Assembly: GCA_035279405.1 (NCBI GenBank)
Contig: DATEHU010000033.1
Coordinates: 1-64,000, forward strand
Length of the DNA: 64,000 nucleotides
Direction: 5' to 3'
Source of the DNA: Gammaproteobacteria bacterium
GTDB taxonomy: Bacteria; Pseudomonadota; Gammaproteobacteria; Natronospirales; REEB76
Each line of letters begins with the position of its first letter. The first letter of the stretch is position 1. The notes under the pieces were generated by a model that was given only the letters and a program-made list of their open reading frames with translations, had not been told where the DNA came from and did no database searches. The position numbers and the translations under genes are program-made. Below, piece by piece: positions 1 through 64,000 of this stretch.

Positions 1-2247
1 GGCCTGCTGGATGATGTAGTTCTTCACATCCTTGTAGAACAGCGACGCGGCCAGCACCGAGCCGGGAGCAAAGTACCACTCCAGCGACTCGTCGAAGTTC
101 ACCGACTTGTAGGGGCTGAGGTTCGGATTGCCGGCCGCCGCCGTCAGCACCGTGTCATTCGCCTGGAAGTACGGTGCCAGCTGGTTGTACGGCGCATAGG
201 CCACGGTCTGCGATGCCGCACCGCGCAGCACCAAATCCGGGCTCAGATCGTAGGCGATGTTGAATGCCGGCAGGATGTTGGTATGCGTGCTGGTGTAGGT
301 CAGCCAGCCGTAACCCGGCGGAAAGGCGCAGTTCAGTGTGTCGGCCGCCACGCAGTTGCCGGGGACGTTGTAACCCTGCGAGCGCAGCCGTGTCTGCACC
401 ACGCGCACGCCGGCATTGCCATGCAGCGGACCGCTGGCGAAGTCAGCCTGAAAGTAGCCCGCGTAGTTTTCCTGCACTACGTTCCAGGAGTTGTTGAACA
501 GGCTGTTGGCATCCGGGTTGCCGGGGAAGTTGACGGTAGCGGACAACGGATTGGCCGCCATGATGGCGCCGTAACCGGCGGTCTGCACGTGCGACACCAT
601 GCTCGATGACAGGCCCAGATCCGAAAGACCCTGCAGGTCGGTGAGTCCGCCAAAGCCAAGCTGGGTCAAGGTCTTGGGCGTGAAGCCGCCATATACGTAC
701 ATGGCCTGACTTTCCCAGTGGCCGGCGTAGCGGGCGCCGAAGTGCAGTTTGTTGAAAAAGCCGTCCAGATCCCGGCTGAAGTCCACCTGCCCGTAGGTGT
801 CGCGGGCGGCGTAAGGCAGCAGCGAATGATTGCCGCCCCAGCCGTAATCGGCCCAATAGTTGGGGTTATTGGCGGTGGCGGGATTGGTAAAGCTGAAGCC
901 CTGACCGAGATTCCAGCTGAAGCTGTCCTCGTAGGCCAGTTCCTTCAGCACCTGGCTGATGGGGTTGGTGGAATTGCTCACCCCAAGCTGCGTGCCGATG
1001 GTCCAGGTGTCACCGCTGTACTTGGTACGCCAGTCCACGCCTTTGGTGGTGATTTCCGAACCGCGGGCGAAGTTGTCGGACAGCGTGAGCGCGTCCTGGC
1101 CGCAGGCTCCGGCCGTGTCGTTCTGACAGACGGTGCCCGGCCTGGCCACGCTCGTGCCTTGCGTGACGATGCCGTTCACCACGTTGCTCAGGCTGGTGAT
1201 GCCGCCGGGCCGCAACGTAGTCCACGCGTAGGTGGATTGGTTGGTGTTTTGCAGATTGTCCACCATGTACATCAGCGATACCGTGGACTCGAAGGTGTCG
1301 CTGGGCCGGTATTGGAAGTTCGCGAACACGGTGTTGCGCCGTTCCACCTGATTGAAGTTCGCGGCGGATAACTGGTTCGGTACGAGATCACTGGCTTGCA
1401 GCGTGCCGGCGGTTACTTCAGCCTGAATTGCCGGGTTTTGTGCGGCGATACTGCCGACAGTTGAATAGCCATAGTTCTCCATGCCCTGGCGGCTGATCAC
1501 CTGTTCATAGTGGCCCAGAGAGACGTCGGCGCCGAAAACGCCGGAATCATTCTTCCAGCTGTAGAACACCGAGGCATTGGGTTTGCCCTGGCTCACCAGC
1601 GAGTTGTAGTTATAGGAGACTGAGCCCCGCAAGGTGTTGGATTTCACATCCAGCGGCTCAAGCGTACGCATGATGATCAGACCGCCCAGGCTCCCGGCCG
1701 GGAGGCGCGCCTCCGGACTCTTGTACACTTCCACACTGCCCACCAGCTCGGCCGGCAGCAACGAGTAGTTAAAACCGCGATTGGGTGAGTCGCCGAACAA
1801 CCACATGGCTTGCGCCACCGGGTGGCCGTCGAGCAAACTCATGTTGAGGCTCGGATCCAGGCCGTCCACGCTTACGCGCTGGGTAGCCGGCATGCTGTGA
1901 TCCAGCGTGATGCCGGGAATCAGGGCCAAAGCTTCCGCCACGTTCGTGGTCGGGAACTTGCCCACATCCTCGGCGGTAATCACATCCACGATGGCATTGG
2001 CCGTACGTTTGACTTCCAGGGATCGCGCGAGGCTCGCGCGAATACCGACCACGGAGACCGCCGCCAAGGTCACGTTCTGTGGTGCCTTGGTGGTGCTTTG
2101 CTGATCGCCCGAGCTTGCCTGACCGCCGCTGGTATCTTGCGCAGCCGGCGTGGCGGGCACCGGGCTTGGCGTGGCCGCCTGCCCAACCCCGGCCAATCCG
2201 AACAACGCGATGCAGCCGGCACAAAGTAGGTATTTACACTGTTTCAT
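1..2247 (-). CDS. TonB-dependent outer-membrane receptor (3' end outside window)
   Basis: The frame is open from ATG 2247 to base 1 (749 codons) with no stop, so the C-terminus lies outside the window. Residues 1-24 look like a signal peptide ending VGQA. A TonB-box-like stretch (TLAAVSVVGI) and a plug domain follow, with VITAEDVGKFP, NVAEALALIPGI and VEVYKSPEARLPAGSLGG. The last visible residues include LFYKDVKNYI. These motifs mark the Xanthomonas/Caulobacter-type receptor family, usually 850-1000 residues, so roughly 100-250 are missing. Such receptors take up oligosaccharides using the proton-motive force. It lies 68 bp behind the kinase on the same strand and probably shares the operator-controlled promoter near 3445. 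By context the ligand is probably a chitooligosaccharide or N-acetylglucosamine; this is inferred. Confidence 0.9.
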   Translation of the reverse strand, partial: MKQCKYLLCAGCIALFGLAGVGQAATPSPVPATPAAQDTSGGQASSGDQQSTTKAPQNVTLAAVSVVGIRASLARSLEVKRTANAIVDVITAEDVGKFPTTNVAEALALIPGITLDHSMPATQRVSVDGLDPSLNMSLLDGHPVAQAMWLFGDSPNRGFNYSLLPAELVGSVEVYKSPEARLPAGSLGGLIIMRTLEPLDVKSNTLRGSVSYNYNSLVSQGKPNASVFYSWKNDSGVFGADVSLGHYEQVISRQGMENYGYSTVGSIAAQNPAIQAEVTAGTLQASDLVPNQLSAANFNQVERRNTVFANFQYRPSDTFESTVSLMYMVDNLQNTNQSTYAWTTLRPGGITSLSNVVNGIVTQGTSVARPGTVCQNDTAGACGQDALTLSDNFARGSEITTKGVDWRTKYSGDTWTIGTQLGVSNSTNPISQVLKELAYEDSFSWNLGQGFSFTNPATANNPNYWADYGWGGNHSLLPYAARDTYGQVDFSRDLDGFFNKLHFGARYAGHWESQAMYVYGGFTPKTLTQLGFGGLTDLQGLSDLGLSSSMVSHVQTAGYGAIMAANPLSATVNFPGNPDANSLFNNSWNVVQENYAGYFQADFASGPLHGNAGVRVVQTRLRSQGYNVPGNCVAADTLNCAFPPGYGWLTYTSTHTNILPAFNIAYDLSPDLVLRGAASQTVAYAPYNQLAPYFQANDTVLTAAAGNPNLSPYKSVNFDESLEWYFAPGSVLAASLFYKDVKNYIIQQA

Positions 2248-2315
2248 GACAATCTCCCGAAAGTTCCAGCCATGTTGATGAACCCACTCACGACGGCCTC
2301 GTGCCGCCTCCGAAT

Positions 2316-3380
2316 CTATCCGGGCAAGCCGCGCAGGTAGCGCGCCTTGTCGCCCTTTTCAGCACTCGTTTGCATGTGATTCTCGAGATACCAGTTGGCT
2401 GCGCCGATCACTCCCAACTGGCCGTGTTCAACCAGCCGCACGGGCACACGCTCCAGATAGGCGCGCATCCGCCCCTTGTCCAGGAAGCGCTCCACGAAAC
2501 GGCTGTGCACCAGGAAATCGCGCATGCCAGGAAGGATGCCGCCGGTCAGATACACGCCACCACGCGCGCCGTACAGCAACACCAGGTTGCCGACAAAGCT
2601 GCCCAACAGCGCGCAAAACATGTGCAGGGTTTCTTCCGCGATTGCGTCGCTCGGCTCGAGCGCGGCCGCTGTAATGGCCTCGGGTGTTTCAAGTGGAGCC
2701 GGCGCTTTGCGCACATCCGCCAGCACGCGGTACAAAGTGACCAGGCCCGGCCCGCACAACACGCGTTCGTGGGCCACATAGGTGTCAGCCTCGGCGAGGC
2801 GCGCGAGCACTTCGCGTTCCGCAGCGGTGCCGGGCGCCAGATTGGTTTGTCCGGCCTCGGTGGCCAACACCAGATCGCCGCCCTTGCCGGGAATGCACAC
2901 CGCGGAGCCCAGCCCGGTACCGGGACCGACCATGATCAGCGGGCCGGCGGCGTGGTCCGGCCCCGTCAGCAATAGGGCTTTTTCCACGTTGACGAAACGC
3001 GCGGCGTGGGCCACCGCTTCGAAATCATTGATCAGCGCCAGATGGGACACGCCCAGCTCACGGCGCAGTTCGGACAGCGACAGTTTCCACGGCAGGTTGT
3101 AGTTGACGACCGCGTCGTCGAGCACATAGCCGGCGCAGGCCAAAGCGCAGTGCTGCACCGGAACCTTGGCTTGCGTGGCGAGAAAGTCCCGCAGGATGGC
3201 GCTCAGACCGGGAAAGTCGGCGCAGGCATATTTGCGGTAGGCCAGTACCTGGATACGTCCGTCACCGCTGCGCTGCACCAGTCCAACACGCGCGTGGGTA
3301 CCGCCCACATCGGCAGCCAGAAACGGCTGGTCGCCGGAGCTCATGGCTCTGCGTCGCCAGAGGTCGACCGTCTCGGCCAC
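2316..3380 (-). CDS. glk: Glucokinase-family sugar kinase (Glk), probably in amino-sugar use
   Basis: Encodes 354 residues of the Glk family (E. coli Glk is 321). An ATP-phosphate motif DVGGTHARVGLV lies near residue 24, INDFEAVAHA in the middle, then GPGTGLGSA and GPGLVTLYR. I chose the GTG at 3380 because GGAGGGAG lies 7-10 bases upstream. The ATG at 3344 (342 residues) has no such site. The usual sugar-binding EGGH is EAGQ here, so the substrate may not be plain glucose. It is upstream of the TonB receptor on the same strand. The divergent permease and a LacI operator lie upstream. ATP-dependent phosphorylation of glucose, or of N-acetylglucosamine, is the likely role, because no other amino-sugar kinase is visible in the locus. 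Confidence 0.85.
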   Translation of the reverse strand: MAETVDLWRRRAMSSGDQPFLAADVGGTHARVGLVQRSGDGRIQVLAYRKYACADFPGLSAILRDFLATQAKVPVQHCALACAGYVLDDAVVNYNLPWKLSLSELRRELGVSHLALINDFEAVAHAARFVNVEKALLLTGPDHAAGPLIMVGPGTGLGSAVCIPGKGGDLVLATEAGQTNLAPGTAAEREVLARLAEADTYVAHERVLCGPGLVTLYRVLADVRKAPAPLETPEAITAAALEPSDAIAEETLHMFCALLGSFVGNLVLLYGARGGVYLTGGILPGMRDFLVHSRFVERFLDKGRMRAYLERVPVRLVEHGQLGVIGAANWYLENHMQTSAEKGDKARYLRGLPG

Positions 3381-3741
3381 ACGCTCACTCCCTCCGTTTT
3401 TGGGCGGACCGGTTAACGATGGGGCAGGAGTTTGATATCAAAATGACAACGTTGTCAACTGGATTGGACAAAAATTTTTCTGCGTGGCATTGTGGTGACT
3501 TGGATGCCGGATCGCGGACTCCTGGCGATTCAATTGTTCAGGGTGATAAAAATAGCTTATCTTCAATCAGTTGCATAACATAGCGGGGACGCAGCTGGAG
3601 TTTTCGTGTTTAACATGCTTCAACAAGCTCAGGAATTTTGAAGGTAAAATCTGCGGCGCAGGCGGAGTCCCCGCCGGCTCTGGACAAACGGACAATTTTT
3701 TTGTCCCATTGGCAAGCCTGATTGCAACCCCGGAACCTGCG
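3381..3741. other. Intergenic region between divergent kinase and permease
   Basis: This 361-bp region separates the divergently transcribed kinase and permease. It holds the palindromic operator at 3444-3457 and is AT-rich between about 3458 and 3630. The permease frame stays open upstream to 3571, but that extension is not membrane-like and lacks a ribosome-binding site, so I treat it as leader. No other gene or RNA is evident. Confidence 0.5.
3432..3458 (-). promoter_or_regulatory. LacI-type operator overlapping a minus-strand promoter
   Basis: Bases 3444-3457 form a perfect 14-bp palindrome, TGACAACGTTGTCA, with the central CG step typical of LacI-family operators. On the minus strand its edge forms a consensus -35 box TTGACA (3458-3453). 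A -10-like TATCAA (3437-3432) follows with a short 15-bp spacer. Repressor binding would therefore occlude the promoter of the kinase-receptor pair and could also reach the divergent permease. The LacI gene at 5167 is the obvious candidate regulator. The palindrome is direct observation. The promoter assignment and the regulator pairing are inference. Confidence 0.7.
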
Positions 3742-5073
3742 ATGCCCACGAGCCCTCCTGCCCCGGAATCCCGCAAGACCAGCTACTGGCTGCCGATGTT
3801 CATCATCGGGGTGCTGTTTTTCATTTTTGGTTTCGTCACCTGGCTCAACAGTTCGCTGATTCTGTTCGTCAAGATCGGATTTGATCTGGACAATGTAAGC
3901 GCATTCCTCATTCCGCTGGCGTTTTACCTGTCCTATTTTTTCCTGGCGTTGCCGTCGGCCGTGGTATTGAAGCGCACAGGCATGAAAAAAGGTATGGCGC
4001 TGGGACTGTTTGTCATGGCCGTGGGTTCCGTGCTGTTTGCCCAGTTCATGGCCATGTATTGGTACTCGGGCGCACTCATTGGCGTGTTTGTCATTGGCGC
4101 CGGTTTGGCACTGTTGCAAACCGCAGCCAATCCCTACGTCAGCATCCTCGGCCCCATTGAAAGCGGAGCCAAGCGGGTGGCAATCATGGGCATTTGCAAC
4201 AAGTTTGCCGGTGGGGTGGCGCCCTACGTGTTCGGCGCGCTGTTGCTCAGCGGCGTCGGCGCCTACGCAGACAAGATCACTACTGCTGTATCACCTCAAG
4301 CAAGGGCGGCGTTACAACATGCTTTCGTGGATCGTGCGTTCGCTCCGTACGTGGTCATGGCGGTAGTGCTGGCGATACTCGGTGTCTGGGTGATTTTTTC
4401 ATCCCTGCCGGAGATCAAGCCGCAGAGTGTCCGGCACGATGCAAATATAAGCGCACCCAAAACAGGCATCTTCAGCTTTCCCCATCTGTGGCTGGGCGTG
4501 GTGTGTCTGTTCATCTACGTGGGCATGGAAGTCATGGCGGGCGATGGCATCATCGTTTACGGACAGTCCGCGGGGCTCGCGCTTGGTGTGGTAAAGCACC
4601 TGACGACCTTTACCATGATCGGCATGCTGATCGGCTATCTCGTGGGTGTTGCCCTGACTCCAAGGTTTATTTCACAGCAGCGCTACCTTGCGATTTCAGC
4701 CGTGCTGGGCGTGGTGTTTACCGTAGCGTCCTGGATCACACATGGCCCCGTGGCAGTCGCATTTGTGGCGGCACTGGGCTTCGCCAATGCGATGATGTGG
4801 CCGGCGATATTTCCGCTGGCCATAAAGGGATTGGGAAAGTTGACCGAGTTTGGTTCTGCACTGCTGATCATGGGTATCGCGGGCGGCGCCCTGATCCCGC
4901 AACTGTTTGTTAATCTCGAGCGCACCATGGATTTCCAGTTGGCCTTCCTGGTAGTGATGGTGCCAGGATACATCTACATCCTGTATTACGGATTGCTTGG
5001 CTACCGAACTGGATTGCAGCGGCAGACATTCGATCCGGAACGGTCCACTGCCGGATCAGAGGCCGGCTCCTGA
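3742..5073 (+). CDS. nagP: NagP/FucP-type sugar:proton symporter (MFS)
   Basis: A polytopic inner-membrane protein of 443 residues with about 12 hydrophobic segments. The start is ATG 3742 (MPTSPPAPES), preceded by GGA 7 bases upstream. The conserved start of the fucose/glucose-galactose permease subfamily is visible in GFVTWLNSSLILFVKIGFD. Further on are QTAANPYVSILGP and GICNKFAGGVAPYVFG, where the NPY and NK signatures belong to the FHS sugar permease family. In related gammaproteobacteria a member of this family (NagP) imports N-acetylglucosamine. The neighbours (LacI regulator, NagB-II, NagA, chitinase) make that the best guess, but glucose or another sugar cannot be excluded. It is divergent from the kinase across the palindromic operator. 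Confidence 0.85.
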   Translation: MPTSPPAPESRKTSYWLPMFIIGVLFFIFGFVTWLNSSLILFVKIGFDLDNVSAFLIPLAFYLSYFFLALPSAVVLKRTGMKKGMALGLFVMAVGSVLFAQFMAMYWYSGALIGVFVIGAGLALLQTAANPYVSILGPIESGAKRVAIMGICNKFAGGVAPYVFGALLLSGVGAYADKITTAVSPQARAALQHAFVDRAFAPYVVMAVVLAILGVWVIFSSLPEIKPQSVRHDANISAPKTGIFSFPHLWLGVVCLFIYVGMEVMAGDGIIVYGQSAGLALGVVKHLTTFTMIGMLIGYLVGVALTPRFISQQRYLAISAVLGVVFTVASWITHGPVAVAFVAALGFANAMMWPAIFPLAIKGLGKLTEFGSALLIMGIAGGALIPQLFVNLERTMDFQLAFLVVMVPGYIYILYYGLLGYRTGLQRQTFDPERSTAGSEAGS

Positions 5074-5099
5074 TGGTTGCACGATTGCTGACCTGATGC

Positions 5100-5126
5100 C
5101 GTCACGCCTACACTCACTGCGTGACG
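5100..5126. promoter_or_regulatory. 8-bp inverted repeat between permease and LacI gene
   Basis: CGTCACGC (5100-5107) and GCGTGACG (5119-5126) form a perfect inverted repeat with an 11-base loop, 27 bp past the permease stop and 41 bp before the LacI start. There is no T-run, so it is not a standard terminator. It could be an operator or a weak attenuator. Confidence 0.3.
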
Positions 5127-5166
5127 CATAACCGTATCGGCACCGGGTCATGTGTTTGGGAACCAA

Positions 5167-6213
5167 ATGACAATTGCCACTATTAAAGATGTCGCACGGC
5201 GCGCACGGGTGTCCACCAAAACCGTGTCGCGGGTAATCAACCAGGAATCCGCGGTACACGCGGAAACGCGCGCACGCGTGTTGCAAGCGATTGACGAACT
5301 GCACTACCGGCCGGACCTCTCCGCGCGCAGTCTGCGCAGCGCCAAGGCCTTTGCCATCGGCCTGGTGTACGACAACCCCAACCCGCACTACATCATCAGC
5401 GTGCAGGCCGGCGTGCTGTCCGCCTGCCGTGAAATGGGCTACGGCCTGCAAATCCATCCCTGCGATTCCACCTCGCCGACGTTGGCGCGCGAACTCTCCG
5501 AGCTGGTGCGCCGCGCACGGCTCGCGGGTCTGGTGCTGGCCCCGCCGATGTCGGAGCACCTGGAGCTGATCCGGGTACTCGCGGAGGAAAACATCCCGCT
5601 GGTGCGCATACTTTCGGCGGCCGCAGATCCGGCCGACGGCTATGCCTGCGTGTTCGTGGACGACCGCGATGCGGCCTACGACATCACCGAGCACTTGGTG
5701 CAGCTCGGCCATACGCGCATCGGTTTCCTGTGGGGCGGCAAAAAACACCGCTCCAGTCCGGAACGCTTCAAGGGCTACGAAGAAGCACTGCGCTACTACG
5801 GCATACCCGTCGACAAGCAACTGATCATCGAGGGCGATTACACGTTCGACGACGGATTCCGCGGTGCGCGCCAGTTGTTCAAGCTGCGGGATCGGCCGAC
5901 GGCGATCTTTGGATCCAACGATGAAATCGCCGCCGGCGTGCTCGCCGCGGCGCGCGTGGCCGGCCTGAACGTGCCTTACGATCTTTCAATTGCCGGCTTC
6001 GAGGACAGCCCGTTCTCGCGCCAGTCATGGCCGGCTTTGACTACCGCGCGCCAGGCCACCGATGCCATCGCGCGCGAGGCCACGCAGCTGCTGATCGCGC
6101 AGTTGCGGTCGGAAGGCCAGCGTCCGCCGAACAAGGGCTTCAGCCCGGAGCTGGTCGTGCGCGGTTCCACTGCGCCACCGCGTCCCCAGGACAGCCTGCA
6201 GGAAAAACTCTGA
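5167..6213 (+). CDS. nagR: LacI-family transcriptional repressor (NagR-like)
   Basis: Encodes 348 residues. The N-terminus carries the LacI helix-turn-helix and hinge: TIKDVARRARVSTKTVSRVIN, then ETRARVLQAIDELHYRPD and ARSLRS. A periplasmic-binding-like effector domain follows from about residue 60, with IGFLWGGKKHRSSPERFKGY and IFGSNDEIAAGV. I chose ATG 5167, which has GGGAA at 5158-5162 upstream. GTG 5152 would add five residues. It follows the permease by 93 bp on the same strand. It most likely binds the TGACAACGTTGTCA site at 3444 and responds to an amino-sugar or its phosphate. The symbol follows the NagR used in related genomes and rests on context. Confidence 0.85.
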   Translation: MTIATIKDVARRARVSTKTVSRVINQESAVHAETRARVLQAIDELHYRPDLSARSLRSAKAFAIGLVYDNPNPHYIISVQAGVLSACREMGYGLQIHPCDSTSPTLARELSELVRRARLAGLVLAPPMSEHLELIRVLAEENIPLVRILSAAADPADGYACVFVDDRDAAYDITEHLVQLGHTRIGFLWGGKKHRSSPERFKGYEEALRYYGIPVDKQLIIEGDYTFDDGFRGARQLFKLRDRPTAIFGSNDEIAAGVLAAARVAGLNVPYDLSIAGFEDSPFSRQSWPALTTARQATDAIAREATQLLIAQLRSEGQRPPNKGFSPELVVRGSTAPPRPQDSLQEKL

Positions 6214-6290
6214 CGCCCGCGGTGCCACGAGAGCGCACACGACTCCGCATAATCGACACCAAACAAATCAGGCGCTGCCGACTCCGACAA

Positions 6291-7739
6291 TCAGTCTGCA
6301 GACAAGGTTTCCCCGCCGAGAAATCCGGTCGCAGCATTCGGCCCCAGCGTGCCGGCGGCATACGGCTGCGGCGAGTCCGCCGCATGTGCCCAGGCATGCA
6401 CTATCGGATCAATCCATTGCCAAGCTGCCTCTACCTCGTCGCGATGCATGAACAAGGTGAGGTCGCCGCGCGCCACGTCCAGGATCAGCCGCTCGTAGGC
6501 ATCCGGCGGGTTGCCGCCGAAGGCTTCGGCAAAGCTCATGTTGAGCGCCACCGGACGCAGGCGCAGATCGTCGACATTCGGGTATTTCACCATCAACCAG
6601 AGTTTGACGCTTTCATCCGGCTGCAAACGCAATACCAGTTGATTGGGCATGGCTGGAGCGCCGCTGCCCGAAAAAATCGAATGCGGCACGGGACGGAAAC
6701 TCACGATGATTTCCGAAACCCGCTGAGCCAGGCGCTTGCCGGTGCACAGGTAGAACGGCACGCCCGCCCAGCGCCAGTTGCCGACCTCGGCGCGCAAGGC
6801 CACGAAGGTTTCGGTGGTCGAGACCGGCTTGCCCACGTCCTGCAGATAGCTGGGCACCGCCATCGCGGCGCTCACACCGGCACGGTATTGGCCGCGCAGC
6901 GTGAGGCGCGCGGCATTGCCGGCGTCAATCGGCTTGAGTGCGCGCAGCACCTTGAGTTTTTCGGTGCGCACCGCCTCCGCCTGCAGCGATGACAGCGGTT
7001 CCATGGCCACCAGACACAGCAGCTGCAACAGATGGTTCTGCACCATGTCGCGCAGTGCGCCGGTGGCATCGTAAAAGGCGCCGCGACCCTCGACGCCGAT
7101 GGTTTCCGCCACCGTGATCTGCACACGTTCGATGTGGCCGGCATTCCACAACGGCTCGAACAAGGTGTTGCCGAATCGCAGCACCATGAGGTTCTGCACC
7201 GTTTCCTTGCCGAGGTAATGGTCTATACGGAAAGTCTGGTCCTCGGAGAACACTGATCCGATCGCTGCGTTGATGGCGCGCGCACTCGCGAGATCATGGC
7301 CGATAGGCTTTTCAACCACCACGCGGCTGTGGGCACCTTTTATTCCGTGTTGGCGCAGCCGCGCACATATTTCGGCATACAGTTTGGGACTGGTGGCCAG
7401 ATAGAACATCCGCAGTCTTGGATCCGATGCCACGCAGGCAGAGGCAAGTTCCGGCCAGCCGGTGCCGGAGTGTGCGTCCAGCATCTGGTAGCCGAGTTGT
7501 GCAATAAACCGGATGAGCGCGTCGTGATCGACGTCCGGCGCTGCCCGCACCAATGCCTGTGCCACCGCATTGCGATAGGCGTCAGCCGACTGCGATTCCG
7601 GCGCGACGCCGAGGATGCGGCTGCCGGGAGGCAGCTGGCCGGAGTTGAACCGGCGGTACAACGCCGGCAGCAACTTGTGCATGGCCAGGTCGCCGGTGCC
7701 GCCAAAGATGATCAGGTCAAACGGTTCTACGGGAGCCAT
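6291..7739 (-). CDS. zwf: Glucose-6-phosphate 1-dehydrogenase
   Basis: Encodes 482 residues, the usual family length. The N-terminal NADP-binding loop is GGTGDLAMHK (residues 13-22). EKPIGHDL lies at 143-150 and the substrate signature RIDHYLGKE at 171-179, with its essential lysine and histidine. It oxidises glucose-6-phosphate to 6-phosphogluconolactone, the entry to the pentose-phosphate and Entner-Doudoroff routes. No pgl, edd or eda gene lies beside it. It is divergent from the GntR gene, and its perfect -10 box (TATAAT on the minus strand, 7755-7750) is embedded in the GntR operator array. It is therefore probably co-regulated with amino-sugar catabolism. Confidence 0.95.
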   Translation of the reverse strand: MAPVEPFDLIIFGGTGDLAMHKLLPALYRRFNSGQLPPGSRILGVAPESQSADAYRNAVAQALVRAAPDVDHDALIRFIAQLGYQMLDAHSGTGWPELASACVASDPRLRMFYLATSPKLYAEICARLRQHGIKGAHSRVVVEKPIGHDLASARAINAAIGSVFSEDQTFRIDHYLGKETVQNLMVLRFGNTLFEPLWNAGHIERVQITVAETIGVEGRGAFYDATGALRDMVQNHLLQLLCLVAMEPLSSLQAEAVRTEKLKVLRALKPIDAGNAARLTLRGQYRAGVSAAMAVPSYLQDVGKPVSTTETFVALRAEVGNWRWAGVPFYLCTGKRLAQRVSEIIVSFRPVPHSIFSGSGAPAMPNQLVLRLQPDESVKLWLMVKYPNVDDLRLRPVALNMSFAEAFGGNPPDAYERLILDVARGDLTLFMHRDEVEAAWQWIDPIVHAWAHAADSPQPYAAGTLGPNAATGFLGGETLSAD

Positions 7740-7749
7740 ACCGCCAGTG

Positions 7750-7824
7750 ATTATAATACCAATATAGTACCTATTGGTTATTATACGGCTGTCGTTTGAA
7801 AGATTGGTATTATATTGGTATCCT
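7750..7824. promoter_or_regulatory. Divergent zwf/gntR promoters with repeated TTGGTA operator half-sites
   Basis: An inverted repeat pairs ATAATACCAATA (7753-7764) with TATTGGTTATTAT (7772-7784). Two direct ATTGGTAT boxes lie at 7803-7810 and 7814-7821, an 11-bp period or one helical turn. On the plus strand TTGAAA (7796-7801), a 17-bp spacer and TATCCT (7819-7824) form a good sigma-70 promoter, with the half-sites inside the spacer. On the minus strand a perfect TATAAT (7755-7750) sits inside the inverted repeat and reads towards zwf. The arrangement suits autoregulation by the adjacent GntR protein together with control of zwf. The repeats are observed; binding is inferred. Confidence 0.65.
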
Positions 7825-7830
7825 TATAGC

Positions 7831-8571
7831 ATGGATGCGGATTTCCGTACCGAATTCAAACGCTCGACCGGCCTGCGGGCTCCCGCCTACATGCGCCTGC
7901 AGCGGCTGCTGCGCAAGAGACTGGCCGCCGGCGAGCTGGGTCCCGGCCAAGCGCTGCCGAGCGAACGCGATCTCGCGGAGCAGCTCGCGGTATCCCGTGT
8001 CACCGTGCGCAAGGCGCTCGCCGGGCTGGTACAGGACGGCGTGCTGATAGCGCGTCGTGGCGCTGGTACCTTTGTGGCCGAGCGCATCGTCAAACCGCTG
8101 TCCAAAATCACCAGCTTCACCGAAGACCTGCGCGCGCGCGGTTTAAACCCACGCTCGATTTTCCTGGAGCGTTCGCGTGGCGAAGTCACCCCCGAAGAAG
8201 CCATGGCGCTCAATCTGTCGCCCGGCAGTCGCGTGGTGCGCCTTTATCGCCTGCGCTACGCCGGGGATGCACCGTTGGCCGTGGAGCACAGTGCCATCCC
8301 GCAGGCCATTCTTGACGATCCCGCGCGCGTTGCCGACTCGCTGTACGCCGCACTTGAAGCGCTGGGTTGCCGGCCGGTACGGGCATTGCAGCGACTGCGC
8401 GCGGTGAATTTGAGTACCGAACATGCGCGTCTACTGCAACTGCCGCAAGGCAGCGCGGCGCTGGCGCTCGAGCGGCGCAGTTTTCTGGCCGACGGCCGGC
8501 TGGTGGAATTCACGCGTTCCTGGTATCGCGGCGATGCTTACGATTTTGTCGCCGAGTTGCAGGGCGAATAA
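7831..8571 (+). CDS. nagQ: GntR/HutC-family transcriptional regulator (NagQ-like)
   Basis: Encodes 246 residues. An N-terminal winged helix covers about residues 15-85: LPSERDLAEQLAVSRVTVRKAL, then LIARRGAGTFVAE. A C-terminal UTRA ligand-binding domain covers about 95-245. This is the HutC subfamily, which includes amino-sugar regulators such as DasR and NagR/YvoA. ATG 7831 starts the protein sensibly but has no ribosome-binding site. The predicted transcription start from the promoter at 7796-7824 falls on or next to the A of this ATG, so the mRNA may be leaderless. The stop is followed one base later by the nagB-II ATG, so it is the first gene of a gntR-nagB-nagA operon. The NagQ assignment is by context. 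Confidence 0.85.
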   Translation: MDADFRTEFKRSTGLRAPAYMRLQRLLRKRLAAGELGPGQALPSERDLAEQLAVSRVTVRKALAGLVQDGVLIARRGAGTFVAERIVKPLSKITSFTEDLRARGLNPRSIFLERSRGEVTPEEAMALNLSPGSRVVRLYRLRYAGDAPLAVEHSAIPQAILDDPARVADSLYAALEALGCRPVRALQRLRAVNLSTEHARLLQLPQGSAALALERRSFLADGRLVEFTRSWYRGDAYDFVAELQGE

Positions 8572-8572
8572 C

Positions 8573-9619
8573 ATGGCCACCACCGTCAAAAATCCCGACA
8601 CCACGCTGATGCACGCCGAGGCGGCCAAAGCCCCGGCGGCGGTTGCGCGCCAACTGCCCGCCAACGAGGACCTGCTCGCTGCGCTCGGGCATCGCATGCG
8701 CGCCCAGCCTCCGCGCTTCGTGGTCACCTGTGCACGCGGCAGCTCGGACCATGCCGCCACCTTCGCCAAATACGTCATCGAAACCCAACTGGGCTACGTC
8801 ACGGCTTCAGCTTCGCCTTCGGCGATCTCGATTTATCACGCCACCCAGCGTCTCGACGGCGCCTTGTACATATTGATCTCGCAGTCGGGCGAAAGTCCGG
8901 ATCTGGTGAGTTGTTGCGAAGCTGCACGCAGCGGCGGAGCGCTGGTCGTCGCGATAACCAACAACCAAAGCTCGGCACTGGCCACGGCCGCCGAAGTGGT
9001 GATCCCGTTGCACGCCGGCGTTGAGCGCAGTATCGCTGCCACCAAGAGTTTTCTGGCCACGTTGGCCGCAATCCTCCAGCTCGTGGCGCACTGGAAAAAC
9101 GATGCGGAGCTGCTGCGCGCGCTTCGCGCTACACCGGAGGCAATGCGCAACGCCGCGGCTCTGGACTGGTCGCCATTGGTGGACGGGTTGAAAGATGCCG
9201 AACACCTGTTCGTGTTGGGCCGCGGCTTGATGCTGGGTGCAGCGCAGGAAGCGGCGCTCAAATTCAAGGAGACCTGCGGCCTGCATGCCGAGGCGTTCAG
9301 CACCGCCGAAGTACGGCATGGACCGATGGCGCTGATCGGTCCCGGATTTCCCGCACTGTTGCTCGCCCAGCACGATGCCACCCTGCCCGGCGCGCTGGAG
9401 ACCGCACGCGAATTCCGCGCGCGCGGCGCACGTGTGTGGACAGCGGCGCCCGGCGACACCCATGCGGACGCACTGCCGCTCGCAGCGGCGCCGCATCCGC
9501 TGTGCGCGCCGCTGCTCGCCGTGCAGAGCTTTTACCGCGCAGTCAATGCGCTGGCGCTGGCCCGCGGCCGTGATCCTGACGCTCCGCCACATCTCAGCAA
9601 AATCACGGAGACTTTGTGA
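8573..9619 (+). CDS. nagB-II: Glucosamine-6-phosphate deaminase, SIS-domain type (NagB-II)
   Basis: Encodes 348 residues with two SIS domains resembling the isomerase half of GlmS but without a glutaminase domain. Visible are FVVTCARGSSDHAATFAKYV, ILISQSGESPDLV (the phosphosugar-binding SQSGES) and EVRHGPMALI. It probably converts glucosamine-6-phosphate to fructose-6-phosphate and ammonia, replacing the unrelated classical NagB, as described for Shewanella NagB-II. It begins one base after the GntR stop and overlaps nagA by GTGA, so translation is probably coupled. It acts after NagA in the cytoplasm. Confidence 0.9.
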   Translation: MATTVKNPDTTLMHAEAAKAPAAVARQLPANEDLLAALGHRMRAQPPRFVVTCARGSSDHAATFAKYVIETQLGYVTASASPSAISIYHATQRLDGALYILISQSGESPDLVSCCEAARSGGALVVAITNNQSSALATAAEVVIPLHAGVERSIAATKSFLATLAAILQLVAHWKNDAELLRALRATPEAMRNAAALDWSPLVDGLKDAEHLFVLGRGLMLGAAQEAALKFKETCGLHAEAFSTAEVRHGPMALIGPGFPALLLAQHDATLPGALETAREFRARGARVWTAAPGDTHADALPLAAAPHPLCAPLLAVQSFYRAVNALALARGRDPDAPPHLSKITETL

Positions 9620-10773
9620 GCGCTGCCGTACTGATTAACGGCCGGGTGCTGACGCCCGATGGCTGGCGCGATGATCTGGCGGTGCACGTCGAAGGCGCGC
9701 GCATCGCCCGGCTGACTGCACAGACTGCCGCCCTAACACGCGGCACTGGCACTCACGATCTCGAGGGCCGCTATCTGCTGCCGGGATTCATTGACTGTCA
9801 GGTGAACGGCGGCGGCGGCGTGCTGTTCAATGACCAGCCGAACGTGGACGGCATCCGTGCAATCGCCGCTGCCCACCGCCGCCTGGGCACGACCGGCCTG
9901 CTGCCGACACTCATCAGTGACAGCGCTGAGGTCATGCGCAGTGCCGTGGCCGCCGTGGATACCGCCATCGGCGCGCTAACGCCCGGGGTGCTGGGCATAC
10001 ACCTGGAAGGCCCTTACCTCGCGCCCACGCGCAAGGGCGTGCACGACACCGATGCACTGCGCGCGCCCACGGCCGCGGAAATCATCGATATCACTTCGCT
10101 GCGACTCGGCCGCACCCTGCTGACCCTTGCGCCCGAGCGCGTGGGACCCGAAACCCTGCGCGCCCTGACAGCAGCGGGCGTGATCGTTGCAGCCGGTCAC
10201 ACGGCTGGAAACTATGCCGCCGTCCGCGGCGCGCTGGATCGGGGTGTGCGCGGTTTCACCCACCTGTTCAACGCCATGACACAACTCGGCAGCCGCGAAC
10301 CCGGTGCCGTCGGCGCGGCTCTCGAAGATCGCGCCAGCTGGTGCGGGGTGATTGTGGACGGCCGACACGTGCATCCGGCCACGTTGCGCGTGGCGCTGGC
10401 GGCAAAACCACGCGGCAAGCTCTTTCTGGTGAGCGACGCCATGCCGCCGGTGGGTAGTACGCAGCAGACGTTTACGCTCCACGGCGAAACCATCACGGTG
10501 CGCAATGGCGCGTGTGAAACGGCTCAGGGCGTTCTGGCGGGCTCGGTGCTGAGCATGGGCGACGCGGTGCGCAATTGCGTGCGGTTGCTCGGCCTGCCGC
10601 TCGATGAGGCCGTGCGCATGGCGTCGACCTATCCGGCTGATTTTCTCGGCCTGGAAAAATCTCACGGGCGTATTGCGTCGGGCTGCCAGGCCGATTTCAC
10701 CGTCATGGATGAGGATTACTCTGTCCATGAAACCTGGATCGGCGGCCGCTGCGAGCGTGCCCAATTCAATTAG
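9616..10773 (+). CDS. nagA: N-acetylglucosamine-6-phosphate deacetylase
   Basis: Encodes 385 residues of the amidohydrolase NagA family. Landmarks are LLPGFIDCQVNG (residues 54-65), HLEGPY with metal ligand E131, AGHTAG with H195, FTHLFNAM with H216, GRHVHP near 250, and the catalytic aspartate of LVSDAMPP (D274). The Q in FIDCQVNG replaces the first histidine, as in E. coli NagA, which suggests a one-metal enzyme. It deacetylates GlcNAc-6-phosphate to glucosamine-6-phosphate for NagB-II. GTG 9616 is the start; its bases overlap the TGA of nagB-II. Confidence 0.95.
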   Translation: MSAAVLINGRVLTPDGWRDDLAVHVEGARIARLTAQTAALTRGTGTHDLEGRYLLPGFIDCQVNGGGGVLFNDQPNVDGIRAIAAAHRRLGTTGLLPTLISDSAEVMRSAVAAVDTAIGALTPGVLGIHLEGPYLAPTRKGVHDTDALRAPTAAEIIDITSLRLGRTLLTLAPERVGPETLRALTAAGVIVAAGHTAGNYAAVRGALDRGVRGFTHLFNAMTQLGSREPGAVGAALEDRASWCGVIVDGRHVHPATLRVALAAKPRGKLFLVSDAMPPVGSTQQTFTLHGETITVRNGACETAQGVLAGSVLSMGDAVRNCVRLLGLPLDEAVRMASTYPADFLGLEKSHGRIASGCQADFTVMDEDYSVHETWIGGRCERAQFN

Positions 10774-10855
10774 CCATGGCACAATCCGCACATACAAGGT
10801 GTACCGCAGCATGCACACATTGACATCTTGGGACGTCAGAAACCATTCACCGCAA

Positions 10856-12034
10856 ATGCGTAACCGTGCATCCGGATTTTTACTGGCAGGCACGTTCTGC
10901 GGTGCACTTTTCGGCCCTGCTGCATTTCCGGTGTGCGCGGCCCCACCGATCGCCGCGTATTTTGACGGCCGCATGACGGTGGCGGATATTCCCGCCAGCC
11001 AGCTCAGCGACATCATTTATGCATTTGGCGAACCCAACGACCAGAACCTCTGCGCCCCACCGAGCGCCGCACAGCGCAAGACTTTTGCCGAACTGCGCCA
11101 GTTGCGCCACAAGCACCCGGGCCTGCGCCTGTTGCTCTCCATCGGCGGCTGGGATGCCGCGCCGCAATTTTCCGACCTTGCCCTGACCCCCGCCTCGCGT
11201 GCCACATTCGCCCGCAGCTGCATTCGGCTGTTCGTCGAACAGCAGGGCTTCGACGGCATTGATCTTGACTGGGAATTCCCGGTGCACGGCGGCATGAACA
11301 AGTCCCGCCCCGAAGACCGCGCCAACTTCACGGCGCTGGCGCGCGAGTTTCGCAGCCAATTCGACGTCCTGGGGCACAGAACCAAACGTCACTATTACCT
11401 CACCGCCGCCACGCCGGCCGGCACCTGGCAACAGGGCGGTGTGTACTCGGTAAGCGACAGCTACGATCTCGCCTCACTGGTTCCGTACGTGGACTGGCTG
11501 AACGTCATGACTTACGACATGAACAACATCTTCAGCCCGTTCAGCGGCTTCAACACACCGCTCAACGCCAATCCGCAGGATCCCACGCCCGAACCGCAAT
11601 GCGCACGCGACAACCTGAGCGCAGCCGTGAGCTACTACGAAGCGCAGGGCGTACCGGCAGACAAGATCATGCTGGGGGTGGCGTTTTACGGTCGCGGCTT
11701 CACGGGCGTCTCGCCGGAAAGTGCAGGCCTGTATTCCAAATATCAAGGCGGTTTCCCGGAGACGCCGTGGAAAACCGTGCAGTCGCAGTTCCTGACCGAC
11801 CCCGACTGGGTGCGTTACTGGAGCGCGAGCGCCCAGGCGCCGTGGCTGTACAACGTCAAGCAGCACATCTTCTTCACATACGACGATCCCCAGTCCCTAG
11901 CCATCAAAGCCGGGTTCGCGCGCCGCGCACACTTGCGCGGCATCATGATCTGGGTGCTGGGCCAAGACGATGCGCAGAACTCTTTGCTAAATGCACTGGT
12001 GCGCAATCTTGGGACTGGCGACGCGCCGCGTTGA
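10856..12034 (+). CDS. Secreted GH18 chitinase
   Basis: Encodes 392 residues from ATG 10856, with a signal peptide (MRNRASGFLLAGTFCGALFG...) ending near VCA, residues 26-28. The glycoside hydrolase 18 barrel shows SIGGW (95-99) on strand 3 and the catalytic DGIDLDWEF with the proton donor E140; MTYDMN lies further on. Inverting no part of the family mechanism, it would cleave beta-1,4 linkages in chitin by substrate-assisted catalysis. No chitin-binding domain is present, so soluble or short chitooligosaccharides may be preferred. ATG 10811 is an alternative start with AAGGTG 9 bases upstream, but it would put 22 extra residues before the signal peptide. It lies 82 bp after nagA and supplies substrate to the pathway. 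Confidence 0.9.
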   Translation: MRNRASGFLLAGTFCGALFGPAAFPVCAAPPIAAYFDGRMTVADIPASQLSDIIYAFGEPNDQNLCAPPSAAQRKTFAELRQLRHKHPGLRLLLSIGGWDAAPQFSDLALTPASRATFARSCIRLFVEQQGFDGIDLDWEFPVHGGMNKSRPEDRANFTALAREFRSQFDVLGHRTKRHYYLTAATPAGTWQQGGVYSVSDSYDLASLVPYVDWLNVMTYDMNNIFSPFSGFNTPLNANPQDPTPEPQCARDNLSAAVSYYEAQGVPADKIMLGVAFYGRGFTGVSPESAGLYSKYQGGFPETPWKTVQSQFLTDPDWVRYWSASAQAPWLYNVKQHIFFTYDDPQSLAIKAGFARRAHLRGIMIWVLGQDDAQNSLLNALVRNLGTGDAPR

Positions 12035-12451
12035 CGGCCGTGAGTGCGGCCGCGGAAGTCCGGAAAAGGCAACCACGGCGGCGTGCATCCGATGGCTACA
12101 GGTGGGAGCGATGCGCAGCTTCGCGCCGGTGTACAGGGATGTACACCCAAGGCAGGCGAGCGGAGCTGGATGCGTAGCGAGCCGACGAACTATCGATCAT
12201 AAATCAGCATAATGCTGAGGTCGGGTTAACGTTTGACTGCTTCTGAACCGAAATGATTTATTTTGAGTTGGTGGCTACGGGTGGGTTCGGAGCGAAGCTC
12301 CGAACGGGTTTACAGGGATGTAAACCCCGGACAGGTGGATTGTGCAGGAAAGCACAATCCATTGACGAATCCACCGACCTTATATCAGGAATAATGCTGA
12401 GGTCGGTTTAGAACCGTGGCAGTTCCATTCCCGGAAACAATCGGTAGGTAT
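12035..12451. repeat. Tandem hairpin array behind tRNA-Met, with copies of the tRNA 3' end
   Basis: No gene is seen in this 417-bp region. The clearest hairpins are 12285-12305 (9-bp stem, GAA loop), 12306-12327 (9-bp stem, GGGA loop), 12336-12361 (10-bp stem, AGGAAA loop) and 12128-12147 (8-bp stem, GGGA loop). TTGGTGGCTACGGGTGG, the tRNA 3' end, recurs identically at 12268-12284. A near copy, TGGCTACAGGTGG, lies at about 12093-12105. ATAATGCTGAGGTCGG (anticodon arm to T arm, opposite orientation) occurs at 12209-12224 and, one base longer, at 12391-12407. The region thus holds two diverged modules of about 120-140 bp, each bounded by tRNA-derived pieces. Confidence 0.8.
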
Positions 12452-12528
12452 TGGTGGCTACGGGTGGACTCGAACCACCGACCTCAGCATTATGAGTGCC
12501 GCGCTCTAACCAGCTGAGCTACGTAGCC
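12452..12528 (-). tRNA. tRNA-Met (CAT), elongator type
   Basis: On the minus strand the cloverleaf reads from 12528. It has acceptor GGCTACG paired with CGTAGCC, a D arm GCTC...GAGC, and an anticodon loop CTCATAA (anticodon CAT). The T arm is GGTGG-TTCGAGT-CCACC, the discriminator is A, and the CCA is encoded. The acceptor starts with a proper G-C pair rather than the initiator mismatch, so it is elongator tRNA-Met. Its 3' end is repeated in the downstream hairpin array. Confidence 0.95.
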
Positions 12529-12553
12529 ATGCGGGCAAATCGAAGGGCGCAGA

Positions 12554-13645
12554 TTATACATTGAAGCGGAAGTGCACGACATCGCCTTCGCTGACGATGT
12601 AATCCTTGCCTTCGAGTCGCCATTTGCCGGCTTCGCGCGCACCGACCTCGCCTTTGAATTTCACGAATTCCTCGTAGGCCACTACTTCGGCGCGAATGAA
12701 GCCTTTCTCGAAGTCCGAGTGAATTACGCCCGCCGCCTGCGGCGCGGTCGCGCCCCGGTGGATGGTCCAGGCCCGCACTTCCTTGGGGCCGGCGGTGAAA
12801 TAGGTTTCCAGTCCCAACAATCTGTAAGCCGCGCGAATCACACGGTTCAAACCCGGTTCACTCAGGTGCAGATCCTTGAGAAATTCCAGCTTGTCAGCGT
12901 CGTCGAGTTCCGCGATTTCCGCCTCCAGCGCTGCGCACACCGGCACCACTTCGGAATGCTCCGCCTGCGCAATTGCGCGCACCTGATCCAGCAGCGGATT
13001 GTGCTCGAAACCGTGTTCGTCCACGTTGGCGATGTACATCGTCGGCTTGAGCGTCAACAGTCCATATTCGCGCACCCAGGCCCGGTCTTCCGCGTTCAGC
13101 CCAAGCGCACGCGCCGGTCTGGCCTGGTTGAGATGCGCTTGCAGCGTTTCCAGCACCTGCTGACGCGCCAGCGCCTGCTTGTCGCCGGACTTTGCGACGC
13201 GCGCATTCCGGTCCACGGCGCGGCTCACGCTATCCAGATCCGCGAGCGCCAGTTCGGTATTGATGGTCTCGATGTCCGCGGCGGGATTCACTTTGCCGGT
13301 GACATGCACCACATCGCTGTTCTCGAAGCAGCGCACCACATGCGCAATGGCATCGGTCTCGCGGATGTGCGACAGGAACTGGTTGCCAAGGCCCTCGCCC
13401 TTGGACGCGCCGGCCACCAGCCCGGCGATATCCACGAATTCCACCGCCGCCGGCACGATTTTCTGCGGATGCACGATGGCCGCGAGTTCCGCGAGGCGCG
13501 CGTCCGGCACCGCCACCACGCCCACGTTGGGGTCAATGGTGCAGAACGGGTAATTTTCCGCGGCGATGCCGGCCTTAGTGAGCGCATTGAAGAGCGTGGA
13601 CTTGCCGACGTTGGGCAAGCCGACGATGCCGCAGGTGAGACTCAT
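12554..13645 (-). CDS. ychF: Ribosome-associated ATPase YchF/OLA1
   Basis: Encodes 363 residues, the exact family size. The P-loop [15 protein letters not shown] is at residues 7-21, with the switch region [12 protein letters not shown] following. The Obg-like G4 motif is altered to NVDE, which in this family favours ATP over GTP. A coiled-coil domain and a C-terminal TGS domain follow. It binds the ribosome and is a negative regulator of oxidative-stress responses in several organisms. Its ATG overlaps the TGA of pth by ATGA, the conserved pth-ychF pair, so translation is probably coupled. Confidence 0.96.
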
Positions 13646-14286
13646 GGCTGATCTTTGGGTGGATGCGCGGCGCGCTGGTCGCTGCGGCGCGCACGCGCTA
13701 CCACGCCGCGGCTGTGCAGTTCGTGCATGGCTTTTTCCATCTCGCCCGCGAGTATTCGCGGCAGCTCCGCGAGCGTTGCGCCCACGGCTTCCATGATTTT
13801 TTCCTCGTCTGCCTCGCTGGCACGATGCAGCACGTAATCAATGACTTCTTCACTGATATCCGGCCGGCCGATGCCGAAACGCAAACGCACAAAACTTTCA
13901 CCCAAGCGGTCAATGACGTCGCGCAACCCGTTGTGACCGCCGTGCCCTCCGCCCTGCTTGAGGCGCACCATGCCGACCTGCAGGTCCAGATCATCGTGTG
14001 CCACCAGAATGGCCTCCGGCGGCAGCTTGAGGTAGGCCGCCAGCGCCTGCACTGCCTGACCGCTGCGATTCATGTAGGTATCCGGCTTGAGTACACGCAC
14101 TTCGTGGCCGGCGAGATTCAACCGGCACACCTCGCCGTTGAATTTGCGCTCGTGACTGAAGCTCGCGCCGTGGGCGCGCGCCAACGCATCCGCGAACCAG
14201 AATCCGGCATTGTGACGCGTCAAAACGTAATCGGCCCCGGGATTGCCGAGGCCGACCACGAGCTGAATGGGTGTAGTTCCAGCCAT
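13642..14286 (-). CDS. pth: Peptidyl-tRNA hydrolase
   Basis: Encodes 214 residues, slightly longer than the usual 190-200 because of a basic tail ([18 protein letters not shown]). The catalytic histidine is in LTRHNAGFW near residue 25. Further landmarks are [21 protein letters not shown] and [13 protein letters not shown]. It frees tRNA from prematurely released peptidyl-tRNA. It lies between rplY and ychF on the same strand and overlaps ychF by four bases. Confidence 0.96.
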
Positions 14287-14331
14287 GACCAGGACCCAGT
14301 GCGCGCCGGCCCGGTGCGGGCCGGCGTACGC

Positions 14332-15165
14332 TTATTTCTTGTCCTTGCCCTTGCCGCCCTTGTCGGGCGCCGGAGCCGTCTTCCCGGCCGGAGCCGCCGC
14401 TTTGGCATCGGCCGCAGGCGCACCTTTGCCCGCGGCGGCGGCCTTGCCCGCCGCGGCAGCCGCCTTGGCATCCGCCGGCGCAGATTTCCCGGCTTCGGCG
14501 GGTGCGGCCGCGGCACCTTCCGCCGGAGCAGCGGCACCTTCGACGGGCGCGGCGGCCTCCGCCACCGGCTCCTCCTCGACGGTGATGCGCGGGTGATGGA
14601 TCGCGACCACCGGCAGGTCGTGCGCCTCGCCGTAAGCGAGCTGCACGATGCGCACGCCTTCGGACAGTTTCAGATCGGAGAGATGCAGCGCGTGATTGAT
14701 TTCCAGGGTGGTCACATCCACTTCGATGTACTCGGGCAGATAGCGCGGCAGGCAGGCGATTTCCACCTCGATCATGTTGCGTGACACCACGCCGCCCTGC
14801 TGCTTCACGCCGGTGGCATCCTTTTCGCCGAGGAAATGCAGCGGCACGTGTACGCGGATTTCCACGTCATCCTTCACGCGCAACAGATCCAGGTGCATGA
14901 TCATCGGTTTGGCGGGGTGGCGTTGCAGGTCCTTGACGATGGCCTGATGCTCCCCGCCGTCCACCTTGATCTTGAGGACGTGGGAGTAGAAAGCCTCGTG
15001 CGCCAGGCTGTTGCGCAGTTCGTTGTGGTCGAAGGACAGGTCCAGCGACGGTTCGCCGGCCCCGTACAGAATTCCCGGCACCCGACCGACACGACGCAGG
15101 CGGCGGCTCGCACCTTTCCCCTTGTCGTGGCGGACTTCGGCGCTCAGATTGAAGCTGATAGCCAT
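14332..15165 (-). CDS. rplY: Ribosomal protein bL25, Ctc form, with long Ala/Pro/Lys tail
   Basis: Encodes 277 residues. Residues 1-95 are the 5S-rRNA-binding L25 domain (GKGASRRLRRVGRVPGILYG). About 96-197 are the TL5/Ctc beta domain. Residues 198-277 are a low-complexity tail of alanine, proline, glycine and lysine, ending GKGKDKK. The start ATG 15165 (MAISFNL) has GGAG upstream; the frame extends 12 codons further but that part is not family-like. The tail is longer than in most Ctc proteins and very GC-rich. It precedes pth by 45 bp, the common rplY-pth pair. Confidence 0.93.
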   Translation of the reverse strand: MAISFNLSAEVRHDKGKGASRRLRRVGRVPGILYGAGEPSLDLSFDHNELRNSLAHEAFYSHVLKIKVDGGEHQAIVKDLQRHPAKPMIMHLDLLRVKDDVEIRVHVPLHFLGEKDATGVKQQGGVVSRNMIEVEIACLPRYLPEYIEVDVTTLEINHALHLSDLKLSEGVRIVQLAYGEAHDLPVVAIHHPRITVEEEPVAEAAAPVEGAAAPAEGAAAAPAEAGKSAPADAKAAAAAGKAAAAGKGAPAADAKAAAPAGKTAPAPDKGGKGKDKK

Positions 15166-15217
15166 GTCTCGATACTCCAGTTCATGTTTGACACACTTCA
15201 CCCGCGACCAGGGGAAG

Positions 15218-15343
15218 CACCTAGGCCCGCGGAGCGGGCCGGTGAGGTGCGAGGCCGGCGGCTGCGCCGCCTGTGAGGTGTGAGGAAGAATCGCCAGACG
15301 TCACCATCTGTCTTACTCCTCACTCCTCAATCCTCACTCCTCA
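15218..15343. repeat. TCCTCACT-rich palindromic repeat directly after prs stop (copy 1)
   Basis: Contains GGCCCGC-GGA-GCGGGCC, GGCGGC-TGC-GCCGCC and four spaced CCTCAC(T) units that end at the prs stop codon. Its 28-base core (15251-15278) matches 25 of 28 bases with the minus strand of 33274-33301 by eye. The two copies therefore belong to one repeat family. It fills most of the 178-bp gap between rplY and prs. Confidence 0.65.
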
Positions 15344-16303
15344 CTAATCTACATACAGCGATGACACCGATTCTTCATCGCTCACGCGGCGCATGGTCTC
15401 CGCCAGCAGTTGCGCAATGGATAACTGGCGGATCTTCTTGCAAGCCTGCGCCTTCGCGCCCAGCGGGATGGTGTCGGTAACCACCAGTCCATCCAGCGCG
15501 GAATTCTCGATGTTGTCCACGGCCTTGCCGGACAGCACCGGATGCGTAATGTACGCCAGCACCCGACCAGCGCCCCGCTCTTTCAGGGCCTTGGCCGCCA
15601 GGCAAAGCGTGCCGGCGGTATCTACCAGATCGTCCACGATTACACAGGTTTTGCCCGGAACGTCGCCGATGATATTCATGACCTGGGCCTCGTTGGGACG
15701 CGGCCGGCGCTTGTCGATGATCGCGAGGTCCGCATCATCGAGCCGTTTGGCCAGCGCCCGCGCACGCGCCACGCCGCCCACGTCCGGAGACACCACCACC
15801 AGGTTTTTGAACTTCTGCTGCCAGGCATCGCCAAGCAATACCGGCGAGGCGTACACGTTGTCCACCGGGATATCGAAGAATCCCTGGATCTGGTCGGCGT
15901 GCAAATCCACGGTCAGCACGCGGTTCACGCCCGCGGACACCATGAGGTTGGCCACGAGCTTGGCAGTGATCGGCACGCGTGCCGCGCGTTGCCGCCGGTC
16001 CTGGCGCGCATAGCCGAAATACGGCACCACCGCAGTGACGCGCGCTGCGGATGCGCGCCGCAACGCGTCCGCCATCACCAGAAGTTCCATGAGGTTGTCG
16101 TTGGTCGGCGGACAGGTGGACTGCACAATGAACACGTCGCGGCCGCGCACGTTTTCCATCAGCTCCACGGTCACTTCGCCGTCGCTGAAACGGCCCACCT
16201 GCACCTTGCCCAGCGGCAATTGCAGATGGTTGGAAATGCGCGTCGCAAGCTGCGGGTTGGCATTGCCTGCGAACACCATCATGCTGCTTGCTGACACGGG
16301 CAT
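15344..16303 (-). CDS. prs: Ribose-phosphate pyrophosphokinase
   Basis: Encodes 319 residues from ATG 16303 (E. coli Prs has 315). The ATP/ribose-5-phosphate motifs are present: [27 protein letters not shown] and [11 protein letters not shown]. The PRPP-binding signature [13 protein letters not shown] is also present. It makes phosphoribosyl pyrophosphate for nucleotide, NAD, histidine and tryptophan synthesis. A few in-frame codons upstream of 16303 are not conserved. It lies downstream of ispE and tRNA-Gln on the same strand, the usual gammaproteobacterial order. Confidence 0.96.
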
Positions 16304-16369
16304 CCTCACTGACAACATCTGGCGCGGCCCATTACACCGGAACAGGCACGCGTTCCGAAAACATTCATC

Positions 16370-16444
16370 TGGCTGGGGCGCCAGGATTCGAACCTGGGAA
16401 TGGCGGGATCAAAACCCGCTGCCTTACCGCTTGGCTACGCCCCA
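16370..16444 (-). tRNA. tRNA-Gln (TTG)
   Basis: The minus-strand cloverleaf has acceptor TGGGGCG with CGCCCCA, anticodon stem GCGGG/CCCGC with loop TTTTGAT (anticodon TTG), T arm CCAGG-TTCGAAT-CCTGG, discriminator G and an encoded CCA. It lies between prs and ispE with only four bases before the ispE stop, so it may be processed from the ispE-prs transcript. Confidence 0.95.
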
Positions 16445-16448
16445 ATGT

Positions 16449-17309
16449 TCAACCGGCGGGTTCCGCTGCCAGCCGGCTCAGCAAGGGCGAGCGATTGCAC
16501 CCGCGGGCGACAAATGCCCTCCAGCCCCGGGGCAGTTCGCTCAGCGCACGATGCGCGGCGGCTTCACGCTCAAAGGCGGCGAATACGCAGGCACCCGAAC
16601 CAGTCAAGCGCGCCGGCGCCTTTGGGCGCAACCAATCCAGGGCTTCAGCCACTTCCGGATAACGCTTGCGTACCACCGGCTCGAAGTCGTTGTGGCCTTC
16701 GCCAGCGTAAAAGCGCGCTATTGTGATGGGCGCGGAATTTCGTGTCAAATCAGGAGCCTGGAATATCTCGTGGGTGGCGATTTGGCAATCGGGCTGCACC
16801 ACCAGGTACCAAGGCTCCGGCGGGTCCACCGGGGTAAGAATCTCGCCCACGCCTTCCGCCCAAGCGGCCCGCCCGCGCACGAACACTGGCACATCCGCGC
16901 CGAGTTCGAGCGCCAGCGCCGCCAGTTCGCCGGTATCCAGTCCCGCGGCCCACAGCCGGTTGAGAGCCACCAAGGCGGTAGCGGCATCCGAGCTGCCACC
17001 GCCCAGACCGGCCTGGTGCGGCAGGCGTTTGTGCAGGTGAATATCCGCGCCCTGACGCACGCCGCTGCGCGTGCGCAGCAACGCGGCCGCACGCACAGCC
17101 AGGTCGTCGGCTGCGGCAATCCCGACCGGTCCGGCCGGCCGCGTGATTTCTCCATCGCTGCGCAACTCGAAATCCAGCATGTCGCCGTAATCCAGGAACT
17201 GGAACAATGTCTGCAGCAGATGGTAGCCGTCGGCGCGGCGCCCGGTGATATGCAGGAACAGATTGAGCTTCGCGGGTGCGGGCCAGCTGCGGCTGATGGC
17301 TGCGATCAT
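16449..17309 (-). CDS. ispE: 4-(cytidine 5'-diphospho)-2-C-methyl-D-erythritol kinase
   Basis: Encodes 286 residues of the GHMP kinase superfamily. The substrate-binding start is WPAPAKLNLFLHITGRRADGYH. The phosphate loop is GLGGGSSDAATALVALN near residue 102, and LTGSGACVFAAF is near the C-terminus. It phosphorylates CDP-methylerythritol in the non-mevalonate isoprenoid pathway. Its ATG overlaps the TGA of lolB by ATGA. Confidence 0.95.
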   Translation of the reverse strand: MIAAISRSWPAPAKLNLFLHITGRRADGYHLLQTLFQFLDYGDMLDFELRSDGEITRPAGPVGIAAADDLAVRAAALLRTRSGVRQGADIHLHKRLPHQAGLGGGSSDAATALVALNRLWAAGLDTGELAALALELGADVPVFVRGRAAWAEGVGEILTPVDPPEPWYLVVQPDCQIATHEIFQAPDLTRNSAPITIARFYAGEGHNDFEPVVRKRYPEVAEALDWLRPKAPARLTGSGACVFAAFEREAAAHRALSELPRGWRAFVARGCNRSPLLSRLAAEPAG

Positions 17310-17938
17310 CGCGGGTTGGCGGACGTGTGGCCGACGGCCGGCCCCACCTGCCAGCTGTTGACCGCCACCTTGATGCGCGTGTCATCGCGCTGGATCAACA
17401 TCCGCGTGGGCAGGTCGTAGCCGCCGAATTCGGCGTAATCCTGGTAGTTCACTTGCCAGCCGCGCTGCGTCAGCGTCACCAGTTGGCCGTGCGCATCCAC
17501 GGTTTTGACGAACGGTGCATCCGGATCCGGCAGGCCTCGCATCCAGAAGCGCATGCTGCGTACCGGCAACGGCACCTTGAGGCGCGCGGCAAAATCCTTC
17601 TCGGGATCGGTGGTGATGAAATCATCGCCGCGCGAACTGCGTACCCACAACGCCCGGGTATCGCCGCGTACTTCCAATGTGCCGGCACCGAAGGGTCCGC
17701 GAAAGCTGAATGCCACCTGCAAACCTTGCTGCTGCCAATCCATGGAACCGCTGCCGCCGTGGGTTCCCGTGACGATGCCGATGCGCCCCTGCAACTCCCA
17801 ATCGTTCAGATCCCGCAGGTGCGCATAGTGTGTCTGCCACGCGGCTTCATTGGGCGGTCCCTCGGGCGCGGTGCCCGGCACGCTTGCGCAGCCCGCCACC
17901 AGCAGCAGGCCGACTGGCCACAGCCATCTTGCTGTCAC
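17306..17938 (-). CDS. lolB: Outer-membrane lipoprotein receptor LolB
   Basis: Encodes 210 residues from GTG 17938, whose bases overlap the TGA of the TPR gene. The signal peptide ends in the lipobox LVAGC. The mature part has W-rich strands (NDWELQGRIGI, GSMDWQQQG) and QVNYQDYAEFGGYDLPTRMLI, typical of LolB. It receives lipoproteins from LolA and inserts them in the outer membrane. The frame is open 35 codons further upstream, but that would place the signal peptide internally. The order TPR-lolB-ispE is conserved in gammaproteobacteria. Confidence 0.9.
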   Translation of the reverse strand: MTARWLWPVGLLLVAGCASVPGTAPEGPPNEAAWQTHYAHLRDLNDWELQGRIGIVTGTHGGSGSMDWQQQGLQVAFSFRGPFGAGTLEVRGDTRALWVRSSRGDDFITTDPEKDFAARLKVPLPVRSMRFWMRGLPDPDAPFVKTVDAHGQLVTLTQRGWQVNYQDYAEFGGYDLPTRMLIQRDDTRIKVAVNSWQVGPAVGHTSANPR

Positions 17939-19620
17939 GGTGTAAATCGCGTCCGCAATTTGAGCAAGGCGGCATTGTCCGGATGTTGTTTGAGCGCCGA
18001 GCCCCACACGCTGCGCGCTTCCTGCCGATCGCCCACCGCCCACAAGGTTTCGCTCAGATGCGCCGCCACCTCCGGATCCGCAAGTTGCGCGTAGGCCCTG
18101 CGCAAATAGCCGAGGGCTTCGGGATAATTGCCCAGCCGGTACTCCACCCAGCCCATGCTGTCCATGATCGCGGGATCGCCGGGCTTGAGGCGCAAGGCCT
18201 TCTCTATATATATGCGCGCTTCCTGATAGCGGGTGGAGTGCAGCGCCAGGGTATAGCCCAGCGCATTGAGCGCATCGGCATTATCCGGCTGGCGATCCAG
18301 GATCAGGCGCAGATCTGCTTCGGCCTGCGCCACCTGTCCCAGATTCTCGCGCAGCAACGCCTGGCTGTACAACAGGTCACTGTTGCCCGGATTTTTGCTC
18401 AGTGCCTGCGCCAACACAGCGAGCGCTGCCTGGTTGTCGCCGCGGTCGCTGAACAGCTGCGCTTCCGCGAGGCGGAATTGCACGTCATCATCTGGATCGT
18501 CCGCGACCAGCTTGTCCATGTAGGCACGCGCTTCGGCCGGATTGTGCTGCTGCATGAGCACCCGCGCGGTGGCAATCTGCGCCGGCAGCCAGTACTGACC
18601 GCCATCCACCTGCTGATACCACTGCAATGCCGGGTCGAACTGTTTGGCTGCCTCGGCGGTATTTCCGAGGAAATAAAAGGCATCGTTCTTGCGCTGTCCG
18701 GTGGCAAGCAGGCGCATGAAGTAGCCGCGCGCGTTTTCCAATTGATTGGATTGCAAACTCAGCAGGCCGAGCGCGTACAACGCATCCGGATTGCGCGCAT
18801 GCCGTTTGAGAATGGCGTTGAATTCATCCGCGGCTGCGGCATCCTGTCCGGCTTCAGCCAGCAGGCCGGCATAGGCCAGATGCAGGCCTATGTCATCCGG
18901 CGCGCCCCGTACTCGCGCCTGCAACAGCTGCACGGCTTCCGGTTTGCGGCCGGCGGCGACCAGCGCCTGGGCTTGCAGCACCACAGCTTGAGTCCAGGCC
19001 GGCTTGAGCCCGGCGGCGCGTTGCGACTCGCTGACCGCCAACTCGGTTTGCCGGGCCTGCAGCGCCACTTGCGCCAGCATGAAATGGGCTTCAGCCGATT
19101 GCGCGTGAGCCGCTACAAGTTTTTGCATGACCGGCAGGCTGCGTTGCGCCCCGGTCTCCTCGCCCAGCACCTCCCCGATCAGCATAAAATTGTACCCGTG
19201 CACGACCTGCAGCAGGGTCTCGAAATCGCGCACGGCGGCATCCACATTGCCGAGCCGCGTATCGAGAACGGCTCCCAGCTGGAGTGCGTCACTGCTGTTT
19301 GGGGCCAGCAGCCGCCAACGCCGGGTCAGCTTCAGCGCCAGCACATCATCGTCTAGACGGTAAGCCATCAACGCCGCGTATTCGGCCAGCTGCGGATCGC
19401 GGCTGAGTTCTGCGGCCTGCGCATATTGCTGCGCGGCGATGTGACGCTCGCCACGCTGCCATGCCAGCTCGCCCATGAACACGTGATAGGTCAGCGACTG
19501 CGCGGGAGTGGCGGGGGGACTTTGGGCGGCAAGCGCGACCGGATGAGGCGCAGGCACAACCGCGCAGCCGCCCAGAACCAGGGCCGCACATGCGAGTCCG
19601 GCATACGCAAATGTTTTCAT
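17935..19620 (-). CDS. TPR-repeat lipoprotein
   Basis: Encodes 561 residues. Residues 1-19 form a lipoprotein signal with lipobox VLGGC. Most of the rest is tetratricopeptide helices, for example DALNALGYTLALHSTRYQEA, KPGDPAIMDSMGWVEYRLGN and YPEALGYLRRAYA near the C-terminus. Proteins of this type precede lolB in many gammaproteobacteria, but their partner is not established. It is probably a periplasm-facing scaffold anchored in the inner or outer membrane. It is divergent from hemA across 132 bp and is the first gene of the TPR-lolB-ispE-prs run. Confidence 0.85.
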   Translation of the reverse strand: MKTFAYAGLACAALVLGGCAVVPAPHPVALAAQSPPATPAQSLTYHVFMGELAWQRGERHIAAQQYAQAAELSRDPQLAEYAALMAYRLDDDVLALKLTRRWRLLAPNSSDALQLGAVLDTRLGNVDAAVRDFETLLQVVHGYNFMLIGEVLGEETGAQRSLPVMQKLVAAHAQSAEAHFMLAQVALQARQTELAVSESQRAAGLKPAWTQAVVLQAQALVAAGRKPEAVQLLQARVRGAPDDIGLHLAYAGLLAEAGQDAAAADEFNAILKRHARNPDALYALGLLSLQSNQLENARGYFMRLLATGQRKNDAFYFLGNTAEAAKQFDPALQWYQQVDGGQYWLPAQIATARVLMQQHNPAEARAYMDKLVADDPDDDVQFRLAEAQLFSDRGDNQAALAVLAQALSKNPGNSDLLYSQALLRENLGQVAQAEADLRLILDRQPDNADALNALGYTLALHSTRYQEARIYIEKALRLKPGDPAIMDSMGWVEYRLGNYPEALGYLRRAYAQLADPEVAAHLSETLWAVGDRQEARSVWGSALKQHPDNAALLKLRTRFTP

Positions 19621-19752
19621 TGGTGAAACGCGCTCGTCCTGATGCGCACTATACTCTGCCGCCGGCCGCCGCCCCAGACACGCGCGGAAGTAAGTGCTTG
19701 TTCGAAAGCGAAATTTCGCCCAAAATCTGCCCCCCTGCCCGATCCGTACACC

Positions 19753-21039
19753 ATGTCATTCTTTGCCCTAGGTATCAGTCATGCCACCGCACCGGTCGCC
19801 CTGCGTGAGCGCCTGAGCTTCGACGCCGAGCAGATTCCCGAAGCGCTGCGTGCGGTCGCGGCGCTCGATGGCGTCCATGAAACCGCGATCCTGTCCACCT
19901 GCAACCGCACCGAAATTTATGCGCAACTCGAAGATGGCGCGGGCGCACGCCTGACCGACTGGCTGACGCGGCTGCGCAGTGCCGACGATCCCGACGTGCG
20001 CGCGCGCTTCTATACACATCAGGGCGAAGCCGCGGCCCGCCACCTGTTCCGCGTGGCCTGCGGTCTGGATTCGATGATCCTCGGCGAGCCGCAGATTCTC
20101 GGCCAGATCAAGCAAGCGTATGAATTGGCACAGGAGAGCGCCGTCACCGGCCAGCATCTGCATCGCCTGTTCCAGTATGCCTTCTCGGTCGCGAAACTCG
20201 TGCGCACCGACACCGCCATCGGGGAAAATCCGCTGTCGGTGGCGCACGCCACGGTGCTGCTGGCACGGCGCATTTTCGCGGATTTCCGCACACTCACGCC
20301 GTTGCTGATTGGCGCCGGCGAAACCAGCGAACTCGTGGCCCACCACCTGCACGAACAAGGCGCGCGCCGCCTGATCATCGCCAACCGCACGTTCAGCCAC
20401 GCGCATACGCTCGCCGAGCGCTTTGGCGGCTATGCCATCGGTCTACACGAGATTCCGGCGCATCTGGAAGAGGCCGACATCGTGATTGCCTCGACCGGCA
20501 GCCTGGAACCCATCCTCACGCAGGCGGCGGTGGCCGCGGCATTCAAGACGCGCAAGCACCGGCCGCTGCTGATCATCGACATCGCGGTGCCGCGCGACGT
20601 GGAGCCGGCCGTAGCGAAACTCGCGGACGTGTATCTGTTCACCATTGACGACTTGCGCGGCATCGTGGAAAACAATTTGCGCTCCCGCCAGGCGGCGGCG
20701 CGCGAAGCGGAAAGCATCATCGAAAGCCAGGTCGCGCGGTTCATGCAGGAATTGCGTGGCCTGGATGCGGTACCGACCATCCGCGCGGTGCGCGATCATG
20801 CCGAAGAGCTGCGCGATCACACGCTGGCCCAGGCGCAACACCTGCTCGCCAGCGGTACCCCGTCCGAGGAAGTCCTCAAGTTTCTGGCTGAAACCCTCAC
20901 CAACCGCCTGCTGCACGCACCCACCGCGTATCTGCGCCAGGCAGCTCGAGAAGGCCGTGACCACATCATGCGTCAGGCGCAGGCGCTTTTCGGCCTGAAG
21001 GACGCCGGACCTGGCTCCGATAAAGATGAGCACTCCTGA
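19753..21039 (+). CDS. hemA: Glutamyl-tRNA reductase
   Basis: Encodes 428 residues. The catalytic cysteine is C50 in ILSTCNRTEIYA. LGEPQILGQIK, the NADPH-binding LLIGAGETSELVAHHL, and the C-terminal dimerisation helix are all present. It reduces glutamyl-tRNA to glutamate-1-semialdehyde, the first committed step of C5-pathway tetrapyrrole synthesis. ATG 19753 matches the family start (MSFFALGISH). It is divergent from the TPR gene and six bases before prfA. A TATACT at 19650-19655 could be its -10, but the -35 is poor. Confidence 0.96.
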   Translation: MSFFALGISHATAPVALRERLSFDAEQIPEALRAVAALDGVHETAILSTCNRTEIYAQLEDGAGARLTDWLTRLRSADDPDVRARFYTHQGEAAARHLFRVACGLDSMILGEPQILGQIKQAYELAQESAVTGQHLHRLFQYAFSVAKLVRTDTAIGENPLSVAHATVLLARRIFADFRTLTPLLIGAGETSELVAHHLHEQGARRLIIANRTFSHAHTLAERFGGYAIGLHEIPAHLEEADIVIASTGSLEPILTQAAVAAAFKTRKHRPLLIIDIAVPRDVEPAVAKLADVYLFTIDDLRGIVENNLRSRQAAAREAESIIESQVARFMQELRGLDAVPTIRAVRDHAEELRDHTLAQAQHLLASGTPSEEVLKFLAETLTNRLLHAPTAYLRQAAREGRDHIMRQAQALFGLKDAGPGSDKDEHS

Positions 21040-21045
21040 GCGTCC

Positions 21046-22131
21046 ATGAAAGATTCCATCCGTCAAAAACTGGAGCGGCTGGTGGCGCGCCACGAAGAGC
21101 TGGCGGCACTGCTCGCAAGTCCTGCGGTCATCGGTGACCAGAAACAATTCCGCGACCTGTCCCAAGAATATGCGCGTCTCGCTCCACTCACGCAAGGCTT
21201 CCGCACCTGGCAATCCGTGGAAACCGACTTGGCCAGCGCTCGCGCCATGGCCGGGGATGGCGATGCCGCGTTGCGCACGCTGGCCGAAGAGGAACAGCGC
21301 GCGGCTGAATTACGGCTGGCCGCGCTCGAACCGCGGTTGCTGGCCCTGCTGTTGCCCAGCGATCCGCACGATGCCGGCAATCTGTTTCTGGAAATCCGTG
21401 CCGGAACCGGTGGCGACGAGGCTGCGTTGTTTGCCGGCGACCTGTTCCGCATGTACGCCCGCTACGCCGAGACGCGTGGCTGGCGCCTGGAAGTGATGAG
21501 CGAGAATCCGGGCGAGCACGGCGGCTACAAGGAAATCATCTCGCGCGTTATCGGCCAGGGCGCCTATTCGCGGCTGAAATTTGAATCCGGAGTGCACCGC
21601 GTGCAACGTGTGCCGCAGACCGAAGCCCAGGGGCGCATCCATACCTCCGCCTGCACCGTGGCCATCCTGCCCGAAGTCGAGGCGCTTGAAGATGTCGAAA
21701 TCAATCCCGCCGACCTCCGGGTGGACACCTTTCGTTCCTCAGGCGCAGGCGGCCAGCACGTCAACAAGACGGATTCCGCCGTGCGCCTGACGCACATTCC
21801 CAGCGGCATCGTGGTGGAATGCCAGGACGAGCGCTCCCAGCACAAGAACCGTGCACGCGCCCTGTCGCTGTTGAAGGCCAAACTGCTGGAGACCGAGCGC
21901 GAGAAACAACGCAGTGCGCAGGCGCAGTCGCGCAAGCTGCAGGTCGGCAGCGGCGATCGTTCCGAACGTATCCGCACCTACAATTTTCCGCAGGGCCGGG
22001 TCACCGACCACCGCATCAACCTGACGCTCTACAAGCTCGACGACATCCTGCAGGGCAAGCTCGATGAGCTGATCGTGCCGCTCATGAACGAACATCAGGC
22101 GGAGCAACTTGCCGAAATGGCAACTCAGTGA
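21046..22131 (+). CDS. prfA: Peptide chain release factor 1
   Basis: Encodes 361 residues. The UAA/UAG-reading PxT motif is PQT (190-192; E. coli has PAT) and the catalytic GGQ is at 235-237 in [17 protein letters not shown]. It terminates translation. It follows hemA by six bases. The usual next gene, prmC, whose product methylates this GGQ, is not adjacent but lies at 27682. The last seven bases overlap the 3' end of the convergent membrane-protein gene. Confidence 0.97.
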
Positions 22132-22874
22132 ACTGCGGCACGCGCCTGCAGATTGCGGTATTGCACGTAGCACACCGCCAGCACATAGCACCACACGCAA
22201 GCGCCGACCACCGGCATCAGGCCGAGGTCGTACCACAGCTTGGGCGGCACTGATGCGGTCAACAGGTTTCCCGAACCCAATTGTTGTACCGCACCCATGA
22301 TGTCCGGCCAACTGGCAATGACATCGTAAATCAGCAGTACGATCGCGGGCGCCGACAGCACCGCCGAACTGCGCCACCACTGCGGCCAGGCGAGCGCATG
22401 ACTGTAGCCGAGCGTTTCCAGCAGATTCTTGCGATCGAGAACCGCAGCGTAGGCAAAGAACGCCCAGGTGGTGCCCAGGATCACCCCCGGCACGATCAGC
22501 AGAAAAAACCCGATCCACGTGACAATGTTGTACAGCAGGTCTCCAATCAGGATAGCCACGGCTGCGCGCACGCCGATGCGCAAAGCGTCGGCATAGGATC
22601 GGGTGGCGCCGCTAAAACAATCGTCCAGCCGCTGGATGGCAGCGCCGTAGAGCGCACTTTCCACCAGCCAGCAGATCACGGTGATCGCGATGGTGGTGCG
22701 ACTGATCGAGATTCCCAGCGTGCCACCACCCGCAAACACGCCCGGAAGCGCATTGATCACACCGGCAACCCACAACGGCAAAAAGATCGCCGGCAGGGAT
22801 TTCAGAAACAGGCGCCAGCCGGCCTCCAGTGCCGCACCAATCGGAAGTTGACCCAGCTCGGGGGACGCAGGCAA
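22125..22874 (-). CDS. Polytopic membrane protein of unknown function
   Basis: Encodes 249 residues with about six hydrophobic segments (for example [39 protein letters not shown] and [20 protein letters not shown]). The [14 protein letters not shown] stretch resembles transmembrane proteins often grouped with YciC-like or glycerophosphodiesterase membrane domains. It lies six bases behind a similar membrane protein, so the two probably form an operon and perhaps a complex. Its stop overlaps prfA. I do not recognise a defined function. Confidence 0.75.
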
Positions 22875-22880
22875 CGGCGG

Positions 22881-23768
22881 TCAGGCTTGCAGGCTTGCCG
22901 TGGGCACGGAACGAGCTGCGCGTCGCACTTTGAGGTCGCGATACAGGACGTACAGAATCCCGACCACGAACGGCGTGAACACCGCCGTGCCCACCAGCCG
23001 CAGCACGCCCTTCACCAGCAGCGAGCGGCCGGTGTCGGCCCCGGCCAGCGGATGCAGCCAGGCTGCGAATGGGATAGACAGCGGCAGCATCACGACCACG
23101 ACGCACAGCACGACCACGACGACCGTGATCAACAGCACCAGGAAGGTGCGCCACCAGTTATGGAACACCAGCGCGCAACTGTGGTTCAAGGCGGCCACCG
23201 GACCCTTGCTGTCGAGCACGATGGCAAACTGGAAAAACAGCAGATTGACCATGATGAACACCATGGCGGCAAACAAGCACACTTGGGTAAACGCCACGGC
23301 CGCACCAGCGCCGAGTGCAGCCCCCAGCAGCGCACCCAGGATGCTACCCACGAGAGCCGCAATCAGCAGACCGATCATCAGAGTGACGAACACCAGGATT
23401 CCGGCCAGTACCAGCGCCGGCAGCTTGCCCAGCGCAAATCGCAGTTCGTGTGATGCCGCCGTGCCGGTCACAGCGCGCTCCACTTGCCGGATGATGAGCG
23501 CGTTCACAAATGAAGCGCACACGAGCACCAGCAATTCCACGAGCAGGAAGTCGACAATAAAATGCGGAGAACGCAGCAGTTCCAGCAAGCGCTCGCGCGT
23601 GAGCGTGGCGTCACCCAGCTGCTCGGCAAAATAAAGCGTGGGCAGCAGGCCGATCAGGCCGAGCAGCGCCGCCGGACCGAACAGCCGGCCGAAACCCAGC
23701 TTGCCGAGTTCCAGTCCCCGCGACCACACCCGGCCAGGGCGCTGCGGAGTGGTGTCCAGTTGAAACAT
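22881..23768 (-). CDS. Polytopic membrane protein of unknown function
   Basis: Encodes 295 residues from ATG 23768. About six membrane spans are visible, including LFGPAALLGLIGLLPTLYF and a very valine-rich span ending near VVVVMLPLSIPF. The segment ALNHSCALVFHNWWRTFLVLL is charge-flanked and parallels the [16 protein letters not shown] region of the downstream gene, so the two may be distant paralogues. The frame stays open 73 codons upstream, but that part is not hydrophobic. The function is unknown. Confidence 0.75.
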   Translation of the reverse strand: MFQLDTTPQRPGRVWSRGLELGKLGFGRLFGPAALLGLIGLLPTLYFAEQLGDATLTRERLLELLRSPHFIVDFLLVELLVLVCASFVNALIIRQVERAVTGTAASHELRFALGKLPALVLAGILVFVTLMIGLLIAALVGSILGALLGAALGAGAAVAFTQVCLFAAMVFIMVNLLFFQFAIVLDSKGPVAALNHSCALVFHNWWRTFLVLLITVVVVVLCVVVVMLPLSIPFAAWLHPLAGADTGRSLLVKGVLRLVGTAVFTPFVVGILYVLYRDLKVRRAARSVPTASLQA

Positions 23769-23827
23769 GCGTGAGTCTACCGCGCCGCTTGCAGGTGAAA
23801 TCAGTGTGCCCGAGGGCCGGGGCGCCT

Positions 23828-24508
23828 TCAAGCTCGCCGACGCAACCAGCCGCTCAGGCTCAAACGCGCGCGCGTTGCCGGCCGTACCTCGTGGGGTGTA
23901 TCGGTACTGGCAAACAGCACCAGCGTCCCGCCACGCGGCAGTATCGGAATGCGGGCATGGGCAGATGATTGCCCACGATACAGGCACAATTCGCCACCTG
24001 CGGCGGGCTGCCAGTGCGCATTCAGGTACAGAACCACCGAAACTTGGCGTGCCTGCGTATCCCGCAGTTGGTCGAGGTGGCGCGCATAAAAAGCGCCCAC
24101 GGGATAGCGCGCCAAATGGCCTTCAAATTCAAACAAACCCAGGCAGGCGCTGGCATTCAGCGCGCAGCGCACTGCTTCGAGTTCTTGTTCCACAAATTGA
24201 CAGGCCGCCGGCGTTCGCTGCCGGTCAAGCCACAGGGTGTAATCACCGCGAATCCGGGTCTGCAGGCGACGCGCCGGGTCGCGACCGATACCTGCTTTGT
24301 GGAACGCGTCCTGCGTCCAGAGTTGCTCGGCCTCGATCGCGAGCGCACGCCAGCGCGCCATAGACAGGAAATTTCCCTGTACTGCCCATCCGTGTTCAAC
24401 AAAATGCTCGGCAAGACCCCGAGCGAGCATTACGACGCGCTCATTGGCTGAGTCGTTGTTTGAGCAGGAGACGGGTCGCTTCAACGTTTGCCCGCGGGCT
24501 ATCGCCAT
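23828..24508 (-). CDS. 2-oxoglutarate/Fe(II)-dependent oxygenase (prolyl-4-hydroxylase-like)
   Basis: Encodes up to 226 residues. The iron ligands are visible as HLD (H144, D146) in FYARHLDQL and H206 in DTPHEVRPATRARLSL. R213 or R215 could be the 2-oxoglutarate-binding arginine. The jelly-roll strands between (VSVVLYLNAHWQ, GGELCLY, GGTLVLF) fit the prolyl hydroxylase superfamily. The substrate is unknown. The start is uncertain: ATG 24508 is the longest; ATG 24430 would remove 26 residues that look unconserved. It lies 60 bp upstream of the membrane-protein pair on the same strand. Confidence 0.8.
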   Translation of the reverse strand: MAIARGQTLKRPVSCSNNDSANERVVMLARGLAEHFVEHGWAVQGNFLSMARWRALAIEAEQLWTQDAFHKAGIGRDPARRLQTRIRGDYTLWLDRQRTPAACQFVEQELEAVRCALNASACLGLFEFEGHLARYPVGAFYARHLDQLRDTQARQVSVVLYLNAHWQPAAGGELCLYRGQSSAHARIPILPRGGTLVLFASTDTPHEVRPATRARLSLSGWLRRRA

Positions 24509-24687
24509 GAACTTTCCCGCACGATGTAACCCGATGATTCCAATAATAAAATAAAAATATCCGCTGCAAACCTTATGAATTTTGCGCAGATTCGCTAGAA
24601 TTCGCGCCCGATCGTACGGTTTGCATTCAAATCGTCGAGTAGTATCATGAATTTACGTCTTCCCCGCACATCCTGGTGGTAATCAAC
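24509..24687 (+). promoter_or_regulatory. AT-rich upstream region of small lipoprotein, candidate promoter
   Basis: This 179-bp gap is AT-rich near 24540-24560. TTGCAT (24621-24626), a 16-bp spacer and TATCAT (24643-24648) form a plausible sigma-70 promoter for the small lipoprotein. The divergent oxygenase gene must also be expressed from this region, but I see no clear box for it. Confidence 0.35.
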
Positions 24688-24885
24688 ATGAAGAAGTATC
24701 TGGTTGTCCTTTCCGCTGCCGCTTTGGCCTGTGCCCTGGCCGCCTGCAGCAAGACTGAAAATGCCGCTTCATCGGCTCCTGCGGCGTCCACCGCAGCCCC
24801 GGCGGCTTCCACGGCTGCGGCGCCTGCAACGAAGGCCATGGCTCCGGCGGCGAGCACTGCACCGACGGCCACCACAAAGCACTGA
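24688..24885 (+). CDS. Small alanine-rich lipoprotein
   Basis: Encodes 65 residues. MKKYLVVLSAAALACALAAC is a lipoprotein signal with lipobox LAAC, so the mature protein starts at C20 and is only 46 residues. The rest is Ala/Pro/Ser/Thr repeats (APAAS, TAAP) with no fold signature, so it is probably disordered. The ribosome-binding site is GGTGG. A strong terminator follows at 24968, making it a single-gene unit. Similar small lipoproteins occur widely without known function. Confidence 0.75.
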   Translation: MKKYLVVLSAAALACALAACSKTENAASSAPAASTAAPAASTAAAPATKAMAPAASTAPTATTKH

Positions 24886-24967
24886 TAACAGCTGGAATCT
24901 GATCCGGTTTTAGAGACCGGAGGGATTTTGGGCCGTCCATTTCGGGCGGCTACGGTGTTTGTCACAG

Positions 24968-24996
24968 GGGCAGGCTGTCAGCAGCCTGCCCTTTTT
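24968..24996 (+). terminator. Rho-independent terminator
   Basis: GGGCAGGCTG (24968-24977) and CAGCCTGCCC (24982-24991) form a perfect 10-bp stem with a TCAG loop, followed by TTTTT (24992-24996). It terminates plus-strand transcription from the small lipoprotein gene, 82 bp past its stop. The minus-strand side has no T-run. Confidence 0.93.
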
Positions 24997-25010
24997 ATTG
25001 ATCCTGAGAC

Positions 25011-26183
25011 TCAAGAAGCCAAGGCCTGCTCCAGATCGGCGCGCAGGTCGTGGACATCCTCAACCCCCACCGACAGGCGCACCAGCGAGTCGCTGATGCC
25101 AAGTGCCTTGCGCGCCTCCGGCGGTACCGAGGCATGCGTCATGATGCCAGGGTGTTCGATCAGGCTTTCCACACCGCCCAGGCTTTCCGCGAGCGTGAAC
25201 AGCTTGCAGCGCTCCAGGAAACGGCGCGCTTCCGGCTCGCCACCTTTGAGGAAAATCGTGAGCATCCCGCCCCCGGTGCGCATCTGCTTTTTGGCGAGCG
25301 CATGCTGTGGATGACTGGGCAGGCCCGGATAAATAACGCGCTCCACCTGCGGGTGTTTTTCCAGCCAGCCGGCCAGCTCCAGTGCGTTGCCGCCATGGCG
25401 CTCCATGCGCAGCGCCAGCGTTTTCAAGCCGCGCAGTGCCAGGAAACTGTCGAACGGCCCGGCCACCGCACCCACGGAGTTTTGCAGGAATGCCAGCTGT
25501 TCGGCGAGTTCGGGGCGCGCGCCCACCACCAGCATGCCGCCCACCATGTCGGAATGCCCGTTGAGATACTTGGTGGCCGAGTGCATCACGATGTCAAAGC
25601 CGCGTTCGACAGGCCGCTGGTTGTAGGGCGAGGCAAAAGTGTTGTCGCATACCGTCAGCAGCCCGTGGTGGCGCGCGACTTCCGCGATCATGTCAAGATC
25701 CACCAACTTCAGCATTGGATTGGTCGGCGTCTCGATCCAGATCATTCGGGTTTCCGGCCGGATGACGGCTTCGAGGATCTTGCGCTCGCGCACATCCACG
25801 AAGCTGAATTTCAGGCCCGCCGAGCGCTTGCGCACCCGCTCGAACAGCCGGTAGGTGCCGCCGTACAAATCGTCCATGGCGATCACATGGCTGCCGGAAT
25901 CCAGCAGCTCCAGCGCCGTGGCGGTGGCCGCCATGCCGGATGCGAACGCGAAGCCGCGCGCGCCGCTTTCCAGATTCGCAACGCAGCGTTCGTAGGCCAT
26001 GCGCGTCGGATTCTGGGTGCGCGAATACTCGTAGCCCTTGTGCTTGCCGGGACTTTCCTGTGCGTAGGTGGAGGTCGCGTAAATCGGCTGCATAACCGCG
26101 CCGGTCGAGGGATCCGGCGTCTGGCCGGCATGGATGGCGCGCGTGGCAAAACCCGGTTTTGTGTTTGATGTTTTCATGGTCAT
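25011..26183 (-). CDS. Cystathionine gamma-lyase / gamma-synthase family enzyme
   Basis: Encodes 390 residues of the Cys/Met-metabolism PLP family. The PLP lysine is K205 in MHSATKYLNGHSDM. Other landmarks are YEYSRTQNPTR, FASGMAATATALELL and the C-terminal GGVESLIEHPGIMTH. Because cystathionine beta-synthase is immediately upstream, cleavage of cystathionine to cysteine (reverse transsulfuration) is the most likely role. Gamma-synthase (MetB) activity cannot be excluded from sequence. ATG 26183 or 26177 may be used; neither has a strong ribosome-binding site. A REP-like palindrome separates it from the synthase gene. Confidence 0.9.
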   Translation of the reverse strand: MTMKTSNTKPGFATRAIHAGQTPDPSTGAVMQPIYATSTYAQESPGKHKGYEYSRTQNPTRMAYERCVANLESGARGFAFASGMAATATALELLDSGSHVIAMDDLYGGTYRLFERVRKRSAGLKFSFVDVRERKILEAVIRPETRMIWIETPTNPMLKLVDLDMIAEVARHHGLLTVCDNTFASPYNQRPVERGFDIVMHSATKYLNGHSDMVGGMLVVGARPELAEQLAFLQNSVGAVAGPFDSFLALRGLKTLALRMERHGGNALELAGWLEKHPQVERVIYPGLPSHPQHALAKKQMRTGGGMLTIFLKGGEPEARRFLERCKLFTLAESLGGVESLIEHPGIMTHASVPPEARKALGISDSLVRLSVGVEDVHDLRADLEQALAS

Positions 26184-26196
26184 GGGCCTGGTTGAT

Positions 26197-26222
26197 TGTA
26201 GGAGCGGCGATCTCCGCCGCGA
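26197..26222. repeat. REP-like palindrome (family TGTRGGAGCGGCG), copy 1
   Basis: A 26-bp element in which GGAGCGGCG and CGCCGC flank ATCTC. It matches 34809-34834 at 23 of 26 bases. It lies in the 48-bp gap between the cystathionine synthase stop and the lyase start. Elements of this shape are common extragenic palindromes in pseudomonads and xanthomonads. Confidence 0.75.
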
Positions 26223-26231
26223 AACAAGCGG

Positions 26232-27593
26232 TCAATGCTGCAAGCGTAAGCGATTGAGCAGGTCGCTGCGCGTTACCAGCCCGAGAAATTCCTCGCCGTG
26301 CATGATGGCCGCGGCGGTTTTCCCTTCCAGCAGTGTGAACAAGGCTTCCGGTGCCTGACTCGCGGCAATACGCGGGAAATCCGCGTCCAGTGCCACGCGC
26401 ACGTCCTGGGTAAAGCCGCGTGCATCGCCGCGCACTGCATGAATCAAGTCGTTTTCTGTGACTGCGCCGAGGAACTTGCGGCCCTCGATCACCGGTAATT
26501 GCGAGATGCCGTTGTTGCGCATGCGTGTATGCGCGGTGGCCAGCGTGTCCGCGGGACCCACGTACACCGTGGCGCGTTCCCAGTAGGGCCGACCCACGTA
26601 GTCGCCCAGGTCGCCGCGCCGCGGCCGCTCCATGAATCCCTGCTCGATCATCCAGAAATCGTTGTAGAGCTTGGAGAGGTACTTGTTGCCGGTATCCGCA
26701 CCGATGGTCACGACACGCTTGGACGTTTTCTGCGCTCGGCAATAGCGCAGCGCCGCCGCAATCAGCGTGCCGGACGAAGAACCGAGCAGCAGACCTTCCT
26801 GCTTCAACACTTCGCGCGCCGTGGCGAACGCCTCGCTGTCCGGAATGGTGTAAGCGTGCTTGACCACCGACAGGTCGCAGATATCCGGTACGAAATCCTC
26901 GCCGATGCCCTCCACCAGCCACGCGCCCTTGGGTCCAAGCTTGCCGGTGCGCAGGTAGTCCGCCAGCACCGATCCCTGCGGATCGGCGAGCACCATCTCC
27001 ACCTGTGGTGCGGCCTTGCGGAAGAAATGGCCGATACCCGTAAGCGTGCCGCTCGAACCCACCCCCACCACCACGGCATCGAGCTTGTGCTCCATCTGCT
27101 CCCAGATTTCCGGGCCGGTGGTGGTTTCATGCGCCTTGACGTTGTCAGGATTGCCGAACTGGTTGATGAAGAACGCACCCTGCTCCGCCGCCATGCGCCG
27201 CGCGAGGTCCTGGTAGTACTCCGGATGGCCCTTGCTCACATCCGAGCGCGTGAGCACCACTTCCGCACCCATGGCGCGCAGATTGAAGATTTTTTCCTGG
27301 CTCATCTTGTCGGGAATCACCAGGATCAGCCGGTAGCCCTTCTGCGCCGCGACCAGCGCCAGGCCCAGACCGGTGTTGCCGGCGGTGGCCTCGATGATGG
27401 TGCCGCCGGGTTTCAGGTCGCCACGCTTTTCGGCTTCCGCAATCATCACCAGCCCGATGCGATCCTTGATGGAGCCGCCGGGATTGAGCAATTCGAGCTT
27501 GAGAAACAGCCGGCAGGGTCCGGCATCCAGGCGTTTGAGTTCCAGCATGGGCGTGCGTCCGACCATCTCCAGCACGTTCGCATAGACTTTCAT
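26232..27593 (-). CDS. cbs: Cystathionine beta-synthase
   Basis: Encodes 453 residues from ATG 27593 (MKVYANVLEM). The PLP lysine is K43 in NPGGSIKDRIG. The phosphate-binding loop GSSSGT and ATAGNTGLG are present. Residues beyond about 335 form two regulatory CBS domains (ISQLPVIEGRKFLGAVTEND and HGEEFLGLVTRSDLLNRL). It condenses serine and homocysteine to cystathionine. The next gene is a cystathionine lyase, giving a complete reverse transsulfuration pair. It is divergent from prmC. Confidence 0.93.
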   Translation of the reverse strand: MKVYANVLEMVGRTPMLELKRLDAGPCRLFLKLELLNPGGSIKDRIGLVMIAEAEKRGDLKPGGTIIEATAGNTGLGLALVAAQKGYRLILVIPDKMSQEKIFNLRAMGAEVVLTRSDVSKGHPEYYQDLARRMAAEQGAFFINQFGNPDNVKAHETTTGPEIWEQMEHKLDAVVVGVGSSGTLTGIGHFFRKAAPQVEMVLADPQGSVLADYLRTGKLGPKGAWLVEGIGEDFVPDICDLSVVKHAYTIPDSEAFATAREVLKQEGLLLGSSSGTLIAAALRYCRAQKTSKRVVTIGADTGNKYLSKLYNDFWMIEQGFMERPRRGDLGDYVGRPYWERATVYVGPADTLATAHTRMRNNGISQLPVIEGRKFLGAVTENDLIHAVRGDARGFTQDVRVALDADFPRIAASQAPEALFTLLEGKTAAAIMHGEEFLGLVTRSDLLNRLRLQH

Positions 27594-27681
27594 GTGGTTT
27601 CCGGTCCGCAATGTGCGCCGCCAATTGCAGGCGCTATTGTACGGAAGCGCTTAAAATAAGCCCACTTCAGCGGCGAAAAAC

Positions 27682-28527
27682 ATGGACGCCAGCGTAGCCA
27701 CCTTGTTGCACACGGCCGGCACCCGGCTTGCCAAAATCAGCGCCACGCCGCATCTGGATGCGGAGTGCCTGCTGGCGCACGTGCTGCAAACACGCCGCAG
27801 CCACCTGTTTGCACACCCGGAGCAATGTGTTGAGCGCAACACCTTGCGTCAGTTTGCACGGCTGGTAGGTGCACGCAGCCAGGGCCGGCCGGTGGCGTAT
27901 CTGACCGGCGAGCGCGAGTTCTGGTCCCTGAATCTCAAGGTCAATCGCGCCACGCTGATCCCACGACCGGAAACCGAAATTCTGGTGGAGCAGGCTCTGC
28001 TTTTGGTGCCGACCGCTGCGCGCTGGCCTCTGCTGGACCTCGGTACCGGCAGCGGCGCGATCGCGCTGGCGCTCGCCAAAGAACGCCCGCAATGCCTGGT
28101 CACGGCTACCGATATCAGCCGCTCAGCGCTGGCTGTGGCGCGGGAAAACGCCGCGGCCCTGGGAACAGCCAATGTGGAATTCCTGCGAGGTGAATGGTTC
28201 GCGCCCCTGCCCGGCCGGCGCTACCGCGTAATCGTTTCGAATCCGCCCTATGTGCCCGACGGTGATCCGCATCTGGATGCCGGTGATCTCCGCTTCGAAC
28301 CGCAGCGCGCACTCAACGGCGGATCCGACGGCCTGGCGATGATCCGCAAGATCGTCCCGCAGGCGCCGGCACACCTCGATCCCGGCGGTGTGCTCATGCT
28401 TGAACACGGCCACGATCAGGCCGCACGCATGCGCGAGCTTTTGTCCGCCGCGGGTTTCAGCGGGATACAGACATACCGCGATCTGGCCGGCACTGAGCGG
28501 GTCAGCGTCGGCCGGATGGCAGCTTGA
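27682..28527 (+). CDS. prmC: Release-factor glutamine methyltransferase
   Basis: Encodes 281 residues. An N-terminal helical domain is followed by a Rossmann methyltransferase with [16 protein letters not shown] as SAM motif I. The catalytic NPPY in [17 protein letters not shown] lies near residue 190, and [13 protein letters not shown] follows. It methylates the glutamine of GGQ in RF1 and RF2. It is usually next to prfA, but here it is 5.5 kb away, beside ppiB. Confidence 0.95.
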
Positions 28528-28558
28528 ACAACTTCACCCACAGCTTCGGAGTCCTTCC

Positions 28559-29044
28559 ATGATTCAATTGACCACCAGCCTCGGCGACATCACCCTGGAG
28601 CTTGACGCTAAAAAGGCGCCTATCAGCGTGGAGAATTTCCTGGCCTACGTGGACGAAGGCTACTACGATGGCACCGTATTCCACCGCGTGATCCCCAGGT
28701 TCATGATCCAGGGCGGCGGCTTCGACTCCGACATGCGGCAGAAGAAAACCCGCGCGCCCATCCAAAACGAAGCGGCCAACGGTCTGACCAACGCGCGTTA
28801 CAGCATCGCCATGGCGCGCACTTCCGACATCCACAGCGCCACCAGCCAGTTCTTCATCAACGCGGCGGACAACGCCTTCCTGAATCACGGCGGCCGCGAC
28901 TTCGGCTACGCGGTATTCGGCAAGGTCGTCAAGGGTACGGAAATCGTGGACAAGATCGCCGGCGTCAAAACCGGCCGGCACGGTCCGCACGGCGACGTGC
29001 CGGTGGAACCGGTCGTCTTGTTGTCCGCCAAACGTCAGCCCTGA
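28559..29044 (+). CDS. ppiB: Peptidyl-prolyl cis-trans isomerase, cyclophilin type
   Basis: Encodes 161 residues from ATG 28559, the size of cytoplasmic PpiB. Active-site motifs are [30 protein letters not shown] and [12 protein letters not shown]. It has no signal peptide, so it acts in the cytoplasm. It follows prmC by 31 bp. Longer upstream frames only extend into prmC. Confidence 0.95.
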
Positions 29045-29103
29045 ACGCAGCCGCAGGGTTCAAGCGCAGCGACGGCAATTTCCTCCTTAAAGATCGGCGT
29101 GTC

Positions 29104-29853
29104 ATGAACGACCGCGATTACAAACTGCGCTACAGCCGCCATTTGGCGCTGCCGGAGTTCGGCGCAGCGGGCCAGGAAAAACTCAGGCAGGCACGCGTGT
29201 TGATTGTCGGCCTGGGTGGACTCGGTTCACCCGCGGCGCTGTATCTCGCCGCGAGCGGCGTGGGCACGCTCATGCTCAATGACTTCGACCGCGTGGATTT
29301 GTCGAACCTGCAACGCCAGATTCTGTACTCCAGCGCCGACATCGGCCGCGAGAAGACCGCGGCTGCCGCCGCTACGCTCACTGCGCTCAACCCGGACTGC
29401 CAATTGGAGCTACTGGACCAGAGGCTTCAAGGTGCTGAACTGGAAGCGGTTGTCAACCGGGCCGATATCGTGCTCGACGGCAGCGACAACTTCGGCACGC
29501 GCTTTGCGGTGAACGCGGCCTGCGTCAAAACCCGGACGCCCCTGGTTTCCGGTGCTGCGATCCGTCTGGAAGGTCAGGTCACGGTGTTCGATGCGCGCGA
29601 TGCCGCGAGTCCCTGTTACGCCTGCGTGTATCCGGAAGCGGGCGAAGAACTGGAAAACTGTCGCAGCAACGGCATTCTTGCGCCCGTAGTGGGTGTGATC
29701 GGCAGTTGCATGGCGCTGGAGGCCGTAAAACTCATCGCCGGCGTGGGCGCGCCGCTTACCGGCCGGTTGCTGCGACTGGACGCCAGGAGCGGCACGCTGT
29801 CCATGACCAATATAAAGAAGGATCCGGCATGTCCGGTGTGCCGCTCACGCTAG
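29104..29853 (+). CDS. moeB: MoeB/ThiF-type sulfur-carrier adenylyltransferase
   Basis: Encodes 249 residues of the E1-like family. The ATP-binding loop VGLGGLGSPAALYLAASGVG spans residues 35-54. NDFDRVDLSNLQRQ and the paired zinc cysteines CYAC and CPVC complete the fold. It adenylates the C-terminal glycine of MoaD or ThiS; MoeB and ThiF cannot be separated by eye. The absence of a rhodanese domain argues against a MOCS3-like fusion. It overlaps the next gene by 25 bases. Confidence 0.9.
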   Translation: MNDRDYKLRYSRHLALPEFGAAGQEKLRQARVLIVGLGGLGSPAALYLAASGVGTLMLNDFDRVDLSNLQRQILYSSADIGREKTAAAAATLTALNPDCQLELLDQRLQGAELEAVVNRADIVLDGSDNFGTRFAVNAACVKTRTPLVSGAAIRLEGQVTVFDARDAASPCYACVYPEAGEELENCRSNGILAPVVGVIGSCMALEAVKLIAGVGAPLTGRLLRLDARSGTLSMTNIKKDPACPVCRSR

Positions 29854-30314
29854 ATCCGGCCGCAGGCCAGCGGCTCGAAGCTTATCTGCACGCACACATA
29901 CCGCTGGTGCACCACATGCAGGTGCGGGTGGACACCTGTAATGCAGCCGGCCTGACGCTGAGTGCGCCGCTGGCCGCCAACCTCAACCATGAGGGCACCG
30001 CCTTCGGCGGCAGTCTCGACAGTCTCGCCATGCTCGCCTGCTGGGGGCTGGTATGGCTGTTGCTCGAACACGAACCCGCGGTGCATATCGTTGTGGCCGA
30101 ATCGCGCATGCAATTCCTGCGTCCGGTCACGGACACATTGGTCGCACGCTGTGCGCTTCCGGAGGCCGCGGCACGCCAGACATTTATCCAGACCCTGCAG
30201 CGCCGCAACAAGGCGCGCCTTGAATTGCAGGCCGAGATAACTCGACCCCACGCGGTATGCGCGAAATTTGCAGGTTACTTTGTCGCCCACCGGAATACCG
30301 CCCGTGGCGGATGA
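29829..30314 (+). CDS. YiiD_C-type hot-dog thioesterase
   Basis: Encodes 161 residues from ATG 29829, inside the end of moeB. The single hot-dog domain shows NHEGTAFGGSLDSLAMLACW, matching the thioesterase domain found at the C-terminus of YiiD-like proteins. VVAESRMQFLRPVTD follows. Hydrolysis of an acyl-CoA or related thioester is likely; the substrate is unknown. It overlaps both neighbours, so the three genes are probably co-translated. Confidence 0.8.
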   Translation: MSGVPLTLDPAAGQRLEAYLHAHIPLVHHMQVRVDTCNAAGLTLSAPLAANLNHEGTAFGGSLDSLAMLACWGLVWLLLEHEPAVHIVVAESRMQFLRPVTDTLVARCALPEAAARQTFIQTLQRRNKARLELQAEITRPHAVCAKFAGYFVAHRNTARGG

Positions 30315-30699
30315 CACGCTGCGGCTGCCGCGGACGCTGGTGAATCAACTGCTGCGTCAGGCGCAGCGGACCGCCGGGCTGGCACAAGGCTTCGTGCTCC
30401 GCGATGGTCGCGGCCGTTACCAATGTGAGCCGCTCCCAGCCAATGCCGATCTGCACGCAGCCGCACTGCAGGCACGCGCGCATGCGCCGCTGGCGTATTA
30501 CCGCAGTTCCAATACGCCGCTGCCATTGTTGGCAGATGCGCAAACGGCGGCGCTCGCGGATTGCACCGGATTGTTCCTGGATATCGCGCTCGATACCAAG
30601 GGTGTGCTGCAGTTGCGTGGCTGGCGGCTGGCGGGCGGTCACGTGACACCGCTCGAAGTCACCATCACGGAATCGGCGCAGTCCGGCCTTGCGAAGTAG
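30304..30699 (+). CDS. Small protein resembling a degenerate MPN/JAB domain
   Basis: Encodes 131 residues from GTG 30304, overlapping the thioesterase by 11 bases. LPRTLVNQLLRQAQ (8-21) resembles the first helix of bacterial JAB/Mov34 proteases. GLFLDIALDTKGVLQLRGWRL (89-109) resembles their last two strands. The catalytic glutamate is missing and the His-x-His site reads YYRSSNTPLPLLADAQ. If the match is right, it is a metal-free pseudoenzyme. Its position after a MoeB-like gene fits, because JAB proteases partner with sulfur-carrier or ubiquitin-like systems. The family match is by eye and uncertain. Confidence 0.5.
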   Translation: MADDTLRLPRTLVNQLLRQAQRTAGLAQGFVLRDGRGRYQCEPLPANADLHAAALQARAHAPLAYYRSSNTPLPLLADAQTAALADCTGLFLDIALDTKGVLQLRGWRLAGGHVTPLEVTITESAQSGLAK

Positions 30700-30770
30700 G
30701 CATCGCGGCTGACGCTGCTCCCGGAGAACCGGAATCTGCCGCGACCTGCGGCATCACCGCGCTGTGCGTT

Positions 30771-31682
30771 TCAGTGCAGCTGCCCGGGTGTTGTGGCCAT
30801 GGGCGCAGACGCAAACAGGCCCTCCACGTCCACTTTGTCGAAGTCATAACCGCGTCCGCAGAATTCGCAGTCCACGTGTACCTTGCCGAATTCGCGCAGC
30901 ACATCGCGCACTTCCGCCTCGCCCAGCGCACGCAAGGTGGTTTCGATGCGCACACGCGAGCATTGGCAACGGAACGCGACGGGCGCGGCGCCGAACAGGC
31001 GCACGTCGTCCTCGTGGTACAGCCGGTGCAGGAGTTCCTGCGCCGACAGAGTGCCAAGCTCGGCGGGTTTGAGCGTGTCGGCCAGCACCGTCACGTGCTG
31101 CCAGGCATCGGCAGCCGGATCGCGTCCCGGCACGGTCTGCAACAGAAAGCCGCTGGCCGGCCCGTCCCCGGCATACAGCCACAGGCGCGTGGGCAGCTGT
31201 TCGGAACGCGCGAAGTAGCCTTCCAGTGAGGCCGCCAGACTGTCGCCTTCCAGCGCCACGATGCCTTGATAGCGCTCCACCTGGCGGGTCTGTTCGATGG
31301 TGAGCGCCAGCTGTCCGTCACCCACGAGTTGGCGGAAGCCGGCATCCTCGGCAAGTTCTCCGCGCCAGTGCGCCAGCCCGCGCAGGTGCAACCCGCTGGT
31401 GCATTGCACCACCAGCAAATGCACCGGACCGCCACCGCGGATCTGCAAGGTGAGAGCGCCCTCGTATTTGAGCGTCGCGGACAGGAGTGCCGCCGCAGCC
31501 AGGGCCTCGCCCAAGAGCTTGCGCACCGGCTGGGGATAGTCCTGGTGTTGCTGAATCGCGCGCCAGCTGGCATCGAGATGCACGTGGCGGCCCTGCACCG
31601 GCAACTGCTCGAAGATGAATCGCCGCAGCGTGTCGTGCTCGGCAGCGGAGTCGTTGGGCGATTGAAGCGCGAAACTTGGCAT
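30771..31682 (-). CDS. hslO: Redox-regulated chaperone Hsp33
   Basis: Encodes 303 residues from ATG 31682 (MPSFALQSPN). The zinc-binding redox switch is intact: CQC (C239, C241) and CEFC (C272, C275). The body has the family sequence LLGEALAAAALLSATLKYEGALTLQIRG (split by eye at residues 57-83). Oxidation of the cysteines releases zinc and turns on holdase activity. It lies 49 bp beyond the gatB stop on the same strand. Confidence 0.93.
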   Translation of the reverse strand: MPSFALQSPNDSAAEHDTLRRFIFEQLPVQGRHVHLDASWRAIQQHQDYPQPVRKLLGEALAAAALLSATLKYEGALTLQIRGGGPVHLLVVQCTSGLHLRGLAHWRGELAEDAGFRQLVGDGQLALTIEQTRQVERYQGIVALEGDSLAASLEGYFARSEQLPTRLWLYAGDGPASGFLLQTVPGRDPAADAWQHVTVLADTLKPAELGTLSAQELLHRLYHEDDVRLFGAAPVAFRCQCSRVRIETTLRALGEAEVRDVLREFGKVHVDCEFCGRGYDFDKVDVEGLFASAPMATTPGQLH

Positions 31683-31731
31683 GTGGCTGTTTATGGGGCC
31701 ATCATCGGGCGGTTTCAATACGCGCGCCAAC

Positions 31732-33168
<1,437 letters not shown>

Positions 33169-33219
33169 TTAATCGTTCTCTAATTTGGGCGTGGCCAATG
33201 CAAACTCAGGATTTCAATC

Positions 33220-33312
33220 TCGGGCCTTTGGTGAGGAGTGAGGGGTGAGGCGAGAATCACAAAAGCTCTGACTCCTCACAGGCGGCGTAGCCAGCGGCCT
33301 CACGCCTAACAT
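33220..33312. repeat. TCCTCACT-rich palindromic repeat after gatA stop (copy 2)
   Basis: GAGGAGT near 33230 and ACTCCTC at 33271-33277 form an inverted repeat around a spacer. The core 33274-33301 matches the reverse complement of 15251-15278 at 25 of 28 positions. Like copy 1, it lies directly beyond a stop codon, here that of gatA. It occupies most of the gatA-gatB gap. Confidence 0.65.
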
Positions 33313-33314
33313 CC

Positions 33315-34769
<1,455 letters not shown>

Positions 34770-34808
34770 ACTGCAAATTCGAACATTCAAAAGATCGTAC
34801 ACAAAACT

Positions 34809-34834
34809 TGTGGGAGCGGCGGTCCCCGCCGCGA
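34809..34834. repeat. REP-like palindrome (family TGTRGGAGCGGCG), copy 2
   Basis: GCGGCGG and CCGCCGC flank TCC in a 26-bp element that matches 26197-26222. It lies in the 76-bp gap between gatC and gatA, so it would be carried in their shared transcript. Confidence 0.75.
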
Positions 34835-34845
34835 TTTCATACCAG

Positions 34846-35133
34846 TTACTCGATGATCTTGGGCACGATGTACAGGCCGGCCTGCACCTGCGGTGCATTC
34901 TGCTGGAACACATCGCGTTGGTTGGTCTCGGTAACGGCGTCCTCGCGCAGGCGCTGCGCCATGTCGAGCGGATGCGCCATGGGTGCGATGTCGCCGGTGT
35001 CGGCCTTGTCGAGCTGCGCCACGAACTCCAGGATGCGCGACAGGTTGCGGGCGTACTGCGCAATGTCCTGCTCGCCGACGGCAAGGCGCGCCAGGCGTGC
35101 AATGCTCCTGACCTCGGCGGGGGTTAACGCCAT
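34846..35133 (-). CDS. gatC: Aspartyl/glutamyl-tRNA amidotransferase subunit C
   Basis: Encodes 95 residues, the normal GatC length. It starts [19 protein letters not shown] and contains the conserved [18 protein letters not shown] and YIVPKIIE. It stabilises GatA in the amidotransferase. It is the first gene of the gatC-gatA-gatB unit and is divergent from mreB, with 144 bp between. Confidence 0.95.
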
Positions 35134-35200
35134 ACTCGTGCTCCATGGAGTGACCCGGAGAAAATCCGGTGATTTTCAGCAAATTATGCCATGAACCGGC

Positions 35201-36327
<1,127 letters not shown>

Positions 36328-36475
36328 CGGCGCCCGCCGCACTCGCCACGCTTGTGCGGCGCTTGCAGCCGCCGCCCGCTCCCCGGAGAATCATGGCCGC
36401 ACCAGCGGCGCCTGAACTGCGCCCGGAGACCGGTTTGCCTGCTCTGCTGTTTCCCATCCGCGTAGGCGGCCGCAA

Positions 36476-37414
36476 ATGCGGCCGCACGGTCTGACGCGCA
36501 TGCTCAGACTGCACCGCCTGCAGCGTGCGCCAAGATTGTTCACGCGCAATCCCGCGGGTGCATTGCGTACTCTGCTGTTGATTGCCGCGTGTATCCTACT
36601 GATGTTTTACGACCACCAGCGCGGCCACTTGGCGCGGGTGCATGCCGCGCTCTCCACCGTGGTCTATCCCATTCAGGCGGCCGTAAACGCGCCGTACGCA
36701 GTGGCCAACTGGGCCGGAGAGAAACTGTCTACCCACGGCACGCTGGTGCGTGAAAACACCGCCCTGCGCCAGCAGTTGCTGGCGGACTCCGCGCAGTTGC
36801 AACAATTCCAGGCGCTGCAACAGGAAAACGCCAGCCTGCGCGACATGCTGCAGGCTGGCAAGCGCGTGAACGGACACGTGATGGCCGCCACGCTGCTGGC
36901 CGTGGACATGGACCCCTTCCGCCACGTGATGACCATCGACAAGGGTACGCGCGCCGGGGTGTTTGACGGCCAGACGCTGCTCGATGCGCGCGGCATCGTC
37001 GGCCAAGTCATCCGCGCCGATCCGTGGTCGTCGGAAGCCGCGCTCATCACCGATCCCAATCAGGCCATACCGGTGCAGATCAACCGCACCGGTTTGCGCA
37101 CCCTGGCGGTCGGCGGCGTGGACGTCGACGCGCTGTCGCTGCCCTATCTGGCCAACAACGCCGACGTGCAGGTGGGCGATCTGCTGGTGACCTCGGGTCT
37201 CGGCGGACGCTATCCCGCCGGCTATCCGGTGGCGGTGATCACACGCGTGCAGCGCAATCCGGCGGAACCGTTCGCCAGCGTGAGTGCCCGGCCGGTCGCC
37301 GAACTGAACGGCGGCCATGCGGTATTGCTGTTTTTCCCCGCGGTTACGCCGCCCGCAGTACCGCCGCCGCCGGAACGCAAGGTAAAAACTCCCCCGCGGA
37401 AGAAGCCGCGATGA
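36476..37414 (+). CDS. mreC: Rod-shape protein MreC
   Basis: Encodes 312 residues from ATG 36476 (AGGCGG upstream) or 304 from ATG 36500. One membrane helix (LRTLLLIAACILLMF, about 30-45) is followed by a coiled coil with LRQQLLADSAQLQQ and LQQENASLRDML. A beta domain follows with LLDARGIVGQVI and VTSGLGGRYPAGYPVAV. The tail is proline/lysine-rich. It is an inner-membrane dimer that connects MreB to the periplasmic synthases. It follows mreB by 148 bp and overlaps mreD by ATGA. Confidence 0.94.
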   Translation: MRPHGLTRMLRLHRLQRAPRLFTRNPAGALRTLLLIAACILLMFYDHQRGHLARVHAALSTVVYPIQAAVNAPYAVANWAGEKLSTHGTLVRENTALRQQLLADSAQLQQFQALQQENASLRDMLQAGKRVNGHVMAATLLAVDMDPFRHVMTIDKGTRAGVFDGQTLLDARGIVGQVIRADPWSSEAALITDPNQAIPVQINRTGLRTLAVGGVDVDALSLPYLANNADVQVGDLLVTSGLGGRYPAGYPVAVITRVQRNPAEPFASVSARPVAELNGGHAVLLFFPAVTPPAVPPPPERKVKTPPRKKPR

Positions 37415-37902
37415 ACTCCGTATTGCACCGCCGCGCCAACTGGGTCATCGTCCTCACCTATGTGGTGGCGCTGCTGCTCAGCATCTGGCCGTTGCCGGAT
37501 TGGGCGGAACCGTTCCGCCCGGCCTGGCTGTTGCTGACCACGGTTTTCTGGTGTCTGTTCCTACCCAACCGCGTAGGATTGCTGGTGACGTTCTGCGCCG
37601 GCATTCTCTTCGACACGCTCACCGGCTCGCTGCTCGGCGAGCATGCACTCGCGCTGCTGTTGGTCGCCTGGGTGACACTCAAGCTGCACCTCCAGATCCG
37701 CGTCTATCCCTGGTGGCAACAGACGCTGGTGGTGTTGCTGCTGATGCTGCTCTACACCTTCGTGCTTTTCTGGATTGACGGCATGCTCGGCTTCAGCCAG
37801 GGCGCGCTGCTGCGCTGGATGCCGGTGCTGATCACCACCCTGCTGTGGCCCTGGACCATGCAGCTCCTCGGCATGTTGCAGCAGCGCTTCCAGGTCAGTT
37901 GA
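37411..37902 (+). CDS. mreD: Rod-shape protein MreD
   Basis: Encodes 163 residues with about five membrane spans. The start ATG 37411 overlaps the TGA of mreC. Landmarks are LLSIWPLPDWAEPFRPAWLL, LPNRVGLLVTFCAGILFD and GEHALALLLVAWV, typical of MreD. It is the inner-membrane partner of MreC in the elongasome. One base separates its stop from the GTG of mrdA. Confidence 0.93.
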   Translation: MNSVLHRRANWVIVLTYVVALLLSIWPLPDWAEPFRPAWLLLTTVFWCLFLPNRVGLLVTFCAGILFDTLTGSLLGEHALALLLVAWVTLKLHLQIRVYPWWQQTLVVLLLMLLYTFVLFWIDGMLGFSQGALLRWMPVLITTLLWPWTMQLLGMLQQRFQVS

Positions 37903-37903
37903 C

Positions 37904-39778
37904 GTGGCGCGTATCCGCATCCGCAACGAATGGCTGGAGCGCCATCAATTCAGTCTGCGCGTCATCGTGGTGGGCAGCATCGGGCTGATCTTGATGCTGG
38001 CGGTGGTGGCGCGGCTGTTTTACCTGCAGATCGTCAGCCATCAGCACTACGCGACCCTGGCCGAAGGCAACCGGCTGCGCAGCGAGCCGGTGATGCCGCC
38101 GCGCGGCCTGATCTACGACCGCAACGGCGTGCTGCTGGCGGAAAACCGCCCCAGCTATGAACTCGACATCACGCCGGAACAGGTGCCGAATCTCAAGGCC
38201 ACGCTCGCGGCGCTCGGCAAGATCGTCGACATCCGGCCACAGGATCTGAAGCAATTCGACGACCTGCTCAAGACCAAAAAACCGTTCCAGCCGCTGCCGA
38301 TACGCACCAATCTGTCCGACGCCGAGGTGGCACGCTTTGCCGTGAACCGCCAGGATTTCCCGGGCGTGGACATCCGCGCCACGCTCAGCCGCTATTACCC
38401 GCTGGGTGCGGTAACCGCGCACGTGATCGGCTACACCGGCATCATCAGCCCGGACGAACTCGCCAAGCTGGATCCCGAGCAGTACATAAGCACCTCGCAG
38501 GTCGGGAAGATCGGCATCGAAGGCGCTTATGAAAGCCTGCTGCACGGATCCGTGGGCATCCGCCAGGTGGAAACCGACGCCCAAGGCCGCGCGGTACGCA
38601 TCGTCTCGCGCACTGCGCCGGTGCCGGGCAAAAGCCTGTATCTCAGCCTGGACGTACGCCTGCAGGAAGCCGCTGAGAAGGCGCTGGGTGACAACAGCGG
38701 CGCGGTGGTGGCCATAGACCCGCGCAACGGCGAAGTGCTGGCGCTGGTGAGCACGCCGTCCTTCGATCCCAATCTGTTCATCGGCGGCATCAGCCCGGCG
38801 GATTTCGCCAAGCTCAACAGCGACCCGATGCAGCCGCTGTTCAACCGCGCGCTGCGCGGCCAGTATCCGCCGGGTTCCACCATCAAACCGTTCCTGGCGC
38901 TTGCCGCGCTCAACTACAAGGTGGTGGAACCCTTCAAGAACCTCATGTGCCCCGGCTACCTGTACGTGTCTCCCAATCCGCATCCGTACCGCGACTGGAA
39001 AGCCGGCGGTCACGGCGAGATTGACCTGCCGAACGCCATCACCCAGTCCTGCGACGTGTACTTCTACACCGTCGCCATGAAGCTCGGCATCGACCGCATC
39101 CATCAGTACCTCACCACGCAGCTCGGCTTCGGTGAACCGAGCGGCATTGACCTCATGGGCGAGCGCGACGGCGTGGTGCCCTCGCCGCTGTGGAAACGCC
39201 AGACGCAGCATCAGCCGTGGTATCTGGGCGACCTAGTGATCATCGGCATCGGCCAGGGGTATCTGCTGGTGACGCCGCTGCAACTGGCCGACGGCGTGGC
39301 GACGATTTCCATGCGCGGCCAGCGCTACGTTCCGCACCTGCTGGACGCCATCGGCGATCCGCTCTCCGGTGCCATCACCGACACCCAGCAGCATGCGTTG
39401 CCACCCGTGGAGGAATCCTATGCGGGTGCCTGGAACATTGTGGTGCAGGCCATGAAAAACGTGGTCGCCACCTGGCAGGGCACGGCACACAGCATCGGCA
39501 TCGGCGCCAAGTACAGTATTGCCGGCAAGACCGGCACCGCCCAGGTTTACCGCAAGCGCCTCGGGGTATTCGGCGAAGAAAGCGAAGCCGACATTCCCAA
39601 AGCGCTGCGCGACAACGCACTGTTCATCGCGTTCGCGCCGGTCAACGATCCGCGTATCGCGGTAGCCGTGGAAGTGGATCACGGCGGAGGCGGAGGCGCC
39701 ACCGCCGCGCCCATAGCACGCGCGGTTATGGACGAGTATCTTTTGCATGAACTCCCCAACGCGCCCAAGCCGCCATGA
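37904..39778 (+). CDS. mrdA: Penicillin-binding protein 2 (elongation transpeptidase)
   Basis: Encodes 624 residues from GTG 37904. One membrane helix at about 20-40 precedes a dimerisation domain (MPPRGLIYDRNGVLLAENRP). The transpeptidase domain has the serine nucleophile in PPGSTIKPF, the second motif SCD in TQSCDVYFY, and AGKTGTAQ. It cross-links lateral peptidoglycan with RodA. Its TGA overlaps the first ATG of rodA. Confidence 0.97.
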   Translation: MARIRIRNEWLERHQFSLRVIVVGSIGLILMLAVVARLFYLQIVSHQHYATLAEGNRLRSEPVMPPRGLIYDRNGVLLAENRPSYELDITPEQVPNLKATLAALGKIVDIRPQDLKQFDDLLKTKKPFQPLPIRTNLSDAEVARFAVNRQDFPGVDIRATLSRYYPLGAVTAHVIGYTGIISPDELAKLDPEQYISTSQVGKIGIEGAYESLLHGSVGIRQVETDAQGRAVRIVSRTAPVPGKSLYLSLDVRLQEAAEKALGDNSGAVVAIDPRNGEVLALVSTPSFDPNLFIGGISPADFAKLNSDPMQPLFNRALRGQYPPGSTIKPFLALAALNYKVVEPFKNLMCPGYLYVSPNPHPYRDWKAGGHGEIDLPNAITQSCDVYFYTVAMKLGIDRIHQYLTTQLGFGEPSGIDLMGERDGVVPSPLWKRQTQHQPWYLGDLVIIGIGQGYLLVTPLQLADGVATISMRGQRYVPHLLDAIGDPLSGAITDTQQHALPPVEESYAGAWNIVVQAMKNVVATWQGTAHSIGIGAKYSIAGKTGTAQVYRKRLGVFGEESEADIPKALRDNALFIAFAPVNDPRIAVAVEVDHGGGGGATAAPIARAVMDEYLLHELPNAPKPP

Positions 39779-40911
39779 TGTTCAGCTTCCTTGCCCCCGC
39801 TGCGCCCCGCGGTGATGTCAGCCTCGGTGAACGGGTGCTGCAGCGCCTGCACCTCGACGGCCAATTGCTGCTGGCGCTGGTGATCCTGGCGCTCGCCGGA
39901 CTTGCGATTCTCTACGGCGCCAGCAACCAGGATGCCGGCCTGGTGTACCGGCAGTCGGTGCGCGTGGCCGTATCGTTTGTGGTGCTGCTGCTGGTCGCGC
40001 AGATCTCGCCGCAGGTCCTGCGCTTGTGGTCGCCATGGCTGTTCGCGCTCGGCCTGCTGCTGCTACTGTTCACGCTGCATTCCGGCCACATCGGCCGCGG
40101 TGCGCAACGCTGGCTGAGCCTCGGAGTGGTGCGCATCCAGCCGTCCGAAATCATGAAGGTCGCCGTGCCCATGATGGTCGCATGGTACCTGCACGACCGG
40201 CCGCTGCCGCCCAACTGGAAACAATTGTTTCCACTCGCGGCCATGATTTTCATTCCCGTGCTGCTGGTCGCGATCGAACCGGATTTGGGCACGGCGCTGC
40301 TGATCCTGAGCGCCGGCGCCTTCGGCGTATTTCTGGCCGGGCTGCGCTGGCGCGTGATTCTGCTCATCGCCCTGGCGCTGGCGATCACCACGCCCATCGT
40401 CTGGCACTTCATGCACGGCTATCAGCGCGAACGCCTGCTGAGCTTCCTCGACCCGCAACGCGATCCGCTGGGCGCGGGTTACCATATCATCCAGTCGCAG
40501 ATCGCAATCGGCTCGGGCGGGGTGTTCGGCAAAGGCTGGCTGCACGGCAGCCAGTCGCAACTGGACTTCCTGCCGGAAAGCTCCACGGATTTCATCTACG
40601 CCGTGCTCGGCGAACAATTCGGTTTCATCGGCGCGATCGTGCTGCTGGCCATGTACGGTTTCATCATTGCGCGCTCCTTGCTGATAGCGTTGCGCGCCCA
40701 GGACACTTATTCGCGGCTGCTGGCCGGCGCACTCAGCATGGCGCTGTTCACTTACGTGTTTATCAACAGCGGCATGGTCTCCGGCATCCTGCCGGTCGTG
40801 GGCGTGCCGCTGCCGCTGGTGAGCTACGGCGGCAGCTCGCTGGTGACGCTCATGGCCGGTTTCGGCATGCTCATGAGCATCCATTCGCACCGCAAGCTGC
40901 TCGCGACATGA
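39775..40911 (+). CDS. rodA: Peptidoglycan glycosyltransferase RodA
   Basis: Encodes 378 residues of the SEDS family with about ten spans. Motifs are GAQRWLSLGVVRIQPSEIMK, IEPDLGTALLI, the loop FLPESSTDFIYAVLGEQFG, and PLPLVSYGGSSLV. It polymerises glycan strands together with PBP2. ATG 39775 is immediately followed by a second ATG at 39778. It overlaps mltB by ATGA. Confidence 0.97.
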   Translation: MMFSFLAPAAPRGDVSLGERVLQRLHLDGQLLLALVILALAGLAILYGASNQDAGLVYRQSVRVAVSFVVLLLVAQISPQVLRLWSPWLFALGLLLLLFTLHSGHIGRGAQRWLSLGVVRIQPSEIMKVAVPMMVAWYLHDRPLPPNWKQLFPLAAMIFIPVLLVAIEPDLGTALLILSAGAFGVFLAGLRWRVILLIALALAITTPIVWHFMHGYQRERLLSFLDPQRDPLGAGYHIIQSQIAIGSGGVFGKGWLHGSQSQLDFLPESSTDFIYAVLGEQFGFIGAIVLLAMYGFIIARSLLIALRAQDTYSRLLAGALSMALFTYVFINSGMVSGILPVVGVPLPLVSYGGSSLVTLMAGFGMLMSIHSHRKLLAT

Positions 40912-41975
40912 AGCGCGCGTGCACTCCGGCAACATTCATGTTGCTGGCCGCAGGCGTGCTGCTGGCCGGTTGTGCCCACCTGGTCAAGCCACCGCCCGCG
41001 GTGCCGCGGCACCCCGTACCGCCCACACCGGCGCCAGCGGTACCTGCCGATTACACAGCGCGCGCCGAGGTGCAGGCGTTCATCGCCAAACTGGTGCAAC
41101 AGCACGGCTTCGAACGCGCCTGGCTGGAAAAAACCCTGGGCGCGGCGCAGAAAAACGACAATATTCTCGCCGCCATCGCCAAACCGTACGAAGCCAAACC
41201 CTGGTATCAGTATCAGCCGCTGTTCGTGAACAACTCGCACATCAAGGCGGGTGTCGAATTCTGGAACGCGCATGCCGCGCTGCTTGATCAGGTGCAGACG
41301 CAATACGGCGTACCGCCTGCCATCGTGGTGGCCATCCTGGGTGTGGAAAGTTTTTACGGCCGCCAGAAAGGCGGCTATTCGGTACTCGATGCGCTCAGCA
41401 CGCTGGCCTTCGACTACCCGGCGCGCGCAAGCTTTTTTCAATATGAACTCGAACAATATCTGCTCATGTGCCGCGCCGGGCACCTGGATCCGCTCAGCCT
41501 GAGCGGCTCCTACGCCGGCGCCATGGGCGCGCCGCAATTCATGCCGGACAGCTACCGGCGCTACGCCGTGGCCTTTGACGGCCACGATCCACCTGACATC
41601 TGGAATGACTGGGCCGACATCATCGGCAGCGTGGCCAATTACCTGCACCTGCAGGGCTGGCAGCCGCAGGGACTGGTGGCGGTGCCGGCAGCCGTGCCCT
41701 TGGTGATTGCCAATCCGCCCGCCACACTCACGCCCACTACCGTGGGTGCGCTGCGCACCGCGGGTGTAATGACCAGCACGGGATTGGCAAATGACACGCC
41801 GGCGATGCTGGTCGCGCTGCAGTTGCAGGACGGCACGCAGTACTGGCTGGGGCTGGACAATTTCCGTGCCATCCTGCAGTACAACAGGAGTCCCCTGTAT
41901 GCGATGGCCATCTACGATCTGGCGACGCGCATCAGCCAAGCGCGCGCATTGGCAGGCCAGAGTGCGCCGCCCTGA
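40908..41975 (+). CDS. mltB: Membrane-bound lytic murein transglycosylase B
   Basis: Encodes 355 residues. The lipoprotein signal ends in lipobox LLAGC (C22). The catalytic glutamate is E147 in AILGVESFYGRQKG. GAPQFMPDSYRRYAVAFDG and the NDWADIIGSVANYL helix follow. It cleaves MurNAc-GlcNAc bonds with formation of anhydromuropeptides, which the amgK-murU genes could help recycle. It overlaps rodA by four bases and rlpA by 14. Confidence 0.95.
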   Translation: MKRACTPATFMLLAAGVLLAGCAHLVKPPPAVPRHPVPPTPAPAVPADYTARAEVQAFIAKLVQQHGFERAWLEKTLGAAQKNDNILAAIAKPYEAKPWYQYQPLFVNNSHIKAGVEFWNAHAALLDQVQTQYGVPPAIVVAILGVESFYGRQKGGYSVLDALSTLAFDYPARASFFQYELEQYLLMCRAGHLDPLSLSGSYAGAMGAPQFMPDSYRRYAVAFDGHDPPDIWNDWADIIGSVANYLHLQGWQPQGLVAVPAAVPLVIANPPATLTPTTVGALRTAGVMTSTGLANDTPAMLVALQLQDGTQYWLGLDNFRAILQYNRSPLYAMAIYDLATRISQARALAGQSAPP

Positions 41976-42795
41976 AGCCTGCGCAGTGCTGGCGGCATTG
42001 CTGCTGCTTAGCGGCTGCGCGCAATTCCCCGCGCAGGATCATGGCCCGGCCAATCCTGTGGACCTGTCTCACATACCGAACGCGGTCCCCCAGTTCGTGA
42101 CGCCGAGCCGTTACGGCAATGCCTCGCCGTACACCGTCAATGGCCAGACGTACAGCGTACTGCCGAACTGTGCGGGCTACCACGAGCGCGGTATCGCCTC
42201 CTGGTACGGCAGCAAATTCCATGGCGGGCGTACTTCCGACGGCGAGACCTACGACATGTTCGCCATGACCGCGGCCAGCAAGGAACTGCCCCTGCCCTGC
42301 TACGTGCGGGTCACCAATCTGCAGAACGGGCAAAGCGTGATCGTCAAGGTCAACGACCGCGGCCCGTTTGTCGCCAACCGCATCATTGACCTGTCCTACG
42401 CCGCGGCCGCGCGCATCAGCATGCTCGGCACCGGCACCGCGCTGGTGGACGTGAACGCGGTCACCCCGGGTGAACCGCAGCCGCCCACCGGACCGGGCAG
42501 TAACCTGCCGCCACCCGTAGGCGCCTCACCCGTGCCGGCCGCGACCGGTATGGCCAGCCAGCCGCAGCTCTTCGTGCAGGTCGGCGCGTTCGCGACCGAG
42601 AGCAACGCTACGCGCGTGCTCGCGCGCCTGCGCGCCGCTTCCGTCAGTCCTGCTTTTATCCTCGCGGAAGTCCAAAACGGCATCACGCTTTACAAGGTGC
42701 GTATCGGCCCCATCTCCGACGTTACTCACGTGGATGCACTCACCGCGCAACTCGGCACCCTGGGATTTAGCGACGCCCAAGTGGTGATTCCGTAA
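41962..42795 (+). CDS. rlpA: Septal-ring lipoprotein RlpA
   Basis: Encodes 277 residues from GTG 41962, inside the end of mltB. The lipobox is LLSGC (C19). A double-psi beta-barrel domain shows GIASWYGSKFHGGRTSDGE and VKVNDRGPFVANRIIDLS. A proline-rich linker leads to a C-terminal SPOR domain (FVQVGAFATESNATRVLARL) that binds denuded glycan. Related proteins cleave such glycan. The GTG is chosen because it is the only start placed before the signal peptide; the ribosome-binding site is weak. Confidence 0.9.
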   Translation: MRRPEACAVLAALLLLSGCAQFPAQDHGPANPVDLSHIPNAVPQFVTPSRYGNASPYTVNGQTYSVLPNCAGYHERGIASWYGSKFHGGRTSDGETYDMFAMTAASKELPLPCYVRVTNLQNGQSVIVKVNDRGPFVANRIIDLSYAAAARISMLGTGTALVDVNAVTPGEPQPPTGPGSNLPPPVGASPVPAATGMASQPQLFVQVGAFATESNATRVLARLRAASVSPAFILAEVQNGITLYKVRIGPISDVTHVDALTAQLGTLGFSDAQVVIP

Positions 42796-42896
42796 CCCGA
42801 AATCGTGGGCTTATTCCACCTGTCGGGTTAAAATTGCGCCCCCGGCCGGCGCAAACCGGCCGCCTTTTCGCCCGCCTGATCCGACGAGGTGATGTC

Positions 42897-44057
42897 TTGA
42901 GAAGCCAGCGTTTTGTCGCTTACGCACTGGGTTTGTCGTTTGTCTTTGCCGGTGCCGCGCAGGCGCTGCCCATTCCCGCGCCACCGCAGTTCCAGACCAA
43001 GAGCTACGTGCTCATGGACGCGAACAGCGGCCAGGTGCTGGCCGCGAGCAATCCGGACCTCAAGACCGAACCCGCCAGCCTCACCAAGCTCATGACTGTG
43101 TACGTGGTATTCAACGCGCTCAAGGACGGCGTGATCAGTCTCGACACGCCGGTCAGCATCAGCGTCAAGGCCTGGCGCATGGGCGGCTCACGCATGTTTG
43201 CCAACGTGGGCAGCCAGGTAAGCGTGGAAAACCTGTTGCAGGGTGTAGTCGTGCAATCCGGCAACGACGCCGCCGTGGCGCTGGCCGAACGTGTCGGCGG
43301 CAGCGAAGACAGCTTTGTGGGGCTCATGAATGAGTACGCCAAAAGGCTGGGGATGCAAAACACCCACTATGTGGATGCCTCCGGCCTGACCAACGATCCG
43401 GCCCATCACACCTCGGCACGCGACCTGGCGCTGCTCTCGCAGGCCATCATCAACCAGTTTCCGGACTATTACCGGCGGTTCTTCTCCGAAAAGAGCTTCA
43501 CTTGGGATCGCATCACCCAGCCGAACCGCGTATCGCTGCTGTTCACCGATCCGTCTGTGGATGGCCTCAAGACCGGCTTCACGGATTCGGCCGGCTACTG
43601 CATGGTGGTCTCGGCGCTGCGCAACGGCATGCGCCTGATTGCCGTGGTCATGGGCACGCCCTCGGAAAAAGCCCGCGCTATTGATGACGAAGCGCTGTTG
43701 AATTACGGCTTCAATTTCTACGAAACCCACCGGCTGTACGCCGCCGGTACGGCGGTCACTCAGGTCAGGGCCTGGAAGGGCGCGGACCGCCGCGTGCCGG
43801 TGGGCGTGATGCACGACCTGTTCGTCACCATTCCCAAGGGAACGTACAAGCAATTGTCCGCCAGCCTGCATGCGCGCGCGGGCCTGGTGGCACCGATCGC
43901 GGCGGGTGCGCCGGCCGGCCAGATTGAGGTGAGCTACGACGGCAAGACGCTGCTGGATGCGCCGCTCTATACCTTGCACGCCGTGCCAGCGGGCAACATT
44001 TTCCGGCGCATCATAGATAGCGTGCACCTGTGGTTCACGAAAAAAGATAATGGCTGA
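42897..44057 (+). CDS. dacC: D-alanyl-D-alanine carboxypeptidase (PBP5/6 family)
   Basis: Encodes 386 residues. I chose TTG 42897 because GAGGTG at 42886-42891 is ideally spaced and the signal peptide (ending AQA, residue 24) then starts correctly. The frame is open to 42834. The serine motif is SLTK (61-64), then SGN (121-123) and KTG (225-227). A C-terminal beta domain and an amphipathic anchor (FRRIIDSVHLWFTKK) follow. It trims the terminal D-alanine from pentapeptides. The symbol could equally be dacA. Confidence 0.93.
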   Translation: MRSQRFVAYALGLSFVFAGAAQALPIPAPPQFQTKSYVLMDANSGQVLAASNPDLKTEPASLTKLMTVYVVFNALKDGVISLDTPVSISVKAWRMGGSRMFANVGSQVSVENLLQGVVVQSGNDAAVALAERVGGSEDSFVGLMNEYAKRLGMQNTHYVDASGLTNDPAHHTSARDLALLSQAIINQFPDYYRRFFSEKSFTWDRITQPNRVSLLFTDPSVDGLKTGFTDSAGYCMVVSALRNGMRLIAVVMGTPSEKARAIDDEALLNYGFNFYETHRLYAAGTAVTQVRAWKGADRRVPVGVMHDLFVTIPKGTYKQLSASLHARAGLVAPIAAGAPAGQIEVSYDGKTLLDAPLYTLHAVPAGNIFRRIIDSVHLWFTKKDNG

Positions 44058-44916
44058 ACCGCTGGCGCACGCTTACTTCAACGGCAATTACCGGCCGCTC
44101 ACGGAAGTACGCATCTCACCGCTCGACCGCGGCTTCCTGTTCGGTGACGGGGTGTATGAAGTCGTCCCCGCATACGCGGGCCGGCTGTTCCATCTGCCCG
44201 CTCATCTGCAACGGTTGCAATCCAGTCTGGACGGCATCCGTTTGCATAATCCGCATTCCGCGGATGAATGGTCCACGCTGCTGAATCAACTGGTGCAGAA
44301 AAACGGCGGCGGCGACCAGGCGCTGTATCTGCAAGTCACGCGTGGCGCCGACCGTGGCCGCGATCACGGCTTCCCGCAGGGCATAGCGCCTACGGTATTC
44401 GCCATGTGCGCGCCGCTCGCGCCGCTGCCCGCGGAGCTGCTGCAACACGGCGCGCACGCCATCACCCTCGAAGACATCCGCTGGCGGCGCTGCGACATCA
44501 AAACCACGGCACTGCTGGGCAACGTGCTGTTGCGCCAGACGGCGGTGGAAGCGCATTGCAACGAAGCCCTGCTGGTACGCGACGGCTACGCCACCGAAGG
44601 CACCGCCAGCAGCCTGTTCATCGTCCAAGACGGAGTAATTCTCACGCCGCCCCGGAGCCAGGATCTGCTGCCGAGCATCACCCGCGACGTGGTGCTGCAA
44701 CTAGCGCACCAGCAGCATTTTCCGTACCGGGAAGCGCGTATTCCCGCCGCGCAGGTCCGTAACGCCCAGGAAATCTGGTTTGCCAGCTCCACCCGCGAGG
44801 TGTACGCAGTCACTGAACTGGACGGCCAGGCGGTCGGCGACGGCCGGCCGGGAGCGCTTTGGCGGCGCGTGTACGATCTGTTCCAGCAGCACAAACGGCA
44901 ACTGGCCGCGGCCTGA
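44050..44916 (+). CDS. dat: D-amino-acid aminotransferase
   Basis: Encodes 288 residues of the class IV PLP aminotransferases. The PLP lysine is K151 in RRCDIKTTALLGNVLL. Other landmarks are SPLDRGFLFGDGVYEV and ATEGTASSLFIV. It probably interconverts D-alanine and D-glutamate with their keto acids, fitting its place after dacC. A branched-chain or 4-amino-4-deoxychorismate role is possible but less likely. It overlaps dacC by eight bases. Confidence 0.88.
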   Translation: MAEPLAHAYFNGNYRPLTEVRISPLDRGFLFGDGVYEVVPAYAGRLFHLPAHLQRLQSSLDGIRLHNPHSADEWSTLLNQLVQKNGGGDQALYLQVTRGADRGRDHGFPQGIAPTVFAMCAPLAPLPAELLQHGAHAITLEDIRWRRCDIKTTALLGNVLLRQTAVEAHCNEALLVRDGYATEGTASSLFIVQDGVILTPPRSQDLLPSITRDVVLQLAHQQHFPYREARIPAAQVRNAQEIWFASSTREVYAVTELDGQAVGDGRPGALWRRVYDLFQQHKRQLAAA

Positions 44917-44920
44917 CACC

Positions 44921-45184
44921 GTGAACCAGAGTCCAGGCCTGAAATTTCCGGTGGAATTCCCGGTGAAGATCATGGGCCGGGACACGCATGAATTCCACGC
45001 CGCGGTAGCCGCGATTCTTGCCGAACACGTAGCGCCGATGGAATCCCTGAACGTGACGCGTCAGGCGAGCTCGGCCGGCCGCTTCGTGTCGCTCACCGTG
45101 AGCTTCACCGCCGAGAGCCGCGCGCAACTCGATGCGCTGTACCGCGCGCTCAGCGGCAATCCCCACGTGCTCGTGACACTGTGA
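44921..45184 (+). CDS. ybeD: YbeD/DUF493 family protein
   Basis: Encodes 87 residues from GTG 44921, matching the family (E. coli YbeD has 87). [19 protein letters not shown] and the end [12 protein letters not shown] are characteristic of the ferredoxin-like fold. It is conserved between dacA and lipB. Its biochemical role is not established. Its TGA shares a base with the lipB ATG. Confidence 0.9.
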
Positions 45185-45852
45185 TGCGCGTCCTCGAGCC
45201 ACCGCAGCTGCGCGATCTCGGCCGCGTGGACTACGCACCCACCTGGCGGGCGATGCAGGAATTCACCGCGCGTCGCGGCCCCGACAGCCGCGATGAAATC
45301 TGGTTTCTCGAGCATCCTCCGGTGTTCACCCTGGGACTCACCGGCAAGATGGAGCATGTGTTGGCGCCCGGCGACATCCCCGTGGTCCACATTGACCGCG
45401 GCGGCCAGGTGACCTACCACGGTCCGGGCCAACTGGTGGTGTACCCGCTGCTGGACCTGAAACGCCTGGGTCTCGGCGTGCGCGCGCTGGTGCAAGCCAT
45501 CGAGCTCAGCGTCATCGAGACACTCGCTGGCTTCGGCATCCCGGCGCTCGCCCGACGCGAAGCTCCCGGTGTTTACACGCCGGACGGACGCAAGCTGGCC
45601 TCGCTGGGTCTGCGCGTCCGGCACGGCTGCACTTATCACGGCCTGGCGTTCAACGTGGCCATGGATCTCGAGCCGTTCGCGCGCATCAATCCCTGCGGCT
45701 ACCGGGGCCTGCAAATGACTCAGGTGCAAGACTTGGGCGGGCCGGCGGATGTAGCGCGCGTCGCGGAGGTGCTCAAACCCAGACTGGTCAAATGCCTGGG
45801 GTACAATACGCGGCCATGGTCATCGGGCAGCCGCGCTGCCGGCCAGTTCTGA
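45184..45852 (+). CDS. lipB: Octanoyl-[ACP]:protein N-octanoyltransferase
   Basis: Encodes 222 residues from ATG 45184 (GTG 45181 would add one). Motifs are [36 protein letters not shown], the catalytic lysine in [11 protein letters not shown] and the cysteine in INPCGYRGL. It moves octanoate from ACP to lipoyl domains for LipA. The C-terminal tail ([12 protein letters not shown]) is not conserved. Three bases separate it from lipA. Confidence 0.95.
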
Positions 45853-45855
45853 GGA

Positions 45856-46836
45856 ATGCGTGTGAGTGAATCCCCGCCGCCTGCCCGCGCCCGGCTCGAA
45901 CCCGGCCAGAAGCTGAGCGCGGCCGAAAAAATGGCGCGCATCCCGGTCAAGATCGAGCCGACCGTGACCCCATTGCGCAAACCGGCCTGGATCCGCGTGC
46001 GTTCCTGGGCCACGCCGGAAGTCGCACGCTTGAAACAAATCCTGCGCGCCAATCATCTGCATACCGTGTGCGAAGAGGCGTCCTGCCCCAACATCGGCGA
46101 GTGCTTCGGCAAAGGCACCGCCACCTTCATGATCATGGGCGACATCTGCACGCGCCGCTGCACTTTCTGCGACGTGGCCCACGGCCGGCCAGCGGCGCTC
46201 GACTCCGCAGAGCCACTGAACCTGGCCCGCACCATCAAGGCCATGGGCTTGCGTTATGTGGTTGTCACTTCGGTGGACCGCGATGACCTGCGCGATGGCG
46301 GTGCCGGGCATTTTGTCGCCTGCATCCGCGCCATCCGCGCGCTGAGCCCGCCGACCCGGATCGAGGTGCTGGTGCCGGATTTCCGCGGGCGCATGGACGT
46401 GGCACTGGGACTTGTGAACGACGCGCCACCCGACGTATTCAACCACAATCTTGAAACCGTGCCGCGTCTGTATCGTGAAGTCCGCCCCGGTTCTGACTAC
46501 CGGCACTCCCTTGCGTTGCTCCAGCGTTTCAAGCAGACACACCCGCAATTGCCGACCAAGTCCGGAGTGATGCTGGGACTGGGTGAAACCCTGGAAGAAA
46601 TCCAGGGCGTGATGCGCGACCTGCGCGCTCACCAAGTGGACATGCTGACGGTCGGGCAATATCTGCAACCGAGCCGCTTCCATCATCCGGTCGTGCGCTA
46701 TGCCACCCCGGAGGAATTCGCGCAGCTTGAAGCCTACGGATATGACATCGGCTTTCAGCATGTGGCCAGCGGCGCCTTGGTACGCTCGTCCTACCACGCC
46801 GACCAACAGGCCGCGGGCCTGGTGCACGTGGCTTGA
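45856..46836 (+). CDS. lipA: Lipoyl synthase
   Basis: Encodes 326 residues. The auxiliary Fe-S cluster cysteines are C72, C77 and C83 ([12 protein letters not shown]). The radical-SAM cysteines are C98, C102 and C105 (CTRRCTFC). The third ligand motif RSSYHADQQ is near the C-terminus. It inserts two sulfurs into protein-bound octanoate. It ends the dacC-dat-ybeD-lipB-lipA run. Confidence 0.97.
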
Positions 46837-46940
46837 TGCATGCTGTTGTCCGCATCGGTCTGACAGCCCCAGGTAAACTTTAACCGCACCGGAGCGTTGC
46901 ACAGTTCCGGCGCAAAGACACTACAGGAGCCCAACACCGC

Positions 46941-48656
46941 ATGCCTGCGATACCAAGAAAACTGTGCCTGCTCGCCATGATCCTGATGCTCGCCGGCTGC
47001 GGCGGCGGTGGCAGTTCACAGGTGATCACGCCGACCATCACCCTGGTGACCCCCATCGCTACCACGATCGCGGCCGGCAGCCAGTTGCAGCTCAATGCCG
47101 TGGTGTCGAACAGCAGCAATACCACGGTGCTGTGGTACGTGAATTCCATCCCCGGCGGCAACAGCGTCGTCGGCACGATCACGCCCCAGGGGCTGTACAC
47201 CGCACCGAACATGCCCACGTCCAACGGAGCGGTGGTGATCAGCGCCTCGCCACAAGCCTATCCGGCGGCCGCCACCTCGGTAACCATCGGCATAACGTTT
47301 TCCAACGCTTCGCTCAACGGCAACTACGTGTTCACGCTGAAGGGTGTGCAAGCGGGCAGCCCGTGGTCCGTGGTCGGCAGCTTTAGCGCCAACAACGGCC
47401 AAATCAGCAACGGCGTGGAAGACATCAACGGGTCCGCCGGTGTATTCCAGGCGCTGCCGTTCACCGGCAGTTACTTCATGGACGCCAGCGGCATCGGCAT
47501 TGCCACATTCACCAGCTCGCAGGGAACCATCACCCTGGACTTGGCGTTCAATACCCAGGGACAGGCGGTGGTCATGCGCACGGATAACGGTACGGCCGCG
47601 AGCGGCATTTTCTATCCCCAGCAGTCCACGGCGCTGACGCTCACCAGTCTGGATGCGCCTTACGTGTTCAGTTTAAGCGGTAACGATGCGTCCGGCACAT
47701 CCGTCAACGCCATTGGCATCTTTGTGACCGACGGCTCGAATACTTTGAGCACTGCAGAACAGGATCTGAACGTGGGTGGCAGCATTGCCAACGAACCGCT
47801 CAGCGGCTCCTACAGCATTGGCAGCAATGCGCGCGGCACCGCAAGCTTCACCGATGCCGCCGGCACGCGTACCTACAGTTTCTACATCGTGTCACCCGGT
47901 CAGCTGGAATTCATCGAGACCGATGCGCAGGGCAATCTCAGTGGCTCGGCTTTCGAGCAACAGTCGGTAACCGCAAGCACCACGCTCACGGGCAGCTATG
48001 TGTTCTACGCCGCTGGCAGCAGCGGCAGCGCAGCCTTTGGAACGGCCGGGGGGTTTGCCACCAGCACCACCACCGCCGACAGCATCAGCGCCGGGACCTC
48101 CGATCTCAATGTGGGTGGAATCCCCGCCAGCAACCAGACGTTGACCGGAAACTTCACCTTCGGCGCCAATGGCCGCGGCACGGTCACCTTGAGCGCTGCC
48201 AGCGGAACCAGCAATTACGTGTTTTACGCCATTACGCCGATTTCCGCGTACTTGCTGTCCAGCGACCCCGGCATCAACGCCAGCGGCCAGCTGCTGCTGC
48301 AATCCGGCGGCTTTTCCACCGCGGTGTACAACGGAAACTTCACCCTGTCCCTGGCGAGCCCGGTCGGCGCCACCCCGAATCTTGCCGTCGGGGTGATGAG
48401 TCTCAACGGGCTTGGCGCCATCGTCGGGTTTGAAAACCAGAATACCAACGGCACCGCATCCGGCCAGCTGTCCGTCGCCGGGGTGTACTCGATAACAGCG
48501 CCGACCACCACCACCTCGACACGCGGCCTGATGACGCTGACCACCAACGGCGGTGCCAGTACCAATTTTGCCATCTACCCCGTCAATGCCGGCTCGATCA
48601 TTGTGCTGGGCGCCGGTGCTACTCCGGTGACCGGCTTGCTGGTCGGCCAGTACTAA
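46941..48656 (+). CDS. Repeat-containing lipoprotein with Ig-like N-terminal domain
   Basis: Encodes 571 residues. The signal ends in lipobox LAGC (C20), then GGGGSS. About residues 30-120 resemble a Big2-type Ig-like domain (VLWYVNSIPGGNSVVG, GLYTAPN). Four repeats of about 112 residues start near 125, 237, 350 and 463. They have the pattern L-x-G-x-Y-V-F-x-L-x-G, then GxFxxxxxG...ED(I/L)NxxG, then GSY and ARGTAxF. It is probably a surface or outer-membrane beta protein. Serine, threonine and glycine are unusually abundant. The ribosome-binding site is AGGAG near 46923. The function is unknown. Confidence 0.8.
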   Translation: MPAIPRKLCLLAMILMLAGCGGGGSSQVITPTITLVTPIATTIAAGSQLQLNAVVSNSSNTTVLWYVNSIPGGNSVVGTITPQGLYTAPNMPTSNGAVVISASPQAYPAAATSVTIGITFSNASLNGNYVFTLKGVQAGSPWSVVGSFSANNGQISNGVEDINGSAGVFQALPFTGSYFMDASGIGIATFTSSQGTITLDLAFNTQGQAVVMRTDNGTAASGIFYPQQSTALTLTSLDAPYVFSLSGNDASGTSVNAIGIFVTDGSNTLSTAEQDLNVGGSIANEPLSGSYSIGSNARGTASFTDAAGTRTYSFYIVSPGQLEFIETDAQGNLSGSAFEQQSVTASTTLTGSYVFYAAGSSGSAAFGTAGGFATSTTTADSISAGTSDLNVGGIPASNQTLTGNFTFGANGRGTVTLSAASGTSNYVFYAITPISAYLLSSDPGINASGQLLLQSGGFSTAVYNGNFTLSLASPVGATPNLAVGVMSLNGLGAIVGFENQNTNGTASGQLSVAGVYSITAPTTTTSTRGLMTLTTNGGASTNFAIYPVNAGSIIVLGAGATPVTGLLVGQY

Positions 48657-48715
48657 GCAGGCGGCATGCCTGCATGTGGATTTTGCTGCAAGTGACGCAG
48701 AGGCGTGAATATCCC

Positions 48716-49525
48716 ATGGTAATGAAAAGCTTAACGGTTCTTGCAACGTTGTTGGCCGCCGTGGCACTCGCAGGCTGCGGAGGCTCCAGCAGTTCGCCCA
48801 GTACGCCCGCGGCGATCCTGTTCGTGGTCCCGGGTCCTTGGTCGGGAACCTACAGCCTCAACGGCGGCAGTCAGGTCGCAGCCACCGGCGCCGTGTCCGC
48901 GGGCGGCTTCGGCTATTTTGCCGACAACCAGGGCAATGTTTTCATGCTGCAATCGGTACCCAATACCACGCCGTTCACCTCCTTGCTGATCGGAAGCCCG
49001 GCGCCCGGCACCAGCTTCCCCAAAAGCACGGGCGTAGTGACATTCCAGGTAAAAGGAGAGTACGCATCCACCAGCACCTCCACGGCGATGCAGGGCACGC
49101 TGACGGCGGTTGATCCCACCACGGGCCTGGCCACCGGCCTGAACGGCACGTTCAACCTGACCACCAGCAGCCCTTACACCGGCACGCCATCGGTCGCGGG
49201 ACTGCAGGGCCAGTGGGACGGTTTCTACCTGGGCAAGGCCAGCACCGCAACCGATCTTATCTTCAGCACCAACGGCAGCTTCACCGGTAACGACGCCAAC
49301 GGTTGCGCCCTCAGCGGCAGCGTGGTGCAGCAGGATCCCCAATCCAATCTGTTTTACGTGAATTACACCGCCACCGGCAGCGGCTGCCCGGGCGTGATGA
49401 ACGGCCTGGGATACCTGAGTTCCATACCCGTGTCGGGAAATTTCGGCTCTGCCGCCGGCACCTACCTCGAACTTGGAATCTTCGGGCTGAGCGTGGCCTA
49501 CACCGCGGAACTCAAGTTGCAGTAA
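48716..49525 (+). CDS. Lipoprotein of unknown function
   Basis: Encodes 269 residues from ATG 48716 (ATG 48722 is equally possible). The lipobox is LAGC followed by GGSSSS. The mature part is Gly/Ser/Thr-rich beta sequence with WSGTYSLNGGSQVAATG and LQGQWDGFYLG. Two cysteines in NGCALSG and GSGCPG may form a disulfide. It shares composition with the flanking lipoproteins but not their 112-residue repeat. It follows the first lipoprotein by 59 bp. Confidence 0.75.
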   Translation: MVMKSLTVLATLLAAVALAGCGGSSSSPSTPAAILFVVPGPWSGTYSLNGGSQVAATGAVSAGGFGYFADNQGNVFMLQSVPNTTPFTSLLIGSPAPGTSFPKSTGVVTFQVKGEYASTSTSTAMQGTLTAVDPTTGLATGLNGTFNLTTSSPYTGTPSVAGLQGQWDGFYLGKASTATDLIFSTNGSFTGNDANGCALSGSVVQQDPQSNLFYVNYTATGSGCPGVMNGLGYLSSIPVSGNFGSAAGTYLELGIFGLSVAYTAELKLQ

Positions 49526-49583
49526 AGCGGGGCCGCCGGTGCGCAAGTGTAAAATTCCGGTACAGGCCTGCAGACCAACGTAC

Positions 49584-51293
49584 ATGTCGCTCACTGTGAG
49601 ATTCCACGTTTTGGCCGCCGCCGTGCTGGCGCTCGCCGCCTGTGGGGGTTCCGGCGGTTCCTCTGTATATGCCAGCGTGAGCGTCTCGCCCTCGGTCGCA
49701 CTCGTGCTCGCCGGCTCCACCCAGCAGATGACCGCCACGGCCAGCGATGGTGGTATGACATTTATCTGGCAGGTGAACGGCACAACCGGCGGCAACGCCA
49801 CGGTCGGCAGCATTTCCACGAACGGCCTGTATACGGCTCCGAATCTGCCCCCTGCAGGTGGCACTATCACGATCACCGCCGTTGAGCAGAACGCGGACAA
49901 CACGTCGGGCTCTGTCGTGCTCAATGTCGCGTTTTCTGCGGTTTCCCTGAACGGAAACTATGTATTCAGTCTCAAGGGATTCAATCAGGGAAAGCCATTT
50001 GCCGAGATCGGCGAATTCACCGCCGACGGCAAGGGCCATTTGAGCAATCTGCTGGCGGACATCAACAACGGTGCAAGCGTACAAATCAAATCGTCACTAA
50101 CCGGCAGCTACAGTGTCCTCGCACTTGATAACGGCACCGGCCGCATCTTTTTCGGTCCGCTTGAGTGCTGGTATGCATTCCGAGCCGGGGGCAGCGCGCA
50201 GCTGCTCAGTATAAGTGGCAACATGGTGCTCACCGGTACGATATGGCTCCAGGATAGAAGTGCCGCCAACATGAATGCACTCACCGGACCATGGGTACTG
50301 GCTGCGAACGGTCGAAACGCGGCATCCCAGGCATTCACACGGCTCGCATTGCTCAATGCCATCGCGTCCGGCAGCATCCCGTCGGGCACTGAGGACGTCA
50401 ACGGACCCGCGCCACTAACGCGCACCGCCGTCAGCGGTAGTTACACATTTGACAGCAATGCCCATGGCACGCTCAGCGTAACGGACACCGGCGCGCATCT
50501 GTTCAGCTTCTATGTCATCTCCCCAAGCCAGCTGGCCCTGCTCTCGACCGACCCCTCCGCGCCGATAACCGGCGGCCTGTATGCCCAGCAGCCCATTGCC
50601 TACTCAGCAGCCTCGCTTGATGGCCCGTACGTGTTCACGATGAGCGGCGCAAGTCTCACAGGAACTTTCGTGCAGGCCGGGCAATTCAATCCCGACGGCA
50701 TGGGCAACCTCGGCGGCGTAACCGAGGACATCAACATGCCAGGCAACCTGCAGGCCGGATTGCTGACCGGCGGTACGTATACCTTCGATAGCTCTGTGAA
50801 CGGCCGTGGAACTCTTCTTATCAATAATCAGGGATCGGGAGCGCCTCTAGCGTATGTGTTTTACCAGATCTCTCCGCAGCAGGCCCAATTCATGACCAGC
50901 AACTCCGCCGTTGCCGCAGCAGGTACGGTCATGCTACAAACCGGAGGCAATATCTTTACCAACGCACAGTTGAACAGTAATTACAGCGTGGTGCTGGCCA
51001 GCCAGACTGGACAGGGTTCTCTGGATGCAATCCTCGGGAATCTGCTGACCGATGGCACAGATGCAGGGATACTCGGTGGCTACATCTTTCAGAATAATAA
51101 CGGTCAGGCAACGCCAGAGGTGATGTGGAATGGCAATTACCTGTTGACCGGTGCCGTGCGCGGCACCGCTACTCTGACGGTGAATGGCAACAAGGTGCCG
51201 TTTGCGCTATACCCGATAACCGATGACGAATTTGTCATGATCGGCACCAGCGCTTCAAGTCCCTATTTTGGTCTGGCCATTAACCAATACTAA
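49584..51293 (+). CDS. Repeat-containing lipoprotein, paralogue of 46941-48656
   Basis: Encodes 569 residues from ATG 49584. The lipobox is LAAC. The architecture equals that of 46941-48656. An Ig-like domain contains WQVNGTTGGNATVGSI and GLYTAPNLPP; repeats then start LNGNYVFSLKG, LTGPWVLAANG, LDGPYVFTMSG and LNSNYSVVLAS. EDVNGPA and EDINMPG match the ED-x-N motif. Codon use is slightly less GC-rich than in the wall genes. Its 3' end overlaps the convergent murU gene by 14 bases. Confidence 0.8.
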   Translation: MSLTVRFHVLAAAVLALAACGGSGGSSVYASVSVSPSVALVLAGSTQQMTATASDGGMTFIWQVNGTTGGNATVGSISTNGLYTAPNLPPAGGTITITAVEQNADNTSGSVVLNVAFSAVSLNGNYVFSLKGFNQGKPFAEIGEFTADGKGHLSNLLADINNGASVQIKSSLTGSYSVLALDNGTGRIFFGPLECWYAFRAGGSAQLLSISGNMVLTGTIWLQDRSAANMNALTGPWVLAANGRNAASQAFTRLALLNAIASGSIPSGTEDVNGPAPLTRTAVSGSYTFDSNAHGTLSVTDTGAHLFSFYVISPSQLALLSTDPSAPITGGLYAQQPIAYSAASLDGPYVFTMSGASLTGTFVQAGQFNPDGMGNLGGVTEDINMPGNLQAGLLTGGTYTFDSSVNGRGTLLINNQGSGAPLAYVFYQISPQQAQFMTSNSAVAAAGTVMLQTGGNIFTNAQLNSNYSVVLASQTGQGSLDAILGNLLTDGTDAGILGGYIFQNNNGQATPEVMWNGNYLLTGAVRGTATLTVNGNKVPFALYPITDDEFVMIGTSASSPYFGLAINQY

Positions 51294-51951
51294 TCCCGCT
51301 CAGTACCCGCAAACCCTCCATCGTGCCGGGATCATGCCAGCGACCGGAGTACAGTTCCCCGCTCACCCGCCCTGCGCGCATGGCGCGTTGCCACCAGGGC
51401 AGCATGGGGAATCGCCCCGGCTGGCATTCCCTGAAGAATTCCGCGCGGTGCACGCCGATACCCGCATACGTAAATCGCGGAGCGCCTTCAGCCTGTAGCC
51501 GACTATGAGTATCGAGGACAAAGTCACCGTCACGGTGATGCGGTGGATTCGGCACCATCACCAGATGCGCCAGATCGTCGCACGCCAACGCGGTCTTCAG
51601 ACTGCTGAACGGGAAATCCGTGTAGATGTCCGCGCTGACTACGAGGAACGGCTTGGGTCCGAGCAACGGCAAAGCCTTTAGGATGCCGCCACCGGTTTCC
51701 AGTGCGCCTTCTGGCTCATCGGAATAGCGTATATGCACACCGTATTGTGAACCACTGCCTAGCCGCGCCTTAATCTTTTCCGCAAGCCATGCAACGTTGA
51801 TCACGATTTCCGTGAAGCCGGCCGCACGCAAATGCTCCAGGTGGCGGACGATCAACGTTTTGCCATTCACTTCGATGAGCGGCTTGGGAATGGTGTCAGT
51901 CAAAGGCCGCAGACGTTCGCCTCGCCCGGCAGCCAGAATCATTACCATCAT
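51280..51951 (-). CDS. murU: N-acetylmuramate alpha-1-phosphate uridylyltransferase (MurU)
   Basis: Encodes 223 residues from ATG 51951 (ATG 51948 also possible). The nucleotidyltransferase signature is ILAAGRGERLRPLTDTIPKPL, followed by ALETGGGILKALPLLG and VVSADIYTDF. In Pseudomonas, MurU makes UDP-MurNAc from MurNAc-1-phosphate, bypassing de novo synthesis and lowering fosfomycin sensitivity. It overlaps the amgK stop, the conserved amgK-murU pair. Confidence 0.9.
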   Translation of the reverse strand: MMVMILAAGRGERLRPLTDTIPKPLIEVNGKTLIVRHLEHLRAAGFTEIVINVAWLAEKIKARLGSGSQYGVHIRYSDEPEGALETGGGILKALPLLGPKPFLVVSADIYTDFPFSSLKTALACDDLAHLVMVPNPPHHRDGDFVLDTHSRLQAEGAPRFTYAGIGVHRAEFFRECQPGRFPMLPWWQRAMRAGRVSGELYSGRWHDPGTMEGLRVLSGISIG

Positions 51952-52940
51952 GTGACGACCGCCGTACTCGCCGCGCGGTTTTCCACCGCGTCCAGCAATT
52001 TCAACAACGGCGTGAATTCGCGGTACCGTGCAGCGGTGTCGTGCACGTAATTCAGGAAGCGCTTTGTGTCCTTGAGGTAATCCGGCTTGCCGTCGCGATA
52101 GTTGAGGCGGGCAAAAATTCCCAATACCTTGAAGTGCCGTTGCATGCCCATCCAGTCGCAGGCACGCTCGAATTCGCCAAACTCTGGCAGTGGCAAGCCC
52201 GCACCCCGCGCCTGCTGCCAATACTGTCGCCGCCAGCGCTCGATTTGCTCGGCACTCCAGGAAATGAATGCATCCTTGAACAGCGTGGCCACATCGTAGG
52301 TAATCGGCCCGTACAGGGCATCCTGGAAATCCAGCACTCCCGGGTTGGGCGTGCTCACCATCAGATTGCGGGGCATGTAGTCGCGGTGCACGAAAACCCG
52401 TGGCTGCGCGAGCGCACTGTCCTCCAGCAAGCCGAATACGGAATCCATTTGCGCCTGCCCGGCGCCATCCAGTGTCACCCCCAGATGGCGCGCCAGGTAC
52501 CATTCCGGAAACAGGTTCAATTCGCGCCGCAACAGCGCGCGCTGGTACTCCGGCAGCACGTCCGGACGGCTGAAGCTTTGCCAGCGGACCAGCGCGCCGA
52601 TGGCATCCGCAAACAGCGTATCGGCGTCACCGCGTTGCAGTGCTTCCAGATAGCATTGTCGGCCGAGATCGCTGAGCAGCAGATAGCCACGCGCCACATC
52701 CTGCGCGAGTACCTCCGGTGCGTGCAGGCCGGCCGCCTTGAGCAAACCCGCTACCTTCACGTATGGCCGGCAGTCCTCCCGCGCGGGCGGCGCGTCCATG
52801 ACCACGAAGGAGCGCGCGCCATCCTGCACGCGAAAATAGCGGCGGAAACTCGCGTCCGCCGGCAAAGCCTGCAGGTCAACCGCTGCACGTTGCAGAGCTT
52901 GTGCGGTCCAGGCTTGCAGCTCCTGAAACCTGTCCGACAT
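51948..52940 (-). CDS. amgK: Anomeric MurNAc/GlcNAc kinase (AmgK)
   Basis: Encodes 330 residues from ATG 52940. It has the aminoglycoside-phosphotransferase fold with the catalytic VFVHRDYMPRNLMV and the metal site VLDFQDALYGPITYDVA. It phosphorylates the anomeric carbon of recycled MurNAc (and GlcNAc). It precedes murU on the same strand and is divergent from lptD, as in Pseudomonas. GlcNAc-1-phosphate production could also link it to the amino-sugar locus at the left end. Confidence 0.9.
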   Translation of the reverse strand: MSDRFQELQAWTAQALQRAAVDLQALPADASFRRYFRVQDGARSFVVMDAPPAREDCRPYVKVAGLLKAAGLHAPEVLAQDVARGYLLLSDLGRQCYLEALQRGDADTLFADAIGALVRWQSFSRPDVLPEYQRALLRRELNLFPEWYLARHLGVTLDGAGQAQMDSVFGLLEDSALAQPRVFVHRDYMPRNLMVSTPNPGVLDFQDALYGPITYDVATLFKDAFISWSAEQIERWRRQYWQQARGAGLPLPEFGEFERACDWMGMQRHFKVLGIFARLNYRDGKPDYLKDTKRFLNYVHDTAARYREFTPLLKLLDAVENRAASTAVVT

Positions 52941-53019
52941 GCAGTGACTCCCGCGTTTGAACCCTTCAATAAAGTGTGCGATTGTACCGCGTGTCGCCCA
53001 TCGCTCCGGGAGTTTGCAG

Positions 53020-55257
53020 GTGAATGTGAGCCGCGCGCTGGTCATCGCCGCCGCCCTGTTTGCCTGCACGCCGCTGTACGCCGACAACCCTCCGGGCACC
53101 ATCGGTTACAACCAGTGGGCCACCTGCCCGATTCCCGCGACTGCGGCCACGACGCACACGCCCGCGCCGGCCGCAGTCACCGCCAATCCACCGACGCACG
53201 TGAGCGCGGAGCAACTCACCGGTTACGTGCACGGCGAATCCCTGCTCAGCGGCGACGTCCAGGCCACGCAGGGCAACAAGCAGATGACCGCCGAGCAGAT
53301 GCAATACAACAGCAACACCGGCGACACGCATGCCAGCGGCAATGTGCGCTTCACCTCATCCAATCTCGAATTGAACGGCCCGACGGCGGATTACAACCTC
53401 AACAAGTCCAGCGGTGTATTCAATGACGCGCAATTCAGCCTGCCGCAACGCCACGGCCGCGGCACGGCCAAATTGCTGCAGGCGCTCGACCCGGACCACG
53501 ATCTGCTGACGGATGTGCACTACACCACCTGTCCGGTGGGCCGCCACGACTGGATGCTGAACGCGCCCGATCTGGAACTGAACCAGGCAACCAACACCGG
53601 CGTGGGCCACAACGTCACCATTGATTTCTTCGGGGTGCCGATTTTCTGGACGCCCTACATCAATTTTCCCCTGAACGACGCGCGCAAGTCCGGCTTCCTG
53701 GATCCGTCGTTCGGTTTTTCCACGTTCACCGGCACGGACCTGAGCACGCCGTATTACCTCAATCTGGCGCCCAACTACGATGCCACCTTCGCGCCGCGCA
53801 TCATCACCAAGCGCGGCGTGGACCTGGGCGGGGAATTCCGCTGGCTTACGTTCGGCGGCAGCCGCGGACAAATCGATGCGACCTTTCTGCCGCACGACAA
53901 GCTCGCCGATCACGAACGCGGTCTGCTGAACTTTTCCGAGAGCACGCCGCTTGCGCTCGGCTGGAATTTCAACACGGCCTACAACTGGGTATCCGACAAT
54001 CTGTATTTCCAGGACCTGGGCGACAGCCTTGCGACCATTGCTACCACTACGCAGGAGCGTCATGCGGCGGTAAGCTTCGGCCTGCCCGATTCCGGATGGA
54101 CCTTCCTCACACAGTTGCAGGAATGGCAGATCGTGGACCCGACGGTTCCCGCGAGCAGTTATCCCTACAAGCGGCTGCCGCAATCGGTGCTCACCTGGCA
54201 GAGCAGCCCGGACTTGGGGGCCGCGCAATTTTCCCTGTACTCCGAATTCGACCAGTTCCAGCAGGATGAGCGCATCGGCGCCGCGCGCTTGGACCTCAAA
54301 CCGAGCGCCAGTTACACCTTCGGCGGTGCCGGCGGGTATTTCACGCCCACGGCCGCGCTGCGCCTCACCGAGTACGATTTCAACCAGAATATCCCCGCGG
54401 GCATGCAGACGAACCTCGCGCGCGTTACCCCCATCCTGAGTCTCGACAGCGGCCTGTTTTTCCAGCGCGATATCGGCAGCCGCTTTTTGCAGACTCTGGA
54501 GCCCAGGCTGTTTTACCTGTACGTGCCCTACCGCGATCAGAGCCAGATCCCGCTCTTCGACACCCTCCAGCCACAGTTCAGCTTTCTGCAGTTGTTCACC
54601 GACAACAGCTTCTACGGCGCGGATCGGCAAGCAGACGCCAACCAGTTGGCCTACGCGCTCACCAGCCGCCTGCTCAATGCCGAGGACGGCTCGGAACTGC
54701 TGGAAGCCAACCTCGGTCAAATCCGCTACTTCCGCGACCGCGACGTACAGCTGCCCGGCGTGGCGCCGCAAACCAATATATTCTCCGACGTGGTGGGTGA
54801 CCTCACGCTGAACCTGAACGACAACTGGTCCACCAGCTACGGCCAGCAGTGGGATCCCACCACCCGCCAGACCGATCTGGCGTCCGTGGGTGTCCAGTAC
54901 CACCCCGCGTTCCATCAGGTGCTCAATCTGGCCTACCGCTATAACCGCCAACTCGACATGAAGCAGACCGACGTTTCGTTCGCCTGGCCGCTCGGGCAGC
55001 ACTGGAGCGTCGTGGGTCGCTGGAACTACGATGTGCAGAACCGGATCACGCTGGAAAGTTTCGCCGGTTTTGAATACGACAGCTGCTGCTGGGCGTTCCA
55101 GGTGGTGCACCGCCGCTACATCACCCAGACCGGCCAGGCCAACACCGCAATTTTCTTCCAGTTGCAGCTCAAGGGGCTAACCAGCATCGGCCGGCATCTC
55201 GAGGATTTTCTGCAAAATGGAATACTGGGTTATTCAGATTCAAACACCAACAACTGA
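53020..55257 (+). CDS. lptD: LPS-assembly outer-membrane protein LptD
   Basis: Encodes 745 residues from GTG 53020 (GGGAG at 53009-53013). The signal peptide ends PLYA. An OstA-type jelly-roll (ESLLSGDVQATQGNKQMTAEQM) covers about 65-190; a beta-barrel follows with FFGVPIFWTPYINFPLNDARKSG (marked from residue 206). CCW near the C-terminus (DSCCWAF) and a TCP in the N-domain supply the conserved disulfide cysteines. It inserts LPS in the outer leaflet with LptE. The last 18 codons are AT-rich, and a homologous second 3' end lies at 56068, so this terminus may be an acquired replacement. Confidence 0.95.
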   Translation: MNVSRALVIAAALFACTPLYADNPPGTIGYNQWATCPIPATAATTHTPAPAAVTANPPTHVSAEQLTGYVHGESLLSGDVQATQGNKQMTAEQMQYNSNTGDTHASGNVRFTSSNLELNGPTADYNLNKSSGVFNDAQFSLPQRHGRGTAKLLQALDPDHDLLTDVHYTTCPVGRHDWMLNAPDLELNQATNTGVGHNVTIDFFGVPIFWTPYINFPLNDARKSGFLDPSFGFSTFTGTDLSTPYYLNLAPNYDATFAPRIITKRGVDLGGEFRWLTFGGSRGQIDATFLPHDKLADHERGLLNFSESTPLALGWNFNTAYNWVSDNLYFQDLGDSLATIATTTQERHAAVSFGLPDSGWTFLTQLQEWQIVDPTVPASSYPYKRLPQSVLTWQSSPDLGAAQFSLYSEFDQFQQDERIGAARLDLKPSASYTFGGAGGYFTPTAALRLTEYDFNQNIPAGMQTNLARVTPILSLDSGLFFQRDIGSRFLQTLEPRLFYLYVPYRDQSQIPLFDTLQPQFSFLQLFTDNSFYGADRQADANQLAYALTSRLLNAEDGSELLEANLGQIRYFRDRDVQLPGVAPQTNIFSDVVGDLTLNLNDNWSTSYGQQWDPTTRQTDLASVGVQYHPAFHQVLNLAYRYNRQLDMKQTDVSFAWPLGQHWSVVGRWNYDVQNRITLESFAGFEYDSCCWAFQVVHRRYITQTGQANTAIFFQLQLKGLTSIGRHLEDFLQNGILGYSDSNTNN

Positions 55258-55270
55258 TTTCCCAAAAATA

Positions 55271-55296
55271 CAGGGTTGAATCACCCTGATTTTGAT
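55271..55296 (+). terminator. Weak terminator-like hairpin after lptD
   Basis: CAGGGT (55271-55276) and ACCCTG (55283-55288) form a 6-bp stem with a TGAATC loop followed by ATTTTG. It is short with a weak U-tract, so it is at best a partial terminator 14 bp after lptD. Confidence 0.4.
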
Positions 55297-55343
55297 CGGG
55301 TTTCAAGGTGTCTCTTGGAAAGCTATTTGCGAGAAAACAAGTT

Positions 55344-55886
55344 ATGAAAGCTTATGTTGGTTTATTCCTCGCTTCGACACTGGCGGGTTGTGCTACTTCA
55401 GCGGTAACGGTGCCGGTGCAGGATCAATTCCGGTCACAGGTGCAACCTCTCGTACCCAAGGATAAAGCCCTTGTGTATTTCTATTATTTCCCGAAAGAGG
55501 AACGACATTTCTTTACCACTACTAACTGGAGCACTCCAGTCGCAGTTCTTGAAGGTAGTGAAAATGGTATTGAGATTGCCGTTGTGGGATGCACGCAAAT
55601 AACTTTCTCCGCACATCCCTGTGGTTCCTATACATGGATTGAATTGAAGCCAGGAATCTACACACTAACTGCCATGTTCGATGACCATAGAGGCACGGGC
55701 CATCCAGCACCGTTCACCTTTGCAGCCGGTCACACCTATTACTATGAGATTGTGCAGGCTCCCGCAGCTTACTCTCAGGACTTGTTTATAAACTTCTACG
55801 GTCATACGGTGCCGGACAAGATTTTAGGCATGAAATATTGCTACGCGTGGCGTTGTGCCAAAGACAACCTTTATACACACTATTGA
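55344..55886 (+). CDS. AT-rich DUF2846-like lipoprotein, probably acquired
   Basis: Encodes 180 residues from ATG 55344. The lipobox is LAGC. The mature part has KALVYFYYFPKEE, YTWIELKPGIYTL and FTFAAGHTYYYEIVQ, a pattern like the DUF2846 lipoproteins (short beta-sandwich). Codon use is visibly AT-rich compared with lptD and surA, and the gene interrupts the otherwise conserved lptD-surA junction. It lies between the current lptD end and a second lptD-like 3' end, so acquisition by insertion is likely. GTG 55308 is an alternative start. The function is unknown. Confidence 0.75.
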   Translation: MKAYVGLFLASTLAGCATSAVTVPVQDQFRSQVQPLVPKDKALVYFYYFPKEERHFFTTTNWSTPVAVLEGSENGIEIAVVGCTQITFSAHPCGSYTWIELKPGIYTLTAMFDDHRGTGHPAPFTFAAGHTYYYEIVQAPAAYSQDLFINFYGHTVPDKILGMKYCYAWRCAKDNLYTHY

Positions 55887-56019
55887 AACGTGGAAACGCA
55901 ACCACGTTAGTGTTGCCATAATAACTCTGCGTTGTAGTGTACAGGGCGTAACATCGACGTAATTGGTACCAGTCGCGACGCGCGATTACCCTGGAAATTC
56001 ACTCTTGGGAGGTTCCGAG

Positions 56020-56115
56020 ATGAAGCGCAAGCGATTTACTGAAGAGACCAAGAGATTTAAGAGTGCCCTGCAAGATGGTATTCTAGGTTATTCGGATTCC
56101 TCTTCCATGCAGTAA
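56020..56115 (+). pseudogene. Fusion remnant: IS3-type orfA start joined to lptD-like 3' end
   Basis: A 31-codon frame starts with MKRKRFTEE, the typical start of IS3-group transposase orfA, with a strong GGGAGG site at 56007-56012. After 16 codons it becomes LQDGILGYSDS, which matches the lptD terminus (LQNGILGYSDS). Bases 56068-56099 match 55210-55241 at 27 of 32. The frame is continuous to TAA 56113. It lies 16 bp before surA. It is best read as a truncated IS fragment abutting the displaced native lptD end. Translation of the small fusion is possible but unproven. Confidence 0.7.
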
Positions 56116-56131
56116 TTCAGGTTAGTTCCCC

Positions 56132-57535
56132 ATGCAGATACCCGTGCGATTCCTGGCCATCTCCCTGGCTGCCGTGACCTTGTTGGCGCAGGGCTGTGCA
56201 TCCCAGCCGCCCAAAGCCAGCCCCAACGTCAGCGCCACCGCAGTGATGAACAAGGCGCCGGCTCAGGCCACGGCGGTGGCGGCCGCCATCGCCAAGGCCG
56301 AGCACACCGGGGTGTTGCTCGACCGCGTGGTGGCGGTGGTCAACGACCAGGTGATCCTCCGCAGCGAGCTGGACCAGCGCGTCGCGGACATCACCCGCCA
56401 GATTCAGGCCGAGGGCACGGCGTTGCCGCCGGCGGATGTGCTGCGCAAACAGGTGCTCGACCAGATGGTCATGACGCGGCTCGAACTGCAGATGGCGGAC
56501 AGCAAGGGCGTGAGCGTGAGCGATGACACCGTCAACCAGAACTTGAGCCGCATCGCCGAGCGCAATGGCCTGACCCTTGCGCAGTTGCCGGCCAAGCTGC
56601 AGGAACAAGGCATCAGTTACGCCGATTTTCGCAAGGACCTGCGCGACCAGTTGATCATTCACCAGCTCGAACAGCAGGTGGTCAACGACCAGATGCACAT
56701 CACCCCGCGCGAAGTGCAGACACAGCTTGATGCCGATGCTGCCAACGGCGATGCCGACAATCAATACCATCTGTCCCAGATCCTGATCACCATTCCCGCC
56801 GATCCCACTGCTGAACAGGCGGCGGCGGCGCGCAACAAGGCCGAGGATGTTTACCAAAAACTCAAACACGGTGCGGATTTTGCCGCTACGGCCGTGGAAT
56901 ATTCCCAGGGACAGCAGGCGCTCAAGGGCGGAGATCTCGGCTGGCGCAAGGGATCGGAAATGCCCACGATCTTCGCCGACGCGGTGCGTCAGATGAAACC
57001 CGGCGACATCAGCGCGCCGATTTCCAGTCCCAGCGGTTTTCACATTGTCAGGCTGGATGACGTGAAGATTGCGGCCGCCGGCAAGCATGAAATCACACAA
57101 GTGCATGCGCGTCACATTCTGATCCGCACCAGCGCCATCATGAGCGACGCCCAGGCCGATGCGAAACTCGCGGAGCTGCGCAAGCAGATTCTGGCCGGCG
57201 CTGACTTCGCAACCCTGGCCAAACAGTATTCCGCGGATCCAGGCTCGGCCAACAACGGCGGCGATCTGGGCTGGGTGGATCCCAATGCCATGGTTCCCGC
57301 CTTCGCGGCCCAGATGGACAAACTGCAGGTGGGTCAGATCAGCGAGCCGTTCAAGACCCAGTTTGGCTGGCACATCGTGCAGGTTCTGGGCCGCCGCAGC
57401 GTGGACCAAACCGCGGAATATGCGCAGAACAAAGCGTATGACGCGATCTATGCACGCAAATCCGAGGAAATCATCCAGCAGTGGCTCAGCCAGCTCAAGG
57501 ATTCCGCCTTCATCGAATACCATCTGGAAAGCTGA
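56132..57535 (+). CDS. surA: Periplasmic chaperone / parvulin isomerase SurA
   Basis: Encodes 467 residues. After a signal sequence comes the N-domain (VLLDRVVAVVNDQVILRSELDQR). Two parvulin domains follow, near residues 205-310 (YHLSQILITIP, LKGGDLGWRKGSEMP) and 320-425 (VHARHILIRTS, NNGGDLGWVDPNAMVP). A C-terminal helix completes it. It escorts outer-membrane proteins to Bam, including LptD upstream. The signal ends LLAQGC, which is close to but not a good lipobox. The order lptD-surA-pdxA-ksgA is conserved. Confidence 0.95.
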   Translation: MQIPVRFLAISLAAVTLLAQGCASQPPKASPNVSATAVMNKAPAQATAVAAAIAKAEHTGVLLDRVVAVVNDQVILRSELDQRVADITRQIQAEGTALPPADVLRKQVLDQMVMTRLELQMADSKGVSVSDDTVNQNLSRIAERNGLTLAQLPAKLQEQGISYADFRKDLRDQLIIHQLEQQVVNDQMHITPREVQTQLDADAANGDADNQYHLSQILITIPADPTAEQAAAARNKAEDVYQKLKHGADFAATAVEYSQGQQALKGGDLGWRKGSEMPTIFADAVRQMKPGDISAPISSPSGFHIVRLDDVKIAAAGKHEITQVHARHILIRTSAIMSDAQADAKLAELRKQILAGADFATLAKQYSADPGSANNGGDLGWVDPNAMVPAFAAQMDKLQVGQISEPFKTQFGWHIVQVLGRRSVDQTAEYAQNKAYDAIYARKSEEIIQQWLSQLKDSAFIEYHLES

Positions 57536-57552
57536 GCCGCACCGCTCACGCC

Positions 57553-58551
57553 ATGCCCGCAACCCTCCCGCGCATCGCGCTCACCACCGGCGAGCCCGCG
57601 GGCATCGGTCCGGATATCTGCTTGGCGCTGGCACAAAGCGCCCACAACTGCGACATTGTTGCACTCGGCGATCCGGAACTGCTCGCCGCACGCGCACGCC
57701 AGTTGCGGCTTGATCTCAGCCTGAACGACTACGTTCCCGCGCAGCGCACTGCACACATTGCACAGCATCTGACGGTACTGCCGATCAATCTGCGTGCGCC
57801 GGTTACGGCCGGCAAACTGAATTCAACCAATGCACGCTACGTACTCGATCTGCTGGATCGCGCAATTACCGGTTGCCTGAGTGGCGAGTTCGACGCCATG
57901 GTCACCGCGCCGGTGCACAAGGGCGTCATCAACGACGCCGGCATGCCCTTCACCGGCCACACCGAATACCTGGCCGAGCGCTGCCGTGCGCCGGCACCGG
58001 TCATGCTGCTTACGGCCGGCGCGCTGCGCGTAGCGCTCGCCACCACCCACCTGCCGCTCTTGGCGGTGCCGCGCGCAATTACCCGCGACTCGCTCACGCA
58101 CATATTGCGCGTGCTGGATGCGGAATTGCGTAGCAAATTCGGCGTTGCCACACCGAGCATTCTGGTGCTCGGCCTCAATCCGCACGCCGGCGAAGGCGGC
58201 CACCTGGGCCGGGAGGAAATCGAGGTGATTGCCCCGGTGTGTGACGCGCTGCGCGCGCAAGGCCTGCAGCTCACGGGCCCGGTGGCCGCCGACACCGCAT
58301 TCAGTCCGCAACACCTGAAAAATGTGGACGCGGTGCTCGCCATGTACCACGATCAGGGCTTGCCGGTCCTGAAGTACGCGGGTTTTGGTCACGCCGTGAA
58401 CGTCACGCTTGGCCTGCCCATCATCCGCACTTCCGTGGATCACGGCACGGCGTTGGAACTCGCCGGCAGCGGCCGTGCCGAACATTCCAGTCTGGAAGCG
58501 GCGGTAGAAATGGCGTTAGCGATCGTTCGAAATGCAAGAGCGGGACACTAG
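57553..58551 (+). CDS. pdxA: 4-hydroxythreonine-4-phosphate dehydrogenase
   Basis: Encodes 332 residues from ATG 57553. It starts PRIALTTGEPAGIGPDICL and contains VTAPVHKGVINDAG, FTGHTEYLAE with metal-binding histidine, GLNPHAGEGGHLGREE and the C-terminal HDQGLPVLKYAGFG. It makes the aminoacetone phosphate precursor of pyridoxal phosphate. It lies 17 bp after surA. The last gene of its run before the palindromic repeat is this one. Confidence 0.95.
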   Translation: MPATLPRIALTTGEPAGIGPDICLALAQSAHNCDIVALGDPELLAARARQLRLDLSLNDYVPAQRTAHIAQHLTVLPINLRAPVTAGKLNSTNARYVLDLLDRAITGCLSGEFDAMVTAPVHKGVINDAGMPFTGHTEYLAERCRAPAPVMLLTAGALRVALATTHLPLLAVPRAITRDSLTHILRVLDAELRSKFGVATPSILVLGLNPHAGEGGHLGREEIEVIAPVCDALRAQGLQLTGPVAADTAFSPQHLKNVDAVLAMYHDQGLPVLKYAGFGHAVNVTLGLPIIRTSVDHGTALELAGSGRAEHSSLEAAVEMALAIVRNARAGH

Positions 58552-58595
58552 ATATCATCCGCCAGTGTCAACACGCGCCCTTCAAATTCCTTACT

Positions 58596-58632
58596 CCCTC
58601 TCCCCCTTGGGGGAGAGGCAAGGGTGAGGGGG
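58596..58632. repeat. CCTCTCCCCC palindrome, copy A, overlapping ksgA ribosome-binding site
   Basis: CCTCTCCCCC (58597-58606) and GGGGGAGAGG (58609-58618) pair perfectly around TT. A tail CAAGGGTGAGGGGG (58619-58632) follows. The same tail and hairpin occur at 63383-63420. The GAGGGGG of the tail sits 5 bases before the ksgA ATG, so the repeat supplies its Shine-Dalgarno sequence. Confidence 0.8.
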
Positions 58633-58637
58633 ACTGA

Positions 58638-59408
58638 ATGGAACACCGTCCCCGCAAGCGTTTTGGTCAGCATTTCCTGCACGACCGCAACGTCATCAGG
58701 AAAATCCTGCTGGCGGTCAATCCGCAGCCGGGAGACACACTGATCGAAATCGGTCCGGGCTTGGGCGCGCTGACGCTGCCACTGCTGGAGCGCTGCGGAC
58801 GGCTCACCGCCGTGGAACTGGATCGCGACGTGATACCGCGACTTCAAACCGCAGCGCAAGGCAAGGGCGAATTGCAAGTCATCCAGGCAGACGCGCTCAA
58901 AACGGACTTCGGTGCGTTCGCGCCGGCGGGAGGAAAGATCCGGATCGTGGGCAACCTGCCTTACAACATCTCCACGCCGCTCCTGTTCCACCTGCTGGAT
59001 TACGCCGCGGCCATTACCGACATGCACTTCATGCTGCAGAAGGAAGTCGTGCAGCGCATGGCGGCAAAACCCGGCGGTAAAGACTACGGCCGGCTCACGG
59101 TAATGCTCACGGCACGCTGCCGAGTCGAGCCGCTGTTCAGCATCGGCTCAGGCGCATTCACGCCTGCACCCAGAGTGGAATCGGCTTTTGTACGCCTGAC
59201 GCCATACATCACGCCGCCCTTCGAAATCGCCGACCGGGCGCACTTTGCGCAGCTCGTAAGCCAGGCCTTCAGCCGGCGGCGCAAGACCTTGCGCAATGCG
59301 CTCCGCGGGTTGCGGGACGACGCCGCCATCCGCGCGGCCGGCCTGGATCCCATGGCGCGCCCCGAAACCCTGAGCGCCGGTGATTATGCCCGCCTTGCGG
59401 CGCGCTGA
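58638..59408 (+). CDS. ksgA: 16S rRNA (adenine-1518/1519-N6)-dimethyltransferase
   Basis: Encodes 256 residues. RKRFGQHFLHD precedes the SAM loop IEIGPGLGALT, ELDRDV and the catalytic NLPYNIS. QAFSRRRKTLRNAL lies near the C-terminus. It dimethylates two adenines in helix 45 during 30S maturation. The start ATG 58638 has a ribosome-binding site derived from an extragenic repeat. Confidence 0.96.
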   Translation: MEHRPRKRFGQHFLHDRNVIRKILLAVNPQPGDTLIEIGPGLGALTLPLLERCGRLTAVELDRDVIPRLQTAAQGKGELQVIQADALKTDFGAFAPAGGKIRIVGNLPYNISTPLLFHLLDYAAAITDMHFMLQKEVVQRMAAKPGGKDYGRLTVMLTARCRVEPLFSIGSGAFTPAPRVESAFVRLTPYITPPFEIADRAHFAQLVSQAFSRRRKTLRNALRGLRDDAAIRAAGLDPMARPETLSAGDYARLAAR

Positions 59409-59469
59409 TCAGGCTGGTATCCGGACTCCACCTCCGTATACTTGGCAGGCCCGCACCCGGAGAATTGGC

Positions 59470-59907
59470 ATGAGCGGCTATCAGCACATTCTCACCGCCG
59501 TGGACCTGACGCAGGACAGCGAGGTCGTGGCACGCCGCGGCCGGGAGCTGGCCGAGCGCTTTGGCGCTAAGCTCAGTCTGCTGCACGTGGTGGAATTCAT
59601 CCCGGTGGATCCGGCCGGCGAGGCGCTGCTGCCGCCGCCGGTGGACGTGGATGGCGAACTGATAAAAGGCGCACGTCAGCGGCTAAGCGCCTTGTGCGCT
59701 AGTTTGGGTCTGCGAAACGCAAAGTCGCGCGTCGAAGTCGGCAACATCAAAGCGGAAATCCTGCGGGTGGTGGCCGAAGAGCAGGCTGACCTGCTGGTGC
59801 TCGGCAGTCACGGCCGTCACGGCTTGGCGTTGCTCATGGGCTCGACGGAAAAATCGCTGGTACATAAAGCGCCGTGTGACGTATTGGCGGTGAGGCTTAA
59901 TCCATAA
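59470..59907 (+). CDS. Universal stress protein (UspA family, ATP-binding type)
   Basis: Encodes 145 residues from ATG 59470 (GGAGAA at 59459-59464). The fold starts YQHILTAVDLTQDSE. The ATP-binding motif GSHGRHGLALLMGSTEKSLV is complete, unlike in non-nucleotide UspA. The end PCDVLAVRLNP is repeated as a separate piece at 60086-60118. It is inserted between ksgA and apaG, which are usually adjacent. A TATACT at 59437-59442 may be its -10. Confidence 0.9.
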   Translation: MSGYQHILTAVDLTQDSEVVARRGRELAERFGAKLSLLHVVEFIPVDPAGEALLPPPVDVDGELIKGARQRLSALCASLGLRNAKSRVEVGNIKAEILRVVAEEQADLLVLGSHGRHGLALLMGSTEKSLVHKAPCDVLAVRLNP

Positions 59908-60085
59908 CCGTCCCTGGCATGTCCACCATTCCAAACTTCCATGTTTGGCCGCTCGCCGGAGTGAAGCAGTACTTCGCCTGATGCACCGGCTCATCCTTGG
60001 TGAGCCAACCAGCCCGGCCTTACATGGCCGGGCGCTCGATCGGGCGGGAATGCCACCGGCATTCCCGCAGGAATCCCGATCTCGC
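59908..60085. repeat. Hairpin array behind the universal stress gene
   Basis: No gene is seen. Three hairpins are 59988-60006 (6-bp stem GGCTCA, 7-base loop), 60012-60033 (8-bp stem GCCCGGCC, loop TTACAT) and 60044-60068 (11-bp stem around ACC). None has a T-run. The array is followed directly by a copy of the stress gene's 3' coding end. The layout resembles the array behind tRNA-Met. Confidence 0.7.
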
Positions 60086-60118
60086 CCCTGCGATGTCCTG
60101 GCGGTGCGTTTGAGTTAG
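60086..60118 (+). pseudogene. Detached usp 3' end (PCDVLAVRL)
   Basis: Reading from 60086 the codons give PCDVLAVRLS and a stop at 60116-60118. The first nine residues equal the end of the stress protein at 59872-59898. At base level 7 of the 9 codons differ while the amino acids do not. It is therefore not a fresh duplication but a homologous end, either native and displaced or from a lost second usp gene. Confidence 0.7.
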
Positions 60119-60178
60119 CTGCCGATAACCGCGGCAATTCCGGTAAAATACCGCGGTCGCTTCAGCCTTCCATTTGCC

Positions 60179-60562
60179 ATGACGAATCTGAACCCCAACA
60201 GCATCCGCGTGGATGTGGAAACCGCGTTTGTGCCGGCCCAGTCCGATCCGGCCCAGAACCGCTTTGCATTTGCCTACACCATCACCATCCGCAACGAAGG
60301 CTCGGTGCCGGCCAAGCTGCTCACCCGTCACTGGCTGATTACCGACGCCAACGGCAAGGTGCAGGAAGTGCGCGGCGAGGGCGTGGTGGGCGAGCAGCCC
60401 TACCTCAAGCCCGGCGAAGGCTTCAGGTATTCGAGCGGCGCGATTCTCGAAACCCCGGTGGGTGCCATGCAGGGCGCCTATCAGATGGTCAACGACCAGG
60501 GCGAGCACTTCGACGCGCCCATCGCGCCGTTCCGTCTGGCGGTGCCGGGCCTGTTGCATTGA
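60179..60562 (+). CDS. apaG: ApaG (Co2+/Mg2+ efflux-associated) protein
   Basis: Encodes 127 residues, the family size. Landmarks are [23 protein letters not shown] (split across residues 9-31), [20 protein letters not shown], and [20 protein letters not shown]. It is a fibronectin-type fold protein linked to divalent cation handling; the precise role is not settled. It precedes apaH as usual, with a palindromic repeat in between. Confidence 0.94.
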
Positions 60563-60565
60563 TAC

Positions 60566-60618
60566 CTTCCCTCTCCTTGTCCATTCTCCCCCAGAGGGGG
60601 AGAAGCAGGATGAGGGGG
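60566..60618. repeat. CCTCTCCCCC palindrome family, copy B (diverged)
   Basis: TTCTCCCCC (60584-60592) and GGGGGAGAA (60596-60604) pair around AGA, followed by GCAGGATGAGGGGG. It is longer and more diverged than copies A and C. It fills the 79-bp apaG-apaH gap. Confidence 0.7.
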
Positions 60619-60641
60619 CCAAAGCAGAGTAGCACGCAATA

Positions 60642-61481
60642 ATGGCGATCTTCGCGGTCGGCGACATCCAGGGTTGTTACGACGAGCTGCAGCAACTGCT
60701 GACGCGCATCAAGTTCAATCCCGCCGAAGACCGGCTGTGGTTTACCGGCGACCTGGTGAATCGCGGACCCAATTCGCTGGACACGCTGCGCTTCGTGAAG
60801 AGTCTGGGCGAACGCGCTGTGTGCGTGCTTGGCAATCACGACCTGCACCTGCTGGCATTGGCCGCGGGCGTGCACGGGCACAAATCCGCCGACACTCTGG
60901 ATGCGGTGCTGGCGGCGCCGGATCGCGACGACCTGCTCCACTGGCTACGCCACCGCCCCTTGCTGCATCACGACGCGGTGCTCGGCTTCACGCTGGTGCA
61001 CGCGGGTCTGCCACCGGAGTGGAACCTGGCCACGGCCAGCGACTGCGCGCACGAACTGGAAACCGCACTGCGTGCGGCCGATTACGCGGAATTCTTCCGT
61101 CACATGTACGGCAACCAGCCGAGCCGGTGGTCGCCGGATTTGCAGGGCATCGAACGCCTGCGCTTCAGCGTCAACTGTTTCACGCGCTTGCGCTACGTGA
61201 GCACGCATGGCGATCTCGACCTGACCAGCAAAGGTGCACCAGGCTCGCAGCCCGACGGCTTTCTGCCGTGGTTCGCAGTGCCGGAGCGCAAGAGTGCCGA
61301 GCTGCACGTCATCTTCGGCCACTGGTCCACGGTCGGCGTAGTGAAAGGTCATAACGTCTACCCGCTGGACACCGGCTGCGTGTGGGGCGGGCGGTTATCG
61401 GCATTGCGCCTGGATGGCGACGGCAGCGGCGGCTGGTATTGCGTGGACTGCCCCGGCGCGCAGCGGCCAAAGACTGGCTAG
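60642..61481 (+). CDS. apaH: Diadenosine tetraphosphatase (symmetrical)
   Basis: Encodes 279 residues. The metallophosphoesterase motifs are VGDIQGCYDEL, FTGDLVNRGPNSLDTL, VLGNHDLHLLAL, HAGLPPEW and IFGHWST. It cleaves Ap4A to two ADP and can decap Np4-capped RNA. ATG 60642 matches the family start (MAIFAVGDIQGC). The neighbours apaG and ksgA support the assignment. Confidence 0.96.
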   Translation: MAIFAVGDIQGCYDELQQLLTRIKFNPAEDRLWFTGDLVNRGPNSLDTLRFVKSLGERAVCVLGNHDLHLLALAAGVHGHKSADTLDAVLAAPDRDDLLHWLRHRPLLHHDAVLGFTLVHAGLPPEWNLATASDCAHELETALRAADYAEFFRHMYGNQPSRWSPDLQGIERLRFSVNCFTRLRYVSTHGDLDLTSKGAPGSQPDGFLPWFAVPERKSAELHVIFGHWSTVGVVKGHNVYPLDTGCVWGGRLSALRLDGDGSGGWYCVDCPGAQRPKTG

Positions 61482-61505
61482 ACAGCAAGGGTAGAATCAG
61501 GCGCC

Positions 61506-62951
61506 ATGGAAAAACTCGCCAACTATATTGACGGCCAACTCGCCCCCGCCGCCTCCGGCGGCTGGCTGGAGGATTTTGAGCCGGCCACCGGCAAGCCTTA
61601 CGCGCGCATTCCGGATTCCCACAAGACCGACATAGACAATGCCGTCGCCGCGGCCCAGCGCGCGTTTCCAAAATGGTCGGCGACCAGCAGCGCCGAACGT
61701 GGCGCATGGCTGCACAAACTCGCATCGTTGGTGGAGCGCGATCTGGAAAAACTGGTGCACGCCGAAAGCATGGATTCCGGCAAACCCGTGGCGCTCGCGC
61801 GCAGCCTCGACATCCCGCGCGCCGTCGCCAATCTGCGCTTCTTTGCCGCGGCCGCGACCCAGTTCGCCAGCGAGTCCCATGCCATGGAATCCGGCGCCAT
61901 CAATTACACCCTGCGCTCGCCCCTGGGCGTAGTGGGCTGCATCTCGCCGTGGAACCTGCCGCTGTATCTGTTCACCTGGAAACTCGCACCGGCGCTCGCC
62001 GCCGGCAACTGCGTGGTGGCCAAGCCTTCCGAACTCACGCCCATGACGGCGTACTTGTTCTCCGAACTCTGCATCGAGGCCAGACTGCCGGCGGGCGTGC
62101 TCAACGTGGTGCACGGCCTGGGGCCCAAGGCCGGGGCACTGCTGGTGGAACACCCGGACGTAAAAGCCATATCCTTCACCGGCGGCACCAAAACCGGCGC
62201 CGACATCGCGAGCCGTGCCGCACCCAAGTTCAAGAAACTGTCGCTGGAACTGGGCGGCAAGAATCCGACGGTCGTGTTTGCCGACTGCGATTTCGAGCGC
62301 ACGGTTTCGGAAAGCGTGCGCGCGGCGTTTTCCAACCAGGGTGAGATCTGCCTGTGCGGCTCGCGCATCCTGGTGGAACGCAGTCTGTACGAGCGCTTCC
62401 GCCAAGCTTTTGTGCAGCACGCAAAAGAGCTGCGGCTCGGCGATCCCGCGGATGAGCGCACCGAACAGGGCCCGTTGATCTCCGAAGCTCATCTGCAAAA
62501 AGTGCTGGGCTATCTCGATCTCGCGCGCAAGGAGGGCGGCAAAATTCTCTGCGGCGGGCGGCGCGCGAATCTGAACGGCCGCTGCACCACAGGCTGGTTC
62601 GTGGAACCCACGGTCATCGAAAACCTGCCGCACGACTGCCGGACCAATCAGGAGGAGATTTTCGGCCCGTTGGTCACGCTAATTCCTTTTGATACCGAAG
62701 ACCAGGCCATCGCCTGGGCCAACAGCACGCCCTACGGCCTCGCCGCGTCCTTATGGAGCGAGAATAATTCGCGCTGCCACCGCGTCGCCGCACGGCTCGA
62801 AGCGGGCTTGATTTGGGTGAATTGCTGGATGCTGCGCGATCTGCGCGTGCCCATGGGCGGCGTGAAACAATCCGGCACCGGCCGCGAGGGCGGCTGGGAA
62901 GCCATGCGATTTTTTACCGAAGCGCGAAACGTTTGTATCAAATATGCATAA
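61506..62951 (+). CDS. 2-aminomuconate 6-semialdehyde dehydrogenase
   Basis: Encodes 481 residues of the aldehyde dehydrogenase superfamily. Landmarks are SPWNLPLYLFTWKLAPALAA (NAD site), the general base in LELGGKNP, the nucleophile in FSNQGEICLCGSRI and EEIFGPLVTL. The 2-hydroxymuconic/2-aminomuconic subgroup is favoured by the neighbours: a RidA-type deaminase and 3-hydroxyanthranilate dioxygenase. It would oxidise aminomuconate semialdehyde with NAD in the lower kynurenine pathway. It lies 24 bp after apaH and overlaps the next gene by eight bases. Confidence 0.88.
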   Translation: MEKLANYIDGQLAPAASGGWLEDFEPATGKPYARIPDSHKTDIDNAVAAAQRAFPKWSATSSAERGAWLHKLASLVERDLEKLVHAESMDSGKPVALARSLDIPRAVANLRFFAAAATQFASESHAMESGAINYTLRSPLGVVGCISPWNLPLYLFTWKLAPALAAGNCVVAKPSELTPMTAYLFSELCIEARLPAGVLNVVHGLGPKAGALLVEHPDVKAISFTGGTKTGADIASRAAPKFKKLSLELGGKNPTVVFADCDFERTVSESVRAAFSNQGEICLCGSRILVERSLYERFRQAFVQHAKELRLGDPADERTEQGPLISEAHLQKVLGYLDLARKEGGKILCGGRRANLNGRCTTGWFVEPTVIENLPHDCRTNQEEIFGPLVTLIPFDTEDQAIAWANSTPYGLAASLWSENNSRCHRVAARLEAGLIWVNCWMLRDLRVPMGGVKQSGTGREGGWEAMRFFTEARNVCIKYA

Positions 62952-63363
62952 TTCAGACAGAATCCAGTCGGCAAGAGCGCCCGAGCCCGTGGGACCCTAT
63001 CCCCATGCGCGCCGCGTAGGCAATCTACTGTTCCTGTCGGGCGTCGGCCCGCGCAAGCGTGGCAGCAAGGAAATTCCCGGCGTGACCCTGGATGCCCACG
63101 GCAAAGTCGTGGATCACGACATCGAAGCGCAGTGCCGCGCGGTGTTCGAGAACGTGCGCCTGATCCTGGAAGATGCCGGCTCGAGCTGGAACCAGCTGGT
63201 GGACGTGACCGTGTTTCTCACCGACATGCAGCGCGATTTTGCCGCCTACAATCGCATCTATGCCGAGTATTTCAAGGACAACTTGCCCTCCCGCACCACC
63301 GTCGAAGTCACCGCCCTGCCTACGCCCATCGCCATCGAATTGAAGTGCATTGCGGTCATATAG
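62944..63363 (+). CDS. RidA-family 2-aminomuconate deaminase
   Basis: Encodes 139 residues of the Rid/YjgF family. It has VGPYPHARRVGNLLFLSGVG and the conserved arginine region LPSRTTVEVTALP. IAIELKCIAV ends it. Placement between an aminomuconate semialdehyde dehydrogenase and 3-hydroxyanthranilate dioxygenase points to 2-aminomuconate deaminase (AmnD/NbaF type) rather than a general enamine deaminase. It is translationally coupled to the dehydrogenase. Confidence 0.85.
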   Translation: MHNSDRIQSARAPEPVGPYPHARRVGNLLFLSGVGPRKRGSKEIPGVTLDAHGKVVDHDIEAQCRAVFENVRLILEDAGSSWNQLVDVTVFLTDMQRDFAAYNRIYAEYFKDNLPSRTTVEVTALPTPIAIELKCIAVI

Positions 63364-63380
63364 ACCGCAATGGTCATCGT

Positions 63381-63420
63381 CCCCTCTCCCCCTTCAGGGG
63401 GAGAGGCAAGGGTGAGGGGG
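63381..63420. repeat. CCTCTCCCCC palindrome family, copy C
   Basis: CCTCTCCCCC (63383-63392) and GGGGGAGAGG (63397-63406) pair around TTCA, followed by CAAGGGTGAGGGGG (63407-63420). It is nearly identical to copy A. It lies between the deaminase and the dioxygenase; the dioxygenase has its own AGGA site downstream, so this copy does not supply a ribosome-binding site. Confidence 0.8.
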
Positions 63421-63459
63421 TAAAATGCCGGATAAATTGTGGAATCATAGGAAACAGCC

Positions 63460-63981
63460 ATGTGGGACCTGACGCCCATCAATTTCAAAAGCTGGATTGA
63501 CGAGCATCGTGCACTGCTCAAGCCGCCGGTCGGCAACAAGCGCATCTACACCGAGACCGGCTTCGTGGTGCAGGTGGTGGGCGGCCCCAACGCGCGCAAG
63601 GATTTCCACGACGACCCGGGCGAGGAATTCTTCTACATGGTCGAGGGCGACATGCTCCTGAAGACCATGCAGAATGGCAACCCGGTGGACATCCCCATCC
63701 GTGAGGGCGAGATCCTGCTGATTCCGCCGCATTTCCTGCACTCGCCGCAGCGCTATCCCGATACCGTGGGTCTGGTGATCGAGCGCCCGCGGTTGCCGGG
63801 CGAGAAGGATGGCCTGCTGTGGTTCTGCGAAAACTGCCACCAAAAATTGTACGAGGAATACTTCCGCCTCGAGAACATCGAGACCCAGTTTCCGCCGGTA
63901 TTTGACCGCTTCTTCGGCAGCTTGCAACACAGAACTTGCAGGCAATGTGGCGTTACGATGGAAGTCCCAAAGAAGGGGTAG
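63460..63981 (+). CDS. nbaC: 3-hydroxyanthranilate 3,4-dioxygenase
   Basis: Encodes 173 residues, the bacterial length. The cupin iron ligands are H50, E56 and H94, aligning with H51, E57 and H95 known for the Ralstonia enzyme. The C-terminal rubredoxin-like site CENC (C123, C126) and CRQC (C160, C163) is intact. It opens the ring of 3-hydroxyanthranilate to 2-amino-3-carboxymuconate semialdehyde in tryptophan breakdown. It follows the deaminase after a repeat. Confidence 0.95.
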   Translation: MWDLTPINFKSWIDEHRALLKPPVGNKRIYTETGFVVQVVGGPNARKDFHDDPGEEFFYMVEGDMLLKTMQNGNPVDIPIREGEILLIPPHFLHSPQRYPDTVGLVIERPRLPGEKDGLLWFCENCHQKLYEEYFRLENIETQFPPVFDRFFGSLQHRTCRQCGVTMEVPKKG

Positions 63982-63982
63982 C

Positions 63983-64000
63983 GGAGGTGCACATAATGAA
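63983..64000 (+). other. Ribosome-binding site and start of the next gene
   Basis: GGAGGTG at 63983-63989 is followed by ATG 63996-63998. Only the first codons are inside the window. From the pathway order the gene could encode aminocarboxymuconate semialdehyde decarboxylase, but nothing in the visible sequence shows this. Confidence 0.5.

Follow-up and report, generated by a model that had tools for sequence, protein, structure and literature searches.

Hairpin-rich units behind a gammaproteobacterial tRNA-Met gene are best read as diverged rtT-type inserts closed by copies of the host tRNA end

Behind a tRNA-Met gene of a gammaproteobacterium stand two hairpin-rich modules in which pieces of the tRNA itself recur, and the question is what kind of element these modules are and how they came to be there. 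The window in which they lie is the whole stretch of DNA analysed here, 64,000 nucleotides of contig DATEHU010000033.1. A preliminary description of the locus suggested either a non-autonomous element with duplications like those of attachment sites or a structured RNA co-transcribed with the tRNA. The units sit in tandem on the 3' side of the tRNA, toward lower coordinates, and have the following parts.

12452..12528, minus strand: tRNA-Met (CAT), the host gene (ARAGORN and Rfam)
12451-12467, minus strand: repeated tail, the final 16-17 nt of tRNA-Met (sequence)
12269..12451, minus strand: unit 1, 183 nt, with spacer, inverted copy, degraded direct copy, hairpin cargo and tail copy (repeat search and survey)
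12408..12451, minus strand: unit 1 spacer, 44 nt (sequence)
12391..12407, minus strand: unit 1 perfect 17-nt inverted copy of the tRNA-Met anticodon/variable-loop region (repeat search)
12368..12390, minus strand: unit 1 loop and degraded direct copy of the anticodon/variable-loop region, CCACCGACCTTAT on the plus strand (sequence, Met-unit alignment)
12336..12361, no strand assigned: unit 1 hairpin, 10-bp stem, AGGAAA loop on the plus strand (stem search)
12306..12327, no strand assigned: unit 1 hairpin, 9-bp stem, GGGA loop on the plus strand, stem covarying between Met units (stem search, covariation)
12285..12305, no strand assigned: unit 1 hairpin, 9-bp stem, GAA loop, stem covarying between Met units (stem search, covariation)
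12268..12284, minus strand: unit 1 closing tail copy, 17 of 17 nt identical to the tRNA-Met 3' end (repeat search)
12090..12268, minus strand: unit 2, about 179 nt, more diverged, parts in the order of unit 1 (sequence, repeat search)
12208..12224, minus strand: unit 2 inverted copy of the anticodon/variable-loop region, a 17-bp perfect inverted repeat with 12478-12494 (repeat search)
12128..12147, no strand assigned: unit 2 hairpin, 8-bp stem, GGGA loop (stem search)
12089..12105, minus strand: unit 2 closing copy of the tRNA-Met 3' end, diverged (repeat search)

The repeat search recovered what the preliminary description had reported: TTGGTGGCTACGGGTGG, the complement of the tRNA-Met 3' end at 12451-12467, occurs again, identical over 17 nt, at 12268-12284, the altered tail noticed near 12093 is the diverged copy at 12089-12105, and 12391-12407 and 12477-12493 form a perfect 17-bp inverted repeat. 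The strong hairpins with GGGA, GAA and AGGAAA loops were found as perfect stems. The module size of 120-140 bp had to be corrected, as it leaves out the spacers and the true repeat period is 179-183 nt. The inverted piece ascribed to each module is present, but each also holds a degraded direct copy that had been overlooked. ATAATGCTGAGGTCGG is present at 12209-12224 and again at 12391-12406, and the longest match of unit 1 to tRNAs other than tRNA-Met is at most 8 nt. Within the 64-kb window there are 23 perfect stems of at least 8 bp, four of them in the two units, compared with 3-9 in all in block-shuffled versions of the same window. The fold of unit 1 is much more stable than that of its shuffles on both strands (z -6.2 and -8.1), and unit 2 folds moderately better than its shuffles on the plus strand (z -2.0). 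A UspA-like gene of the window (59380-59907, identified by reading) is also followed, immediately behind its stop codon, by a plain-class-like hairpin array at 59900-60090 that lacks a direct repeat.

Decades have passed since the rtT repeats of E. coli tyrT became known in the late 1970s, and they are usually regarded as a peculiarity of one operon in that species. A tyrT unit consists of a spacer, an inverted T-arm region, a GGTTCGA-like piece, GC hairpins and an exact repeat of the last 19 nt of tRNA-Tyr; Rfam assigns these units to RtT (RF00391), and the annotated K-12 small RNA rttR has its end precisely at the CCA of such a tail copy. The window units lie likewise directly 3' of a tRNA on its strand, are closed by the host 3' end (identical over 17 nt in unit 1, diverged in unit 2), carry at their head an inverted copy of the tRNA 3' region with a 17-nt perfect match in both, and repeat with a period of 179-183 nt against 178 nt in E. 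coli. Measured by score the outcome was negative, as the RtT model gave no match to the window units even at E up to 5, and the best score among five tRNA loci scanned in the source genome was 21.5 bits, below the Rfam gathering threshold of 45 bits. Formal membership in the Rfam family is thus rejected, and the units are rtT-type by anatomy, not RtT by score. They are best read as diverged rtT-type units.

This anatomy is not confined to E. coli and the present locus. Matches to the RtT model were obtained in 65 of 369 gammaproteobacterial genomes, in 23 of them above the cut-off. Thirty such loci were examined and 27 had a recognised tRNA nearby (Tyr, Gln and Ser tRNAs); the tail of the host itself recurred downstream in 23 of these 27, exactly in 19. 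In the source genome we searched for copies of the last 17 nt of each of the 43 tRNA genes within 1.2 kb, and an own-tail copy was found on the same strand, 116-382 nt downstream, in 13 of them (about a third), and upstream or on the opposite strand within that distance in none of the 43. The hosts include Met, Phe, Lys, Arg, Glu, Gly, Pro, two Leu and four Ser tRNAs, and a fourteenth case, Leu-CAG, was seen across two contig ends (L058 and L060). The two contigs concerned, C48 and C26, both terminate in the same 86 bp of the tRNA-Leu-CAG unit, which suggests that units also break assemblies and are likely to be undercounted. Under a stricter criterion, with neighbouring tRNAs masked, the own tail was found downstream of 30 of 247 tRNAs in six genomes, a figure that is no prevalence estimate because two genomes from outside the genus had been picked for their RtT matches; mismatched pairs of a gene with the tail of another tRNA gave 19 of 9092. 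Occupancy differed strongly between sister species in this survey (12, 2, 2 and 4 tRNAs), and orthologous tRNAs of sister species often have no unit. A GTDB-wide pattern scan for the Met module returned only the copy of a sister species and one match in Streptomyces. The preliminary description had made its interpretation depend on copies in relatives that stand at gene 3' ends, and units are indeed found behind many tRNAs, each closed by the 3' end of its host. Its overall interpretation holds in part; it lacked the relative in E. coli, the isotype-matched ends and the genome-wide scale. The open-licence literature yielded no previous description of isotype-matched tails across tRNAs, and nothing relevant on ACAGGGATGT hairpins or duplicated tRNA ends.

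The units measure 110-370 nt and hold no genes. The stretch that separates a tRNA from its tail copy holds GC-rich hairpins. Some units have loops of ATCC or TTCC and others of GGAT, so the cargo is present in either orientation. Two classes of units differ in where the identity of the tail sets in, sharply in both: at the 3' strand of the T-stem (position 61) or where the T-loop ends (59-60). An inverted tRNA-specific copy of 12-20 nt occurs in the Met, Phe, Lys, Ser and Arg units and some others, and is absent from a plain class of units. In Ser and Arg units (L089, L097 and L078) hairpins are nested inside hairpin loops, a pattern that insertion of cassettes into loops would give. The stem CAAAATCGC/GCGATTTTG has a short loop in Ser-TGA and encloses further hairpins in Arg-CCG and Ser-GGA. 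The anatomy of the tRNA units was also met at a protein gene of the source genome, where a hairpin array with a GTACAGGGATGTAC hairpin lies at the 3' end of an ABC-F gene, EttA-like by reading (contig C11, L241:3210-3415), is bounded by two direct copies of the end of that gene, CCGCATCGCATCAAATACCG, and has an inverted piece, GCGGTTGATC, like those of the tRNA units.

In three sister species tRNA-Glu-CTC runs directly into a short flank and the next gene, and in the source genome this native flank comes after the second tail copy; this is the one clear empty site, and for all units, some of them old, insertion is deduced from comparison of sequences. Cargo is common to units of different hosts, with 86% identity over 119 nt between Arg and Ser units, 91% over 81 nt between the units of two Leu tRNAs, 92% over 49 nt between the left ends of the Arg and Pro units, and 79% over 86 nt between a Ser unit of the source genome and a Tyr unit of another family. 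Behind tRNA-Arg-CCG two unrelated units stand in a row, each closed by the Arg tail. The empty site, the cargo common to several isotypes and the unrelated Arg units argue for repeated insertion or copying over plain tandem duplication, and local tandem duplication alone is rejected on account of the latter two. The Ala-GGC and Met units are common to several species and thus old, and at Ala-GGC the tail of the older unit has decayed. We consider it likely, with a probability of about 0.6, that the modules of the window are rtT-type inserts, produced when hairpin cassettes were repeatedly inserted or copied at the 3' ends of tRNAs. A unit of this type is an insert rich in hairpins and devoid of genes that separates the CCA end of the tRNA from its former downstream flank and finishes with a copy of the host's last 16-19 nt. 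A recombination or template-switching machinery would duplicate the target end while adding the cassette. The host tRNA would remain intact, older units would shift outward and decay, and the array would be transcribed through from the tRNA and cut at each CCA, by analogy with rttR of E. coli. Sequence comparison itself shows host-matched tails, a downstream position on the same strand, cargo that is common to isotypes and lies either way round, units that one sister species has and another lacks, with one clear empty site, and covarying stems.

Ordinary target duplication leaves the tRNA-specific inverted copy unexplained; fold-back template switching might yield it, and so might selection on RNA pairing. 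A purely local origin would begin with replication stalling at the tRNA hairpins: the 3' half would be copied first forward, then in reverse, then forward once more (A-B, reverse complement of A, A-B), with hairpin repeats building up later in the spare copy. One event of this sort gives both the tRNA-specific inverted copy and the direct copies, and some flanks behind the two tails do look alike. We nevertheless regard it as rather unlikely, as the plain class lacks the inverted copy, different isotypes have cargo in common, and the events would need to recur solely 3' of many tRNAs. Direct repeats of tRNA 3' ends are also the usual attachment sites of integration, and the units could be scars of integrative elements, left as attachment-site copies by tyrosine-integrase islands and later filled with hairpins. 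This agrees with the detached copies of the tRNA-Met 3' half, with T-loop hairpins, that flank a tannase gene in a sister species. However, such islands have a fixed recombination core, which would not be expected to give shared cargo flanked on each side by isotype-matched ends, and the lack of an integrase noted in the preliminary description was confirmed: the nine genes neighbouring the window locus serve housekeeping or chitin/amino-sugar functions, with no recombinase or integrase among them, and reading the ORFs in the contigs of the detached copies revealed no recognisable integrase. An origin as scars is accordingly distinctly improbable. The earlier suggestion of a non-autonomous element with attachment-site-like duplications survives in its insertion-like origin, in view of the direct-repeat geometry and the empty site. 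Simple attachment-site scars leave unexplained that cargo common to several isotypes always has ends matching the local tRNA.

In the sister species G001 the detached copies lie at L344:5894-6090 and 8175-8347, on either side of the tannase-like gene, and both continue into related sequence ending CAGTCA(C/G)TTAC(G/C)GC, so that they look like repeated attachment sites. The source genome has a displaced tRNA 3' half, GGTGCCGGCGGAGAGAGTCGAACTCCCGACC, with TCAGTCACTTACGGCGCTT behind it (contig C11, L340:1431-1524); TCAGTCACTTACGGCGCTT is also found behind one of the detached copies of G001, and at L340 this stretch could be, on the other strand, the C-terminus of an integrase.

It is a separate matter whether the units do anything as RNA. 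Two hairpins of the Met units covary, with a score of 0.458 against at most 0.127 for slid partners and 23 double-changed cells against 8.2 in shuffles in a small sample of eight related sequences, so that the structure is evidently maintained; this fits RNA function and recognition of single-stranded DNA hairpins alike. A scan of the array found no terminator-like site between tRNA-Met and unit 1 and one weak site within unit 2, making read-through from the tRNA promoter plausible. That rttR of E. coli ends exactly at the CCA of the tail copy keeps the earlier structured-RNA reading alive. The units could then be kept because their transcript matters: the inverted copy can pair with the tRNA 3' half, over 17 bp in the window, and would so affect folding, termination or processing of the pre-tRNA, and the released hairpin RNA would be a small regulator like rttR. 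RtT-family RNAs have been detected on Northern blots in Actinobacillus (PMC4986893), and the covarying stems and the unusually stable fold of unit 1 are in line with such a role. The empty orthologous tRNAs of sister species, the wide variation in cargo sequence and orientation, the decay of older tails (Ala-GGC) and the plain class with no inverted copy all count against it, and make selection for a trailer RNA a doubtful explanation of the units. Another functional reading starts from the plus strand, where ACAGGGATGT in the hairpins resembles the CsrA consensus, and sees in the array a CsrA/RsmA sponge, or else a site in the 3' UTR of the chitinase gene that lies upstream. TACAGGGATGTA is found in both units, GGGA and AGGAAA loops lie on the plus strand, and a gene for a family 18 glycosyl hydrolase (chitinase) stands upstream on that strand. 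The motif has only five exact copies genome-wide, no promoter-like site was found in the scan, and the GGA loops, opposite to the tRNA strand in the window, are on the tRNA strand in Ser and Arg units. With polarity differing between units and no promoter seen, a CsrA decoy RNA was rejected, and CsrA binding in any form is very improbable here.

The rtT-type reading gives a wider meaning to what had been a curiosity of one E. coli locus. Across many families of Gammaproteobacteria the anatomy recurs at tRNAs of many isotypes, with tails of the host tRNA and cargo common between hosts, and the repeat looks widespread and evidently mobile. This raises the question of which machinery copies hairpin cassettes to tRNA 3' ends while reproducing the target end, and of the role of the resulting tRNA-linked RNAs. 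A bolder and tentative proposal, for which we see some chance, is that tRNA genes serve as anchor and repeat of growing CRISPR-like arrays, in which a recombinase or reverse transcriptase would add structured hairpin cassettes beside the CCA of many different tRNAs in either orientation, duplicating each time the last 16-19 nt of the tRNA that is hit. The rtT of E. coli would then be a single relic of a mobile system that spans the class.

Among known systems, the repeat duplication by Cas1 in casposons and CRISPR has a repeat-insert-repeat geometry like that of the tRNA-tail units, and casposons insert next to tRNA 3' ends, duplicating about 15 nt of target (PMC4046053). In contrast to casposons, the units have no genes and no recognised terminal inverted repeats, and Cas1 (PF01867) is absent from all 11 genomes of the genus, which rules out Cas1 or a casposase as the current engine. 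Tyrosine-integrase islands have the direct repeat of the tRNA 3' end in common with the window units, which differ in their small size (110-370 nt), in having no integrase, also beside the would-be attachment site of the window locus, and in combining shared cargo with isotype-matched tails at both ends. REP/BIME repeats are, like the units, GC-rich hairpin arrays outside genes; we know of no REPs bounded by copies of the 3' end of a neighbouring gene. A likeness of some rtT-like elements to BIMEs has been noted earlier (PMC2965389). From the rtT of E. coli itself the window units differ in their host, tRNA-Met instead of the tRNA-Tyr of tyrT, in their duplicated tail of 16-17 nt instead of 19 nt, and in the polarity of their cargo loops, which is opposite to that in E. 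coli, with ATCC on the tRNA strand. RtT is further marked by the release of a discrete RNA of about 171 nt from the tRNA transcript. Unlike rtT at the tyrT locus (tyrT-tyrV-tpr), the units of the source genome stand at many different tRNAs, and the feature is real, non-random and of a known but little understood kind, with a tRNA host range far wider than is usually credited.
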